DNA of 64,000 bases from Paragemmobacter ruber (GTDB lineage: Bacteria > Pseudomonadota > Alphaproteobacteria > Rhodobacterales > Rhodobacteraceae), in contig NZ_JAAATW010000002.1 in NCBI RefSeq assembly GCF_009908315.1, positions 744,001-808,000 on the forward strand. Direction: 5' to 3'. Positions 1 through 64,000 of the stretch are shown here, one piece after another (the stretch's first letter is position 1; the number at the start of each line of letters is the position of its first letter). The translations under genes were made by a program, and so were the position numbers. The notes under the pieces were generated by a model. It had not been told where the DNA came from and made no database searches. It saw nothing but the letters and a program-made list of their open reading frames with translations.

Positions 1-2
1 TG

Positions 3-1184
3 ATCCTTGCGGTCTTCACGCTGGGCGTCACCGTCCTGTCCGAGGCCTATGGCCTGGCCTTCATCTCCACTTCCTTCGTCAAGACGCTCGGCAAGACGCT
101 CTGCCTTTGCCTTGTCGCCCTCGCGATGGATCTGATCTGGGGCTATGCCGGGATCCTGTCCCTCGGTCACATGGCCTTTTTCGCGCTGGGCGGCTACATG
201 CTGGGCATGTGGCTGATGTATGCCCGGACCGAAGAGATCGTGGTCGCGGCGCTGGCACAGGGCGGCCTTCCCGCCACGCCGGAAGAAATCAGCCAAGGCA
301 TCGCAGTGCAGATTTTCGGCGTTGTCGGGGCGTCGGAGTTTCCACCGATCTGGTATTTTGCCCATTCATTCTGGGCGCAGATGGCGCTGGTCGTTCTGGT
401 GCCGGGGGGCCTTGCGCTGGCGTTCGGCTGGCTTGCCTTCCGCAGCCGCGTGACGGGGGTCTACCTGTCCATCCTGACGCAGGCGATGACGCTGGCGCTT
501 GCGCTTTACCTCTTCCAGAACGACTCGGGCCTGCGGGGCAATAATGGCCTGTCGGGGTTGCAGAACCTGCCGGGTCTGGGCGATGTATCACAGGATGATC
601 TGTCGATCTGGTTCTTCTGGGCCTCGGCGCTTGCCTTGGGACTGGGCTATGTGCTGCTGGCCTGGCTCGTGTCGGGCAAGTTCGGCTCTGTCATCCGGGC
701 GATCCGGGATGATGAACAGCGGGTGCGCTTTCTTGGCTATTCGGTCGAGGGGTACAAGCTGTTTGTCTTCACCCTGACGGCAGTGATCGCGGCGATCGCA
801 GGGGCGCTTTACTATCCGCAGGCGGGGATCATCAACCCGGCGGAACTGGCGCCCATCGCGTCGATCTATCTGGCGGTCTGGGTGGCAATCGGGGGGCGGG
901 GGCGCCTGTATGGGGCGGTCATCGGCGCGGCTTTCGTGTCGCTTCTGTCGTCATGGTTCACGGGCGGGCGCGCCCCGTCGATCCCGCTTGGCTTCTATAC
1001 GATCAACTGGGTGGATTGGTGGCTGGTGCTGCTGGGGCTGTCCTTCGTGGCGGTCACCCTGTTCGCGCCCAAGGGGATCGGCGGGTTGTTCGATCTCTGG
1101 CAGGGCAGGATGGCGCCCGATCGCAAGGGCGCGCAACTTGGCCCCGAGGACGGATCGCTGCAAGAGAAGGAGGCGCTCAAATGA
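3..1184 (+). CDS. urtC: Urea ABC transporter permease UrtC (5' end outside window)
   Basis: Inner-membrane permease of the Urt high-affinity urea uptake system, a branched-chain amino acid (LivM-like) permease. The frame is open from base 3, so the start codon lies just upstream; 393 residues are visible. It has about nine hydrophobic segments and the family's conserved N-terminal stretch DLIWGYAGILSLGHMAFFAL near residues 42-61. Its stop overlaps the urtD start (ATGA), and the order urtC-urtD-urtE with two ATPases is characteristic of the urea system rather than of LivHMGF. The assignment to urea rests on overall similarity and on the linked UrtD and UrtE; the urtA and urtB genes must lie to the left. 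Urt operons are usually under nitrogen control, but that promoter is not in view. Confidence 0.9.
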   Translation: MLAVFTLGVTVLSEAYGLAFISTSFVKTLGKTLCLCLVALAMDLIWGYAGILSLGHMAFFALGGYMLGMWLMYARTEEIVVAALAQGGLPATPEEISQGIAVQIFGVVGASEFPPIWYFAHSFWAQMALVVLVPGGLALAFGWLAFRSRVTGVYLSILTQAMTLALALYLFQNDSGLRGNNGLSGLQNLPGLGDVSQDDLSIWFFWASALALGLGYVLLAWLVSGKFGSVIRAIRDDEQRVRFLGYSVEGYKLFVFTLTAVIAAIAGALYYPQAGIINPAELAPIASIYLAVWVAIGGRGRLYGAVIGAAFVSLLSSWFTGGRAPSIPLGFYTINWVDWWLVLLGLSFVAVTLFAPKGIGGLFDLWQGRMAPDRKGAQLGPEDGSLQEKEALK

Positions 1185-1924
1185 CCGCGCTTCTGGAAGT
1201 GTCGGGCGTGTCGGTCACCTTTGACGGGTTTCGCGCGATCAACAACCTGTCCTTTTCCATCGGCGCGCAGGAGTTGCGCGCGATCATCGGCCCGAATGGC
1301 GCGGGAAAGACGACCTTCATGGATATCGTCACCGGCAAGACACGTCCCGACAAAGGGTCGGTCACCTTCGGCGAGCGTTCGGTATCCCTTCTGTCGCTGT
1401 CCGAGGCCGAGATCGCCCGCGCCGGGGTGGGGCGCAAATTCCAGCGCCCCACCGTGTTCGAAGATCAGACCGTGGCCGAAAACCTGACCATGGCGCTGAA
1501 GGCGCAGCGCGCGCCGTGGCGGGTGCTGTTCTGGAAGGAAGGACCCGACGACCGCGCCCGTGTGCAGGCACTGGCCGAAGAGGTGGGGCTGGCGGATCAT
1601 CTTCCCCGCAAGTCGGGTGAGTTGTCCCATGGGCAGAAGCAATGGCTGGAGATCGGGATGCTGCTGGCGCAGGAGCCGCGTCTTCTCTTGGTCGATGAAC
1701 CGGCGGCGGGCATGACCCTGGCCGAGCGCGAACACACGACCCAGCTGCTGGTCGAGATGGCCAAGACGCGGGCCGTGGTGGTGGTGGAGCATGACATGGA
1801 ATTCGTGCGCCGCCTGAACTGCAAGGTGACGGTGCTGCATGAGGGGGCCGTGCTGGCGGAGGGCTCGCTCGATCATGTCACGAAGAACCAACAGGTGATC
1901 GAAGTATATCTGGGGCGCGGGTGA
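1181..1924 (+). CDS. urtD: Urea ABC transporter ATP-binding protein UrtD
   Basis: Cytoplasmic ATPase subunit (247 residues) of the urea importer, related to LivG. Visible motifs are the Walker A stretch GPNGAGKT near residue 36, the signature LSHGQKQWLEIG and the Walker B stretch LLLVDEPAAG. The substitution of LSHGQ for the usual LSGGQ is typical of UrtD. The ATG at 1181 overlaps the urtC stop by four bases, so translation is probably coupled. The stop overlaps the urtE start by one base. Confidence 0.92.
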   Translation: MTALLEVSGVSVTFDGFRAINNLSFSIGAQELRAIIGPNGAGKTTFMDIVTGKTRPDKGSVTFGERSVSLLSLSEAEIARAGVGRKFQRPTVFEDQTVAENLTMALKAQRAPWRVLFWKEGPDDRARVQALAEEVGLADHLPRKSGELSHGQKQWLEIGMLLAQEPRLLLVDEPAAGMTLAEREHTTQLLVEMAKTRAVVVVEHDMEFVRRLNCKVTVLHEGAVLAEGSLDHVTKNQQVIEVYLGRG

Positions 1925-2619
1925 TGATCAGGACCGAAGGGTTGACGCTGCATTACGGCGGGTCGCAGATCCTGTACGGGATCGACATGGAGGCGCGGGC
2001 AGGTGAGGTGACCTGCGTCATGGGCACGAATGGCGTGGGAAAGACCAGCCTGCTGAAGGCGCTGGCGGGCACCCATCCCCGGTCTGGTGGCAAGATCATC
2101 CTTGACGGGGAAGAGGTGCCGCGCGTGCCGCCACAAGGCATGGCCCAGCGCGGTCTCGCCGTGGTGCCACAGGGGCGCATGATCTTTCCGCTGCTGACCG
2201 TGACAGAAAACATGCAGACGGCCTTCGCCCTTCTGCCCAAGGCAGAGCATCGCATCCCGGACGAGATCTACGATCTTTTCCCGGTCCTGCGCGACATGGG
2301 CCATCGCCGGGGGGGCGATCTTTCGGGCGGGCAGCAGCAGCAACTTGCCATCGCGCGTGCGATGATCATGAAACCCAAGGTGCTGCTTCTGGATGAACCG
2401 ACCGAGGGGATCCAGCCCAACATCATCCAGCAGATCGGCCGCGTGATTTCCTATCTGCGCGGCAAGGGTGACATGGCGATCATTCTGGTGGAGCAGTATT
2501 TCGACTTCGCCTATGGCCTGGCGGATCGTTTCTATGTGCTCAAGCGTGGGGCAGTGGCTTTGCAGGGCGCCAAGGCCGAATTGTCGCAAGATGCCTTGCG
2601 CGCGACCGTTTCGGTCTAG
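1924..2619 (+). CDS. urtE: Urea ABC transporter ATP-binding protein UrtE
   Basis: Second ATPase (231 residues, LivF-like) of the urea importer. It carries the Walker A stretch GTNGVGKTS, the signature LSGGQQQQLAIARA and the Walker B stretch LLLDEPTEGIQPN; the GIQPNII continuation is typical of UrtE. The ATG at 1924 overlaps the urtD stop (TGATG). A GTG three bases upstream would add one residue. It is the last gene of the operon, followed at 19 bases by a strong hairpin. Confidence 0.92.
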   Translation: MIRTEGLTLHYGGSQILYGIDMEARAGEVTCVMGTNGVGKTSLLKALAGTHPRSGGKIILDGEEVPRVPPQGMAQRGLAVVPQGRMIFPLLTVTENMQTAFALLPKAEHRIPDEIYDLFPVLRDMGHRRGGDLSGGQQQQLAIARAMIMKPKVLLLDEPTEGIQPNIIQQIGRVISYLRGKGDMAIILVEQYFDFAYGLADRFYVLKRGAVALQGAKAELSQDALRATVSV

Positions 2620-2637
2620 GCTTCGCCAAAAACGGTC

Positions 2638-2663
2638 AGGGCCGCCCGATTGGGGGCGGCCCT
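2638..2663. terminator. Bidirectional terminator between urtE and cycA
   Basis: A perfect 10-bp stem (AGGGCCGCCC / GGGCGGCCCT) with a six-base loop lies between the convergent ends of urtE (+) and cycA (-). On the plus strand it is followed by a short T-containing stretch (CTGTTGATC). It is well placed to end transcription from both sides, although no long U-tract follows on either strand. Confidence 0.7.
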
Positions 2664-2686
2664 GTTGATCGTCCGTTCGGAGCAGA

Positions 2687-3166
2687 TCAGTTGGTCGCTT
2701 CGCCTTCGGCGGGTGCGGCTTCGCCTTCAGCGGCTGCCGGTGCGGCCGAGAACGTGGCAAGGAAGGCCGCGACGTTGGCCGCTTCGGTTTCGTTGTTCAG
2801 CTTGAACACCATCTTGGACTTCGCCTTGTCGTCGCCCAGCTTTTCCTTCAGGAACTTTGCCGGATCGGCGAGGTACACCGCCAGGTCGGCTTCGGTCCAG
2901 GTATAGCCGCCGGCGCCCAGCGCCACGATCGACTCGCCATACGCGAAGTCGGGGTAAGTGCCCGCCGCGCGACCGACCACGCCGTACAGGTTCGGCCCGG
3001 TCTTTGCGTTGCGGCCAGCCAGCACCTCGCCCGCCTCATTGGCGACGACGTGGCAGGTCTGGCACTTGTTGAACACCTTCGCACCCGCTTCGGCATCGCC
3101 TGCGGCAAGCGCGGGGGCGGCGACGAAGGACGACATCAGGGCGAGGGCGGTAAGTGTGGTCTTCAT
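2687..3166 (-). CDS. cycA: Cytochrome c2 (CycA-type) with an acidic Ala-rich tail
   Basis: Periplasmic c-type cytochrome of 159 residues, the electron carrier between the cytochrome bc1 complex and the photosynthetic reaction centre or cytochrome oxidases. A Sec signal peptide covers about residues 1-21 (cleavage after ALA). The haem site is CQTCH near residues 35-39, and the likely axial methionine lies in KSKMVFKLNN. The core resembles Rhodobacter cytochrome c2, including NAKTGPNLYGVVGR. The last ~20 residues form an added Ala/Glu/Pro tail with two AEGE units, absent from the classical protein as I recall it. A clear ribosome site (GGGAGG) precedes the ATG. It lies 93 bp downstream of hemA on the same strand, at the edge of the photosynthesis cluster. 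A c2 isoform such as isocytochrome c2 cannot be excluded. Confidence 0.85.
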   Translation of the reverse strand: MKTTLTALALMSSFVAAPALAAGDAEAGAKVFNKCQTCHVVANEAGEVLAGRNAKTGPNLYGVVGRAAGTYPDFAYGESIVALGAGGYTWTEADLAVYLADPAKFLKEKLGDDKAKSKMVFKLNNETEAANVAAFLATFSAAPAAAEGEAAPAEGEATN

Positions 3167-3259
3167 GGGGCATATCCTCCCGGGTCTATCTGCGAAGCCT
3201 AATCTGGTTTGTTTGGCCTGTGTGGCAAGTCTTCTTGAAAAGGATGTGAAGATTTTTGC

Positions 3260-4471
3260 CTAAGCCACCGCATGTGCCACCGCACAGCGCTGCCAAAGCG
3301 AGGCAAGCGCGGTGACCAGATGATCCATATCCGCGTCGGAATGCAAGGGGCCGGGTGTGATGCGCAGGCGCTCTGTCCCTTTCGGAACCGTCGGATAGTT
3401 GATGGGCTGCACATAGATGCCCCAGTCATCCATCAGGATGTTGGAAATCATGCGGCATTTGACGGGATCGCCGATCATCACGGGGATTATGTGGCTGTCA
3501 TTGGCCAGATGCGGGATGCCGGCGCGGTCCAGCCGGGCGCGCAACTGGGCGACATTCTGTCGCTGCAGGCGGCGTTCCTCATCGGATTGCTTCAGGTGCC
3601 GGATCGACGCGGTGGCTGCCGCCGCCACGGCCGGGGGCAGGGCGGTGGTGAAGATGAAGCCCGAGGCGAAGCTGCGGATGAAGTCGCACAGGCTGGCCGA
3701 TCCCGTGATGTAGCCGCCGACGCAGCCAAAGGCCTTGCCCAGGGTGCCTTCGATCAGGCTGATGCGATGGGCAAGGCCAAGCGCTTCGGTCACGCCGCCG
3801 CCATGCGGGCCATACATGCCCACGGCATGAACCTCGTCGATATAGGACAGGGCGCCGTGGGCTTCGCAGACCTCGACGATCTCGCGGATCGGGGCGATGT
3901 CGCCATCCATGGAATAGACGCTTTCAAAGGCCACGATCTTCGGCCGGTCGCCCACCGCATGCAGCTTGCGGTCCAGATCGCGCCAGTCATTGTGCTTCCA
4001 CAAGACCTTGTCCGCGCGGCTGTGCCGGATGCCTTCGATCATGGAGGCGTGGTTCTTTTCATCCGACAGGATGACGGCGTTGGGGATGCGCGCGCCAAGC
4101 GTGGACAGCGCCGCCCAGTTCGACACATAGCCCGAGGTGAAAAGCAGCGCCGCTTCCTTGCCGTGCAGATCGGCCAGTTCGCGTTCCAGGAGCAGATGGT
4201 GGTGGTTCGTGCCGCTGATGTTGCGCGTCCCGCCCGCGCCGGTTCCGCAGGTTTCCACCGCCTCGATCATCGCCTTCACAACCGTCTGGTTCTGCCCCAT
4301 GCCCAGATAGTCGTTCGAGCACCACACAGTGACCTCGCGCACCGTGCCATCCTTGTGGTTGGCAGCGCGCGGAAACGATCCGCAGCGGCGTTCAAGATCG
4401 GCAAAGACGCGGTAGTTGCCTTCGGCCTTTAGCGCGTCAAGCTGGCCTTGAAAGATGGCGTCGAAGTCCAT
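3260..4471 (-). CDS. hemA: 5-aminolevulinate synthase
   Basis: PLP enzyme (403 residues) condensing glycine and succinyl-CoA to 5-aminolevulinate, the first step of haem and bacteriochlorophyll synthesis by the Shemin route. Class II aminotransferase fold; the PLP lysine is K246 in GTLGKAFG, close to the position known in Rhodobacter. The conserved [11 protein letters not shown] segment lies near 211-221. The start is preceded by GAGGAAG in the last bases before puhE ends, so hemA is read with puhE (stop and start are four bases apart). This placement next to puh genes is typical for Rhodobacteraceae and links precursor supply to the photosystem operon. Confidence 0.95.
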
Positions 4472-4475
4472 GTCG

Positions 4476-5312
4476 TCACTTCCTCACTGTCAGTGGCTTT
4501 TCGGGTCTTGTCATGCCCGAGGCATTTGCGGGTGTCAGTGCGGCGCGGTTGGATGGGATCATCCAGCGCCAGAGCTTCTGGTCAGGCAGGGGCAGGACCA
4601 TGAACCAATGCTCCAGAAGCGCGAGCAGGGTCAGGGCGGAAAGCAGGGTAAAGCCGATGATCTGGCCTTCCGTCGTGGCGGACCAGAGGCGTTCCAGAAA
4701 ACAGGCGGTGGCAAAGGACAGCGCGGTGATGGACAGGGGAAAGACCGCGTTCATCGGCGCGACGCGGAAATGGCTTGGCAGATGCGCCAGCGGCCGGGGC
4801 AGGAATTCGGTATGGATGCGCGGCACGCCGAAGAACAGGTTCAGCTTGGCCGAGATGCGGGCAAAGAACAGGATCGCAAAGGTCCACAGGCCAAAGCGGT
4901 TGGTCGCGCCCTCGCTGATCTGCGCCAGAACGCCCAGCGTTCCCATCAGGGCCAGTTCATGCCACGCGATGGTGCCGCAGGCGCGCAGGAAGCGTTCCCA
5001 CATCGGCGCGAAAGGCGGGCAGGGGCGGGTGTTCGGCCCGGCGATGATGCCCGACAGGAAGGCCAGTTCGATCCAGCCCCAGATCGCCAGCGCCGCGACA
5101 AAACCGGCAAAGGCCCCTTGCGCGCTGGCATCGTCGAGCGTTTGGCGCAGCACGCCAAAACCGCCCACCAGAAGCGGAAGGCCAAGGATGACCGACCACA
5201 GATGTGCATCGCGCCCCTCATGATCGGCGCGCTTGACGCGCCAGATGATGATGCCGGTCGAGAACCACCACAGAAACAGCGCCATGACGGCGGCAAGCCA
5301 TGGGTTGGTCAT
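4476..5312 (-). CDS. puhE: Photosynthetic complex assembly protein PuhE
   Basis: Integral membrane protein of 278 residues with about seven hydrophobic helices, homologous to PuhE (putative photosynthetic complex assembly protein 2), which in Rhodobacter modulates bacteriochlorophyll synthesis and light-harvesting 1/reaction centre assembly. The ATG at 5312 ([20 protein letters not shown]) was chosen over a longer frame because the upstream residues are non-hydrophobic and run through intergenic hairpins. Conserved segments include [19 protein letters not shown]-like sequence in the second half. It lies between acsF and hemA on the same strand. Confidence 0.88.
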
Positions 5313-5374
5313 GTGCGGCACCCCCTTTGCAGGGGATGCCGCACCGGGCCGTGGGACGCGCCCATCCCGCGGCC
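5313..5374 (-). other. Two successive RNA hairpins between acsF and puhE
   Basis: Positions 5313-5320 and 5337-5344 form an 8-bp perfect stem (GTGCGGCA/TGCCGCAC), extended inward by CCCC/GGGG. Positions 5347-5356 and 5365-5374 form a 10-bp stem with one G-T wobble. They occupy most of the 100-bp acsF-puhE gap, while most neighbouring genes in this block overlap or abut. They may attenuate or process the message so that acsF and the puhE-hemA-cycA tail are made in different amounts. The stems are seen; the function is inferred. Confidence 0.55.
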
Positions 5375-5412
5375 ACAATCACCGCTTTCGCGGCGATATG
5401 TCGATCCAAAGG

Positions 5413-6522
5413 TCAATACGAAGGCTCCAGCCGGACCTGTGCCGGCGGGATCTGGTGTTTGACCGGGATCAGATAGAGACCAGCAAAGGCCCTCAGAGCC
5501 CGCAGGGAGGCCGTCTTGTGGGCCAGCCATCCCCCCAGCCCGCCCTGGCGCTTGGCCTTGTCCATGTCGCGCATCGCCTCGTCCATCCGGCGCAGGCCGG
5601 GCAGCCAGCGCGGATGGTCGATGTCCAGTTCCACCGGAAACACCTGCCGCGCGATCGTCGATGTCTTGCGGAACACCTCCTGATCATACCAGTCGATGTC
5701 GATCCCCAAGGCCTTGTGGAACTCCACCCGCGCATGATCGCGCACCCACATCGTCGAATAGACCGCCGTCAGGAAGAAGCGGATCCACAGCTTGTTCGTG
5801 AAACTGCCTGTCAGCTTGGGGTCTGTGCGCATCAGCAGGGCAAAGGCCTCGCCATGGCTGAACTCGTCGTTGCACCATTCGCGGAACCACTTGAAGATCG
5901 GGTGGATGCGGTGTTCGGGATGCGCCTCCAGATGCCGGTAGATCGTGATGTAGCGGGCATAGCCGATCTTTTCCGACAGGTAGGTGGCGTAGTAGATGAA
6001 CTTCGGCCGGAAATAGGTGTACTTCTTGGCCTTGGTCAGAAAGCCAAGGTTCACTGCGACGCCCGCCTCGCGCAGCGCATCGTTTATGAACCCCGCATGG
6101 CGGGCCTCATCGCGGGCCATGTAGTTGAACAATTCGCAGATGTCGGGGTTGTTTCCGCGCCGCTTCATTTCTTTGTAAAGCACGCATCCCGAAAACTCTG
6201 CCGTGCAGGATGACACGAGGAAATCAATCAGCTCTGCCCGCAGGGCAGGGGGCATGGCCGACCAGTCGATGCTGTCCCAATCCGCCGTCTTCTTGAAATG
6301 GCCGCGGTTCGGGTCGCTTTTCATCTGGGCGATCAGCCTGTCCCATTCCGCGCGCACCGGCGTGACGTCGATACGGTCCATCTCGTCGAAATCGGTGGTG
6401 TAGAAGCGCGGATTGAGAAGCGTGGTTTCGGTCGCCATGGCGGTGGTGTCGAAGGCATCCGACAGCTCGGCATGCAACTCGCCATGGGTGGTGTCATGCT
6501 GCGGCTGGGCGTGGGCGTTCAT
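5413..6522 (-). CDS. acsF: Aerobic Mg-protoporphyrin IX monomethyl ester cyclase, diiron subunit AcsF
   Basis: Oxygen-dependent enzyme forming the isocyclic (E) ring of bacteriochlorophyll. It is a 369-residue diiron protein with two carboxylate ExxH motifs, E139-x-x-H142 (ARDEARH) and E220-x-x-H223 (NDEFSHGE), as in the AcsF/CHL27 family. The ATG at 6522 overlaps the stop of the upstream gene (ATGA), which encodes the BciE partner needed by alphaproteobacterial AcsF. The genome also carries bchE, so ring formation is covered with and without oxygen. Confidence 0.95.
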   Translation of the reverse strand: MNAHAQPQHDTTHGELHAELSDAFDTTAMATETTLLNPRFYTTDFDEMDRIDVTPVRAEWDRLIAQMKSDPNRGHFKKTADWDSIDWSAMPPALRAELIDFLVSSCTAEFSGCVLYKEMKRRGNNPDICELFNYMARDEARHAGFINDALREAGVAVNLGFLTKAKKYTYFRPKFIYYATYLSEKIGYARYITIYRHLEAHPEHRIHPIFKWFREWCNDEFSHGEAFALLMRTDPKLTGSFTNKLWIRFFLTAVYSTMWVRDHARVEFHKALGIDIDWYDQEVFRKTSTIARQVFPVELDIDHPRWLPGLRRMDEAMRDMDKAKRQGGLGGWLAHKTASLRALRAFAGLYLIPVKHQIPPAQVRLEPSY

Positions 6523-6815
6523 AGCGTCACCTCATCCGAGAAAGAGAATTCGCACAGTTCCATGAACTCCAGATCGCCGGTCAGCCGCGTCCATTGCCGT
6601 TCGAGCCATGTGGCGCGGGTGATGGTTGCGGTGCGCTCTTCGATCACCACTTCGCCATAGGCGGCCATGACAGGCGTGCCATGCACAAGAACCTCGTCGC
6701 CCGGATGGACGACGGCACCGTTGTTGAAACGCACATGCGCATGCAGGCTTTCGAAGCGATGGCTCACCTCGACTGTGCAGGGCACCTGCTCCTTTGCTTT
6801 GCGAAAAAGTCCCAT
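6519..6815 (-). CDS. bciE: BciE-like accessory subunit of the aerobic cyclase
   Basis: Small protein of 98 residues, soluble by composition, coded directly upstream of acsF with a four-base overlap. A short protein at this place in alphaproteobacterial photosynthesis clusters was named BciE and shown to be required for oxygen-dependent cyclase activity (Chen, Canniffe and Hunter 2017). The assignment rests on size, position and overlap; no motif in the protein itself is diagnostic. It contains a central segment of alternating hydrophobic residues (VHPGDEVLVHGTPV) suggestive of a small beta-barrel. It starts 12 bases after puhC ends. Confidence 0.72.
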   Translation of the reverse strand: MGLFRKAKEQVPCTVEVSHRFESLHAHVRFNNGAVVHPGDEVLVHGTPVMAAYGEVVIEERTATITRATWLERQWTRLTGDLEFMELCEFSFSDEVTL

Positions 6816-6827
6816 GGTTCGGTTCCC

Positions 6828-7286
6828 TTATTGATCCAGCAGCCGTTCAAACGCGGCTTTGTTCTCACCCCCGAAGGCGTAAAGTTCTGCGCTCCATCCC
6901 GTGGCCGGGTCTTCTGCGACAAGGCGGCCGTTGGCGTAGCGCACGATGTAGAGAGGGGGGTTCCCTTCGATCCGGTGGACCAGACGCTCGCGCGCCATGG
7001 CGTTCTGGATCACGGTGATGAACCCGCCATGCGGCAGGTCGGCCAGAACCGTGCCGTCCGTATTGCGCACGGTCACGGCCTGTGCGTCCCGGCCTTCAAG
7101 GATGATGGCCTGAGAGGATACAACCTGCGAAGGTTTGGGCTGACCGACCGTCGGGCGGTCGGTCACGACGGCGATGGTGGTGATGCCCAGTGTGGCCAGC
7201 GCCAGCGCGAACATCGCCCGCACAAGCGCGGTGGGGATCATCTCGGACTTCTGGTTGCGCAGGGCGGGTTGGCGTGTCGTGTTCAT
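6828..7286 (-). CDS. puhC: Photosynthetic complex assembly protein PuhC
   Basis: Membrane-anchored protein of 152 residues with one N-terminal helix (about residues 17-40, ALVRAMFALALATLGITTIAVV) and a periplasmic domain. PuhC is needed for efficient assembly of the light-harvesting 1/reaction centre complex. The ATG at 7286 is chosen over an in-frame ATG at 7304 because it has a good ribosome site (AGGAAAG) and avoids overlap with puhB. It lies between puhB and bciE. Confidence 0.85.
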   Translation of the reverse strand: MNTTRQPALRNQKSEMIPTALVRAMFALALATLGITTIAVVTDRPTVGQPKPSQVVSSQAIILEGRDAQAVTVRNTDGTVLADLPHGGFITVIQNAMARERLVHRIEGNPPLYIVRYANGRLVAEDPATGWSAELYAFGGENKAAFERLLDQ

Positions 7287-7300
7287 GGTGCTTTCCTGCC

Positions 7301-7948
7301 TCACTCTGCGGCAACGGCGTCAGCGCCGTGCGTCACGTCGGTGCTGCGGGTGACAACTGGCATGGACACCCGCGTTTCGGCGGCCTCCGCCAGGATCTGC
7401 GCCACGCGGGCCGCGTCGGGGATGCAGCGCAGGGCAGGCTGGGTGATCCGCACATGGCCGGGCCGCAGATGCGGCCAGAGCGCGGCAAAGGCCAGCCGGG
7501 TTTCGCCCAGCGTTTCCATGGCGATCGTGCCGGTGCCTTTGGGGCCGATCTCGGCCCGCGCGGTGCCGATCTGCACCAAAGGAATATTGTAAGTGACCGA
7601 CAGGGCGGCCCCGATCTTCATCAGCACGCGGGCCGAGGTGATCGTATAGACAGTGGCACGGGCCTGCGCCCAGGCGAGAAGCCAGACCACGCCGGTCGCC
7701 GCAAGCGCCAGCACCACATAGGGCAGGCCGCGCGCTAGCGCGAGAAGCGGCCCTGCCTCGGCGAAGCCGACGCCCGCCTTCCACAGCACGATCAGCGCCA
7801 TGTAGCCAGCGATCCAGCGGATCTTGAATGCCTCGCGGGCAAGGGCGTTCGTGTCAGGGCGGCCCTGCCAGAGGACCACCTCCCCTTTGGGCAGTGGCGC
7901 GGGGATGCCCGGGGCCACATCGAAGGCGAAATCATCATGGTCTGACAT
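7301..7948 (-). CDS. puhB: Photosynthetic complex assembly protein PuhB
   Basis: Protein of 215 residues with a pleckstrin-homology-like (bPH2) fold and central transmembrane helices (about residues 42-95), known in Rhodobacter to act as a reaction-centre assembly factor. Typical elements are KGEVVLWQGRPD near the N-terminus and the TVYTITSARVLMKIGAALSV beta-hairpin segment. The ATG at 7948 begins MSDHDDFAFDVAPG; the longer open frame upstream is the intergenic region after puhA. Confidence 0.88.
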   Translation of the reverse strand: MSDHDDFAFDVAPGIPAPLPKGEVVLWQGRPDTNALAREAFKIRWIAGYMALIVLWKAGVGFAEAGPLLALARGLPYVVLALAATGVVWLLAWAQARATVYTITSARVLMKIGAALSVTYNIPLVQIGTARAEIGPKGTGTIAMETLGETRLAFAALWPHLRPGHVRITQPALRCIPDAARVAQILAEAAETRVSMPVVTRSTDVTHGADAVAAE

Positions 7949-8012
7949 CTTCAGACCCTCCGTGTTTGGAAAAGACGGGGCGGCCCGGGCGCAGGCCGCC
8001 CCCCTTCGTTTC

Positions 8013-8783
8013 TCAGAAGCCGAACTTGCGTTTGTCGGCGTCGTACATCCAACCGCCGCCCACATAGGCCGAGATCTTCTCTTCCTCGAGCTTGGTGACA
8101 GTAGTCATGGATTTGGTCTGCGGGATCGCCTCGAAGCTGTCCGAGGCCAGCGCCCGCACGCGGACGCGGTCCGGCCAGATGCGGGCCAGCGTCATCGGCA
8201 CCAGCCGCTTGCCGCCCGAGTTCAGCTCGATCTCCAGATAGCGGACAAGCTGTTCCGGCGCGTCCACCCACATGTCCGAGATGCGACCCACCACCTCGTT
8301 ATCCGCCGCCTGCACCGGCAGGCCGCGCGGATCGCGCCCGGCGCTGACGACAAAGCCCTTGGCGTGGCCCATCGGCACGATCTTGGCGTGGCCGTGGCCA
8401 TCCAGTTCCGGCTCATCCCGCCGCGGCACCCAGGATGCGGGGCCGACACCATCGACCAGCGGATTGCCGGTCGGCGCATGGGGAAAGCCCTCTGACACGG
8501 CGGTGCGGGCCAGTGCCAGATCGGTACGGCGATGGGCGGCTTCGTTCGCGGCCGACGGCACCGTGACATCGCCCTTGCCATGCGGCAGGTGGAAGGTCTT
8601 GGGCTTGGGCACCGGGAAGGGGCCCTGGTTCGGGGCGGGCGAGCCGTCCTCCATCTCCAGCGGATAGCCTTCCCGCATGTTCTCGGTTTGCAGGTAGTAG
8701 ATCAGCAGGGCGAAGAAGGCCCAGAACAGCCAGATGGAAAGGCTGGCCAGATCGAAGTTTCCAAAAAAGTTGACACCTACCAT
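8013..8783 (-). CDS. puhA: Photosynthetic reaction centre H subunit
   Basis: Subunit H (256 residues) of the type II reaction centre. It has one N-terminal membrane helix (about residues 11-32) followed by the conserved cytoplasmic-face sequence [15 protein letters not shown], and a soluble beta-barrel domain of the PRC family that shields the quinone sites. The ATG at 8783 ([15 protein letters not shown]) matches the known N-terminus of PuhA proteins and has GGAGG upstream. The genes for subunits L and M (puf operon) are not in this window. Confidence 0.96.
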
Positions 8784-8799
8784 GTGATGGTCCTCCGGG

Positions 8800-10248
8800 T
8801 CAGGTGGGGAATTCGGCGATGCGCAGGCGTCCATCGCCGGAAGTCTGCGGGTGGTTCGGGTCGGCAAGAGGCCGCAACCGGACCATCGGCCCGAGCACGG
8901 CAAGGGTTGCAAAGAGCAGCCCGATTTCGAAGTGGTAGACAAAGGAGTAGCCCAGCGAGGGGTCGGACAGGCCCACCCCAAGGCGGCCCGAGGCGGCCAA
9001 ATGGCCCACCACGTCGCGGATCGCGCCGCCCATGAAAATGGAGATGCCATAGGCCGTGGCCTGCGCCGCGCCCCAGGCGCCCAGCACGATGCCCGCCCCG
9101 GCCTGCCCGTTGGTGGGCATCGTCATCGCGATCGTCAGCGTGGCGATGCCGAACAACCCCCCGCCAAAACCGATCAGGCCCGCCCCGGCATAGAACAGCG
9201 CGGTCGAGCCGAGCGGGGAGGCAAAGATGACGGCCGAGAAGGCACCGACACCGGCCAGAAGTCCGCGCGCCGCCAGCCGCACGGGATCCACGCCGCGCGC
9301 CAGCCAGCGTGCCGCAAGCATGAACCCGCACAGCGCACCCGCTGCCGACATCGCGGTCAGCGTTGTCGTCTGCGACACGGTCAGACCAAGGATTTCGCCG
9401 CCATAAGGCTCCAGCAGGACATCCTGCATGTTGAACCCCAGCGTCCCCAGCACGACCACGACCAGCAGGCGGCCGGCTGTCCCGCCTGCCATCAGATCGG
9501 CCCAGGCATCGCGGAAACGCGGGCGCGGCTCTTCCCGTTCCGCCCGCGACATGGGACGCACGCGTTCCTGTTTCCACAGCGCGATCAGGTTCAGCACCAG
9601 CGTGGCAAGGGCGCAGCCTTGCACAACCTTGACCAAGGTGAGCGGGTCGAAATTCTGCAGCAGCCACCCGATGGCCAGCGCCGAAATGCCCATGCCCAGA
9701 AGATTGGCCACATAAAGCAGTGCCACCACACGCGGGCGTGTCGCATCGCTTGCCCGATCCGAGGCGAGGGCGAGCCCCGCCGTCTGGGTCATGTGCATGC
9801 CAAGGCCCGTCATCAGAAAGGCGATGGCGGCCAGCGCCTCGCCCGCATAGGGCACCTCGAAGGTGCGGTCGCCCGACAGGACGAGCAGGGCAAACGGCAT
9901 GATCGCCAGCCCGCCCATCTGCCAGAGCGAGCCGAACCAGAGATAGGGCACCCGCTTCCACCCCAGAGCCGAACGGTAGGTATCCGACCGATGCCCCAAC
10001 AAGGCGCGGAAGGGTGCGACCAGAACGGGGATGGCGATCATCGCTGCCACGATCATGGCAGGCACAGAAAGCTCCACGATCATCACGCGGTTCAGCGTAC
10101 CCAGAAGCAGCACCTGCGCCATGCCGACCGAAACCTGAAACAGCGACAGCCGCAGGAGCTGCGCCAGCGGCAGGCCTTCCGATGCAGCATCCGCGAAGGG
10201 CAGCCAGTTGGCGGTGAAGCGTTGCAGGTCTTTCTTGCGGAGGATCAT
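8800..10248 (-). CDS. lhaA: Light-harvesting 1 assembly protein LhaA (PucC family)
   Basis: Membrane protein of 482 residues with about twelve helices, a member of the bacteriochlorophyll-delivery (BCD/PucC) branch of the major facilitator superfamily. LhaA promotes assembly of the LH1 antenna. The N-terminal pattern [29 protein letters not shown] is typical of PucC proteins and is echoed in the bch2 product of this window. The ATG at 10248 overlaps the bchM stop (ATGA). It sits directly upstream of puhA, as in Rhodobacter. Confidence 0.92.
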
Positions 10249-10913
10249 GCGCGATACTCCAGACATTCGGAAATGTAGAAGCCCCGGCTGACCCGTTCGA
10301 CGCGTCCCAGGTCGCCGCCTGTGTGGCGGGCGATGGCGCGCCAGTCCTGCGGGATCATGGTGGGGGACCGGTCGGCGCGGGGGAAGGCCTTGCCGATGGT
10401 GAAAAAGGTCATCAGGAACGGCGTGCGCGGGGCGACGGTAAAGGTAATGTGGCCTGCCGTGCGATCGGCCAGCTTTCCCAGTGCCGCCGCGATGTCGGCC
10501 GTGCGGTAGTAGATCAGGCTGTCCATCGCCATGACAAAATCGAACCGGCCAAGTGCGGGGCTCGTCATGTCGCCTGCCGCGAAGGTCACGCGGGGGCGCA
10601 GGTCTTCGGTCAGGCGCGCCTCCGCGATGGCGATGAGTTGCGGCGAGATGTCCACCGCCACCACATCCGCGCCGCGCGCCGCCAGTTCCGCCGTCATGAG
10701 CCCGGTGCCGCAGCCTGCATCCAGCACCCGGCAGCCGCGCAGATCGGCGGGCAGGCGCGACAGCATGATCGCGCGCATCCGGTCGCGGCCTTCGCGGACG
10801 GTCTGGCGGATCCGGCTTACCGGCGCATCAGAGGTCAGGCGCTCCCACACCTTGGTGGCGCTGCGGTCGAAATAGTCTTCGACCCGGGAGAGCGTGGCGG
10901 AATAGTCCTGCAT
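10245..10913 (-). CDS. bchM: Mg-protoporphyrin IX O-methyltransferase
   Basis: SAM-dependent methyltransferase (222 residues) that esterifies the C13 propionate of Mg-protoporphyrin IX, producing the substrate of both cyclases in this window. The SAM motif VLDAGCGTGLMTAEL lies near residues 63-77. It starts two bases after bchL ends and overlaps lhaA. Confidence 0.95.
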   Translation of the reverse strand: MQDYSATLSRVEDYFDRSATKVWERLTSDAPVSRIRQTVREGRDRMRAIMLSRLPADLRGCRVLDAGCGTGLMTAELAARGADVVAVDISPQLIAIAEARLTEDLRPRVTFAAGDMTSPALGRFDFVMAMDSLIYYRTADIAAALGKLADRTAGHITFTVAPRTPFLMTFFTIGKAFPRADRSPTMIPQDWRAIARHTGGDLGRVERVSRGFYISECLEYRA

Positions 10914-10915
10914 TC

Positions 10916-18944
<8,029 letters not shown>

Positions 18945-18947
18945 TCA

Positions 18948-18975
18948 AGGTTAGCGTCGGGCGGCGGAGTGTCAA
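18948..18975 (-). promoter_or_regulatory. Candidate sigma-70 promoter of bchF
   Basis: On the minus strand TTGACA (18975-18970), a 16-bp spacer and TAACCT (18953-18948) form a plausible -35/-10 pair, about 35 bp ahead of the bchF start. The -35 hexamer lies inside a PpsR box, the arrangement expected for direct repression. This drives the block from bchF down to at least bchM and perhaps to cycA. Confidence 0.5.
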
Positions 18976-18987
18976 TCAAAACTTACA
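18970..18987. promoter_or_regulatory. PpsR/CrtJ box at the bchF promoter
   Basis: TGTCAATCAAAACTTACA matches the established TGT-N12-ACA operator for PpsR (CrtJ), the redox- and light-responsive repressor coded at 20063. It covers the -35 hexamer of bchF. It lies in the 309-bp divergent region (18914-19222) between bchF and ppaA, which holds a second box at 19112 and no open frame worth calling. Confidence 0.8.
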
Positions 18988-19111
18988 CATTTGGGGTTTA
19001 CGCTTTTGCCGAAAGCGGGTCCAAATCAGCGGCCCAGATGTAGAATTTTTAAGGAAAATTTGAACCAAAGCCGCGGTGCGGGCGGGATTCCCCGATTCTT
19101 GGCCGTGGGGG

Positions 19112-19129
19112 TGTCAATTTGCTTTGACA
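19112..19129. promoter_or_regulatory. PpsR/CrtJ box upstream of ppaA
   Basis: TGTCAATTTGCTTTGACA is a TGT-N12-ACA site with a near-palindromic TGTCAA/TTTGACA frame. It includes a TTGACA hexamer (19124-19129) pointing towards ppaA. The distance to the bchF box (142 bp start to start) is too great for the usual ~8-bp cooperative pair, though long-range cooperation between PpsR tetramers has been described for CrtJ. Confidence 0.78.
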
Positions 19130-19222
19130 TTGCCAGACCGAAGGCGGACAGTGTAGAAGGTCGTCTACGGGTGGCCGCATGACCTTTTGTCAGGTTGGTC
19201 TGGCGGGTCGGTGGAGCCGAAC

Positions 19223-20014
19223 ATGCAGCAGGGCAAGCAGTTCACGTCGGCAGACCGGACCGAAGGTCCGGCCAGCGGCGTGTCGCGGCTTGCCGCCGAG
19301 GTTGTGGCGCGGCTGGTGGCGCGCGACGGTGCTGATACGGCCGCCCTTCGCGAACCGCTGCTGGTACGCCTGATGGAGGCCGTGATCGCCCCGGATTTGC
19401 GCCCGCTCGAGGGTGTCCGGGCCGAGTTTCGCCGCGCCCGCATCTCGGCTGCCGAGATCGCCGATGTCTACATCCCCGAAGTGGCGCGTCGGCTGGGCCA
19501 GTGCTGGACGGATGATCAGTTGAGCTTCGCCTCGGTCACGATGGGCACGGCCCGGCTTCAGGCCGTGCTGCGTGAGATCGGCACAGACTGGACGGCGGAT
19601 GCGCATGGCGCGGCGGATGGTCCGGGCTTGCTGTTGCTCGTCCCGCCCGGCGAGCAGCATACGCTGGGTCTGATGCTGCTGGCAGGTCGCCTGCGCCGGA
19701 TGGGTGTTTCGGTCTGTCTGCGCTTTGCCGCCGACCCGGCGGCGGCTGCAAAACTGGTGTCGGATGGTGCCTTTCGCGGCGTACTGATCTCGGTGTCGGG
19801 CGAAAGCAGGCTTGCGGCTTGCTCGAATTTGATAAAAGCGCTTAAACACTCAGGAAACGGCTCACTCCTGGTGGCGATCGGCGGCGCCATCCTCGACGAA
19901 GCTGAAGAGGAAATGCGGTCTACAGGTGCCGATCTGGTGACCAATGATATCGACCATGTCTTGCGGGCCATGGGCATTGTCATTGGCAACATGCCGGTTC
20001 TTGAGTCCAGTTGA
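19223..20014 (+). CDS. ppaA: PpaA/AerR, B12-binding antirepressor of photosynthesis genes
   Basis: Regulator of 263 residues with a SCHIC (cobalamin-binding-like) domain. In Rhodobacter, AerR/PpaA binds hydroxocobalamin and antagonises or modifies PpsR/CrtJ. Conserved features are WTDDQLSFASVTMGTARLQ (about residues 95-113) and the B12-ligand candidate H146 in GEQHTLG, nearly the same number as in R. capsulatus AerR (H145). The ATG at 19223 has GGTGGAG upstream. A TTG at 19187 in frame would add 12 residues. It lies just upstream of ppsR, the standard arrangement. Confidence 0.93.
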   Translation: MQQGKQFTSADRTEGPASGVSRLAAEVVARLVARDGADTAALREPLLVRLMEAVIAPDLRPLEGVRAEFRRARISAAEIADVYIPEVARRLGQCWTDDQLSFASVTMGTARLQAVLREIGTDWTADAHGAADGPGLLLLVPPGEQHTLGLMLLAGRLRRMGVSVCLRFAADPAAAAKLVSDGAFRGVLISVSGESRLAACSNLIKALKHSGNGSLLVAIGGAILDEAEEEMRSTGADLVTNDIDHVLRAMGIVIGNMPVLESS

Positions 20015-20062
20015 CGGGTGTATGGCCCCTCCTTTGCGGGGCGTCATGGGATCGGAAAGAGA

Positions 20063-21478
20063 GTGACGACGGACGGTAGACATTTGCTGAATGGCGGGAA
20101 GTTGCCGTTGATCGCACCCGATCTCTTGAGCGAGATCATTGCGACGGCGTCCGATCTTGCGCTCCTTGTCGCGCCGTCCCGCCGGATCATCTCTGTTCTC
20201 GTCAATCCGCATCATCGCAGTTTTGGCCAGCTGACCGACTGGGAGGGCTGTCATCTGCGCGATGTGCTGACCGAGGAAAGCCTGCGCAAGCTTGAGGCGC
20301 GGCTGACTGACATGCACGGGATCCGTCACGGTGCCGTGGCGGTTGAGTTGAACCACGCGGATCAGTCCAACTGGGAGTTCCCGGTCCGTTACTCGCTGCA
20401 CCGGATCGGGGCGGACGACTCGATCCTCATGCTGGGGCATGACCTGCGACTTGTCGCCGAGGTGCAGCAGCAATTGGTGCAGGCGCAATTGGCGCTTGAA
20501 CGCGACTACGAAACCCAGCGCGAGATGGAGACCCGCTACCGCGTCCTGATGGAGGTGTCGCGCGACCCGGTGCTGATGGTATCAATGTCCACAGGCCGGA
20601 TCACGGACATCAACCCAGCGGCCGCGCAGCTGCTGGGGGGGACGCGGGCCGATCTTCTGGGCTCGGCCGTCGCGCAGGAATTCGAGGGCCGTCGCAGGGG
20701 CGAGTTGCTGGACAATCTTGCCACGATGGCGATTGCCGAAGGATCTGCCGCCATCGAGCTTATGGCGCGGCGATCGCAGAAGCGGATGTTTTTGACGCCC
20801 ACCCTGTTCCGCGCGGCGGGTGAACGCCTGCTGCTGTGCCAATTGGACACGAGTGAACGCGAAGCCTTGGGCGCGGACGAATTGGGCGACAATCTGGCCC
20901 GTCTCTACCACGAAGGGGTCGATGGTATCGTCTTCGCCGACGGCGAGGGCAATATCCGCGCCGCCAACGAGGCCTTCCTGAACCTGACCGATACGGCCAA
21001 TATCGCGGCGGTGCGGGGCCGGTCGCTGACCGATTTCCTGGCCCGTGGGGCGGTGGATCTGCGCGTCCTTCTGGACAACGTGAAGCGGACGGGGCAGTTG
21101 CGCCTCTACTCCACGCGGCTGACGACCGATTTCATGGGCCAGATCGCGGTGGAGATTTCGGCAACCTGGCTCAACGATCGCCCCAATCCCGTGCTCGTGC
21201 TGATCGTGCGCGATGCAAGCCGGGTGGAGACCATGCGCCGTCCTGCCTTTGGGCAGCCGGATGAAGGCGTGCGCAACGTGATGGAGCTGGTCGGGTCCAG
21301 CACGCTCAAGGACATCGTCGCCGAGACAACCGATGTCATCGAAAAGATGTGTATCGAGACGGCGCTTGAACTGACGCGCAACAACCGCGTCGCCGCCGCT
21401 GAGATGCTGAGCCTGAGCCGACAGTCGCTTTACGTCAAACTGCGCAAATACGGGCTGTTGAACAAGGATGGCGACTAG
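20063..21478 (+). CDS. ppsR: PpsR/CrtJ, redox-sensing transcriptional repressor
   Basis: DNA-binding repressor of bch, crt and puc genes under aerobic conditions, 471 residues from the GTG at 20063. Domains in order are an N-terminal PAS-like region (about 15-130), a Q-linker coiled coil with LVQAQLALERDYETQ near 138-152, PAS1 (about 158-265), PAS2 (about 280-390), and a Fis-type helix-turn-helix at the C-terminus (NRVAAAEMLSLSRQSLYVKLRKYGL). Cysteines C259 and C430 fit the positions of the redox pair C251/C424 of R. sphaeroides PpsR. The GTG at 20063 follows GGAAAGA; a GTG at 20018 would add 15 residues and abut the ppaA stop. I favour 20063 because the family N-terminus (GGxLPxIAPDL) follows closely. 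Confidence 0.94.
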   Translation: MTTDGRHLLNGGKLPLIAPDLLSEIIATASDLALLVAPSRRIISVLVNPHHRSFGQLTDWEGCHLRDVLTEESLRKLEARLTDMHGIRHGAVAVELNHADQSNWEFPVRYSLHRIGADDSILMLGHDLRLVAEVQQQLVQAQLALERDYETQREMETRYRVLMEVSRDPVLMVSMSTGRITDINPAAAQLLGGTRADLLGSAVAQEFEGRRRGELLDNLATMAIAEGSAAIELMARRSQKRMFLTPTLFRAAGERLLLCQLDTSEREALGADELGDNLARLYHEGVDGIVFADGEGNIRAANEAFLNLTDTANIAAVRGRSLTDFLARGAVDLRVLLDNVKRTGQLRLYSTRLTTDFMGQIAVEISATWLNDRPNPVLVLIVRDASRVETMRRPAFGQPDEGVRNVMELVGSSTLKDIVAETTDVIEKMCIETALELTRNNRVAAAEMLSLSRQSLYVKLRKYGLLNKDGD

Positions 21479-21599
21479 GGCGCGCAGCCGGCTGGTGCTG
21501 TGGCGTCCGTTCCGCATCTGACAACCAACCCCGTGCATCTTTTCCTTTACCTCGATTCTGCCTGACGCTGATCCTGCGATCCCTTTCTTGCACAGAGAT

Positions 21600-21617
21600 T
21601 GTCGTTGCAAATTGACA
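21600..21617. promoter_or_regulatory. Upstream PpsR/CrtJ box of bchE
   Basis: TGTCGTTGCAAATTGACA fits TGT-N12-ACA. Its right end (TTGACA) is also the left half of the FnrL-like box at 21612-21625, so the two proteins could not both occupy these bases fully. Confidence 0.65.
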
Positions 21618-21625
21618 TGCGTCAA
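21612..21625. promoter_or_regulatory. FnrL-like box upstream of bchE
   Basis: TTGACATGCGTCAA is a perfect inverted repeat TTGAC-N4-GTCAA, one base per half away from the FNR consensus TTGAT-N4-ATCAA and like FnrL sites of Rhodobacter. It is centred about 60 bp ahead of the bchE ATG. Anaerobic activation of the oxygen-sensitive cyclase gene is the expected role. Confidence 0.65.
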
Positions 21626-21643
21626 GGTGCCTGAGCCAAAAAC

Positions 21644-21661
21644 TGTCAACTTTATGTTACA
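21644..21661. promoter_or_regulatory. Downstream PpsR/CrtJ box of bchE
   Basis: TGTCAACTTTATGTTACA fits TGT-N12-ACA and contains a possible -10 hexamer TATGTT (21653-21658). It ends 18 bp before the bchE ATG. Occupancy would block RNA polymerase directly. Confidence 0.78.
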
Positions 21662-21679
21662 GTTTTGCGGAGGGACCAC

Positions 21680-23335
21680 ATGCGCATCGTCTTCATCCAT
21701 CCGAATTACCATTCCGGTGGGGCCGAGATTGCGGGGAACTGGCCCCCTGCCTGGGTTGCCTATCTGACCGGCCACCTGCGCCGCGCCGGGTTCGATGACA
21801 TCCATTTCATCGACGCGATGACCAATCACATCGGGCCTGAAGAGTTACGCGCCCGGTTGCTGGCTTTGCAGCCTGATGTCGTCGGTCTGACGGCGATCAC
21901 CCCCGCCATCTACGAGGCGGAGGCATGCCTGCGCATCGCGCAGGAGGTTGTGCCACAGGCGCTGCGCGTGCTGGGCGGCATCCATGCCACATTCATGTTC
22001 CGTCAGGTTCTGGAAGAGGCGCCATGGGTAGATGTCATCGTGCGCGGAGAGGGCGAGGAAATCCTTGTCGCGCTGATGGAGGCGCTGCGCGATGGCCGCT
22101 GGCCGGCGGATCGGCGGCGGATCAAGGGTCTGGCCTTCCGCGATTGCGATGAGATCGTCTCTACACAAGCGGCCAGCACGGTGAAGAACCTCGATGCGAT
22201 CGACCCGGATTGGTCCATCCTCGAATGGTCGAAATACATCTATGTGCCATTGGGGGTGAGGGTGGCGATCCCCAATATGGCGCGGGGCTGTCCGTTCACC
22301 TGTTCCTTCTGCAGCCAGTGGAAGTTCTGGCGCGATTACCGGGTGCGTGACCCCAAGAAGGTGGCGGATGAGATCGAGCGGCTGGTGACAGATCACGGGG
22401 TGGGCTTCTTCATCCTTGCGGATGAGGAGCCCACCATCAACAAGAGGAAATTCGTCGAGTTCTGTCAGGAACTGATCGACCGGGGGCTGAACAAGCGGGT
22501 GACCTGGGGGATCAACACGCGGGTGACGGATATCTACCGCGACCGCGACTTGCTGAAATTCTACCGCAAGGCGGGGCTGGTGCATGTAAGCCTTGGCACC
22601 GAGGCGGCGGCGCAGTTGAAGCTCGACCTGTTCAACAAGGAGACCACGGTCGCCGAGAACAAGGAGGCGATCCGCCTGCTGCGCGAGGCGGATATCTTCG
22701 TCGAGGCGCAGTTCATCGTGGGGCTGGACAACGAGACGGCAGAGACGCTGGAAGAAACCTTTCAGATGGCGTGGGATTGGCAGCCCGATCTTGCCAACTG
22801 GTCGATGTATACGCCCTGGCCCTTTACCCCCCTGTTCCAGGAAATCCGCGATCAGGTGGAGGTGTTCGACTTTTCCAAATACAACTTCGTGACGCCCATC
22901 ATGAAGCCTGCCGCCCTGACGCGGGGCGAGCTTCTGGATGGTGTCATGAAGAACTACCGCCGCTTCTACATGCGCAAGGCGCTGTTCCATTACCCGTGGC
23001 GCGGAACCGGCTTCCGGCGGCGCTATCTGCTGGGTTGCCTCAAGGCGTTCCTGAAGGCCGGGGTGGGGCGCACCTTCTATGACCTTGGCAAGGCGGGCTA
23101 TTGGGGGCCGCAGACCAAGGGGAAGGTGGATTTCCACTTTGACGAGACGCGGACCATCGCCGATGCCCAGATGGCGGATTGGGAGGCAAGCGCCGACCGC
23201 GCCGCCCGCGCGGCCGAGCGGCGGGCGGCGGTGAAGGCGCAAATGGCCGAGCGGGCGGAAGAGCGGCGGGCCTTCCGGATGCCCGAGGTCGCGGCCTGCG
23301 GCGGTGGCAAGGCGCAGATGGACGAAGGGGCGTGA
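21680..23335 (+). CDS. bchE: Anaerobic Mg-protoporphyrin IX monomethyl ester cyclase BchE
   Basis: Radical-SAM and cobalamin enzyme (551 residues) making the isocyclic ring without O2, using water as oxygen source. It has an N-terminal B12-binding domain (about 1-150), then the radical-SAM motif C204-x3-C208-x2-C211 ([10 protein letters not shown]). The C-terminal ~60 residues form a charged Ala/Glu/Arg helix. The ATG at 21680 has GGAGGG upstream. Its oxygen-dependent counterpart AcsF/BciE is coded at 5413-6815. The upstream region carries two PpsR boxes and one FnrL-like box. Confidence 0.95.
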
Positions 23336-23340
23336 GGGCC

Positions 23341-24000
23341 ATGACAGGCGCGGGCGCGCCAGATCCAGCCGTGGCGCGGATCGGGCCCAATGCGATCACC
23401 CAGCTTGTCGGTGTGCTGGATCACTGCGAGGGGCCGCATTTCCGCGACGCCGTGATGTCCCGCGCCGGGGTGGTGGTGCCCGATCCAGCCGCAGGCATGA
23501 TCCCCGAAGGCGACGCGGCCGCTGTTCACCACGCCTTGCGCGCGCTTGCGCCCGCGCGGGCAGAGACGCTCTTGCGCAGTGCGGGCTTGGCCACGGGCAG
23601 CTATATCCTGCGTCACCGCATCCCCCGCGCGGCGCAATTGCTGATCCGGGCGCTTCCTGCGGGGATCGCGGCGCGGGTCCTTTCGGGTGCGATCACGCGG
23701 CACAGCTGGACCTTTGCCGGATCGGGTGGCTTCCGGGTGGCAGGCTGGCATCCCCTGACCTTCGAGGTGACGCAGAACCCGTTGGTGGCGGGGCTGCAGG
23801 CGGATCACCCTTTGTGCCATTGGCATGCGGCGGTGTTCGAGCGGCTGTTTGCGCATCTGGTCTGGCCCGGGTGCCGGGTGCATGAGACGGCCTGCCGCGC
23901 GGCGGGTGCCACTCTCTGCCGGTTCGAAGTGGACCCTTGCCCTGATCGCGGCCGTCCCGCGGGCTTTGGCCGCAGCTTGCGGGTATTTGACCCAAGATGA
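23341..24000 (+). CDS. bchJ: BchJ, V4R-domain protein of bacteriochlorophyll synthesis
   Basis: Protein of 219 residues with a C-terminal 4-vinyl-reductase (V4R) domain, ending in the family motif AAGATLCRFEVD. BchJ was once proposed as the 8-vinyl reductase; later work assigned that activity to BciA/BciB, and BchJ is thought to assist intermediate handling. The ATG at 23341 follows the bchE stop by five bases. Unusually, the last codons and stop (TTTGACCCAAGATGA) are formed by a copy of a dispersed intergenic element, so the C-terminal residues VFDPR may be acquired. Confidence 0.87.
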   Translation: MTGAGAPDPAVARIGPNAITQLVGVLDHCEGPHFRDAVMSRAGVVVPDPAAGMIPEGDAAAVHHALRALAPARAETLLRSAGLATGSYILRHRIPRAAQLLIRALPAGIAARVLSGAITRHSWTFAGSGGFRVAGWHPLTFEVTQNPLVAGLQADHPLCHWHAAVFERLFAHLVWPGCRVHETACRAAGATLCRFEVDPCPDRGRPAGFGRSLRVFDPR

Positions 24001-24003
24001 AGC
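23980..24003 (+). repeat. Dispersed CCAAGATGAAG element at the bchJ stop codon
   Basis: GGGTATTTGACCCAAGATGAAG (from 23981) matches the block seen at 30449 and 41357. Here it overlaps the 3' end of bchJ and supplies the TGA stop, and it lies between bchJ and the bchG promoter. Confidence 0.6.
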
Positions 24004-24008
24004 CCGAC

Positions 24009-24026
24009 TGTCAGATAAAGTTGACA
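24009..24026. promoter_or_regulatory. PpsR/CrtJ box upstream of bchG
   Basis: TGTCAGATAAAGTTGACA fits TGT-N12-ACA and ends with a TTGACA hexamer facing bchG, whose ATG is 54 bp downstream. This suggests that bchG-bch2-bchP-idi has its own PpsR-controlled promoter rather than relying only on read-through from bchEJ. Confidence 0.75.
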
Positions 24027-24079
24027 CATTTTGCCTTTGGACTCTTGCTCGACTCTCCTTTCTGCTATGTAGTTGATCC

Positions 24080-24979
24080 ATGACTGTCAGCGTTTCGATA
24101 CACCCCCGCCGCCTGCCGGACCCGCGCGCCATGCTGCGGCTGATCAAACCGATCACGTGGTTCCCGCCGATCTGGGCCTATCTTTGCGGGTCCGTGTCCG
24201 CCGGGGTGCCGCTTTCGGGCAATTGGGGGATGGTGCTTCTAGGCATGGTGCTGGCGGGGCCGATCGTCTGCGGGATGAGTCAGGCCGCGAATGATTGGTG
24301 CGATCGGCATGTGGATGCCGTCAACGAACCCGATCGCCCCATCCCTTCGGGGCGGATCCCGGGGCGCTGGGGGCTGTGGATCGCGCTGGCGATGACGGCG
24401 CTTTCGCTTTGGGTCGGCTCCCTGTTGGGGACCTGGGGGTTCTGGGCCACGGTCGCGGGCGTCGTGGCCGCCTGGGCCTATAGCGCCGAACCGGTGCGGC
24501 TAAAGCGGTCGGGCTGGTGGGGGCCGGGGCTGGTGGGCCTGTCCTATGAAGGGCTGCCGTGGTTCACGGGGGCCGCGGTCCTGCTGCAGGCCGCCCCGCG
24601 GTTCGAGATCGTGATCATCGCGCTGCTCTATTCCCTTGGGGCGCATGGGATCATGACCCTGAACGATTTCAAGGCGCTGGAAGGGGACCGGCAGCACGGG
24701 GTGCGGTCCTTGCCTGTGGTGCTGGGGCCGGAGGTCGCGGCGCGGATCGCCTGCACGGTGATGGGGATGGCGCAGGCGCTTGTGGTGCCGCTTCTCCTGC
24801 TGTGGGGCAAGCCTTGGCACGCGCTGGGCGTGCTTGCGGTGCTTGTCCTGCAGATCGCGGCGATGCGGGTCCTGTTCCGGGATCCCAAGGGGAAGGCGCC
24901 GTGGTACAATGGCACCGGCGTCGTGCTCTATGTGGCCGGGATGATGATTTCGGCCTTTGCCCTGCGGGGGTTGGCATGA
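24080..24979 (+). CDS. bchG: Bacteriochlorophyll synthase BchG
   Basis: UbiA-family membrane prenyltransferase (299 residues, about eight helices) that attaches the geranylgeranyl chain to bacteriochlorophyllide a. The two aspartate-rich motifs are NDWCDRHVDAVNEPDRPIPS (near 73-92) and DFKALEGDRQHG (near 196-207). The stop overlaps the next start (ATGA). Confidence 0.95.
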   Translation: MTVSVSIHPRRLPDPRAMLRLIKPITWFPPIWAYLCGSVSAGVPLSGNWGMVLLGMVLAGPIVCGMSQAANDWCDRHVDAVNEPDRPIPSGRIPGRWGLWIALAMTALSLWVGSLLGTWGFWATVAGVVAAWAYSAEPVRLKRSGWWGPGLVGLSYEGLPWFTGAAVLLQAAPRFEIVIIALLYSLGAHGIMTLNDFKALEGDRQHGVRSLPVVLGPEVAARIACTVMGMAQALVVPLLLLWGKPWHALGVLAVLVLQIAAMRVLFRDPKGKAPWYNGTGVVLYVAGMMISAFALRGLA

Positions 24980-26265
24980 GGCTGAGCTGGTTCCAGATCA
25001 TCCGGCTTGGTCTGGTGCAGATGTGTCTTGGTGCCGTGGTGGTGCTGACGACATCGACGCTGAACCGCCTGATGGTGGTGGAACTGGCCCTGCCTGCGAT
25101 CCTGCCCGGCCTGCTGGTTGCACTGCATTACGGCATCCAGATCACGCGGCCCAACTGGGGTTTCCGCTCTGACACCAAGGGCAACCGCACCGTATTCGTG
25201 ATCGGCGGGATGGCGGCGCTGTCGCTGGGCGCGTTTCTCGCTGCGGTGGCGGTTATCCTCTTTGCGTCCAGTTTCACGGGCGGGCTTGTCCTGTCTGTGC
25301 TGGCCTACGGTCTGATCGGCGTGGGCGTGGGGGCATCGGGCACCTCGCTTCTGGCGCTGCTTGCGACGGCCACCGATCCCGCGCGGCGGGCGGCGGCGGC
25401 CACCATCACGTGGCTGATGATGATCCTCGGGATCGCGGTGACGGCAGGGACGGTGGGCGCGCTCTTGGACCCTTACACCCCCGCACTGCTGTTGGAGATC
25501 GTGGGGGTGGTGACGGGAGGCGCGACCGTGCTGACCGCTGTTGCCGTCTGGGGGATCGAGCGGCGCGTAGTGGCCGAACGGGAGACTGAGGCGCTGCCCT
25601 TCCGCGCCGGCCTCGCCGAAGTCTGGGCCGAGCCGCGCGCGCGCATCTTCACGCTTTTCATCTTCCTGTCGATGACCGCCTATTTCATGCAGGAACTGAT
25701 CCTTGAACCCTATGCCGGGCTGGTCTTCGGCTTTACCCCCGGACAGAGCACGCAGCTTTCCGGGGCGCAGAATGGCGGGGTCTTCGTGGGCATGCTGTTG
25801 GTGGGGATTGCCGCCACGGGATTGCGTCTTGGCACGCTGCGCATGTGGGTGGTGGCTGGATGCCTCGGGTCGGCGGCGGCCCTGATGGCCATCGCCCTGC
25901 TGGGGCAGACGGGGGGCGCGCTGGTGCCTGCCGTCGTGGCCTTGGGCTTTTTCAACGGGATGTTCGCCGTGGCCGCCATCGGATCCATGATGGCGCTGGC
26001 GGGGCAGGGGCGTTCTGCGCGCGAAGGCACGCGCATGGGCCTCTGGGGGGCGGCGCAGGCGCTGGCGGCCGGGTTCGGCGGCCTTGTGGGCGCGGCTGCC
26101 GCCGATGGCTTGCGCCTGTTCGTCCCGGTGCCTGCCGCCTTTGGATCGGTCTTCGTCTTTGAGGCCGCGCTGTTCTGTCTTGCCGCGCTGATCGCGGCGA
26201 GGGTCGTCGAAGGGCGCGGGGGTGCGGCGCGCGCCCCCGGCCCGCAACTCGTACCGGGGGAATGA
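24976..26265 (+). CDS. bch2: Bch2/ORF428, BCD-family (PucC-like) membrane protein
   Basis: Membrane protein of 429 residues with about twelve helices, a member of the PucC/bacteriochlorophyll-delivery branch of the MFS. A gene of this type lies between bchG and bchP in Rhodobacter photosynthesis clusters (ORF428 in R. capsulatus, often listed as bch2). Its N-terminal stretch VVVLTTSTLNRLMVVELALPAILPGLL parallels that of LhaA in this window. A role in pigment transfer to antenna proteins is inferred from the family. Start and stop are tightly packed with bchG and bchP. Confidence 0.85.
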   Translation: MRLSWFQIIRLGLVQMCLGAVVVLTTSTLNRLMVVELALPAILPGLLVALHYGIQITRPNWGFRSDTKGNRTVFVIGGMAALSLGAFLAAVAVILFASSFTGGLVLSVLAYGLIGVGVGASGTSLLALLATATDPARRAAAATITWLMMILGIAVTAGTVGALLDPYTPALLLEIVGVVTGGATVLTAVAVWGIERRVVAERETEALPFRAGLAEVWAEPRARIFTLFIFLSMTAYFMQELILEPYAGLVFGFTPGQSTQLSGAQNGGVFVGMLLVGIAATGLRLGTLRMWVVAGCLGSAAALMAIALLGQTGGALVPAVVALGFFNGMFAVAAIGSMMALAGQGRSAREGTRMGLWGAAQALAAGFGGLVGAAAADGLRLFVPVPAAFGSVFVFEAALFCLAALIAARVVEGRGGAARAPGPQLVPGE

Positions 26266-26268
26266 GCC

Positions 26269-27450
26269 ATGACCTATGATGTCTTCGTCGTGGGCGGTGG
26301 CCCTTCGGGTGCCACGGCGGCCGAGGATCTGGCCCGCGCGGGCAAGCGCGTCGCGCTGCTGGACCGGGCAGGCCGGATCAAGCCCTGCGGTGGCGCGATC
26401 CCGCCGCGCGCGATCCGCGATTTCGGGATCGAGGATAGCCAGATCGTGGCCAAGATCACCACCGCGCGCATGATTTCGCCCACGGGGCGCATGGTCGATA
26501 TCCCTATCGAGAACGGTTATGTCGGCATGGTGGATCGCGAACATTTCGACGAATACCTGCGTGTCCGGGCGGCCAGTGCCGGGGCGGACCGACTGACCGG
26601 CACCTTCCTGCGGATCGAACGCGATGGCGCGGGCAGCCACGTCGTGTGGCGCGAGAAAGAGACAGGGGCCGAACGTCGCAGCCAGACCCGGCTGGTGATC
26701 GGGGCGGATGGCGCACGATCCAACGTGGCGCGGGCCGAGGTGCCGGGCGGCGACCGCATCCCTTATGTCATCGCCTATCACGAGATCATCAAGGCCCCGG
26801 CCCCGTCGCCCGATTACGATCCGGACCGTTGCGATGTGATCTATGACGGCAAGATCAGCCCGGATTTCTATGGCTGGGTCTTTCCGCATGGCGGTCAGGC
26901 CAGTGTCGGCATGGGCACCGGGCTGGACGGGGTGGACCTGAAGAAGGCCACCGCCGATCTGCGCGCGGCTTCCGGCCTGACGGAGTGCGAGACGATCCGC
27001 AAGGAAGGCGCGCCGATCCCGCTGCGCCCCATGGACCGTTGGGACAATGGCCGGGATGTCGTGCTGGCGGGCGATGCGGCGGGTGTGGTGGCGCCGTCAT
27101 CGGGCGAGGGCATCTATTACGCCATGGCCGGGGGGCGGGCCGCCGCGACAGCGGCGCAGGCGGCGCTGGCTTCGGGCCGGGTGGCGGATCTGCGTCTGGC
27201 GCGCAAGATGTTCATGCGCGAGCATGGCACCGTCTTCCGCGTCTTGCGTTCGATGCAGGATGCCTATTATCGCAGCGACGAAAGACGCGAACGCTTTGTC
27301 AGCCTGTGCCACGATGTGGATGTCCAGAAGCTGACCTTCGAGGCCTACATGAACAAGAAGCTTGTGACCAAGCGGCCCTTGGCCCATGTGAAGATCGGGA
27401 TCAAGAACATGGCCCATCTGTTGCGCCTTGTCTCGCCGGTCTGGACCTGA
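26269..27450 (+). CDS. bchP: Geranylgeranyl reductase BchP
   Basis: FAD-dependent reductase (393 residues) turning the geranylgeranyl tail of bacteriochlorophyll into phytyl in three steps. The Rossmann motif VVGGGPSGATAAEDLARAG lies at residues 7-25, and VVLAGDAAGVVAPSSGEGI, the second FAD motif, near 263-281. The ATG follows bch2 by three bases and has a GGGGGAATGAGCC leader. Confidence 0.95.
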   Translation: MTYDVFVVGGGPSGATAAEDLARAGKRVALLDRAGRIKPCGGAIPPRAIRDFGIEDSQIVAKITTARMISPTGRMVDIPIENGYVGMVDREHFDEYLRVRAASAGADRLTGTFLRIERDGAGSHVVWREKETGAERRSQTRLVIGADGARSNVARAEVPGGDRIPYVIAYHEIIKAPAPSPDYDPDRCDVIYDGKISPDFYGWVFPHGGQASVGMGTGLDGVDLKKATADLRAASGLTECETIRKEGAPIPLRPMDRWDNGRDVVLAGDAAGVVAPSSGEGIYYAMAGGRAAATAAQAALASGRVADLRLARKMFMREHGTVFRVLRSMQDAYYRSDERRERFVSLCHDVDVQKLTFEAYMNKKLVTKRPLAHVKIGIKNMAHLLRLVSPVWT

Positions 27451-27457
27451 CGCCGCC

Positions 27458-28033
27458 ATGACCATGCTGCGCGCGCCCGATGCTGTGACCGATACGGGGA
27501 CCGAGGAAATGATCCCCGCCTGGGTGGATGGCCGCCTGATGCCGGTGGGCAAGCTTGAGGTGCACCAGCGCGGCCTGCGCCACAAGGCGGTGTCGGTTTT
27601 TGTGGTGGCCGGGCGCAGGGTGTTGATCCAGCAGCGCGCGCTGAGCAAGTATCACACCCCCGGCCTGTGGGCGAATACCTGCTGCACCCATCCCCGCTGG
27701 GATGAGGAACCCGCTGCCTGCGCCGTGCGGCGCCTGCGCGAGGAGTTGGGCATTTCCGGCCTGTTTCCTGCTTTCGTGGAGCGGGTCGAATACCGCGCCG
27801 AAGTGGGGGGCGGGCTGATCGAGCATGAACTGGTCGATATCTTCGTGGCCGAGGCGGGCGAGGATCTTGCGGTCCAGCCGAACCCCGACGAGGTGGCGGC
27901 GGTGCGCTGGGTGGATCTTTATGATCTGGCCGCAGAGGCGCTGCGCTGCCCGGAGACCTATACGCCATGGCTGCGCATCTATCTGGCCGAGCATATGGAG
28001 CGGATCTTCGGCAGTCTTGTGGCCGGACGCTGA
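27458..28033 (+). CDS. idi: Isopentenyl-diphosphate delta-isomerase, type I
   Basis: Nudix-fold enzyme (191 residues) interconverting IPP and DMAPP, supplying the prenyl chain for pigment tails and carotenoids. The catalytic cysteine motif NTCCTHP lies near residue 69, and the Nudix-like LREELGI follows. The ATG at 27458 starts seven bases after bchP; a second in-frame ATG at 27464 is possible. The idi gene at the end of a bchEJGP run is typical of Rhodobacter. Confidence 0.93.
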   Translation: MTMLRAPDAVTDTGTEEMIPAWVDGRLMPVGKLEVHQRGLRHKAVSVFVVAGRRVLIQQRALSKYHTPGLWANTCCTHPRWDEEPAACAVRRLREELGISGLFPAFVERVEYRAEVGGGLIEHELVDIFVAEAGEDLAVQPNPDEVAAVRWVDLYDLAAEALRCPETYTPWLRIYLAEHMERIFGSLVAGR

Positions 28034-28153
28034 GGGCTGGGGCGTCGCGCCGTTTCCGGCCGACGCGTCCGTCTTGACGGATACGCTTCCGTTATATTGA
28101 CGAAGACGCTGTGATCTGCGATCCTCCTGCTGCGGCAATTGGGGGGCTTCGCG

Positions 28154-29344
28154 ATGGCGACCAAGGCAGAGTTTCTTGAACACTTGGATGGCGTGCTGGC
28201 CGGGATCGAGCGGGATGGGCTTTTCAAGCGCGAACGTCTGATCGCGAGCGCGCAGGGCACGCATGTCGCGATGGCCGGGCGCGAGATGCTCAACCTCTGC
28301 GCGAACAACTACCTGGGCCTTGCCGATGATCCGCGTCTGGTTGCCGCGGCCGAGGCCGCGATGCGGGGGCATGGCTATGGCATGGCGAGCGTTCGCTTCA
28401 TCTGCGGCACGCAGGACATTCACCGGACGCTTGAGGCGCGATTGGCGGCCTTTCTGGGCAAGGAGGACGCGATCCTTTTCGCGGCCTGTTTCGATGCAAA
28501 TGGCGGCCTGTTCGAACCGCTGCTTGGCCCCGAAGATGCGATCATCTCTGACGCGCTGAACCACGCCAGCATCATCGACGGGATCAGGCTGAGCAAGGCA
28601 CGGCGCTACAGATACGCGAATTCGGACATGGGCGATCTTGAAGCCCAATTGTTAAAGGCGCGTGAGGATGGGGCGCGCTTTATCATGATCGCCACCGATG
28701 GCGTCTTTTCGATGGATGGCTATCTGGCCAAGCTGCCCGAGATCACGGCGCTGGCCGAACGTCACGGCGCGATGGTGATGGTCGATGATTGCCATGCCAC
28801 AGGCTTCATGGGGCCGCAGGGGCGCGGCACGCCCGCCCATTTCGGGGTGGAGGTGGATATCCTGACCGGCACGCTGGGCAAGGCGCTGGGCGGGGCCTTG
28901 GGCGGCTATATCGCCGGCCCGCAGGCGGTGATCGACCTGTTGCGCCAGCGGGCGCGGCCCTATCTGTTCTCCAACGCGCTGCCGCCGGCCGTGGTGGGTG
29001 CGGGCCTTGCCGCGCTGGACATCGTCGAAGCGGCGGATGACCTACGCGCGCGGCTGTTCGACAATGCCCGCTATTGGCGCGCGGGGCTGGAGGCGGCGGG
29101 GTTCCGGCTGCTGCCGGGTGAACATCCGATCGTGCCCGTGATGCTGGGCGAGGCGCGGCTTGCACAGGCCATGGCGCGCGATCTGGGCGAGCGGGGCGTG
29201 CATGTGGCGGGGTTCTTCTTCCCGGTCGTCCCGCAGGGGCAGGCGCGCATCCGCACGCAGATGAACGCGCGGCTGACGAAGGGTGATCTGGATTTCGGGC
29301 TGGAGGCCTTTGCGGCGGCCGGTCGCGCGGTGGGGGTGATCTGA
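28154..29344 (+). CDS. kbl: Glycine C-acetyltransferase (2-amino-3-ketobutyrate CoA ligase)
   Basis: PLP enzyme (396 residues) cleaving 2-amino-3-ketobutyrate with CoA to glycine and acetyl-CoA, the second step of threonine breakdown. It is homologous to HemA of this window; the PLP lysine is K243 in GTLGKALGG. The ATG at 28154 is preferred over a GTG/ATG extension at 28139. It is followed at one base by tdh. Confidence 0.94.
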
Positions 29345-29345
29345 C

Positions 29346-30383
29346 ATGACGAACGAGATGAAGGCGCTGGTGAAGGCCAAGGCGGAGCCGGGCCTGTGGA
29401 TGGAAACCCGCCCCGTCCCGGAGATCGGGCCGGATGACGTGCTGATCCGCATCCGCAAGACGGGGATCTGCGGGACGGATATCCACATCTGGAACTGGGA
29501 TGACTGGGCGGCGCGGACGGTGCCTGTGCCGCTTGTGACCGGGCATGAATTCGCGGGCGAGATCGTGGAGATCGGGCGGAATGTGGAAGGTCTGACCATC
29601 GGACAGCGCTGTTCGGGCGAGGGGCATCTGATCGGGCGGCAATCGCGGCAGTCGCGCGCGGGCAAGTTTCACCTTGACCCTGCCACGCGTGGCATCGGCG
29701 TGAATGAGCAGGGTGCCTTCGCCGAGTATCTGCGCCTTCCGGCCTTTAACGTGGTGCCGCTGCCGGATGCTATTGATGACGAGATCGGGGCGATCCTCGA
29801 CCCGCTGGGGAATGCGGTGCATACGGCGCTGAGTTTCGATCTGGTGGGCGAGGATGTGCTGATCACCGGGGCGGGCCCCATCGGCATCATGGCCGCTGCC
29901 GTCGCCCGCCATGTGGGCGCGCGGCATGTCGTGATCACCGACGTGAACCCCGCGCGGCTGGAACTGGCGGCGCAGGTGGCCGATGTGACGCCGGTCGATG
30001 TGACGAAGGAACATCTGTCCGACGTGAAGGCGCGGCTGCGCATGACCGAAGGCTTTGACGTCGGGATGGAGATGAGCGGCAATCAGGCCGCGCTCGACCA
30101 GATGGTGGAGGCGATGGTCATGGGCGGCCGCATCGCGATGCTGGGCATCCCGCCGGGCAAATCCCCCGTGGACTGGAGCAGGATCGTCTTCAAGGCCATC
30201 ACGATCAAGGGCGTCTATGGGCGCGAGATATTCGAGACGTGGTACAAGATGATCGCCATGCTGGAGAACGGGCTGGATGTGCGCAAGGTCATCACCCACC
30301 GCTTCAAGGTGGACGATTTCCGCGACGGCTTTGTGGCAATGAAATCGGGCCTGTCGGGCAAGGTCGTGCTGGACTGGACCTGA
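29346..30383 (+). CDS. tdh: L-threonine 3-dehydrogenase lacking the structural zinc cysteines
   Basis: Zinc- and NAD-dependent medium-chain dehydrogenase (345 residues) oxidising L-threonine to 2-amino-3-ketobutyrate for Kbl. The catalytic zinc ligands are C42 and H67-E68 (VTGHEF), and the NAD fold has [10 protein letters not shown]. The four cysteines that bind the structural zinc in E. coli Tdh (C93, C96, C99, C107) are replaced by G97, S100, S103 and D111 (loop [17 protein letters not shown]). The protein is otherwise full length. Confidence 0.93.
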
Positions 30384-30440
30384 CATCGCCCACGGCAGAT
30401 GGGGCAGGGGGCGTTCCGCCCCCTCGGCCTTCGGCCTCAA

Positions 30441-30470
30441 CCCTTGAGGGTATTTTTGCCAAGATGAAGA
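30441..30470 (+). repeat. Dispersed element after tdh
   Basis: A GC-rich hairpin region (GGGGGCGTTCCGCCCCC around 30406) is followed by GAGGGTATTTTTGCCAAGATGAAG. It matches copies near 11850, 23980 and 41357. It lies between convergent tdh (+) and the phosphatase gene (-), which suggests a terminator-linked role. Confidence 0.6.
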
Positions 30471-30500
30471 CCGCCCGCAGGCGATTGGGAGGCGGGACGA

Positions 30501-31046
30501 TCAGGGCAGGGGCAAGTCCACCGCTGCGCCGGTATCTGTGTCGTAGAGCACGGCTGCGCCCGAGGCGACGGTGCGACCCGTGACGGCGGTGATGACAACC
30601 TGATGCGTCACCATGACGGTCAGGCCGGCCTCGCTGCCTTCGGGCAGGGCGGCGAGGGTGGCTTGCAACCGATCCAGCGTCGGTTGCCGTGCATCGGGAT
30701 TGCCGAAGAACGAGTTCAGCCCGGTTTCATCGGCCACGGGGCCGAGGTCCAGAAGCACCGCCGTCTCGCGCGCCCGGCACCATTGGGAGCTGAGGACCTG
30801 CGCCACGCGCAGGCCGGACGCACGGATCGCGGCGCCGATGGCACCGGCCTGCGCCCGGCCTTCGTCGGACAGGTTGCGCTGGGTGGCACAGTCCCCAAGC
30901 CGGAAGTTCGCGGGATCGCCGGTGCCGGGCGCGAGGGCGTGACGCAGGAACAGGACATCCGCCCCCATCGCCCGCGCCTGCGCCACCGGATCGGCCTGGG
31001 CGGGCAGGGCAAGCAGGATTGCAAGGGCGGCGAGCGGTTTCAACAT
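30501..31046 (-). CDS. Exported histidine phosphatase family protein
   Basis: Protein of 181 residues with a Sec signal peptide (about residues 1-18, ending PAQA). The branch-2-like phosphoglycerate-mutase fold shows the nucleophile segment VLFLRHALAPG (RHA in place of RHG), a conserved SSQWCRARETA and the second histidine in VTHQVVI. Substrate unknown; relatives are annotated as periplasmic phosphatases. It is convergent with tdh. Confidence 0.75.
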   Translation of the reverse strand: MLKPLAALAILLALPAQADPVAQARAMGADVLFLRHALAPGTGDPANFRLGDCATQRNLSDEGRAQAGAIGAAIRASGLRVAQVLSSQWCRARETAVLLDLGPVADETGLNSFFGNPDARQPTLDRLQATLAALPEGSEAGLTVMVTHQVVITAVTGRTVASGAAVLYDTDTGAAVDLPLP

Positions 31047-31158
31047 CGGGCGTCATCCATCATGGTCGGCCAAAGATAGGCCGCGTTCGGACAAGAAAAC
31101 CCTTGCGCCTTCACAACTCTGCCACTGCCTGCGCGCGCATTTTCCTGTGCCGCCGCTC

Positions 31159-31185
31159 TTGCGCGGCGGGGCCGGGTCGTATAGT
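31159..31185 (+). promoter_or_regulatory. Candidate promoter of tRNA-Cys
   Basis: TTGCGC (31159-31164) and TATAGT (31180-31185) are separated by 15 bp, with the tRNA 5' end 15 bp after the -10. The spacer is short; using CTTGCG as -35 gives 16 bp. Confidence 0.35.
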
Positions 31186-31199
31186 TCACCCATGCTCTT

Positions 31200-31273
31200 G
31201 GCGGGTTGGCGGAGAGGTTACGCAGCGGATTGCAAATCCGTGTAGACCGGTTCGATTCCGGTACCCGCCTCCA
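31200..31273 (+). tRNA. tRNA-Cys (GCA)
   Basis: Folds into a cloverleaf: acceptor GGCGGGT/ACCCGCC, D arm GCG...CGC, anticodon stem GCGGA/TCCGT around loop TTGCAAA (anticodon GCA), T arm CCGG TTCGATT CCGG. The discriminator is T, as usual for tRNA-Cys, and CCA is encoded (31271-31273). No integrase or repeated 3' end was seen nearby. Confidence 0.95.
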
Positions 31274-31439
31274 AGCACCCCCCCCCATTCCGTTGCCGAT
31301 GCACCCTTGCGCCATGGATCGGGCGCGTTCCGCCCCCGGTGCGGGCTGGCCTGTCGGGTGGCGGCCATCTCTTGTGAATCGGGCGGAGTGCGCTAATCTG
31401 TGTCGTCAGTATCGGTTTGTTTGCGTAAAGGGTGACAGG

Positions 31440-31979
31440 GTGACGGACATTCACAACACGCGTCTTGAGCGGGACGCGCAGGTGAACCACGCGATTGCGC
31501 TTTTGGGCGCGGAGGCGCGTCAGGGTGAGATCGCCGATCTTGGGTCCCCGGCCCCGAACACGTTCTTCAGCATCGATCCCGAGGCGGCGCTGACGGGCAC
31601 CTTCGCGACGGCAGAGGACGGATTGATCCGGCTTTCTTATGCCGCGTCACGCAAGCCGCGCTGGTGCGCCCTGCATCTGACGGCGGGGGGCATCGACCTT
31701 GCCGAGGCGACCGTTCTGGGCGTGATCTGCAAGTCGCAGGCCGAGGCGGCGGTGACCTTCCGCATCTGTCTGCGTTCTGGAACGCCCGAAGGGTTTGTCG
31801 ATACCTTCCTGCCGAAATCCGTCGTTGCTTTCGCCCAGCCGAGCGTGCATGTCGATCTGCTGCGCCTCGATACGGTGTCCGGCCTGCCGAAACAGGCAGA
31901 GTGGCGGGAGATCGTGCTTTTCTTCCAGCCGAGCAAGGCAGACCTCGTTCTGCAGGACTTCCGTGTTTTCATCGTTTGA
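31440..31979 (+). CDS. Hypothetical protein next to glycosyltransferases
   Basis: Protein of 179 residues that I do not recognise. No signal peptide or membrane helix is evident. The centre and C-terminus alternate hydrophobic and polar residues (VTFRICLRSG, EIVLFFQPSKADLVLQDFRVFIV), suggesting a beta-sandwich. The GTG at 31440 was chosen because it follows AAAGGGTGACAGG and because the upstream part of the open frame runs through the tRNA. It ends five bases before the first glycosyltransferase ATG, so a joint role in glycan modification or cell-surface synthesis is likely but not shown. Confidence 0.6.
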   Translation: MTDIHNTRLERDAQVNHAIALLGAEARQGEIADLGSPAPNTFFSIDPEAALTGTFATAEDGLIRLSYAASRKPRWCALHLTAGGIDLAEATVLGVICKSQAEAAVTFRICLRSGTPEGFVDTFLPKSVVAFAQPSVHVDLLRLDTVSGLPKQAEWREIVLFFQPSKADLVLQDFRVFIV

Positions 31980-31983
31980 TCCG

Positions 31984-32988
31984 ATGGATGCGGACCGCGC
32001 CCCGTTCCGGCTGTCGCTGGCGATCCCGGTCTGGAACGATGCGGAGGGGGTGGCCCGTCTGTTGCGGCAGGCTGCCGAACTGGGCGTGTTTGATGACGCC
32101 GTCATCGTGGATGATGCGTCGGATGTGCCGCTTGATCCGGCTGCGCTGGTGCCGGAGGGCGCCTTTCCGGGTGGCGTGACGATCCTGCGCTGCGAGGTGC
32201 AGCGCGGGGCGGGCCATGCCCGCAACATCGCGCTGGCGCGGGTGGGCGGGACGCATGTGATCTTTTTCGATTCCGATGATCTTTTCGGACGTGACTTTCC
32301 GCAGATCGTGGCGCTTGCGGCGGCGCAGACAGACCCGTTCGATTTCATGATCTTCCGCCATGACGACAGCCGCCGCATGGGCGAGGGCCTGCCGGGCGGA
32401 ACCTTTGCGTCGGAGGAGGAGCACTGGCGCGCCATCGGGGCGCGGGCCCAGCCTCAGGCGATCGGCCGTGGCAAGGCGGCGCGGCTTGTCCGGCTTTCGG
32501 CCTATCCATGGAACAAGATCTATCGCACGGCGTTCCTGCGTGAGCGGGGCCTGCGCTGTACGGAGCTTATGGTGCATAACGATGTGGAACTGCACTGGAC
32601 CAGCTTCATCGCCGCCGAGCGGATCTTGGTGACGACCCTGATCGGCGCTGTCCATTACGTCTTTGACAACGGCGGGCGGCTGACCAATCGCCGTTCGCGC
32701 GAGCGGCTGGAGGTCTTTGCCGCCCTTGCCAATGTCCTGTCGCGGATCACGGCGACGGTGCCCAATGGCGGGCTTTACTTCCTTGTCCCTTTCGTGCGCT
32801 TTTCGTGGAACCTGATCGGCTGGATCGAGGCCAATCTTGATCCCGACCATACCGCCGAATTGCGCCACAGGGCGCGCCGCTTCTTTCTGCAGCATCTGAA
32901 CGGCCCGCACATGACGCTGCTGGCGCATGGCGATCCGGCGCTTGCGCGGAGCGTTCTGCGGTTTGCCACCACGGGGACGCGCCGATGA
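31984..32988 (+). CDS. Family 2 glycosyltransferase
   Basis: Protein of 334 residues with a GT-A fold. The nucleotide-binding aspartates are in VIVDDASD (near residue 38) and the DxD-like FFDSDDLF (near residue 96). The acceptor-side region contains YPWNKIYRTAFL followed by VHNDVELHW, a pattern of sugar transferases for surface glycans. No membrane helix. The stop overlaps the next glycosyltransferase start (ATGA), so both are translated together. Donor and acceptor cannot be read from sequence. Confidence 0.8.
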   Translation: MDADRAPFRLSLAIPVWNDAEGVARLLRQAAELGVFDDAVIVDDASDVPLDPAALVPEGAFPGGVTILRCEVQRGAGHARNIALARVGGTHVIFFDSDDLFGRDFPQIVALAAAQTDPFDFMIFRHDDSRRMGEGLPGGTFASEEEHWRAIGARAQPQAIGRGKAARLVRLSAYPWNKIYRTAFLRERGLRCTELMVHNDVELHWTSFIAAERILVTTLIGAVHYVFDNGGRLTNRRSRERLEVFAALANVLSRITATVPNGGLYFLVPFVRFSWNLIGWIEANLDPDHTAELRHRARRFFLQHLNGPHMTLLAHGDPALARSVLRFATTGTRR

Positions 32989-34229
32989 TCATTTCGTTCA
33001 TCATCACGACCTTCAACATCGAACCCTATATCCTTCAGTGCCTTGAAAGCCTGCGCCCCTGTCTGCAGGCCGGGGATCAGGTCGTGCTGGTGGATGACGG
33101 ATCGACCGATGGCACGGTCGGGATCATCGACGCCTTCGTCGCGCAGGGGGGCTTTGGCCCGGATATCCGCTGGACGCCCGTGCTTCTGGGCACCAACACC
33201 ATCGGCGGTGTGGGCATCCCAGGCAATATCGGGCTGGATCACGCCGAGGGGGAGGCGATCTTTTTCGTCGATGGGGATGACTACCTGATCCCCGAAGGGT
33301 TTATGGCCGCCCGCCGCGCCTTTGAGGCGGCACCGACGGATATCAGCATCGCCGACTATCTGGAGTTCGACCAGAAGGCGGGAAAGACCAAAGCGCCCGC
33401 CGATGCGGGACGCTGGGCGAGTCTGGATCGCCCGCTGTCCGACGATGCGACCCGGTTGGCGGCGCTTTCGCTGATCGCCGTGCCGTGGCGCAAGTTCTAT
33501 CGGGCCGATTTCCTGCGGCGGCATCGCATCCGCTATCCCGAAGGCGAATTCTTCTTCGAGGATAATCCCTTTCACTGGCAGGTATGCACCCGGGCCGAGA
33601 GCATCGCCTTCTCGCGCCAGATCGTCTGTCATCATCGCATCAACCGGCCGGGGCAGACCATGGCCTCGACCGGGACGGAACTGGCGGCCTTTTTCACCCA
33701 TTTCCGCAGCATCCTTGGCGCCCTGCCCGAAGAGGCGGCCGATCTGCGCCGTCAGGCGACGCGCTGGATCCTTGGCAACATGAGCTGGCATCTGGGGCGT
33801 TTGCAGACCGGCGCGATGCTGCCCTATGCGGTTGCCGCGCATGAGGCGCTACAACTGGTGCCAGAGCCGGAGTGGGCGGGGCTGGCCCCGGAAATGAAGC
33901 TGTCTTCGACATGGTATCATGCGGCGCGGCTGCGTGCGGGTGATGTCTGGGGCGCGGTGCAGGCCTGGCGGAACGATGCCGCCCGCGAGGCTCAGACGCG
34001 CAGCCTGCGCGCCATCGAAACACAGTTGCAAGACCTCGCCCGCCAGACCAAGGGGCTGCGTGCGATCGAGGGCGCGGTGCAGGACCTTGTGCGGCAGACC
34101 AAGATCTCACGCGAGATTTTGCAGGCGCAGCAGGCGGTTGACGAGTTCGAAGCCGTGCGCCGCCTGTTTGATGCGGCAGAGGGGTTTGCCGCGCCCGACG
34201 ATCCGCCCCGATCCGCACCGCCCGGCTGA
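32985..34229 (+). CDS. Family 2 glycosyltransferase with C-terminal coiled coil
   Basis: Protein of 414 residues. GT-A signatures are VLVDDGSTDGT (near 34) and FFVDGDDYL (near 93), then VPWRKFYRADFL and GEFFFEDNPFHW. After about residue 335 it continues into an Arg/Gln/Glu-rich heptad region (RAIETQLQDLARQTKGLRAIEGAVQDLVRQTK) likely to form a coiled coil for oligomerisation or membrane tethering. It is paralogous to the preceding gene and overlaps it by four bases. Confidence 0.8.
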   Translation: MIISFIITTFNIEPYILQCLESLRPCLQAGDQVVLVDDGSTDGTVGIIDAFVAQGGFGPDIRWTPVLLGTNTIGGVGIPGNIGLDHAEGEAIFFVDGDDYLIPEGFMAARRAFEAAPTDISIADYLEFDQKAGKTKAPADAGRWASLDRPLSDDATRLAALSLIAVPWRKFYRADFLRRHRIRYPEGEFFFEDNPFHWQVCTRAESIAFSRQIVCHHRINRPGQTMASTGTELAAFFTHFRSILGALPEEAADLRRQATRWILGNMSWHLGRLQTGAMLPYAVAAHEALQLVPEPEWAGLAPEMKLSSTWYHAARLRAGDVWGAVQAWRNDAAREAQTRSLRAIETQLQDLARQTKGLRAIEGAVQDLVRQTKISREILQAQQAVDEFEAVRRLFDAAEGFAAPDDPPRSAPPG

Positions 34230-34347
34230 GCAAGGATCTGCCGGGGATCGCCGCAAGGGCGCCGATCTGCCGTCGGCAGGCGATACCGGCTGCCCGAAAT
34301 CTGCTAGGCTCTCCCTATTGTTTCGACAGCGGATTGGGGAGGATGGC

Positions 34348-35181
34348 ATGGGTGGGTGGGTCATGATGGCGTGCCGCGCGGCGCTGCTGGGTGTCGTGCT
34401 TGGGGTTTCGGGGGGCGCACAGGCGCAGGTGTCGGAACGGGCAGAGCCGATCACCGGGCCGGGGGTGACGACCATTGGCGGGATCGGGGTGAATGCGCGG
34501 ATCAATGTGCGCAGCGGTCCGTCGGTGGTGTTTCCGGTGGTGGGGTCGCTGGGATATGGCACGCGGGTCGAGACGGGGCTCTGCCTCGGCGGGGGGAGCG
34601 CGCGGTGGTGCGAGGTGACGACGCTGGATGGCCGGGTGTCGGGCTATGTGGCCGGGCGGTTTCTGGTCGAAGGGGGGGCGGGCGTGCCGCCGGATGATCT
34701 GGCGGGGGGGCCGGATTTCTGGGCGGTGCGCGGGCTGCAGGGCAATGAACGGCTTGGCGTTCGCATCGAGCCCGTGCGCGGCGCGGCGCTGTTGGCCACC
34801 CTGAGCAACGGTGAGGTGGTGCGCAATCTGGGCTGCCGGATGACGGGTGGCACGCGCTGGTGCCGCATCCGATCGACCACGGGGATGGATGTGACGGGCT
34901 GGGTTCTGGGCCAGTTTCTGCGCGAATCCGGCGCGCCAGTGGTGCAACCCCCGCCGGGCGGTGGTTCGGATTTCCTTGTCGTGTCGGGTCTTGCGGCCGG
35001 GGATACGCTGAACGTGCGGTCGCAGCCTTCCACCCAAGGGGCGGTGATCGCGCGGCTTTCACAGGGCGCGCGGGTGGAGAACCTTGGCTGCCAGACGAGC
35101 GGATCATCCCGCTGGTGCCGCATCCAGACCACGGGCGGTGTGGTGGTCACGGGCTGGGTGAACGGGCGTTATCTGCGCTGA
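34348..35181 (+). CDS. Exported protein with three bacterial SH3 repeats
   Basis: Protein of 277 residues with a signal peptide (about 1-26, ending AQA). Three SH3b-type units follow (about 46-108, 125-190, 210-277), each with an N-terminal INVRSGPS/LGVRIEPV/LNVRSQPS strand, a central xxCxxxGxxRWCRI/EV loop with paired cysteines, and a final GW/YVxGRFL strand. Such modules bind peptidoglycan or act as periplasmic scaffolds. The paired cysteines in each unit could form disulfides. The ATG at 34348 was chosen over an out-of-frame ATG at 34343. Confidence 0.78.
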   Translation: MGGWVMMACRAALLGVVLGVSGGAQAQVSERAEPITGPGVTTIGGIGVNARINVRSGPSVVFPVVGSLGYGTRVETGLCLGGGSARWCEVTTLDGRVSGYVAGRFLVEGGAGVPPDDLAGGPDFWAVRGLQGNERLGVRIEPVRGAALLATLSNGEVVRNLGCRMTGGTRWCRIRSTTGMDVTGWVLGQFLRESGAPVVQPPPGGGSDFLVVSGLAAGDTLNVRSQPSTQGAVIARLSQGARVENLGCQTSGSSRWCRIQTTGGVVVTGWVNGRYLR

Positions 35182-35184
35182 CGG

Positions 35185-35212
35185 CAGGGTCAGAGGGACA
35201 GGGTCAGAGGGG
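35185..35212. repeat. Two-copy 14-bp tandem repeat
   Basis: CAGGGTCAGAGGGA and CAGGGTCAGAGGGG lie head to tail between the convergent stops at 35181 and 35218. Most likely slippage debris. Confidence 0.7.
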
Positions 35213-35217
35213 CATAG

Positions 35218-36276
35218 TTAGATGGGCAGGGCGCGCGCCTCCTGCGCGGCTGACTCCTCGGCCCTGTCCAGCAGGGCCTGAAGGCGGGCCGCGCGGGCGA
35301 AATCGGGGATGGCGGGGCCTTCGCCCCGGATCGCGGCGATGAAGCGGCGATAGACCGTGGGGACGGGGGGGCACGGCACGCGCCGCCAGAGCGCCGCCTC
35401 AAGATCGGGGGCGAGGCAGGCGGAGAGGCGGCTTTTGCCCTTTTCAAAGGCCACGTCCAGCGCGCCCCGGTCGCCGTGCAGCCGGAGGCGCAGGTCATTC
35501 AGATGGCCCGTGGCAAAGCGGCTGGCGGTGACGGTGCCAAGCGCGCCATTGGCAAGGCGAAGCTGCATTGTGGCGCTGTCATTGGCATCGAGCACATAGT
35601 CGCCGATCCGCCCGCCCGGCGCCTTATCGAAGGTGGCCAGCCGACAGGAGATGTCGGCCACGTCAAGACCTGCGGCAAAGGTCGCGAAATCAAGGATATG
35701 GATGCCGACATCGCCCAGCACGCCCTTTGACCCATGCGCGGTGGACAGCCGCCAGAGCCATTGCTGTTCGCGGTCCCAATGCCCCCAGGCGGGCTGGGTG
35801 AGCCAGCTTTGCAGATAGGAGGCCTCGAAATGCCGGAGCGTGCCGATGGCGCCTGCGGCCACCATCTGAGCCGCCTGTTGCAGGGCGGGGACGTTGCGAT
35901 AGGTCAGGTTGACCATCGCCACCACCCCGGCGCGGGCGGCAGCGGCGGCCATTTCATCGGCATGGGCGGCGTTGGTGGCAAGCGGCTTTTCGCACAGCAC
36001 ATGCTTGCCCGCCCCCAGCAGGGGCAGGGTGGTGGGGTGATGGGCCGCGTCGGGGGTGACGTTGGTCACGGCATCGAAGGCGCCCCAGTCCAGCGCCCGC
36101 TCCAGCGAGGTGAAGCGATGCGGGATGGCAAAGCGGTCGGCAAAGGTGGCAAGTTGATCGGCGCGGGTGTCTACCCCGGCCACGATCCTTACCCCGGGGA
36201 TTTTTGCGAACTGTTCCGCATGGTTGGCGGCCATGCCCCCGGTCCCGAGGATGAGCAGGCGGATCGCGCGCGGCAT
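35218..36276 (-). CDS. Gfo/Idh/MocA family oxidoreductase
   Basis: NAD(P)-dependent sugar dehydrogenase family protein (352 residues). The Rossmann segment LLILGTGGMAANHAEQF opens the protein; the family EKP motif is in HVLCEKPLATN (near 95), and the GDVGIHILDFATF active-site region with the catalytic-type histidine follows near 193. It overlaps the upstream ThuA gene by one base, and the pair looks like a small sugar-catabolic operon. The substrate is unknown (inositol, ketoglucose or trehalose-derived sugars are typical). Confidence 0.82.
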   Translation of the reverse strand: MPRAIRLLILGTGGMAANHAEQFAKIPGVRIVAGVDTRADQLATFADRFAIPHRFTSLERALDWGAFDAVTNVTPDAAHHPTTLPLLGAGKHVLCEKPLATNAAHADEMAAAAARAGVVAMVNLTYRNVPALQQAAQMVAAGAIGTLRHFEASYLQSWLTQPAWGHWDREQQWLWRLSTAHGSKGVLGDVGIHILDFATFAAGLDVADISCRLATFDKAPGGRIGDYVLDANDSATMQLRLANGALGTVTASRFATGHLNDLRLRLHGDRGALDVAFEKGKSRLSACLAPDLEAALWRRVPCPPVPTVYRRFIAAIRGEGPAIPDFARAARLQALLDRAEESAAQEARALPI

Positions 36277-37061
36277 CAGCGGAACCCCTCTTCCCCCGCC
36301 TGATGCAGGCGCGGGCCGCGTTCGGTAATGGACTCAGGGGCCTTGTCCACCGGCACATTCGGCGCGGCATTGGGATCTGCGAGGCGCGCGGCGGGATTAT
36401 GCGCCCATTTCACCGCGTTCAGGATCACGCGCTGCACATTGGCATCGTGATAGGTGGGATAGGTTTCATGCCCCGGGCGGAAGTAGAAGACATTGCCCGC
36501 CCCGCGCTTGTAGGTCAGGCCCGAGCGGAACACCTCGCCCCCCTGGAACCACGAGACGAAGACCGTCTCCAACGGTTCCGGCACGCCGAAGGGTTCGCCA
36601 TACATCTCTTCCTGTTCCAGTTCGAAATGGTCTGGCAACCCGGCCGCGATGGGGTGGTTGCGCGAGGTGAGCCAGAGGCGTTCCCGCTCGCCCGCCTCGC
36701 GCCAGGTGAGGTTGCAGGGGCTGCCCATCAAACGCTTGAACGGTTTGGAGAAATGGGCGGAATGGAGGAAAATGATCCCCATCCCGGACCAGACCGCATC
36801 GCAGAGGCGATCGACGATGTCATCGCGCACCTCGCCATGGGCGGCATGGCCCCACCAGATCAGCACATCGGTTGCGGCCAGCCTTGCCGGGGTCAGGCCG
36901 TGATCGGCGTCCTGCAGGGTGACGGTCGTGGCCGTCACGCCCGGATCGCGGTTGAGCGCTTCGGCGATGGTGGTGTGCATGCCCTGCGGGTAGATCCCGG
37001 CCACGATGCGGTTGTTGCGTTCGTGGACGTTCTCGCCCCAGACGGTGACGCGGATGGCCAT
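36276..37061 (-). CDS. ThuA-like domain protein (trehalose utilisation type)
   Basis: Protein of 261 residues covering a single ThuA domain (class I glutamine-amidotransferase-like fold), with VTVWGENVHERN at the N-terminus, DVLIWWGHAAHGEV near 79, and GAGNVFYFRPGHETYPTYHDANVQRVILNAVKWA at 200-233. ThuA proteins act with Gfo/Idh dehydrogenases such as ThuB in 3-keto-disaccharide metabolism. The ATG at 37061 follows GGGAGGGACC on the minus strand. A LacI-type palindrome lies about 15 bp upstream. Confidence 0.82.
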   Translation of the reverse strand: MAIRVTVWGENVHERNNRIVAGIYPQGMHTTIAEALNRDPGVTATTVTLQDADHGLTPARLAATDVLIWWGHAAHGEVRDDIVDRLCDAVWSGMGIIFLHSAHFSKPFKRLMGSPCNLTWREAGERERLWLTSRNHPIAAGLPDHFELEQEEMYGEPFGVPEPLETVFVSWFQGGEVFRSGLTYKRGAGNVFYFRPGHETYPTYHDANVQRVILNAVKWAHNPAARLADPNAAPNVPVDKAPESITERGPRLHQAGEEGFR

Positions 37062-37072
37062 GGGTCCCTCCC

Positions 37073-37087
37073 TTGAAAGCGCTTTGG
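37073..37087. promoter_or_regulatory. LacI-type operator candidate before the ThuA gene
   Basis: TTGAAAGCGCTTTGG has the perfect core AAAGCGCTTT (37076-37085), the CG-centred form usual for LacI-family repressors. Its position 12-26 bp ahead of the ThuA start fits repression of the sugar pair. No lacI-type gene is in the window. Confidence 0.5.
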
Positions 37088-37324
37088 AAGGGGTGGCCCG
37101 CCACCCCGCGCCTGTCAAGGGTTTGCGGGGTGAGAGATGTTCAAATCGCTTTGGTCAACGCGGATCGGCGGGCGGCCGGGCGCAGATCGCTGGGGGCGAC
37201 GTTCGCCGGGGCGCGGTGTCGGAAAGCGTCCCGGCCTTGGTGCAGGCGGAACGGGTTGCATGAAGGGCGGAATGGGCCCAGATTGGCGGCGGTGTTTTGG
37301 TGGCGTATGCGTGGGACTGAGTAA

Positions 37325-38092
37325 ATGGAGATCGTGTTCGAGACGGCTGATCTGCGCGTTGGATTTGTTCCAGCGCGTAAGGAAAGGCGGTCGGATCGTA
37401 TCGTGATTGCGTTCCGCTCTTTGCTGGCCTCACTCAAGAATTCAGGCTTGATTTTTCCGACTTCGGGTGAATCGCAGGTTACGATCCAAAGATCGGGTGC
37501 GGATGCCCTGCATTTTCTTCCGGCCAACAATCGTCGGTATCAGTATCCCGAAATCCATGAGGCGCTTGCAATTGCAAAGGCGTATTCTGCGCCTTATCGC
37601 CAGATCACCACCTATGGCATGTCGATGGGTGGTTTCGCGGCTTTGCAATCCTCGGCCTATCTGAATGCGGGCGTCACAGTCACCTATTCACCGCAGATTT
37701 CCGTGGATGAGAGGAAACATGATTTCATCCTGCCGCGTTGGCTGGATCGGATGCGCGGCGTTGCCTTCTGTTGGGACGATCTGGGAAACATCTCGCGCAC
37801 GGCACAACATATTGTGGTCTACGATCCGTTCGAAGTAGATCGCAGGCATGTGGAGGTGCTGAGATCCGTCGCCACGGTGACGGAGGTCAAGGTGCCTTTC
37901 TCAGGGCATCATTGTTGGCGGGCCTTGGCGGGTGCCGGGATCGGCGGGGCTGCGTTGACGCAACTGCTGCAAGGCAATCCGGATATTGCGTGGCTTCGCA
38001 AAACGATCAGAGCAGGCCGAAGAGAGGACGCGGTCTATCTTGAAAAGATGCGCGAGCATCTTGAGGCGCGTACGGCGAGGCTGGGCAAATAG
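37325..38092 (+). CDS. Putative alpha/beta-hydrolase-like protein
   Basis: Protein of 255 residues. A nucleophile elbow GMSMGGFAAL (near 98-107) follows a strand, and a late histidine pair in VPFSGHHCWRAL (near 196) could complete a Ser-His-type triad. YSPQISVDERK follows the elbow at about 118. No signal peptide. Similar short hydrolases occur beside glycosyltransferase genes in Rhodobacteraceae, but this one stands alone. Its base composition is visibly richer in A and T than the neighbours, suggesting separate origin. The function is unknown. Confidence 0.6.
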   Translation: MEIVFETADLRVGFVPARKERRSDRIVIAFRSLLASLKNSGLIFPTSGESQVTIQRSGADALHFLPANNRRYQYPEIHEALAIAKAYSAPYRQITTYGMSMGGFAALQSSAYLNAGVTVTYSPQISVDERKHDFILPRWLDRMRGVAFCWDDLGNISRTAQHIVVYDPFEVDRRHVEVLRSVATVTEVKVPFSGHHCWRALAGAGIGGAALTQLLQGNPDIAWLRKTIRAGRREDAVYLEKMREHLEARTARLGK

Positions 38093-38194
38093 GGCGGCGG
38101 TCGGTTTGCAAGGACCAGCGTGGATGGTGGTTTATGCTCGTCCCAGTCAAGACATTGAAACGGGCGCCCATTGGCCTGAAATGACGTCAAGGCG

Positions 38195-38209
38195 TTAACG
38201 CCCTTTTAA
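38195..38209. promoter_or_regulatory. CtrA-like full site
   Basis: TTAACGCCCTTTTAA fits the CtrA consensus TTAA-N7-TTAA exactly and runs on into TTAACCAT. It lies between convergent genes, where no promoter is expected, so it could be fortuitous. Confidence 0.35.
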
Positions 38210-38223
38210 CCATCCGGTCGAGG

Positions 38224-38255
38224 CGCGCTGCACCCGTTTCACGGGGTGCAGCGCG
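38224..38255. terminator. Terminator for the DUF475 gene
   Basis: A perfect 12-bp stem CGCGCTGCACCC/GGGTGCAGCGCG with an eight-base loop lies nine bases past the DUF475 stop. On the minus strand it is followed by CCTCGACC, then AAAAGGGCG; there is no U-tract, but the stem is very stable. It can also end the plus-strand hydrolase transcript. Confidence 0.65.
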
Positions 38256-38263
38256 GCGACGGT

Positions 38264-39337
38264 TCAGCGCGGATCGGTGACCGCGCCGCCATTGGCGCGG
38301 TTCCAGCGGATCGACGACCAGAGCGACAGGCCGATCAGGGCCGCGCCGCCGAGGCCGGTGATCACCTCGGGGATATGCACCAGCGTCTGGCTGAACATGA
38401 TCACCGACAGGATCAGGATGGCGTAGAAAGCCCCGTGTTCGAGGTAGCGGTACTGCGCCAGCGTGCCCTTTTCGACCAGCATGATGGTCATCGAACGCAC
38501 ATACATGGCCCCAATGCCAAGGCCGATGGCAATGACGAAGAGGTTGTTCGACAAGGCAAAAGCGCCGATCACCCCGTCAAAGGAGAAGGAGGCATCCAGC
38601 ACCTCGAGGTAGAGGAAGGCGCCGAGGCCGCCCTTGGCGGCGGCGGACATGGTTTCCTGGCTCTTGTCCAGCAACCCGCCCACGGTTTCCACCACGAGGA
38701 AGGTGACAAGGCCGTAGATGGCGGAGGAGACGAAGGCCGTCGATTCCGCGCCGTCGAGGAACTTGGAGAAGACGAGGATCAGGATCAGCACGACCCCAAC
38801 CTCGATCCCCCGGATGGTGGCGGTGGCCGCCACCTTTTCCTCAAGCCAGCGCACCCAGTGCACGTCCTTTTCGGCGTCGAAGAAATAGGTCAGCCCCACC
38901 ATCATCAGGAAGGCGCCGCCGAAGGCCGCGATGGGAAGATGCGCCTCGTGCATGATGCGCGAATATTCCTCGGGCTGGGTGGAGGCGAGGACCAGCGCCT
39001 GCCACGGGCCGATATTGGCGGCCACCACCACGATCAGGAGCGGGAAGACGATGCGCATCCCGAAGACCGCGATCAGGATGCCCCAGGTCAGGAAGGCGCG
39101 CTGCCATTCGGGGCGCATGTCCTTGAGTTTGTTGGCATTCACGATGGCGTTGTCGAAGGAGAGCGAGATTTCGAGCACCGCGAGGACGCAGCAGATGAAG
39201 AAGATGGACAGCATGCCCGACAGCGTGCCGGTGGTCTGCCAGCCGAGCCACGCGCCCAGGGCGAGGCCCGCGGCCGTGACGATGAAGGCCCAGGTGAAAT
39301 ACCCGAGCGTCGATTTCGAAGCAGTGGTGGAGGACAT
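38264..39337 (-). CDS. DUF475 family membrane protein (TerC-like)
   Basis: Integral membrane protein of 357 residues with about nine helices. The acidic motifs EISLSFDNAIVNAN (near 56-69) and EVLDASFSFDGVIGAFAL (near 244-261) form two related halves, as in TerC/YkoY proteins that are linked to metal or tellurite resistance. DUF475 itself has no settled function. The start at 39337 has a modest GGGATCG ribosome site. Confidence 0.83.
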   Translation of the reverse strand: MSSTTASKSTLGYFTWAFIVTAAGLALGAWLGWQTTGTLSGMLSIFFICCVLAVLEISLSFDNAIVNANKLKDMRPEWQRAFLTWGILIAVFGMRIVFPLLIVVVAANIGPWQALVLASTQPEEYSRIMHEAHLPIAAFGGAFLMMVGLTYFFDAEKDVHWVRWLEEKVAATATIRGIEVGVVLILILVFSKFLDGAESTAFVSSAIYGLVTFLVVETVGGLLDKSQETMSAAAKGGLGAFLYLEVLDASFSFDGVIGAFALSNNLFVIAIGLGIGAMYVRSMTIMLVEKGTLAQYRYLEHGAFYAILILSVIMFSQTLVHIPEVITGLGGAALIGLSLWSSIRWNRANGGAVTDPR

Positions 39338-39869
39338 TGGGACGATCCCTTGCCTGGGGCGGGCCGGTGGCAGACGGAAGGACGCGCGGCGCGAAGGGGC
39401 GTCGTGGAGGTCGGTCGGTCGGTCAGGTCCGTGCGACGGTTGATTTCCGCGGTGCCGACATCGCGGAAGCGTCGCAAGACTTCCGCCAGAGGGGCCCGGT
39501 CACCAGGGTTTGGCCACCGGATCGGACCGACGGCTGCCCGCGTTCATACGGGTTCGGCCCCCAAAATCAAATCTTTTCTTGGCCCCGCGGCCAAGCCCTT
39601 GCGGACGCTGGATTAATCGGTGCAGCGCGGTGGCGGCGGATGTGCCGGAACCGGTGCAGGACCGCGTGCAGCAAGGCGTATGCACGCGCGCGGTGAAAAG
39701 GGCGCATTAACCATTCGCGCGCAAGCCTTGAGTCGCATGGCCAGGCGGGTATCTGGACTTATGGCGATGGGGCCTCTGGCCCTATCTGTGCCGCCGCTGG
39801 TAAGGGATGATGCAACGGATCGCCCCCGCCTTTGCCGGGGCTTGCCGCATTTTAGGAAAGGACGCGCCC
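39338..39869. other. 532-bp divergent region between the DUF475 gene and tpa
   Basis: No convincing gene. The left part carries the DUF475 leader. The right part holds GCGTGCAGCA (39664), TTAACCATT (39707) and the direct repeats CTGGACTTA/CTGGCCCTA (39753, 39776), an order shared with the region upstream of xsc. Confidence 0.7.
39753..39784 (+). promoter_or_regulatory. TauR-type direct repeat upstream of tpa
   Basis: CTGGACTTA and CTGGCCCTA are spaced 23 bp start to start. The same two words with the same spacing occur before xsc. TauR of R. capsulatus is known to bind direct repeats in the tpa promoter, so this is the natural candidate site. It ends 85 bp before the tpa ATG. Confidence 0.72.
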
Positions 39870-41252
39870 ATGGAAGGGTTGGACCGGTTCAACGACATTT
39901 CCGAAGTGGTCGAGGCCGACCGCGCCCATGTCTGGCACCACCTGAGCCAGCACAAGCAGTACGATACCGGCGTCGATCCCCGCGTGATCGTCGAAGGCAA
40001 GGGGATGAAGGTCTGGGATGCCAAGGGGAAAGAGCATCTTGATGCCGTCTCGGGCGGGGTCTGGACGGTAAATGTGGGCTATGGCCGCGAGAGCATCGCC
40101 AATGCGGTGCGCGACCAGCTGATCAAGATGAACTATTTCGCGGGCGCCGCAGGATCGGTGCCGGGGTCGATCTTTGCCCAGCGGCTGATCGAGAAGATGC
40201 CGGGGATGAGCCGGGTCTATTATTCCAACTCGGGGTCGGAGGCGAACGAGAAGGTCTACAAGATGGTGCGCCAGATCGCGCATCGGCACCATGGCGGCAA
40301 GAAGTGGAAGATCCTGTATCGCGACCGCGACTATCACGGCACGACCATCGCGGCGCTGGCCAGCGCCGGGCAGGACCAGCGGGCGATGCAGTACGGGCCC
40401 TTCCCAGATGGCTTCGTGCGGGTGCCGCATTGCCTGGAATATCGCAAGCAGTGGGATGTGGAGAATTATGGCGAGCGCGCGGCGGATGCGATCGAAGAGG
40501 TGATCCTGCGCGAGGGCCCGGATACGGTGGGCTGTCTGATCCTGGAACCCGTGACGGCGGGCGGTGGCGTGATCGTGCCGCCGAAAGGGTATTGGGAGCG
40601 GGTGCAGGAGATCTGCCGCAAATACGATATCCTGCTGGCGATTGACGAGGTGGTCTGCGGCGTGGGCCGGACGGGCACATGGTTCGGCTACCAGCATTAC
40701 GGCATCCAGCCTGATTTCGTGACCATGGCGAAGGGCGTGGCCTCGGGCTATGCCGCCATCTCCTGCACGGTGACGACGGAGCGGGTGTTCGAGATGTTCA
40801 AGGACAATCCCGCCGATCCGATGAGCTATTTCCGCGACATCTCGACCTTCGGGGGTTGCACCAGCGGGCCTGCGGCGGCGCTGGAGAACATGGCGATCAT
40901 CGAGCGCGAGGGGCTTCTCGAGAACACCGTGAAGATGGGCGATTACTGCCTGGGCAACCTGCAGGCGCTGATGGAGAAGCACAAGGTCATCGGCGATGTG
41001 CGCGGCAAGGGGCTGTTCCTTGGTGCGGAACTGGTGGCCGATCGCGCGACCAAGGAACCGGCGGATGAGAAGAAGGTGCAGGCGGTGGTGGCCGATTGCA
41101 TGGCGCAGGGCGTCATCATCGGGGCCACGAACCGTTCGTTGCCAGGGCTGAACAACACGCTGTGCCTGAGCCCTGCGCTGATCGCCACGAAGGATGACAT
41201 CGACCATATCACCGGGGCCATCGACGGCGCGCTGACCCGCGTCTTCGGCTGA
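39870..41252 (+). CDS. tpa: Taurine--pyruvate aminotransferase
   Basis: Class III aminotransferase (460 residues) turning taurine and pyruvate into sulfoacetaldehyde and alanine. The PLP lysine is K288 in FVTMAKGVASGY; the YYSNSGSEANE phosphate-binding region is near 117-127. It is adjacent to tauR and xsc, which fixes the substrate better than sequence alone. The ATG at 39870 follows AGGAAAGGA; an ATG at 39807 would add 21 residues and lacks a ribosome site. Confidence 0.92.
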   Translation: MEGLDRFNDISEVVEADRAHVWHHLSQHKQYDTGVDPRVIVEGKGMKVWDAKGKEHLDAVSGGVWTVNVGYGRESIANAVRDQLIKMNYFAGAAGSVPGSIFAQRLIEKMPGMSRVYYSNSGSEANEKVYKMVRQIAHRHHGGKKWKILYRDRDYHGTTIAALASAGQDQRAMQYGPFPDGFVRVPHCLEYRKQWDVENYGERAADAIEEVILREGPDTVGCLILEPVTAGGGVIVPPKGYWERVQEICRKYDILLAIDEVVCGVGRTGTWFGYQHYGIQPDFVTMAKGVASGYAAISCTVTTERVFEMFKDNPADPMSYFRDISTFGGCTSGPAAALENMAIIEREGLLENTVKMGDYCLGNLQALMEKHKVIGDVRGKGLFLGAELVADRATKEPADEKKVQAVVADCMAQGVIIGATNRSLPGLNNTLCLSPALIATKDDIDHITGAIDGALTRVFG

Positions 41253-41278
41253 TTTTCCCCGACCGTCAAGGTTCATGC

Positions 41279-41305
41279 GCGCGGCCCCTGAAGAAGGGGC
41301 CGCGC
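41279..41305 (+). terminator. Terminator of tpa
   Basis: An 11-bp stem GCGCGGCCCCT/AGGGGCCGCGC around a five-base loop, followed by ATTCCTTTT, 26 bp after the tpa stop. Confidence 0.75.
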
Positions 41306-41356
41306 ATTCCTTTTGGCTCGCCTGCGCGCCTGCGCGCTCCGGCTTGAGGTTTCTTT

Positions 41357-41410
41357 GGGTATTTGGGCCAAGATGAAGGGTGTGGTCTTCATCTTGGGAA
41401 AAACACCCTC
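41357..41410. repeat. Inverted pair of dispersed elements between tpa and tauR
   Basis: GGGTATTTGGGCCAAGATGAAG (from 41357) faces a second copy on the other strand (CTTCATCTTGGGAAAAACACCC, ending about 41408). They are about 10 bp apart and form a long inverted repeat. Copies also occur near 11850, 23980 and 30449, and a weak one near 43057. Confidence 0.65.
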
Positions 41411-41471
41411 AGGGGGAGGCCCGCAGGGCCGCGGGGGGCAGACAGCCCCCCAAGCGGCGGTGCGGCCGGGC

Positions 41472-41502
41472 TTGACGCCCGCAAGTGGGGCGCGCCTTAT
41501 AT
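41472..41502 (+). promoter_or_regulatory. Candidate promoter of tauR
   Basis: TTGACG (41472-41477) and CTTATA/TTATAT (41496-41502) with an 18-19 bp spacer, about 27 bp before the tauR ATG. No CTGGAC-type repeat is seen here, so tauR may not be controlled by its own product. Confidence 0.4.
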
Positions 41503-41528
41503 CCAGACGCAAGGGGAGATCGGTCCAG

Positions 41529-42989
41529 ATGGCGATACCGGTGGAGCGTTTCTATCTGGCGGAAGGGGTGAGCGGCACGTTGCAGCAGCGCATCCGGGCC
41601 ATGGTCGCCGATGGCATCCTGACGGGGCGGTTCCGGGCGGGGGAGAAGATGCCCTCTTCCCGGGGTCTGGCGCAGCATCTGGGGGTGAGCCGGATCACCG
41701 TGACGCTGGCCTATACGGAACTGGTGGCGGCGGATTACCTGACGGCGCGGGGGCGGTCGGGCTATTTCGTGTCCGAAGGCGTGCCGGTGCAGCCGGGGTT
41801 CCAGCCCGCGCCGCGGGCGGTGGGGACGGTGGATTGGGAGGCGCTGTGCGGGGGGCGGTTCTCGGCCATGGAGCGGGTGGAGCGGCCCGAGGATTGGCGG
41901 GCCTATCCCTATCCGTTCATCTATGGGCAGGCGGATCCGGCGCTGTTTGACCATCAGAACTGGCGGCTTTGCGCGCTGCAATCCTTGGGGCGGCGAGAGT
42001 TCGAAACGCTGACGGCGGATCGGTACGAGCGGGATGATCCGCTGCTGATCGAATATCTCTTGCGCAACATCCTGCCGCGGCGGGGGATCGAGGCGCGGCC
42101 ATCCGAGGTGCTGGTGACCATGGGGGCGCAGAATGCGCTGTGGCTGGCGGCGCAGGTTCTGTTGCGTGCGGGCCGCCATGCGGTGGTGGAAAATCCGGGC
42201 TATCCGGGGTTCCGGGCGATGTGCGCGCAGGCGGGGGCGCGGGTGACGCCGGTGGAGGTGGATGAGGGGGGGTTGGTGGTCGATGCGCTGCCCGAGGCGG
42301 TGGATGTCGTCTTCACCACGGCAAGCCATCAGAGCCCCACCAATGCCACCATGCCGGTGGCGCGGCGGACCGCGCTTCTGCGGGCGGCGGAGGAGCGGAA
42401 TTTCCTTGTGGTGGAGGACGATTACGAGTTCGAGATGAGTTACCTGACGCCCGTGTCGCCGTCGATCAAGAGCCTCGATTCCGGGGGGCGGGTGGTGCAT
42501 GCGGGATCGTTTTCGAAGTCGATCTTTCCGGGGTTGCGGCTGGGCTGGCTGGTGGGGCCGGAACCATTTATCCGCGAGGCGCGGGCGCTGCGCGCGCAGG
42601 TGTTGCGCCATCCGCCGGGACAGTTGCAGCGGACGGCGGCGCATTTTCTGTCGCTGGGGCATTACGATGCCTTGGTGAACCGGATGAAGGCGGCCTTTGC
42701 CAAGCGGCGCAGGGCGATGGAGGAAGCGATTTCCCAGCAGGGCCTGAGTGTTGCGGGGCAGGGGGGATTTGGCGGGTCGTCCTTCTGGATGGCGGCGACG
42801 CGGCATGTCGATACCGAGGCGCTGGCCTTGCGGCTGCGGCGGGAGGGGGTGCTGATCGAGCCGGGGCGGGTGTTCTTTCACCCCGGGACGGAGCGGCGGA
42901 ACTTCTATCGGCTGGCCTATTCGTCGATCCCGGTGGGCAAGATCGCCGAGGGGATCGGGTTGGTGGCGAAGGTCATGCGGGAGATGTGA
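41529..42989 (+). CDS. tauR: TauR, MocR-type regulator of taurine use
   Basis: MocR subfamily of GntR regulators, 486 residues. A winged helix-turn-helix lies at about 14-82 (SSRGLAQHLGVSRITVTLAYTEL), a linker follows, and an aminotransferase-like effector domain runs from about 115, with the PLP lysine K330 in AGSFSKSIFPGLR. R. capsulatus TauR activates tpa with taurine and binds direct repeats; the order tpa-tauR-xsc is the same here. The ATG at 41529 follows AAGGGGAG. A 16-bp tandem duplication copies its last codons and stop. Confidence 0.88.
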   Translation: MAIPVERFYLAEGVSGTLQQRIRAMVADGILTGRFRAGEKMPSSRGLAQHLGVSRITVTLAYTELVAADYLTARGRSGYFVSEGVPVQPGFQPAPRAVGTVDWEALCGGRFSAMERVERPEDWRAYPYPFIYGQADPALFDHQNWRLCALQSLGRREFETLTADRYERDDPLLIEYLLRNILPRRGIEARPSEVLVTMGAQNALWLAAQVLLRAGRHAVVENPGYPGFRAMCAQAGARVTPVEVDEGGLVVDALPEAVDVVFTTASHQSPTNATMPVARRTALLRAAEERNFLVVEDDYEFEMSYLTPVSPSIKSLDSGGRVVHAGSFSKSIFPGLRLGWLVGPEPFIREARALRAQVLRHPPGQLQRTAAHFLSLGHYDALVNRMKAAFAKRRRAMEEAISQQGLSVAGQGGFGGSSFWMAATRHVDTEALALRLRREGVLIEPGRVFFHPGTERRNFYRLAYSSIPVGKIAEGIGLVAKVMREM

Positions 42990-43008
42990 GGGGCGGGAGA
43001 TGTGAGGG
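42977..43008. repeat. 16-bp tandem duplication at the tauR stop codon
   Basis: GCGGGAGATGTGAGGG occurs twice in tandem (42977-42992 and 42993-43008). The first copy encodes the final REM-stop of TauR; the second is untranslated. Confidence 0.8.
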
Positions 43009-43386
43009 GGGGAAAGAAGGGGACGTTCCGTCCTCTCTTGGCCTGCGGCCAATTCACCCCTGGAGGATATTTGGGCAACGGGGAAGGCGGCAGGGTAAGG
43101 GCCTGCGGGCGCTGGGTTTATTCCTTTGCTTGCCGGTTCGTGGGGGGTTCCTGGGGGGGCCGTTTCGCGTGCCGCGACGCGTGCAGCAGAGGGTGCAGGC
43201 GCGCGATGGGGCAAGTGGGCGTTAACCATTTGGCGGGCGGGCGGGTCGGGGCGGATGTCCGGGGGTGGTTCGGGCATCTGGACTTAAGCGGCCCTGTTTT
43301 CTGGCCCTAAGCCGGGGGTGGGGGCGGGGGTAGAAGGAAGCGGAGAGCGCCCGCCGTGGCGCAGTGGATTGGACGGGAGAGACCCC
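42990..43386. other. 397-bp region between tauR and xsc
   Basis: No gene seen. It holds a degenerate dispersed element (GAGGATATTTGGGCAACGGGGAAG near 43063), GCGTGCAGCA (43179), TTAACCATT (43222) and the TauR-type repeats (43278-43309). It therefore carries an xsc promoter independent of tauR. Confidence 0.7.
43278..43309 (+). promoter_or_regulatory. TauR-type direct repeat upstream of xsc
   Basis: CTGGACTTA (43278) and CTGGCCCTA (43301) are 23 bp apart start to start, identical in sequence and spacing to the pair before tpa. It lies 77 bp before the xsc ATG. Co-activation of xsc and the genes behind it by TauR is inferred. Confidence 0.72.
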
Positions 43387-45162
43387 ATGCGGATGACGAC
43401 GGAAGAGGCCTTTGTGAAGGTGCTGCAGATGCATGGCATCGACAATGCCTTCGGGATCATCGGGTCGGCCTTCATGCCGATCTCGGATCTGTTCCCGCGG
43501 GCGGGGATCACCTTCTGGGACTGCGCGCATGAAGGATCGGGGGGCATGATGGCCGACGGGTTCACCCGCGCCAGTGGCCGGATGTGCATGATGATCGCGC
43601 AGAACGGGCCGGGCATCACGAATTTCGTGACGGCGGTGAAGACGGCCTATTGGAACCATACGCCGCTGCTGCTGGTGACGCCGCAGGCGGCGAACAAGAC
43701 CATCGGGATGGGCGGGTTCCAGGAAGTGGAGCAGATGGCGCTGTTCAAGGACATGGTCTGCTATCAGGAAGAGGTGCGCGATCCGTCGCGGGTGGCGGAG
43801 GTGTTGAACCGGGTCATCCTGAACGCGCGTCGCCATTCGGCGCCGGCGCAGATCAACATGCCGCGGGATTATTTCACGCAGGTGATTGATGTGGATCTGC
43901 CCGCGGTGGTGGAGTTCGAGCGGCCCGCGGGCGGCGAGGCGGCGATGGCGGAGGCGGCGGCGCTGCTGTCATCCGCGAAGTTCCCGGTGATCCTGAACGG
44001 GGCGGGGGTGGTGATCGGGGGGGCGATCCCGGCGTCGATGGCGCTGGCGGAGCGGTTGTCGGCCCCGGTCTGCGTGGGGTATCAGCACAATGATGCCTTT
44101 CCGGGGAGCCATCCGCTGTTTGCGGGGCCTTTGGGGTATAATGGCAGCAAGGCCGGGATGGAGCTGATCTCCAAGGCTGATGTGGTGCTGGCGCTGGGGA
44201 CGCGGCTGAACCCGTTCTCCACCCTTCCGGGCTATGGGCTGGACTATTGGCCCAAGGAGGCCAAGATCATCCAGGTGGATATCAACCCCGCGCGGATCGG
44301 GCTGACGAAGCGGGTCACGGTGGGCATCGTGGGGGATGCCAAGAAGGTGGCGGAGGGGATTTTGGCGCGGCTGTCGGCGAGGGCCGGGGAGGCGGGGCGG
44401 CAGGCGCGGCTGGACCTGATCGCCACGACCAAGAGCCGCTGGGCGCAGCAATTGGCCAGCATGGACCATGAGGAGGACGATCCAGGCACGACCTGGAATG
44501 AGCGGGCACGGGCGGCCAAGCCCGACTGGATGAGCCCGCGCATGGCCTGGCGCGCGATCCAGTCGGCGCTGCCGAAGGAGGCGATCATTTCGTCCGATAT
44601 CGGGAACAACTGCGCGATCGGCAATGCCTATCCGACCTTTGAGGCAGGGCGGAAATATCTGGCGCCCGGCCTTTTCGGGCCTTGCGGCTATGGCCTGCCG
44701 TCGATTGTCGGCGCGAAGATCGCCTGCCCGGATGTGCCGGTGGTGGGGTTCGCAGGCGACGGGGCGTTTGGCATCGCGGTGACGGAACTGACGGCCATCG
44801 GGCGGCCGGAATGGCCTGCGGTGACGATGGTGGTGTTCCGCAATTACCAATGGGGCGCGGAGAAGCGGAATTCGACCCTATGGTATGACGACAATTTCGT
44901 GGGCACCGAGCTGGATATGCAGGTGAGCTATGCCGGGATCGCGCGGGCCTGCGGGTTGCAGGGCGTGCAGGCCCGGACAATGGAGGAGTTGCGGGACGCG
45001 CTGGCCAAGGCGGTTGAGGATCAGATGACCCACGGCAAGACCACGCTGATCGAGGCGCTGATCAATCAGGAACTGGGCGAGCCGTTCCGGCGCGATGCGA
45101 TGAAGAAGCCGGTCGCGGTGGCGGGGATCACACGCGCGGATATGCGCCCGCAGGCCGTTTGA
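43387..45162 (+). CDS. xsc: Sulfoacetaldehyde acetyltransferase
   Basis: Thiamine-diphosphate enzyme (591 residues) cleaving sulfoacetaldehyde with phosphate into acetyl phosphate and sulfite. It has the three-domain acetolactate-synthase-like layout with the ThDP motif GDGAFGIAVTELTAIGRPEWPAVTMVVFRN near 456-485. The length fits known Xsc proteins. The ATG at 43387 has GGGAGAG upstream; an ATG two codons later is possible. The stop shares its last base with the next start. Confidence 0.93.
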   Translation: MRMTTEEAFVKVLQMHGIDNAFGIIGSAFMPISDLFPRAGITFWDCAHEGSGGMMADGFTRASGRMCMMIAQNGPGITNFVTAVKTAYWNHTPLLLVTPQAANKTIGMGGFQEVEQMALFKDMVCYQEEVRDPSRVAEVLNRVILNARRHSAPAQINMPRDYFTQVIDVDLPAVVEFERPAGGEAAMAEAAALLSSAKFPVILNGAGVVIGGAIPASMALAERLSAPVCVGYQHNDAFPGSHPLFAGPLGYNGSKAGMELISKADVVLALGTRLNPFSTLPGYGLDYWPKEAKIIQVDINPARIGLTKRVTVGIVGDAKKVAEGILARLSARAGEAGRQARLDLIATTKSRWAQQLASMDHEEDDPGTTWNERARAAKPDWMSPRMAWRAIQSALPKEAIISSDIGNNCAIGNAYPTFEAGRKYLAPGLFGPCGYGLPSIVGAKIACPDVPVVGFAGDGAFGIAVTELTAIGRPEWPAVTMVVFRNYQWGAEKRNSTLWYDDNFVGTELDMQVSYAGIARACGLQGVQARTMEELRDALAKAVEDQMTHGKTTLIEALINQELGEPFRRDAMKKPVAVAGITRADMRPQAV

Positions 45163-45902
45163 TGCCCTTTGATCTGTCCCTTGTGGGGACAGTCTGGATG
45201 GGGGTGGCGGTGCTGGTTGCCGCCTTCATCCGGGGCTATTCGGGCTTTGGCTATTCGGCCATGGTGATTGCCGCGTCGTCGCTGGTGATGAACCCGCTTC
45301 ATATGGTGGCGGTGGTGGTGATCCTTGAGACCGCGATGAGCGTGCAGGCGGCGCGGGGTGTGTCGGCGGATGTGGATTGGCGGCGGGTGGGGCTGTTGCT
45401 GGCGGGGGCGGCGGTGGGCTTGCCGCTGGGCCTGTGGGCGCTGACCGGGATATCGGAGGATGCGGCGCGGGCGGTGATATCGGCCTATGTGTTGGGCATG
45501 TGTCTGGTGCTGTGGGCAGGCTGGCGGATGGCGCGCGAGGCGGGTGGCGGGGCCACGCTGGCGGCAGGGCTGGTGAGCGGCCTTGCAAATGCGCCGGGGA
45601 TGGGGGGGCTGCCGGTGGCGGCCTTCTTTGCCGCGCAGCCGATGCGGGCGGCGGTGTTCCGGGCGACGCTGATTGCCTATTTTCCCCTGTTGGACCTGTA
45701 TTCGGCGCCGCTGTACTGGTGGGCGGGGCTGGTGACGTGGGACACGCTTTGGGCGTCGCTGATTGCGCTGCCTTTGACGTTCCTGGGCAATTGGCTGGGA
45801 AGTCGGCATTTCCTGAACACCGATCCGCAGGATTTCCGCCGCTTTGCCATCCTTCTGTTGGCGGGGCTGGCGGGGATGGGGTTGGTGAAGGCGGTGATGT
45901 GA
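45162..45902 (+). CDS. TSUP family permease, probable sulfite exporter
   Basis: Membrane protein of 246 residues with about eight helices, TauE/SafE (TSUP) family. Two half-repeats are visible; the first has AAFIRGYSGFGYSAMVIAASSLVM (near 21-44) and the second LVSGLANAPGMGGLPVAAFF (near 138-157). Its position between xsc and ackA suggests export of sulfite released by Xsc, or of its oxidation product; comparable genes in taurine clusters are called tauE or tauZ. The ATG at 45162 overlaps the xsc stop. Confidence 0.82.
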   Translation: MPFDLSLVGTVWMGVAVLVAAFIRGYSGFGYSAMVIAASSLVMNPLHMVAVVVILETAMSVQAARGVSADVDWRRVGLLLAGAAVGLPLGLWALTGISEDAARAVISAYVLGMCLVLWAGWRMAREAGGGATLAAGLVSGLANAPGMGGLPVAAFFAAQPMRAAVFRATLIAYFPLLDLYSAPLYWWAGLVTWDTLWASLIALPLTFLGNWLGSRHFLNTDPQDFRRFAILLLAGLAGMGLVKAVM

Positions 45903-47053
45903 TGGCGGTGCTGGTCGTCAATGCGGGGTCTTCGTCGCTGAAGGTGGCGGTGTTTGACGAGGGTTTGCGCGAGGTGCTGGCGGGCCGGGTGACCGAGATC
46001 GGCGGGGCAGCGCGGGTGGAGATCGGGCCGTTGCAGGGGGCGCGGGTGGTGCCTGACCATGCCGCCGCGCTGGCGCTGTGCTTTGAGGGGATGGAGGAGG
46101 CGGGGATTGCCGTGGCATCGCTGCGGGCGGCGGCGCATCGGGTGGTGCATGGGGGGGCGGGGCTGGTGGCGCCCTGCCGGGTGACGGAGGGCGTTGTCGC
46201 GGCGGTGGAGGCCTGCGTGCCGCTGGCGCCCCTGCACAATCCGGCCAACCTGACGGGGATCCGGGCGGTGGCCGCGCTGGTGCCGGACCTGCCGCAATAT
46301 GCGAGTTTCGACACGGCCTTTCATGGCAGCGTGCCGGAGGTGGCGGCGCGCTATGCGATCCCGGCGGAGGCTGAGGCGCTGGGCCTGCGGCGGTATGGGT
46401 TTCACGGGATCAGTTACGCGTCAGTTGTTCGAAAAGTGCAAGAAATGGCATCTGGATCGGTGCCTGAGCGGATGCTTGTGTTCCATTTGGGAAACGGTGC
46501 ATCGGCCTGTGGGATCGTTCAGGGGCGGTCGGTGGCGACGACGATGGGCTATTCGCCGCTGGATGGGCTGACCATGGGGACGCGAGCGGGGGCGATTGAT
46601 GGCAATGCTGTTCTGAGACTGGCCGAGGTGCATGGCATCGACGGCGCGGCGCGCATCCTGAACCGCGAGAGCGGGCTTTTGGGGCTGGGCGGGGCGTCGG
46701 ACATGCGCGCGCTGCAGCGGGCGGGGACAGAGGCGGCGCGGTTTGCGGTGGCGCATTTCTGCTATTGGGCGGTGCGGCATGGCGGATCGCTTGCGGCGGC
46801 GATGGGCGGGGTGGATGCGGTCTGCTTTACCGGCGGGATCGGTGAGAATGACGCAAGGGTGCGTGCGGAAATCCTGCGGGGACTTGGCTTTCTGGGGGTA
46901 GGGTTCGACGAGGCGGCGAATATGGCCGGGGCGGGGGTGCTGCATCCGGCAGGGGCGGATGTCGCTGTCTGGATAGTCGCGGCAGAGGAAGAGCGGCAGA
47001 TTGCGATGGAGGCCATGCAGGTGATGGCGTCCGAGCGGATGGGGAAGGCGTGA
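45902..47053 (+). CDS. ackA: Acetate kinase
   Basis: Enzyme of 383 residues making acetate and ATP from acetyl phosphate. It has LVVNAGSSSLK at the N-terminus, the phosphate-binding FHLGNGASAC near 199-208, and FTGGIGEND near 313. Next to xsc it would use the acetyl phosphate from sulfoacetaldehyde. In many taurine degraders a phosphotransacetylase (pta) stands here instead; no pta is in the window. Start and stop overlap both neighbours. Confidence 0.93.
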   Translation: MAVLVVNAGSSSLKVAVFDEGLREVLAGRVTEIGGAARVEIGPLQGARVVPDHAAALALCFEGMEEAGIAVASLRAAAHRVVHGGAGLVAPCRVTEGVVAAVEACVPLAPLHNPANLTGIRAVAALVPDLPQYASFDTAFHGSVPEVAARYAIPAEAEALGLRRYGFHGISYASVVRKVQEMASGSVPERMLVFHLGNGASACGIVQGRSVATTMGYSPLDGLTMGTRAGAIDGNAVLRLAEVHGIDGAARILNRESGLLGLGGASDMRALQRAGTEAARFAVAHFCYWAVRHGGSLAAAMGGVDAVCFTGGIGENDARVRAEILRGLGFLGVGFDEAANMAGAGVLHPAGADVAVWIVAAEEERQIAMEAMQVMASERMGKA

Positions 47054-49824
47054 TGGGACAGCCGAAGGTCGAGACATCGCCGAAGGTGTCGGATGAGGTG
47101 CGCAAGACCACCTGCTACATGTGCGCCTGCCGCTGCGGGATCAATGTGCATCTGACGAGCGGGAAGGTCACCTATATCGAGGGCAACCGTGACCATCCGG
47201 TGAACAAGGGGGTGCTGTGCGCCAAGGGGGCGAGCGGCATCATGCAGGTGACGGCGCCGAGCCGGTTGCGCGCGCCCTTGCGGCGGGTGGGGCCGCGGGG
47301 ATCGGGGGCGTTCGAGGAGATTTCCTGGGACGAGGCGCTGGCGACGGCGGTGGCGTGGTTGAAGCCGCTGCGGGAGGAGGCGCCCGAGAAGCTGGCCTTC
47401 TTCACGGGGCGGGATCAATCGCAGTCCTTCACGGGATGGTGGGCGCAGCAATTCGGCACGCCCAATTATGCCGCGCATGGGGGGTTCTGTTCCGTCAACA
47501 TGGCGGCGGCGGGGACTTACACGATTGGCGGGGCGTTCTGGGAGTTCGGGCAGCCGGATTGGGCGCATACGAAGCTTTTCGTGCTGTTTGGCGTGGCGGA
47601 GGATCATGACAGCAACCCGATCAAGATCGGGATCGGCAAGCTGAAGGCGCGGGGGGCGAAGGTCGTGGGCGTGAACCCGGTGCGGACCGGGTATAATGCG
47701 GTGGCCGACGAATGGGTGGGGATCACGCCGGGGACGGATGGGTTGTTGATCCTGTCCTTGATCCATTGCCTGCTGGAGGCGGGGAAGATTGATCTGGATT
47801 ACCTCGCCCGCTGGACCAATGCGCCCTTGCTGGTGAATGCGGCGGAAGGGCCGGAGAAGGGGCTGATCCTCAAGAATGCGGAAAGCCAGCCCTTTGTCAT
47901 CGACAAGCGGACGGGGATGCCCGCGCCGTGGGACGGGGCGGGGGTGCAGCCGGATCTGGGGGCGGTGTGGCAGGGGCATCGGACGGTGTTCCAGCATATG
48001 GCCGAGCGCTATCTGAGCGCGGATTATGCGCCGGAGGCGGTGGCGGATCGCTGTGGCGTGCCTGCGGGGCGCATCCGGGCGCTGGCGGCGGAACTGGCGC
48101 GGGTGGCCTTTGACGAGGCCTTTGAACTCCCCGTGGCGTGGACGGATTTCCGGGGGGACCGGCATGAGAGCATGACCGGGCGGCCGGTGAGTTTCCATGC
48201 GATGCGGGGGATTTCGGCCCATTCAAACGGGTTCCAGACCGCGCGCGCGCTGCATCTGTTGCAGATCCTGTTGGGAACGGTGGAGGTGCCGGGGGGCTAT
48301 CGGCTGAAGCCGCCTTACCCAAAGCCCGTGGAGGCGCATCCCACGCCGCATTTCGTGGCGGCGCCGGGCAAGCCCCTGAGCGGGCCTCACCTCGGCTATG
48401 TGCGGGGGCCGGAGAACCTGGCGATCAAGGAGGACGGGACGCCCTGGCGGATCGACAAGGGGTTCACCTGGGAGAACCCGTTCTCGGCGCATGGGTTGAT
48501 GCATATGGTCATCCCCAATGCCCATGCGGGCGATCCCTACAAGGTGGATACGCTGTTTCTGTACATGGCGAACATGTCGTGGAATTCGTCGATGAATTCG
48601 GCCCGCGTCATGGAGATGCTGACGGACAAGGATGCGAGCGGGGAGTATGTCATCCCACGCATCATCTATTCTGATGCCTATGCGTCCGAGATGGTGGCCT
48701 ATGCCGATCTGATCCTACCGGATACGACCTATCTGGAGCGGTATGATTGCATCAGCCTGCTGGACCGCCCGATATCCGAGCCGGATGCGGCGGGCGATGC
48801 GATCCGCTGGCCGGTGGTGGAGGCGGATCGCGATGTGCGGGGGTTCCAGTCGGTGCTGCTGGATCTTGGGGTCAGGTTGGGCCTGCCGGGGATTACGAAC
48901 CCGGATGGAACGGCGAAGTTCAAGGATTACGCCGATTACATGGTGAACCATATCCGGCGGCCCGGTGTGGGGCCGCTGATCGGGTTCCGGGGCGTGGATG
49001 GGCAGGCCGAGGGGCGGGGTGATCCGAACCCCGACCAGCTTGCGCGCTATATCGAGAATGGCGGGTTCTATCAGGCGCATGTGCCGGACGGCGCGGCCTA
49101 TATGAAGCCCTGGAACATGGCCTATCAGGAGTGGGCGGTGGCGACGTCCTTCTACGAGACGCCGCAACCCTATCTGTTTTCCATCTGGTCCGAGCCGATG
49201 CGGAAGTTCCAGCTGGCCGCCGAGGGGCATGGCTTCCTGCAACCGCCCGACCATCTGCGCGCGCGGTTGAAGGTCGCGATGGACCCTCTGCCGGTCTGGT
49301 ATCCGCCCTTTGGGGAGGCGGCGGCGGAGGGCTATCCGGTGCATGCGATCACGCAGCGGCCGATGGCGATGTATCACAGCTGGGGGTCGCAGAATGCCTG
49401 GCTGCGGCAGATCCACGGGAAGAACTATCTCTACCTGCCGACGAAGATCTGGGAGGCGGAGGGGTTTGCGGAAGGCGATTATGCGCGGGTGACATCCCCC
49501 ACGGGCGAGATCGTGGTGCCTGTGGCGCATATGGCGGCGCTGAACCCCGATACGGTCTGGACCTGGAACGCGATCGGCAAGCGGCGGGGGGCCTGGGCGC
49601 TGGATGCGGGCGCGCCGGAGGCCAATCAGGGGTTTTTGCTGAACCATCTGATTTCGGAGCTGCTGCCGGGCGAGGGACGGGTGTCGAATTCAGATCCCGT
49701 GACCGGGCAGGCGGCGTGGTTCGACCTGCGGGTGCGGGTGGAGCGGGTCGGGCCGCAGGAGCGGGCGGAGCCCGCTTTTGAGGTGCTGCCGCGTGTGGTG
49801 CCGAAGGGGAGGGCGCGGGTGTGA
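47053..49824 (+). CDS. soeA: Sulfite dehydrogenase SoeA, molybdopterin subunit
   Basis: Molybdopterin oxidoreductase of the DMSO-reductase superfamily (923 residues). The 4Fe-4S site is C21-x2-C24-x3-C28-x27-C56. C146 in HGGFCSVNM is the likely molybdenum ligand. No twin-arginine signal is present, so the protein is cytoplasmic. This, the soeABC order, and the placement behind xsc point to the cytoplasmic sulfite-oxidising enzyme SoeABC first shown in Allochromatium and known in taurine-degrading roseobacters. Formate dehydrogenase or polysulfide reductase would be the alternatives. The ATG at 47053 overlaps the ackA stop. Confidence 0.85.
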   Translation: MGQPKVETSPKVSDEVRKTTCYMCACRCGINVHLTSGKVTYIEGNRDHPVNKGVLCAKGASGIMQVTAPSRLRAPLRRVGPRGSGAFEEISWDEALATAVAWLKPLREEAPEKLAFFTGRDQSQSFTGWWAQQFGTPNYAAHGGFCSVNMAAAGTYTIGGAFWEFGQPDWAHTKLFVLFGVAEDHDSNPIKIGIGKLKARGAKVVGVNPVRTGYNAVADEWVGITPGTDGLLILSLIHCLLEAGKIDLDYLARWTNAPLLVNAAEGPEKGLILKNAESQPFVIDKRTGMPAPWDGAGVQPDLGAVWQGHRTVFQHMAERYLSADYAPEAVADRCGVPAGRIRALAAELARVAFDEAFELPVAWTDFRGDRHESMTGRPVSFHAMRGISAHSNGFQTARALHLLQILLGTVEVPGGYRLKPPYPKPVEAHPTPHFVAAPGKPLSGPHLGYVRGPENLAIKEDGTPWRIDKGFTWENPFSAHGLMHMVIPNAHAGDPYKVDTLFLYMANMSWNSSMNSARVMEMLTDKDASGEYVIPRIIYSDAYASEMVAYADLILPDTTYLERYDCISLLDRPISEPDAAGDAIRWPVVEADRDVRGFQSVLLDLGVRLGLPGITNPDGTAKFKDYADYMVNHIRRPGVGPLIGFRGVDGQAEGRGDPNPDQLARYIENGGFYQAHVPDGAAYMKPWNMAYQEWAVATSFYETPQPYLFSIWSEPMRKFQLAAEGHGFLQPPDHLRARLKVAMDPLPVWYPPFGEAAAEGYPVHAITQRPMAMYHSWGSQNAWLRQIHGKNYLYLPTKIWEAEGFAEGDYARVTSPTGEIVVPVAHMAALNPDTVWTWNAIGKRRGAWALDAGAPEANQGFLLNHLISELLPGEGRVSNSDPVTGQAAWFDLRVRVERVGPQERAEPAFEVLPRVVPKGRARV

Positions 49825-49836
49825 GGGGGGAAAGAC

Positions 49837-49856
49837 AAAATTCTTCGAAGAATTTT
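49837..49856. repeat. Perfect 20-bp palindrome in the soeA-soeB gap
   Basis: AAAATTCTTC followed directly by its reverse complement. It is AT-rich in a very GC-rich setting and is followed one base later by a second palindrome. As RNA it gives a hairpin with no natural loop, ending in UUUU, which resembles an intrinsic terminator. Confidence 0.85.
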
Positions 49857-49857
49857 G

Positions 49858-49879
49858 CAAATCTTTTCGAAAAGATTTG
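49858..49879. repeat. Perfect 22-bp palindrome ahead of soeB
   Basis: CAAATCTTTTC followed by its reverse complement. Its right end (GATTTGGAGG) runs into the soeB ribosome site, so folding of this stem could limit ribosome access. Confidence 0.85.
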
Positions 49880-49891
49880 GAGGGGCCTGCG

Positions 49892-50629
49892 ATGACCGGG
49901 TTGCCGGAGCGGACGGAGAAGAAGCTGGGTCTGGTCATCGACCTGGATACTTGTGTCGGCTGTCATGCCTGCGTCACGGCCTGCAAGGGGTGGAATGACC
50001 AGGGCTATGGCGCGCCCCTGTCGGATCAGAACCCTTACGGCGCCGATCCTTCGGGAACCTTCCTCAACCGCGTGCACAGCTATGCGGTGCAACCCACGGA
50101 CACTGCGGCACAAATCATCAACTTTCCGCGGTCCTGCCTGCATTGCGAGGATGCCCCTTGCGTGACCGTCTGCCCGACGGGGGCAAGCTACAAGCGGGCC
50201 GAGGATGGGATCGTTCTGGTGAACGAGGCGGCCTGCATCGGCTGTGGCCTTTGTGCCTGGGCCTGCCCTTACGGCGCGCGGGAGCTGGATCAGGCGGCGG
50301 GGGTGATGAAGAAATGCACGCTCTGCGTGGATCGCATCTATAACGAGGCGTTGCCGGAGGCGGACCGCGAACCCGCCTGCGTGCGCACCTGCCCCACGGG
50401 GGCGCGGCATTTCGGGGATTTTGCCGACCCCGAGAGCAAGGTCAGCCGGTTGACGGCAGAGCGAGAGGGGTTCGCGCTGATGCCCGAGATGGGAACGCGG
50501 CCCGTGAACCGCTATCTGCCGCCGCGCAAGAAGGACCGGCCGGAGGAGGCATCGCTGCTGGCGCCGCTCCTTGATATCAAGGCCACGGGGCTGGCGGGGT
50601 GGCTGGACCGGGTTCTGGGGAAGATCTGA
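49892..50629 (+). CDS. soeB: Sulfite dehydrogenase SoeB, iron-sulfur subunit
   Basis: Electron-transfer subunit (245 residues) with four ferredoxin-type cysteine groups: C21-x2-C-x2-C-x3-C (CVGCHACVTACK), CLHCEDAPCVTVCP, CIGCGLCAWACP, and CTLC with ACVRTCP. These carry four 4Fe-4S clusters from SoeA to the membrane. The ATG at 49892 follows TTGGAGGGG. It abuts soeC (stop 50629, start 50630). Confidence 0.87.
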   Translation: MTGLPERTEKKLGLVIDLDTCVGCHACVTACKGWNDQGYGAPLSDQNPYGADPSGTFLNRVHSYAVQPTDTAAQIINFPRSCLHCEDAPCVTVCPTGASYKRAEDGIVLVNEAACIGCGLCAWACPYGARELDQAAGVMKKCTLCVDRIYNEALPEADREPACVRTCPTGARHFGDFADPESKVSRLTAEREGFALMPEMGTRPVNRYLPPRKKDRPEEASLLAPLLDIKATGLAGWLDRVLGKI

Positions 50630-51496
50630 ATGAATCCTGCGCCTTCCGTGATTGTCTTCACCGTCCTGTCGGGGATGGGCTTTGGGTTTCTGGCGCTGCT
50701 CGGCCTGACTGGCGTTTCGGGGACGGTGGCGTTCTTTCTGTGGGGCTTGGGCTATGGGCTGGCGGTGGCGGGGCTGGTGGCATCGGCCTTTCACTTGGGC
50801 AATCCGCAGCGGGCGCTGCTGGCGTTCACGCAGTGGCGGACGAGCTGGCTGTCGCGGGAGGCCTGGGCTTCGGTGATCACGCTGGGGCTGTTTGCGCCGC
50901 AGGCGCTGTCGGATTGGCTTGGCCTTGGGCTGGGGCGGGGGTTCGGCGTGGCGGGGGCGGTGATGGCCGGGGTGACGGTGTTCTGCACGGCGATGATCTA
51001 TGCCCAGATCCGGGCGGTGCCGCGCTGGCATCACTGGACGGTGCCGCCCGTCTTTCTGGCCTATGCGGTGGCGGGGGGATTGGTGCTGTCGGGCGTCAGC
51101 GTGCTGGCCCTGCCGATGCTGTGCGTGCTGGGGGTGACGCTGGCGCTGCACTGGCATTTCGGGGCGCGGGCCTTTGCGCGGGCGGGCGCGACGATGGAAA
51201 GCGCGACAGGCCTTGGCCGGGTGGGGGCGGTATCGGTGTTCGAGCAGCCGCATACGGGGGGGAACTACCTGCTGCGCGAGATGATCCATGTGGTGGGGCG
51301 CAGGCATGCCGAACGGGTGCGGATGATCGCCATGGTGTTTTCGGTGTTGCTGCCATCGCTGGCGCTGGCCTGGCTGTCGGGCGGGGTGGCGGTGGTCGTG
51401 GCGGCGGCGACGTATCTGATCGGGGCCTTGGCGCAGCGCTGGCTGTTCTTTGCCGAGGCCGAGCATGTGGTGGGGCTGTATTACGGGCGGCGCTAG
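50630..51496 (+). CDS. soeC: Sulfite dehydrogenase SoeC, membrane anchor
   Basis: Integral membrane protein of 288 residues with about eight helices, DmsC/NrfD-like anchor family, expected to pass electrons to quinone. Conserved features are ASAFHLGNPQRALLAFTQWRTSWLSREAW (near 47-75) and GGNYLLREMIHVVGRRHA. It is the third gene of soeABC. Confidence 0.86.
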   Translation: MNPAPSVIVFTVLSGMGFGFLALLGLTGVSGTVAFFLWGLGYGLAVAGLVASAFHLGNPQRALLAFTQWRTSWLSREAWASVITLGLFAPQALSDWLGLGLGRGFGVAGAVMAGVTVFCTAMIYAQIRAVPRWHHWTVPPVFLAYAVAGGLVLSGVSVLALPMLCVLGVTLALHWHFGARAFARAGATMESATGLGRVGAVSVFEQPHTGGNYLLREMIHVVGRRHAERVRMIAMVFSVLLPSLALAWLSGGVAVVVAAATYLIGALAQRWLFFAEAEHVVGLYYGRR

Positions 51497-51548
51497 GGGT
51501 GGCTGGGGGCAGTCTTCGCGCTAGGTGGCGGGCGGGAGGCTGCGCCGC

Positions 51549-52232
51549 GTGTTCATTCTGACGCCCGAGACGATCTGGAACCCGCATGTGCTGGAGATGC
51601 GGCAGGTGCCGCGGCGCATTTTCGGGCGGGTCATGATCTTTCCGCGCCGGGGGGCGGGGGTGGGCCTGTGGGCGCGGCTGATCTTCGAGATGGAGGTGCT
51701 GCGCTATCTCTTGGCGCTGGTGCCGTTCCTGGTGCTGGCGGTTCTGTATCCGCGCTATGCGGGGGCGATCGCGCAGGCGCCGCTGCCGATGCTGGTGGTG
51801 ATCTATTTCTTTGAGGCCAAGGTGTTGCGCCTGCCGCGGGAGCAGGCCAAGCGGCTGGCCCCGGCGGCGGAGGTGGAGCGGGGGCTGGACCTGCTGCGCG
51901 TGCGGGCGGTGGCGGTGCTGGGCAAGATCGCGGCGGGGCGGGGCTTGGCGGAGGGGCGGCTGCATCTGGTGGTGGAGCAGTCGGATCTGTGGCGGATGGC
52001 GCCCCTGACGCTGGTTTCGGTGCAGGCGGAGGCAGGGGCGGGGCAGGCGCGGCCCGAGGTGCTGCGCCTGACGGAGGCCGAGCGGGGGCTGGTGGCGGGG
52101 CTGTTTGATGCGGATTTCTCCGAGCGGGACCTGCTGCGGATCAATCTGGCATCGAACGACTGTTTGCGGGATGTGGCCTTTGATGTGCGGGGTGTTTCGG
52201 CCCATGCGCGGCTGGCGGCGCTGCTGGGCTAG
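51549..52232 (+). CDS. Hypothetical membrane protein
   Basis: Protein of 227 residues that I do not recognise. Two hydrophobic segments at about 51-68 (LRYLLALVPFLVLAVLYP) and 78-92 are followed by a charged cytoplasmic-type domain. The GTG at 51549 is preceded by GGGAGG; a GTG at 51525 is possible. It follows soeC by 52 bp on the same strand and may belong to that transcript, but nothing links it to sulfite. Its TAG stop is shared with the convergent gene through the palindrome CTAG. Confidence 0.6.
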   Translation: MFILTPETIWNPHVLEMRQVPRRIFGRVMIFPRRGAGVGLWARLIFEMEVLRYLLALVPFLVLAVLYPRYAGAIAQAPLPMLVVIYFFEAKVLRLPREQAKRLAPAAEVERGLDLLRVRAVAVLGKIAAGRGLAEGRLHLVVEQSDLWRMAPLTLVSVQAEAGAGQARPEVLRLTEAERGLVAGLFDADFSERDLLRINLASNDCLRDVAFDVRGVSAHARLAALLG

Positions 52233-53476
52233 GCCGAGAGGTCGAGCAGGGTGCCCCATGCCGGGGGCGGCGCATGGCGGGCGTCGGGGACGGCCCAGAT
52301 CACGGGAAAGCGCGGCGGCGGGGGAAGCGGGGCCTCGAGGTCTGTCAGGATGATCAGGATGGACGGGTTCAGGGTTGTGGCGGCCGTGACGGCGGGGGCG
52401 AAGTCGGTGCCGCCGCCGCGGGGGGTGTTGAGGGTGCGGAGTTGGCTCTGCCAAGAAGCCGGGTCGAGGCGGAGGGGTGGGGCGGGGCTGTCGTCGAAGG
52501 GGAGGAGGTGGATCTCGGCCCTTGTGCGGCGGGCGATCCCCGCGACTTCGGCCATCAGGAGGGAGAGGGCATCGTCGGTGAGGCTGCTGGAGGTGTCGAG
52601 CGCGATCACTACGCGGGGTGCGGGGCTTTGCCGGGCGGTGGCGGGCTGGAAGGCGGGTTCGGGGCGGTTGTCCCTTTGCGCCTGCGCCATGGTGGCGATC
52701 CATCGGCGTGCGGGGCGGCGGTGGGTGGGGTGGGGCCTGTCCAGCGTGGCGCGAGTGAGGAGGCGGCGGAGGATAACCTCCCACGGGGTTTGCGGGGTGG
52801 GGATGTCGGCCAGCCGCAGGCCTGCCGCGCCGAGGCCGCGCCCGGCGAGGCGGCCTGTCTCCAGCGCGCGGGTGAGGTGGCGCTGCCAATCGGCGGGGGT
52901 GGGGGTGTCGGGCTGGTCGGTGGGGCCGGTGTCGGGGTGGAGGTCGGGGCCGTGGCCCTGGGCCGTGGCATAGGCCTCCGCGCGGTCGGCGGCGCCGCCA
53001 TTGCCTGCGCCGTCGCGCAGGCGGTGATAGAGGCGGTCCACGTCCCATTCCGACAGGGCCTGTTGCGGCGAGGTTTGGGCATCGAAGGCGGCGGTGAGGA
53101 GGCCCGTCAGCGTGAGCGCGGGGCGGGGCAGGGCGTAGCCTGCCGCAAGCAGGGTTTCGTTGACGATGGCATCGGCGGCGATCTGCCAGAGGCGGGCGTC
53201 GAAGCGGTCGCCCATGCGGGCCTGCATGTCGCCCAAGCGGGGCGAATGGCGGAGCGCCACATGCAGGATGTGGTGCGCGGCGGTGCCGATCTGTTCGTGG
53301 CGGGGGAGGGTGTCGAATTCCGGGCCGTAATGGATGGTCTGGCCTGTGGTCTCCGCCGCGGGACCGTGGTCGCGGTCGCGGTGGGTGCACCAGAGCGCGA
53401 GGGCGGCGAGGGCGGGGTCATGCTCGTTGAGCGCGCGGAGCGCGGTGGTGGCGCGGGTGGAGTGGCGCGCGGTCAT
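52229..53476 (-). CDS. VWA-like metallopeptidase-domain protein (DUF2201 type)
   Basis: Protein of 415 residues. The N-terminal half has a metallopeptidase-like segment HEQIGTAAHHILHVALRH (near 60-77), as in DUF2201_N. The C-terminal half has a von Willebrand A-like domain with RVVIALDTSSSLTDDAL (near 287-303; MIDAS-type DxSxS) and LIILTDLEAP. VWA proteins of this kind work with MoxR-type AAA ATPases, and one is coded directly upstream. The client is unknown. Confidence 0.75.
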   Translation of the reverse strand: MTARHSTRATTALRALNEHDPALAALALWCTHRDRDHGPAAETTGQTIHYGPEFDTLPRHEQIGTAAHHILHVALRHSPRLGDMQARMGDRFDARLWQIAADAIVNETLLAAGYALPRPALTLTGLLTAAFDAQTSPQQALSEWDVDRLYHRLRDGAGNGGAADRAEAYATAQGHGPDLHPDTGPTDQPDTPTPADWQRHLTRALETGRLAGRGLGAAGLRLADIPTPQTPWEVILRRLLTRATLDRPHPTHRRPARRWIATMAQAQRDNRPEPAFQPATARQSPAPRVVIALDTSSSLTDDALSLLMAEVAGIARRTRAEIHLLPFDDSPAPPLRLDPASWQSQLRTLNTPRGGGTDFAPAVTAATTLNPSILIILTDLEAPLPPPPRFPVIWAVPDARHAPPPAWGTLLDLSA

Positions 53477-53483
53477 TCGAGAT

Positions 53484-53521
53484 CCATCATTCCGGCCCCA
53501 TCATTCCAGACCCATCATTCC
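53484..53521. repeat. 14-bp tandem repeats between the MoxR and VWA genes
   Basis: On the minus strand the word GGAATGATGG occurs three times with period 14. The first copy contains the MoxR stop, and a degenerate fourth (CGAATGACC) supplies the VWA start codon. Copy number sets the distance between the two genes. Confidence 0.8.
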
Positions 53522-54633
53522 AAACCTTGGACCTGCCGTTCGGCGCGGTATTCGGCATAGGCGGCGGAGGTGCGGAAGGCATCGGTCAGGTTCTGGCTGA
53601 GCGCCTTCTGGATCAGGAGTTCGAACCCGTGGGTGGTGAGTTCGGCCAGCGGCAGGCGGGCAAAGGGGGCATCGGGCCGCAGGCGGGGCAGGTGGCGCAG
53701 TTCGGCCATCACCTCGATCACCTGCGGCATGGTGGTGGCGTTGGCCGCGCCGATCAGGCCGTAGGTCAGGGCGGTAAGGCCGGTCATGGTGGGGGGGTAG
53801 AGGTCGGGGCGTCTGGATCTGGGCGCCGCGAGCAGATCGGTGATCTGGACGTTGGTGGCGAGTTCCTCAACCAGCAGCAGGAATTCGGCGGCGGCGGCAT
53901 CGCCGATGGTGCCGGTGATGGCGGGATCGCGCAGGCGCCGGTCGGGCAGGGCGTGGAGGATCTGCGAGACGCGCGCCCATGAGCGCGGGGTGCAGGCGAT
54001 GGTGAGGCCACGGCGGAGGCTGTCTTCGGTCGTCTCGAGCAGGTCAGGCCGGGTGCGGATGAAGGTGATGACGGCGGGGTGGAGGTTCTGCGGCACGGCA
54101 TAGCGGGTAAGCCAGTCGGTGGCTTCGGCCCGGATGTGCAGGTGGATCAGCCGGTCTGACAGCGCGGTGCCCATGTCATAGGCGATGGCGCCATCGTCGA
54201 TGCCGTTGCCTGCGGCGATCACGAGGCAGGTATCGGGAAGGCGGTGGCGGCCGACGCGGCGTTCCTGCAACAGGCCGTAGACGGTGGGTTGCAGGGTGGG
54301 GGCGGCGGCGGTGAGTTCGTCGAGAAAGAGGATCGCAGGGCGGGCGGGATCATCGGGCAGGTCTTCGGGGCGATACCAGATGGTGCGCTGGGTGGCGTGG
54401 TCGTAGAAGGGTAGGCCGCGCAGATCCTGCGGCTCGATCGTGGTGAGGCGCAGGTCGAACAGCCGGGCGCCTGTCTCTGCCGCCAGTTGGGTGACGATCT
54501 CGGTCTTGCCGATGCCGGGGCGGCCGTGGAGCATCCATGACGCGGTGAGATGGCCCGCCGCCTGGGCCGCGTGGGCGGCGCGGAGGATGTCGAGCGCCTG
54601 ACCGGCAGAGACGGGCGCGGTGTTCACGGTCAT
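53515..54633 (-). CDS. MoxR-type AAA ATPase
   Basis: ATPase of 372 residues with Walker A GRPGIGKTE (near 37-45), Walker B AILFLDELTAA (near 99-109) and the sensor-1 region CLVIAAGNGIDDG. MoxR ATPases act as chaperones for metal or cofactor insertion with VWA partners. The ATG at 54633 has GAGGATT upstream. It is transcribed with the VWA gene, away from the TSUP gene at 54818. Confidence 0.82.
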   Translation of the reverse strand: MTVNTAPVSAGQALDILRAAHAAQAAGHLTASWMLHGRPGIGKTEIVTQLAAETGARLFDLRLTTIEPQDLRGLPFYDHATQRTIWYRPEDLPDDPARPAILFLDELTAAAPTLQPTVYGLLQERRVGRHRLPDTCLVIAAGNGIDDGAIAYDMGTALSDRLIHLHIRAEATDWLTRYAVPQNLHPAVITFIRTRPDLLETTEDSLRRGLTIACTPRSWARVSQILHALPDRRLRDPAITGTIGDAAAAEFLLLVEELATNVQITDLLAAPRSRRPDLYPPTMTGLTALTYGLIGAANATTMPQVIEVMAELRHLPRLRPDAPFARLPLAELTTHGFELLIQKALSQNLTDAFRTSAAYAEYRAERQVQGLE

Positions 54634-54817
54634 GGGAATCCTCAAGCCAGTTGTTCGGGTTAGCGTAGGCTGCTGTGCGTTTTCGGCAAGCGTCGGGCGG
54701 TTGTCCTTGGGCGGGGCGGGGCCTAAGAGGGGCGCGTGCGGGAAACAGGCCCGCGCGAAGAGGCCGTGCGGGCAGATGCTGCGGACGGGCGGCGCGGACA
54801 GACGGAAGGCGGACGGA

Positions 54818-55645
54818 ATGGGCGAGATTGAGGTGGCCACGCTGGTGCCGGTGATCGTGGCGCTGATCGTGGCGGGGGCGGCGATCGGCTTTCTGGCGGG
54901 GTTGTTCGGGATCGGGGGCGGCGCGATTTCGGTGCCGGTGTTCTTTGAGCTGTACCGCGTGCTGGATTACCCCGAGGCGGTGCAGATGCCGATGGCGGTG
55001 GGCACGTCGCTGGCGGTGATCATTCCCACCTCTCTGAATTCCGCGCGGGGGCATTATCTGCGCGGCACGGTGGACATGGCGCTGATCAAGCTGTGGGCGA
55101 TCCCGGTGATCCTGGGCGTTGTGGCGGGATCGGTGATCGCGCGCCATGCCGATCCGGTGGTGTTCCAGCTGGTGTTCATCGCGGTGGCGGTGATCAATGC
55201 GGCCAAGCTTTTGCTGGGGGGCGCGGGCTGGCGGCTGGCCGACGGGTTGCCGGGGCCGGGGTTGCAGCGCGTCTATGGCGGGGTGATCGGGGTGCTGTCG
55301 GCGCTGATGGGGATCGGCGGCGGGGCGATCACCAACCTGCTTCTGACACTGCATGGCTATGACATCCGCCGGGCGATTTCGACGGCGGCGGCGGTGGGGG
55401 TGCTGATCGCGCTGCCCGGCACGCTGGGCTATATCGCGGCGGGCTGGGGCAAGCCGGGGCTGCCGGTGGATGCGCTGGGCTATGTCAGCGTGCTGACCTT
55501 TGCGCTGACGATTCCCACGACGCTGCTGACGACGCGGCTGGGGGTGCGGCTGGCGCATAGCCTGCCCAAGCGGGTGCTGGAGACGGGGTTCGGGCTGTTC
55601 CTGCTGACGGTGTGCGCGCGGTTCGTTTGGGATATCCTCGCCTGA
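54818..55645 (+). CDS. TSUP family permease
   Basis: Membrane protein of 275 residues with about eight helices, TauE/SafE family. Both half-repeats carry the glycine-rich signature: GFLAGLFGIGGGAISVPVFF (near 25-44) and GVLSALMGIGGGAITNLLL (near 156-174). The substrate is unknown; it is not close in sequence to the taurine-locus TSUP protein. The ATG at 54818 follows GGACGGA. The gap to the divergent MoxR gene is 184 bp. Confidence 0.83.
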   Translation: MGEIEVATLVPVIVALIVAGAAIGFLAGLFGIGGGAISVPVFFELYRVLDYPEAVQMPMAVGTSLAVIIPTSLNSARGHYLRGTVDMALIKLWAIPVILGVVAGSVIARHADPVVFQLVFIAVAVINAAKLLLGGAGWRLADGLPGPGLQRVYGGVIGVLSALMGIGGGAITNLLLTLHGYDIRRAISTAAAVGVLIALPGTLGYIAAGWGKPGLPVDALGYVSVLTFALTIPTTLLTTRLGVRLAHSLPKRVLETGFGLFLLTVCARFVWDILA

Positions 55646-55664
55646 CGCAGAGTCGGGAGGGGAT

Positions 55665-56426
55665 ATGACGCTTGCAGTGGTGACGGCCGGGACATCGGCC
55701 ATCGGGCGGCATCTGGTGGTGGCGCTGGCAGGTGCCGGGCATGATGTGGCGCTGACGCATCTGGGCAGCGGCGCGGCGGCGGCGGCGCTGGAGCGCGAGG
55801 TGGCGGCGCTGGGGCGGCGCTGCCTTGCGGTGGAGGCCGATGCAGGCGACGAGGCGGCGGTGGCGGCGTTTCACGCCCGCGCCGCCGATTGGGCGGGCGG
55901 CGCGCCTGCGGTGCTGGTGAACAATGCGGGCATCCAGACCTGGGCCGGGCTGATGGAGTTGCGGGCCGATCAGTGGGATGCGGTGATGCACACCAATCTG
56001 CGTGGCACATTTCTGAACACGCAGGCCGCGGCGCGGTTGATGATCGAGGGCGGCGTGGCGGGGTCGGTGGTCAATCTGGGATCGGGGTGCAACAAGGTGG
56101 CCTTCCCGAAACTGGTGGATTACACGGCGTCGAAAGGCGGGATCGAGCAGTTCACCAAGGCGGCGGCCTGCGAATTGGGGCCGCATGGCATCCGGGTGAA
56201 TTGCGTGGCGCCCGGGGCGATCGCGACGGAGCGGACGGCGGCGGAGGCGGGGGATTATGCGGGCGCGTGGAGCCCGATCACGCCGCTGCGCCGGGTGGGG
56301 ACGCCCGGCGATATCGCGGGGCCGGTGCTGTTCTTCTGTTCGCCCGCGGCGGCCTTTGTCACGGGGCAGACGCTGTGGGTGGATGGGGGCGTGTTTTCGC
56401 AGGCGCCCTGGCCCTATGCGACCTAG
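55665..56426 (+). CDS. Short-chain dehydrogenase/reductase
   Basis: Classical SDR of 253 residues. The cofactor motif is [11 protein letters not shown] (near 7-17), then NNAGIQ (near 86), the catalytic Ser region NLGSGCNKV and Y-x3-K in DYTASKGG. The C-terminal VDGGVFSQ is typical. The substrate is unknown. It probably shares a transcript with the TSUP gene 19 bp upstream. It ends in a CTAG shared with the stop of the convergent kinase gene. Confidence 0.82.
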
Positions 56427-59400
56427 TTCGCCGCCGTCGCCGTGGTTTGCCGTTCGCCCGAGAGGTGGCGCATGAGGAGCGCGCGCAGGGTGGCGGCGCT
56501 GATCGGTTTGACCATGTAATCCGACATGCCGGCCTCGAGCGCGATGTCGCGTTCCATGTCGCGGGCATTGCCGGTGAGGCCGATGATCGGGACGGCGGAT
56601 TTGGCGGTGGGCAGGGCGCGGATGCGGCGCGTCGCCTCCACCCCGTCCATCACGGGCATCTGGCTGTCGAGGAAGATGGCATCGAAATCCTGATCTAGCA
56701 CGGCCTGCACGGCCTCGGCCCCGTTATGGGCGAGGGTGACCGCGATCCCGTGATGGGTGAGATGGGCGGCGAGGAGTTCGGCGTTCAGAAGGTTGTCATC
56801 CACGACCAGCACGCGCTTGCCCGCATGGGGCTGGGCGGGTGCGGCGAGGGTGGCGGTCTGGCTGGAGGCGGGGGCGGTGACGGGCTGGGCCAGCGCCACG
56901 AGGCGGCCGATCAGGTGATCGGGTTCGGCGGGTTTGAGGACCACATCGCGGAAGCCTTCGGTTGTGGCGCGGTCCATCATCTCTTGCCCGCCCTTGTGGG
57001 CGAGGAGCACCAGCGCGGGCGTGGCCGAGCCGTGGCGCGCGCGGATCGCGCGGGCGGTGGCGAAGCCGTCCATCAGGGGCATGGCGCTGTCGATCAGGAT
57101 GGTGTCGAAGCTGTCGATCCGGCCTTCGGGCAGGTGGGAGGCGATGGTGACGCTGGCGCCGGCCGCGCGCAGGTGGCGGGTGATCGCCTCGGCCGCGCGG
57201 GGATGATCGTCGATCACCAGCAGGCGGCGGCCCGACAGGGGGGCGGTGGTGGCGCGGGGATGGGGGGCATCGGGCAGGCTGGGCAGGGGCAGGGTGACCC
57301 AGAAGGTGCTGCCCTTGCCGGGCTGGCTTTCCACGCCCACCTCGCCCTGCATGAGATCGGCCAGCTGGCGGCAGATGGCAAGGCCAAGGCCGGTGCCGCC
57401 GTAGAGGCGGGCGGTCGAATCCTCGGCCTGGGTGAAGCGCTGGAAGAGGCGGCCGATCTGATCGGGCGTCATGCCGATGCCGGTATCGGTGATGCGGAAG
57501 TGCAGCGCGCCGTCGGCGGCTTGTTCCACGGCAAGGATGATTTCGCCCCGGTCGGTGAATTTCAGCGCATTTGTGAGCAGGTTCATCAGGATCTGCGTGA
57601 TGCGCAGCGGATCGCCGATGAAGCGGGCGGGCAGCGCGGGATCGGTGAGGACGACCAGTTCGATGCCCTTGTCGGCGGCGGCGGCGGCGATGGTATCGAC
57701 GGCGGCGCGCAGCACGGCGGGAAGCCGGAATTCGGTCTGTTCGATGTTGAGCTTGCCCGCCTCGACCTTTGACAGGTCGAGGACGTCGTTGATGATCATC
57801 AGGAGGTGGCGCCCCGAGGCCTGCACCTTGCGGACATAGTCGCGCTGGTGATCGGCCATGGGCGTGCCCAGCAAGAGTTCGGCAAAGCCCAGGACCGCGT
57901 TGATGGGCGTGCGCAGTTCGTGGCTGATATGGGCGAGGAAATCGGATTTCAGGCGCGCGGCCTGTTCGGCCATGTCGCGGGCGGCTGCAAGCTGGCGGGT
58001 GATGATGTATTCATGCGTGATGTCGTCGATCACGAGGACGACGCCGCGGTCGGGCCGTTCGCTGTGGATGGCATTGGCGCGGATGGTGACCCAGAGGGTG
58101 GTGCCGTCGCCGCGGCGGATTTCGGTATTGGCGCTGAAGATGCCGCCGCGCGCCATTTCGGCGGTGGCGCGGTCGAAGAGATCGCGCCACTCGGCCTCGG
58201 AGGCGAAGAGGAGGGCGGGGGAGGTTCCGATCAGCTGATCCTGCGGGATCAGGAGCAGCTTGGAGAGCGAGGGGTTGCAGGTGCGGATCGCGTTGCCCTG
58301 CAGCAGCGCTATGCCGCTGGCGGCGGTGGCGAGCAGGGTTCCCAGTTCCTCGTTCAGGCGGGAGAGTTCGTCGGTGCGGCGGGCGACCTGTGCCTCAAGC
58401 GTGCGCTGATGGGCGGCGAGCGCGGCCTCGGCCTGGCGTTTCACGGTGATGTCGTTCCAGAGGGCGAAGATTTCGACATCGCCGCCGGTGCCGATGGCCG
58501 ACAGCATCACCTCGACAAGGATCGGGGTGCCGTCGTGGCGCAGGTATTCCCAGTCGAACTTGGCGCTGCCGTTTTCGCGCAGCTGGCGGCTGATGCGGTC
58601 GATCTTGGAGGCGGAAGGTTCGCCATCTGGCTGACGTTTGGGAGAGATGTCGCGCAGGGTGAGGCCCACGAAGCTCATGCCTTCGGGATAGCCCAGCAGG
58701 GAAAGGGCGGCGGCATTCACCTCATCGAAGCGGCCGTTGCGGATGACGGTGGTTGCCTGTGCGGAGTTGTGGAAGGTGCGGCGGAAGCGGTCTTCGCTAT
58801 GGGCGAGGCGGGCGATGGCGCGGGCGGCCTCGGCCCGGTCGGCGATGCGGGCGGCGGTGAGTTCGATGAGTTGGTGGTCATCCGGGGCCGTGAGGGGGCC
58901 GGCAAGGCTGAGGGCGGCGATTTCGCCTGCGGTGCGTCCTTCGACGAGGATGGGGCGTTGCAAGGCGGGGGTGAGGCCGGGCGGGATGTCGTCGCGGGTG
59001 GTGCCATCGAGGGTGAGGCGGAAGCGCATCTGCCGGGTGTCGCCATAGCCGGAGGCCAGCGCATCGGCCACGTCGGCAAAGATGGCGGGCAGCGGGCGGG
59101 ACATGTCTTCGGTGGCAAGCGCCACGCGGTGGAGGCTGTCCTGTTCGCGGATGCGGCGGCGCAGCGCTGCGGCGCTGGCGGCCTGTGCGCGGCTGAGGCG
59201 CTGGCGCAGGATGGCAGCGGTGCCGAGCGAGACGAGGATGGCGAGGGTGAGCGCGCCGAGGACAAGCCAGAGTTCGCGCGCCCCGAGGCCGAGGAAGGTG
59301 AAGGCGGCGCGGCCGGACCAGCGCGCCTCGATCGCGGCGCGTTCGTCGGCGGGGATGGCGGCGAAGCCGTCGGCGACCTGCTGGAACAGGGGGGTGTTGC

Positions 59401-60148
59401 CGCGGGCGACGGCCCAGTGGCCGCGGAAATCGAGCAGCGCGGGGCCCTGGATGAAGCGGTCTGCGAGCCCCGCGCGGGCCAGCACGTCGCGGCCCCGGTC
59501 GAGCGGCATGCAGAAGATCGTCTGGCTGCCATCGCGGGCGGCATCGGTCATGGCGCTGCCCGAGGGGTAGATCTGGACGGTGGCGCCGTGGCTGGCCAGG
59601 GCCGTGGCGCAGGGGCTGTCGGCGCGGACGCCGATGGTGCGGCCTGCCACCTGATCGAGGCGGCGCGGCATCGCCTCGTCAAGGCTGCCGTGCTGGAAGA
59701 TGCCGTAGGCGATGTTGAGATAGGCGGGCGAGAAGTCGAGCCAGCTTTGGCGTTCGCGCGTCATGGGCGCGAGGTCGACCACATCCACGCTGCCATCGGC
59801 CAGCAGATTGGGCAGGTCCGACCATGGCACATAGCGCAGGATGACGGGCGTGCCGGTGGCGGCGGACCAGGCCATCCAGGTGTCGGCGCGGATGCCGGAG
59901 ATGACGCCCAGATCATCGACGACGGCATAGGGCGGGACGGTTTCGGGAAAGGCCACGGTCAGCCGGTCGCGGGCATCGGGATCCTGCGCGTGGGCCGGGG
60001 GCGCGGTCAACGCGGCAAGGAACAGGACGACAGGGCAGAGGATCGCAAGCACGCAGGCCACGCGCAGCAGCCGCGCGGCAGGGGGCGTCAGGCAGGCCAG
60101 GGCGGGTGCGGCGCGCAAGCGGGGCGATCCCTGCCGTGGTGGTTTCAT
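56423..60148 (-). CDS. Hybrid sensor histidine kinase with periplasmic solute-binding domain
   Basis: Protein of 1241 residues. In order: an N-terminal membrane/signal segment (about 27-54), a periplasmic SBP_bac_3-type domain (about 60-285), a membrane helix (about 293-313), a cytoplasmic linker domain, PAS1 (about 445-570), a coiled coil, PAS2 (about 598-715), HisKA with phosphoacceptor H743, HATPase (N-box near 855-865, G-boxes near 885-925), and two receiver domains with D1020 and D1161. The layout recalls BvgS/EvgS-type sensors with an amino-acid-binding-like input. No separate response regulator is adjacent, and the second receiver lacks an output or Hpt domain, so a phosphorelay partner must be elsewhere. 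Confidence 0.88.
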
Positions 60149-60216
60149 TCCAGTTCCTCGGTCCCTGCGGTGTTCCGTTGCCCGCGCCGGGCCTGGCTGG
60201 CCGTCTGGCGCGGAAA

Positions 60217-60244
60217 GTTATGTAAACAGTTAACTTGTGATAAC
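60217..60244. promoter_or_regulatory. AT-rich dyad upstream of the hybrid kinase
   Basis: GTTAT (60217) and ATAAC (ending 60244) flank a central AGTTAACT (60228-60235). It is the only AT-rich stretch in the 246-bp region before the kinase gene, so it is the likely promoter or operator area. The regulator is unknown. Confidence 0.35.
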
Positions 60245-60394
60245 ACGGTCGCGCAAAAAGGATATCGCACCGACCTAATCCAACTCATGGTTGTGGCCTT
60301 TTTGCGTCGCGGGCTTGGCAAATCCGACATTTCGCCCGTGGCGGGTGGGAAACGCAGTGTTGCCAGGGCGGGATCAGTTGGGGTGGGGGCTTGC

Positions 60395-61202
60395 CCAGCA
60401 GGGCGCGCGCCGCGCCGCCGGTGGCGGCGAGGCGGACGATGATCCAGTGCGGCATCTTCCACGCCCCGCGCAGCGCGAAGCAGGCCGGTGCGAGGCTGAG
60501 GTCGCGCTTGTCGGCGATGGCGCCGGTGAAGACCGGGTCATGAAGCGCGGCGCCGAGGATGCCCATGACGGCGGCCTTGGGGCCCTGCATCAGGGATTGG
60601 GCGCGGAGCCGAGGACCGCGCGCAGATCGGCGGCGAAGGGGAAGAGCGGGCCGGGCACGGCCTGCGCGGCGCCGTAGCCTGCGAGAAAGGCATCGGGCGT
60701 TAGCCAGCCGGGTTGAACGACCCCGGCCTCCAGCAGGGGGAGCACCACAGGGCCGCGCCGCCGAAGACGAGCGCGCCCGCGCGATAGAAGCTGTCGATCC
60801 CGGCGAGGGTCTGCGACGGCCCGGCGAGGCGGGGCAGGACGACGAGGCGGCCCGCAAAGACGGTGAGGGCGATGTGGGCGGCGTGGCGGCTGACGGGCGT
60901 GGTCAGGGGGGCGGGTGCGGCGCGGCCCCCACGGCGACGATGGCGACGGCGACGAGCTTCCGCCCTTGCAGCGCGCCGGTCCCCACCGGCCCCGAGATCG
61001 CCGTGACGGTGAGGGCAAAGAGCATCAGGATCAGCGCCGAGGGGAGGGTGAAGGCCGCCAGCGCGCCGGGCCAGCCCGCGCGCCGCATTCCCAGCGCGAA
61101 GCCCACCTGCGAGGCGGCGGGGCCGGGCAGGAATTGGCACAGCGCGACGAGATCGGCATGGGCGCGGTCGGACAGCCATTGGCGGCGGGTGAACCAGTTC
61201 AT
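60395..61202 (-). pseudogene. Decayed chrA-type chromate transporter gene
   Basis: Fragments of a CHR-family permease appear in order on the minus strand but in different frames. They are RRQWLSDRAHADLVALCQFL with PGPAASQVGFALG (from 61202), then FYRAGALVFGG (near 60790), then VVLPLLEAGVVQPGWL with AAQAVPGPLF (near 60740-60650), then AAVMGILGAALHDPVFTGAI (near 60580). At least three frame changes and two missing stretches (end of the first CHR domain and middle of the second) are needed to join them. No intact reading frame remains, so no transporter can be made. Confidence 0.8.
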
Positions 61203-61405
61203 CTCGGACGTAGCCCAGATGCGCGATGGGGCCGCGCCTCTGGCTATATCGGGGCGGGTGGTGGTGCGCGGGGTGCGGGTCTTGGCGCTGTCCATTGGTC
61301 GTCGCTGCGCCGTTCTGGTGCAGAGGCGTGCAGGTTTCGTGACGGGGCCTGTGTGATCGCGATTGATGCCGGTTGCACGGGCTGCGGTCGGGGCGCGTTT
61401 GGGGG

Positions 61406-61437
61406 GGCTGGGGGGGGCGCCTGGCACCCCCCCAGCC
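61406..61437 (-). terminator. Hairpin after the DUF1513 gene
   Basis: An 11-bp stem GGCTGGGGGGG/CCCCCCCAGCC with a ten-base loop starts four bases past the stop of the last gene of the imelysin operon. It lacks a U-tract. Confidence 0.55.
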
Positions 61438-61441
61438 TGTA

Positions 61442-62524
61442 TCAGAGCATGACGATGTGGTTGTCGAAGGCCAGCGCGTGATGGGCGAGGGCGCCTGGGC
61501 CTTCGGGGCCGAGCGCGATCAGGCCGCCCAGGCCGTCGCTGGCGAGGTAGCCTGCGCCATGGGGGGCAAGGCCGCAGACGTCGGCGCGCGAGGTGGCGCC
61601 GAGGAAGGTGCCGCTGGCGTCGAAGCGGTGCAGGCGTCCGCCGCGGGGCGAGGTGATCGCGACCTCGGCCCCCGTGCCGCAGAAGGCCACGCTGCCCGCA
61701 TAGCCCTGCATGGCAAGTTCATCGACCAGCGGCGCGGCGGCGAGGAGGGGGGGCGCCCCCCGGCGGTGCAGGCCCAGAAGCGGCGGGGCGGCGTCGGCCT
61801 CGCCCTCCCACTGCATGGCGAAGGCCACCAGACCATCGGCGCGGATCGCGAGGTGGCGGATGGAGTTCTGCCAGAGGGTCGGGTCAAGCTCTACCTGTTC
61901 GGTCAGATCGCCGGAGAGGGTGAGGTAGGACAGGTTCGGCCGCATGGTGGCGAGGTTCAGCTTGCTGCGGTCGGTGGGATCGGTGGCGATGCCGCCATTC
62001 GCGATGACGAGGGTTTCGCCATCTGGCATCAGGCGCAGGTCATGCGGGCCGATGCCGCCTGACGCGACCTCGGCCATGCGGCGGTAGCCTGCCGCCACAT
62101 CCCAGATCCCGATGATCCCGGCGCTGGTGGCGCTGTCCTGTTCGGAGGTGAAAAGCCGCGTGCCGTCGCGGGTGAAGGTGCCGTGGCCGTTGAACTGGCG
62201 GCCGTCGGGCGGGCTGAGGCGGTGGCGCAGGGCGCCGGTCGCGCAGTCGAGGACGAGGGCATAATGGCCGGGGCGGCGGGCGAAGGCCACGGCTTCGGCC
62301 CGGCTGGGGTGGCCTGCGCCGGCATGGCCGCGCGCGGGCAGGGCGAGGCGGAAGGTCTCGGCCCCGTCAGGATCGAGGCCCACGAGGACGAAGCTGCCGC
62401 CCGGGTCCTGCGCGGCGGCGAGGTAGGCGGGGTTGCCCGCGGCGGCCCAGCCAAGGCCGGGCATGGCGCCGGTGGCGGCCCCGGTTGCCGCGAGGGCGGC
62501 GAGAAACCTGCGTCGGGTGGTCAT
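61442..62524 (-). CDS. DUF1513 domain protein, Tat-exported
   Basis: Protein of 360 residues with a twin-arginine signal (TTRRRFLAALAAT at residues 2-14). The rest forms a beta-propeller-like repeat of LVIANGGI- and RLFTSEQD-type strands, as in DUF1513. Genes of this family follow imelysin and dihaem cytochrome genes in iron-acquisition operons; its own role is unknown. The ATG at 62524 lies four bases after the imelysin stop. Confidence 0.82.
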   Translation of the reverse strand: MTTRRRFLAALAATGAATGAMPGLGWAAAGNPAYLAAAQDPGGSFVLVGLDPDGAETFRLALPARGHAGAGHPSRAEAVAFARRPGHYALVLDCATGALRHRLSPPDGRQFNGHGTFTRDGTRLFTSEQDSATSAGIIGIWDVAAGYRRMAEVASGGIGPHDLRLMPDGETLVIANGGIATDPTDRSKLNLATMRPNLSYLTLSGDLTEQVELDPTLWQNSIRHLAIRADGLVAFAMQWEGEADAAPPLLGLHRRGAPPLLAAAPLVDELAMQGYAGSVAFCGTGAEVAITSPRGGRLHRFDASGTFLGATSRADVCGLAPHGAGYLASDGLGGLIALGPEGPGALAHHALAFDNHIVML

Positions 62525-62528
62525 GACG

Positions 62529-63599
62529 TCAATCTCCGTCTTGGGCATTGAAGCCCGGTGCGATGCCGAGGGTGCTGCCGACATCGGTTTCGATGGCGGC
62601 GGATAGGGTGCGCAGATCCTGTTGCAGAAGCTCCACGCGCAGGCGGGCCTGCGGATCGGTGATGTCCTGCAAGGCCGGATCGGGGATGCGGGCGGCGCTG
62701 TCGCGCAGGCGCGCGAGGGCGGCATCTGCGGTGGGCAGGGGCGCGCCTGCCAGCGCGGTGGCGAGCGCATGGGCCGCTTCGGCGGCCTGCACCACGTTGG
62801 GCAGGGGGCGGGCGGAGCGCCGCGCCTCGGCCCGGGTGGGGCGGGGGGCATCGAAGGTGCCAAGCGGCAGGCCCAGCCGTTTGTCGGCGGTGAAGGCAAG
62901 GGAGGTGAGGATCTGGGTGTAGAGGGCGCGCTGCGCCTCGGCCTTGGTCAGATAGGTGGCGTTGCCCGCCTCGCCCGCGCTGCGCAGCGTGGCGGCGAAG
63001 GGGCCGGACCAGCCGTCCGACAGGGCGCGGGCCTGCGTGGCAAGGTCGGCGGCGATGGTGGCGGCGAGGGCGCAGGGATAGCTGCCGGGGGCGTAGGTCG
63101 CGAAATCGGGATCGAAAAGCAGCATGTCGAGCGCGAAGAGGCCGCGCGCGGCGATGGAGACATCGGCATAGGCGGCGGGGTCGCGCCCGGCAGGATCCTC
63201 TGCGGCGATCAGGGTGGCGAGTGTCTTGGGGGTGGCGCCGCGCGGATCGGGCCAGAAGGCGACCGAGAGCGCCCCAGTCTCAGACGGGCCGAGGCGCAGG
63301 TCGCCCACGGCCATCCACGCATCGAAGGCGGCCTGATAGGCCGGCGTCAGGGCGGCGGGGCGGCAATCGGCGGCGGCGGTGGTGGCCAGCGCCTCGGCCG
63401 CGGTGGCGAAGCGGGCGAAGCCGGGCAGGATATGGCTGTCGAGCGCGGCGGCGACATCGGCCCGCGCGGGCGGGGCCAGGGTGAGGGTGGCGGCCACCAG
63501 CGTGAGCGCGGCCAGGGCAGTGGCGGCGGCTGCGGAAGCGGCGGCGGCCGCGGCGCGGAGCAGGGAGGGGCGGGGCGGGGTGGGGTGGGGATGTGTCAC
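62529..63599 (-). CDS. Imelysin family protein
   Basis: Periplasmic protein of 356 residues with an unusually Ala-rich signal region (about 12-47, ending ARA). The M75/imelysin-like fold carries paired helices with FDAWMAVGDLRLGPSE (GxHxxE-region relative; the histidine is replaced by D in this stretch) and LFALDMLLFD. Family members such as IrpA and EfeO-type proteins take part in iron uptake. It overlaps the cytochrome gene upstream (ATGA). Confidence 0.8.
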   Translation of the reverse strand: MTHPHPTPPRPSLLRAAAAAASAAAATALAALTLVAATLTLAPPARADVAAALDSHILPGFARFATAAEALATTAAADCRPAALTPAYQAAFDAWMAVGDLRLGPSETGALSVAFWPDPRGATPKTLATLIAAEDPAGRDPAAYADVSIAARGLFALDMLLFDPDFATYAPGSYPCALAATIAADLATQARALSDGWSGPFAATLRSAGEAGNATYLTKAEAQRALYTQILTSLAFTADKRLGLPLGTFDAPRPTRAEARRSARPLPNVVQAAEAAHALATALAGAPLPTADAALARLRDSAARIPDPALQDITDPQARLRVELLQQDLRTLSAAIETDVGSTLGIAPGFNAQDGD

Positions 63600-64000
63600 A
63601 GGCTTTCCAGAAAGCGGAGGAGGGCGGCGCGGTCGGCCGGGGGCAGGGTGATCACGCGGTCGCGGCTGGCCTGCGCCTCGCCCCCGTGCCAGAGGACGGC
63701 CTCGAGCAGGGTGCGGGCGCGGCCGTCATGCAGGAAGGTGGCCTCGCCCGAGACTGTCTGGGTGAGCCCGATGCCCCAGAGCGGGGCGGTGCGCCATTCC
63801 TGCCCGTTGGCGCGGCCTTCGGGGCGGTTGTCGGCAAGGTCCGGCCCCATGTCGTGCAGGAGCAGGTCGGTATAGGGCCAGATCAGCTGAAAGCTGGCCG
63901 GGTTGTCGCCGGTCAGGCGGTGGGTGACGAAATTCGCCCGGTGGCAGGCGGCGCAGCCGGTGCTGTGGAACACCTCCCGCCCGCGCAGGACCTGCGGATC
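63596..64000 (-). CDS. Dihaem c-type oxidoreductase (DUF1111), C-terminal part
   Basis: The last 134 residues of a periplasmic c-type cytochrome; the 5' part lies beyond the right edge. A haem motif CAACH is followed by DLLLHDMGPDL, EWRTAPLWGIGLTQ and FLHDGRARTLLEAVLWHGGEA, which are characteristic of the DUF1111/MauG-like dihaem family found with imelysin. It probably handles electron transfer linked to iron oxidation state. Confidence 0.82.
   Translation of the reverse strand, partial: DPQVLRGREVFHSTGCAACHRANFVTHRLTGDNPASFQLIWPYTDLLLHDMGPDLADNRPEGRANGQEWRTAPLWGIGLTQTVSGEATFLHDGRARTLLEAVLWHGGEAQASRDRVITLPPADRAALLRFLESL

Follow-up and report, generated by a model that had tools for sequence, protein, structure and literature searches.

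REP/BIME repeats, with their Y1 transposases, and MITEs are short, dispersed, non-coding elements that often lie between convergent genes, and RIME and similar mosaic elements are modular intergenic repeats of rhizobia (Alphaproteobacteria). KOPS, a motif polar toward dif, is a single octamer, GGGNAGGG (PMC13342612). PMC6180460 gives TTAACCAT as an ungapped variant of the CtrA motif, and PMC5320631 gives the operator consensus of Rhodobacter capsulatus TauR as a direct repeat of CTGGACYTAA. Here we describe a dispersed repeat in Paragemmobacter ruber and compare it with each of these systems; among open-licence PMC papers, we found nothing relevant to this element.

We analyzed a 64,000-nucleotide window of the P. 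ruber genome (contig NZ_JAAATW010000002.1, positions 744,001 to 808,000), in which tpa, tauR and xsc follow one another on the forward strand. tpa (39870..41252) encodes an aminotransferase, by context probably taurine:pyruvate aminotransferase; the name rests on gene order and aminotransferase models, none of the 25 model matches listed exceeding its cut-off. The next gene (41529..42989) encodes a predicted MocR-type regulator, putatively TauR from its gene order and its score against the PdxR model (319.1 bits; cut-off 320), whereas xsc (43387..45162), encoding sulfoacetaldehyde acetyltransferase, scored well above the cut-off of TIGR03457 (925.3 vs. 676.4 bits). Upstream of tpa (39753..39784) and xsc (43278..43309), on the same strand, stands the direct repeat CTGGACTTA-N14-CTGGCCCTA, located where the first-pass annotation had placed it. 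It matches the R. capsulatus consensus in PMC5320631, and by its sequence this inner pair is the already known TauR-type operator. Allowing up to two mismatches, the box was found in the genome only at the tpa and xsc sites (backward control: 3 matches). With a relaxed pattern, two CTGGACYTAA-like half-sites were present upstream of xsc in 18/18 and of tpa in 19/19 regions of the genus.

Farther upstream of both genes lie outer blocks whose letters and spacings had been reported exactly: GCGTGCAGCA at 39664 and 43179, TTAACCATT 43 bp on at 39707 and 43222, and a distance from TTAACCATT to the direct repeat of 46 bp at tpa and 56 bp at xsc. The sharing of blocks between the two regions goes beyond chance. 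Counted genome-wide, TTAACCATT occurs 7 times in 3,955,066 bases (vs. 5 for the pattern read backwards), and GTGCAGN7TGCA has 97 matches in the P. ruber genome vs. 4 for its reversed pattern. The genome carries a dispersed element of ~100 bp in about 60 copies, mostly between genes. Its parts are a head (CTTGCGGACGCTGGRTTWAY), an array with units of 12 nt and a tail (GTTAACC), the last present in about half of the copies. The outer blocks at tpa and xsc are probably parts of this intergenic element, a repeat resembling the REP/MITE class: they correspond to the array and the right end in two of its copies.

Both copies lie on the forward strand. At tpa, the head (CAAGCCCTTGCGGACGCTGGATTAAT, 39592..39617) is a block that recurs at xsc, in other copies and in other genera. 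The array (39642..39689) is made of GTGCCG, GTGCAG, GTGCAG and GTATGCAC units spaced 12 nt apart, contains the GCGTGCAGCA at 39664 and was matched by our model R1 (C2:783661-783714, E 7.4e-10). The tail (ATTAACCATT, 39706..39715) lies 100 bp from the CGCTGG of the head and is followed by a GAGTC (GANTC) block at 39730..39734. The xsc copy has its head at 43097..43121, its array of GTGCCG, GTGCAG and GTGCAG at 43169..43207 (containing the GCGTGCAGCA at 43179; R1 match C2:787169-787229, E 4.8e-11) and its tail (GTTAACCATT) at 43221..43230, 111 bp from the CGCTGG; its GAGTC block is degenerate. The head and GAGTC blocks had escaped the first-pass annotation. Both copies belong to the training set of R1, which was built from 13 own-genome copies, making own-genome scores partly a matter of construction. 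R1 gave 80 matches at E≤1 in the P. ruber genome; we studied the 62 at E<0.02 and left out 18 weaker ones.

The ends of the element are regularly spaced. Using a loose pattern on 102 copies from P. ruber and the genus genomes G011 and G018, we found 28 that fitted both ends, 26 of them with a head-to-tail distance of 100–101 bp, and 98–101 bp was also seen in copies with different units. Head-like motifs elsewhere in the same 102 loci had such a tail in 0/2 cases. A tail was recognizable in 30/62 own, 16/20 G011 and 13/20 G018 copies, a head more rarely. By eye, the ends resemble inverted repeats (GGNTTAAC / GTTAACC). GANTC, presumably a CcrM site in this position, lies 10–40 nt behind the tail in 15/30 own and 11/16 G011 tailed copies, vs. 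~0.02 expected for each, and in just 2/11 tailed G018 copies.

The first-pass annotation had proposed a second, taurine-specific factor that would sit on the outer blocks and touch TauR on the same DNA face. We rejected a second factor shared by tpa and xsc as the main reading, given the genome-wide counts and eight element-free genomes, and the model as a whole is improbable. The supposed promoter architecture comprises two of ~60 dispersed copies, only 9/58 of which lie between divergent genes, and the copies elsewhere lack an intact TauR box. Nor is the 43-bp spacing a trait of tpa and xsc: it belongs to the family, with the same array-to-TTAACCAT length at unrelated loci. In alignment A3, measured from the penultimate unit to TTAACCAT, the length is 61 nt at tpa and xsc and also at three unrelated loci; at four other loci, 67–81 nt run from that unit to the end of the aligned stretch. 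The outer blocks are distinct from the TauR operator, as had been claimed, but taurine control has no general need of a second factor, because 8/19 genus genomes have TauR boxes and no element copy within 600 bp (one of them, G009, has tpa and no close xsc). The same blocks do recur near tpa or xsc in 11/11 genomes with the repeat family, a retention that speaks for the model, vs. 0/8 without it. However, several of these genomes carry the element at just one of the two genes (xsc in G003, G007, G010, G011 and G016; tpa in G001), and the xsc copy of G004 sits 180 bp away from its TauR box. We also rejected a recent duplication of one upstream region: the two align poorly outside the blocks, and both copies occur in several other species.

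One part of that model has modest support. Across lineages, the spacing between tail and TauR box takes values of 34–36, 44–46 and 56 bp, with an outlier of 59 bp, stepping by about one helical turn. With lineages collapsed by hand into seven states that are not fully independent, the Rayleigh p was ~0.004 at 10.5 bp (range 0.003–0.012). These ~10-bp steps hint at a local function, against a purely passive repeat. At tpa and xsc, the element lies upstream of a TauR operator that is itself ordinary, and would at most tune it. The one-turn steps may persist because tail and operator are occupied from the same face of the helix.

An element with 12-nt units could instead encode a structured RNA or a small peptide. 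The period is divisible by three and, by eye, several copies have the TAA of their tail in the same frame as the units, but 13-nt units among the 12-nt ones break the reading frame, and we rejected peptide coding. For a structured RNA, mean folding z-scores were only −0.35 to −0.8 on either strand (62, 20 and 20 copies), and no Rfam match fell on the element in seven loci at E≤1; this candidate was likewise rejected. An RNA or peptide product is thus very improbable. The same Rfam search returned one terC RNA and two hits under gathering scores, all off the element.

We then compared the copies across species. Thirty copy pairs occupy shared positions between species; 17 share both flanking genes and none has swapped sides. 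Array similarity between G000 and G018 was 0.529 for orthologous vs. 0.515 for non-orthologous pairs, compared with 0.807 within G018; it was 0.688 within G011. Own-genome arrays were as similar to those of G011 (0.593) as to each other (0.592), and concerted change is therefore unclear for P. ruber. For G018 and G011, concerted change of the core is clear. One copy, at C6:6028, is followed at 45 bp from the tail by a decayed TauR-like box (CTGGACCTA-N14-CTGG; one locus, seen by eye), and its orthologues in G011 (L270) and G018 (L283) have no such box there. This difference suggests copying between loci.

At E≤1e-7, R1 had zero matches outside P. ruber in 150 genomes of the bacterial family, and none in the congener G018, a result that misleads because the units differ in other genera. 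In 10/246 genomes there was a match to the end-to-end pattern CGCTGNRTTWAN{84,94}RTTAACC (reversed control: 5 matches), and arrays were present in five of the ten (G000, G018, G089, G187 and G220). The match in G106 falls between genes and shows no obvious array; those in G052, G204, G205 and G251 lie inside genes and were taken as chance. In other genera, the same end frame surrounds different, 11-nt units, and GANTC lies 15–16 nt behind GTTAACC in 7/8 copies with that tail. Of 21 loci with CGTCTT pairs in G089, G263 and G264, eight end in a tail of the GTTAACC type and four fall within genes. Within the genus, 8/19 genomes have no family copy at the threshold used. In 15 loci of family-free genomes (xsc in 7/8 genomes, tpa in 8/8; a few kb each), no array of this kind was found; the scan lists unrelated hexamer triplets, many plainly coding. 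On a poorly resolved tree of 17 genomes (4/14 inner branches well supported), the presence of the family needs 1–2 changes.

Copies show a preference for convergent gene pairs, their commonest setting. In P. ruber, 25/58 copies lie in convergent gene pairs vs. 15/112 background gaps (p 4e-5), and 2/62 were called inside genes. The corresponding figures for G011 are 8/19 vs. 15/174 (p 4e-4); in G018, counted without background, 9/20 copies are convergent. All copies examined face positive local GC skew (62/62 own, 20/20 G011 and 20/20 G018; 102/102 in total), whereas genes in the same loci run both ways (106 with the skew and 113 against it, 43 and 30, and 32 and 37, respectively). Against the nearest 20-kb skew sample, 7/53 G011 copies were at odds. 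Negative skew is faced by 4/4 copies in G220, 1/1 in G106 and, slightly, in G187; in Tabrizicola-type loci, skew is weak and mixed. Polarity along positive skew thus holds for the copies examined in this genus, and its sign is not universal.

This polarity bears on a rival in which the copies are selected polar sites, with a putative lineage-specific protein on the array and a TTAACC/GANTC-reading factor on the ends. The ~60 sites would indicate the direction of replication, serving segregation, repair or the handling of fork–transcription conflicts between convergent genes, and the core would change as the specificity of the binding protein drifts. We regard this proposal as possible but rather unlikely. 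The uniform orientation, the conserved positions with lineage-specific cores, the end spacing kept whether units are 11 or 12 nt, and the GANTC behind many tails all fit it. The reversed skew in G220, the scarcity of GANTC in G018, the 32/62 own copies without a clear tail and the genus genomes without a copy do not. In a more novel form, which we consider unlikely, a Rhodobacteraceae family of polar sites would have conserved caps, ACGCTGGRTTWAY and, in the fullest form, GTTAACCATG-N6-GCGAATCG, held at a distance of ~100 bp by a tandem array specific to each species and co-evolving at dozens of fixed positions with a putative DNA-binding protein and reporting replication direction; the taurine genes would merely carry two sites.

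We favor the dispersed-repeat reading. Its copies would be homogenized through copying or gene conversion between loci, and selection or a replication-coupled (single-strand) mode of copying may set their orientation. A REP-type copying machinery was rejected: the Y1 transposase (PF01797) was over cut-off in 0/19 genus genomes, with one sub-cut-off match in G006. The fixed end-to-end length across genera and the stable positions exceed the needs of a passive repeat and count against this reading.

The claim about taurine promoters thereby becomes a general one, about a dispersed repeat family whose copies are fixed in place and whose cores are lineage-specific. Blocks common to two promoters need a genome-wide count before being called co-regulation. 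The element is also a good test case for the homogenization of bacterial intergenic repeats and for undiscovered polar chromosome sites.

Among known systems, the inner repeat shows no notable difference from the R. capsulatus TauR (MocR-type) operator, a direct repeat before taurine genes and beside tauR with the consensus CTGGACYTAA (PMC5320631); the outer blocks are no part of the TauR system. The TTAACCAT of the element equals, as letters alone, the ungapped CtrA variant in PMC6180460, but the sequences at 39707 and 43222 lack the full TTAA-N7-TTAA site, and few copies of the family lie in divergent gaps. With KOPS and other skewed polar motifs it shares an orientation tied to strand composition, although KOPS, as covered in PMC13342612, is a single octamer and the element forms ~60 arrays of ~100 bp. 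Like REP/BIME repeats and MITEs, it is multicopy and intergenic, favors convergent pairs and has ends that, by eye, look like inverted repeats; unlike them, it is built of tandem 11–12-nt units rather than a hairpin, keeps its ~100-bp end spacing across genera while the core differs, and has every examined copy oriented with GC skew, and unlike REP/BIME it has no Y1 (RAYT) transposase over cut-off in its genus. By description alone, it can be likened to the RIME-like rhizobial elements as a modular intergenic repeat in Alphaproteobacteria. The repeat is unusual in two respects: at the same places its middle varies by species, and all copies examined in the genus point one way relative to local strand composition.

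The taurine genes lie in the order TerC-like gene (minus strand), tpa, tauR and xsc. Re-reading the sequence upstream of tpa and xsc placed GCGTGCAGCA at 39664 and 43179, TTAACCATT at 39707 and 43222, and a TauR-type direct repeat at 39753-39784 and 43278-43309, so that every position in the first-pass annotation was correct. Alignment of the two regions revealed a further common upstream block, TGCGGRCGCTGGRTTWAT. The inner repeat, CTGGACTTA-N14-CTGGCCCTA, fits the R. capsulatus TauR consensus CTGGACYTAA as cited in the available text of PMC5320631, supporting its earlier reading as a TauR site, an already known kind of site. With a relaxed pattern, the box was present across the genus upstream of xsc in 18/18 genomes (G009 lacks a close xsc) and of tpa in 19/19; allowing ≤2 mismatches, the own-genome matches were the tpa and xsc sites only. 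Separately, a terC RNA (Rfam RF03067; 56.3 bits, gathering 39.9) lies on the minus strand at 39447-39507 (L006:1241-1301), upstream of the TerC-family gene at 38264-39337. Behind xsc, open frames at 45902-51496 resemble genes for acetate kinase, for a molybdopterin oxidoreductase and for ferredoxin and membrane subunits of the latter (called by eye, the oxidoreductase also by profile models), and fit ackA and bisC/dmsC/hybA, which are among the TauR regulon members named in the available text of PMC5320631.

The outer blocks had been taken as a promoter design particular to tpa and xsc; they are instead two copies, each beside a TauR operator, of a repeat that is dispersed over the genome, capped and polar, and whose core varies with the lineage. 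TTAACCATT occurs seven times in the 3,955,066 bases of the own genome, and among its five non-taurine sites L005 adjoins a clear GTGCAG array and L004 a single unit. GTGCAGN7TGCA gave 97 own-genome matches against 4 for the reversed pattern, many of them building arrays of 12-nt units. R1, a sequence-only model built from 13 own-genome copies, yielded 80 matches at E≤1; the 62 with E<0.02 were retained, and the other 18, weaker and in several cases second matches in the same array, were set aside. According to a home-made, purpose-trained gene finder, 25 of the 62 copies were convergent, 24 co-directional, 9 divergent and 2 inside genes, with one flank missing in 2. Background gaps were convergent in 15/112 cases (gaps ≥100 bp, the window plus 13 stretches of 20 kb; Fisher p 4e-5). 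The genus genome G011 had 8/19 convergent copies against 15/174 background gaps ≥60 bp, and G018, another genus genome lacking a background of its own, had 9/20.

Where both ends of the element are recognisable, their spacing is nearly constant. In the 28 copies with head and tail in a loose pattern (15 own, 10 G011 and 3 G018, out of 102 examined), the distance from CGCTG to GTTAA was 100-101 bp in 26, the exceptions being 88 and 111 bp. Taurine-gene copies spanned 99-102 bp in 14/15 regions with a head found; the window's xsc copy is the 111-bp case in both sets. Elsewhere in the 102 loci, two head-like motifs were found, neither with a tail. GANTC followed 10-40 nt behind the tail in 15/30 own, 11/16 G011 and 2/11 G018 tailed copies, where genome density (0.00064 per base) predicts about 0.02 each. 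A second subtype, seen at G000:C2:306511, C1:177865, C1:662806 and others, replaces the TTAACC-GANTC end with a GTGCATACAAATTTCGGCAG-like end, often then GGTTAAGGGTGCG...GCAC.

The array units are GTGCAGGAACGG/GTGCAGACGGGC in the own genome, GTGCAGCGCGTG/GTGCAGATGGCG/GTGCAGACGGCT in G011 and TGTGCCCTGTTT/TGTGCCGNNNTTT/TGTGCAGCAAA in G018. Flanking proteins (>55% identity) paired 30 copies at shared positions, 17 with both flanks and 0 with sides swapped. Array similarity of orthologous versus other cross pairs was 0.529 versus 0.515 (G000, the own genome, with G018), 0.542 versus 0.515 (G011-G018; 4 pairs) and 0.610 versus 0.602 (G000-G011). Within genomes it reached 0.807 in G018 and 0.688 in G011 (shuffled baseline 0.445), whereas own-genome copies scored 0.592 among themselves, no higher than their 0.593 against G011. 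Concerted core evolution is therefore clear in G018 and G011, but these similarities give no sign of it in the own genome. At C6:6028, where the copy is flanked by convergent transporter and enoyl-CoA hydratase genes, a decayed TauR-like box was seen by eye 45 bp beyond the tail; none was seen at the orthologous copies, L270 and L283. We read this single case as probable copying from an xsc-type locus.

Orientation is likewise ordered. On the single contig of G011, 22/28 copies below 2.6 Mb were on the plus strand and 22/25 above it on the minus strand. As a general rule, positive G-over-C skew would mark the leading strand. Over 3-kb surroundings, minus the element and 150 bp each side, skew was positive along the element in 62/62 own copies, 20/20 in G011 (best-scoring of 53 found, less the xsc copy and one other) and 20/20 in G018 (23 found). 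At these loci, the numbers of genes running with/against the element were 106/113, 43/30 and 32/37, respectively. Outside the genus, all four copies found in G220 (L301, L310, L314, L318), with TTGTGCATCAC units, showed negative skew, opposite to the window's genus.

R1 (E≤3e-6) detected the family in 11/19 genus genomes, some counted matches being taurine copies (1/2 in G004, 0/3 in G001). Each of the 11 has a copy beside at least one of xsc and tpa; in the other 8, no copy lies within 600 bp of the taurine boxes. Loci from other genera (Tabrizicola and relatives) show the same frame with 11-nt units, CGTCTTC or GTCTGG. Among 246 genomes, an end-to-end pattern found arrays in G220, G089 and G187, plus the own genome and G018. 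CGTCTTNNNNNCGTCTK matches versus control numbered 26 versus 4 in G089, 9 versus 1 in G263, 11 versus 2 in G264 and 3 versus 1 in the own genome. GTTAACC tails occurred in 8/21 loci examined from G089, G263 and G264, with GANTC 15-16 nt behind in 7/8; head-to-tail distance was 98-99 bp in the 6 tailed loci with a fitting head. The region behind tauR in Gemmobacter straminiformis contains an almost perfect array of 12-nt period, CGCCCCCGTCCG (L040:5499-5560).

The proposal that outer block and operator keep a helical phase found modest support. Tail-to-operator spacings were 56, 59, 45, 45, 44, 36, 36, 46 and 46 at xsc and 46, 46, 46, 35, 35 and 34 at tpa, in steps of about one turn with 59 as an outlier. 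Over seven lineage states, collapsed by our choice and sharing ancestry, Rayleigh p was 0.004 at 10.5 bp, 0.012 at 10 and 0.003 at 11; the G004 xsc copy, 180 bp from the intact box, lies outside this list. On this basis, phasing at the taurine genes is suggestive, and the element may have been co-opted there. At the G004 locus (L016), the stretch separating the displaced element from the intact box contains, by eye, a further TauR-like box in decayed form.

In our explanation, element copies would be homogenised by copying between loci; this step and the origin of polarity are what we infer. Y1 transposase, the hallmark of REP systems, was searched for and exceeded the cut-off in 0/19 genus genomes. 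'REP-like' describes the element by analogy with REP repeats.
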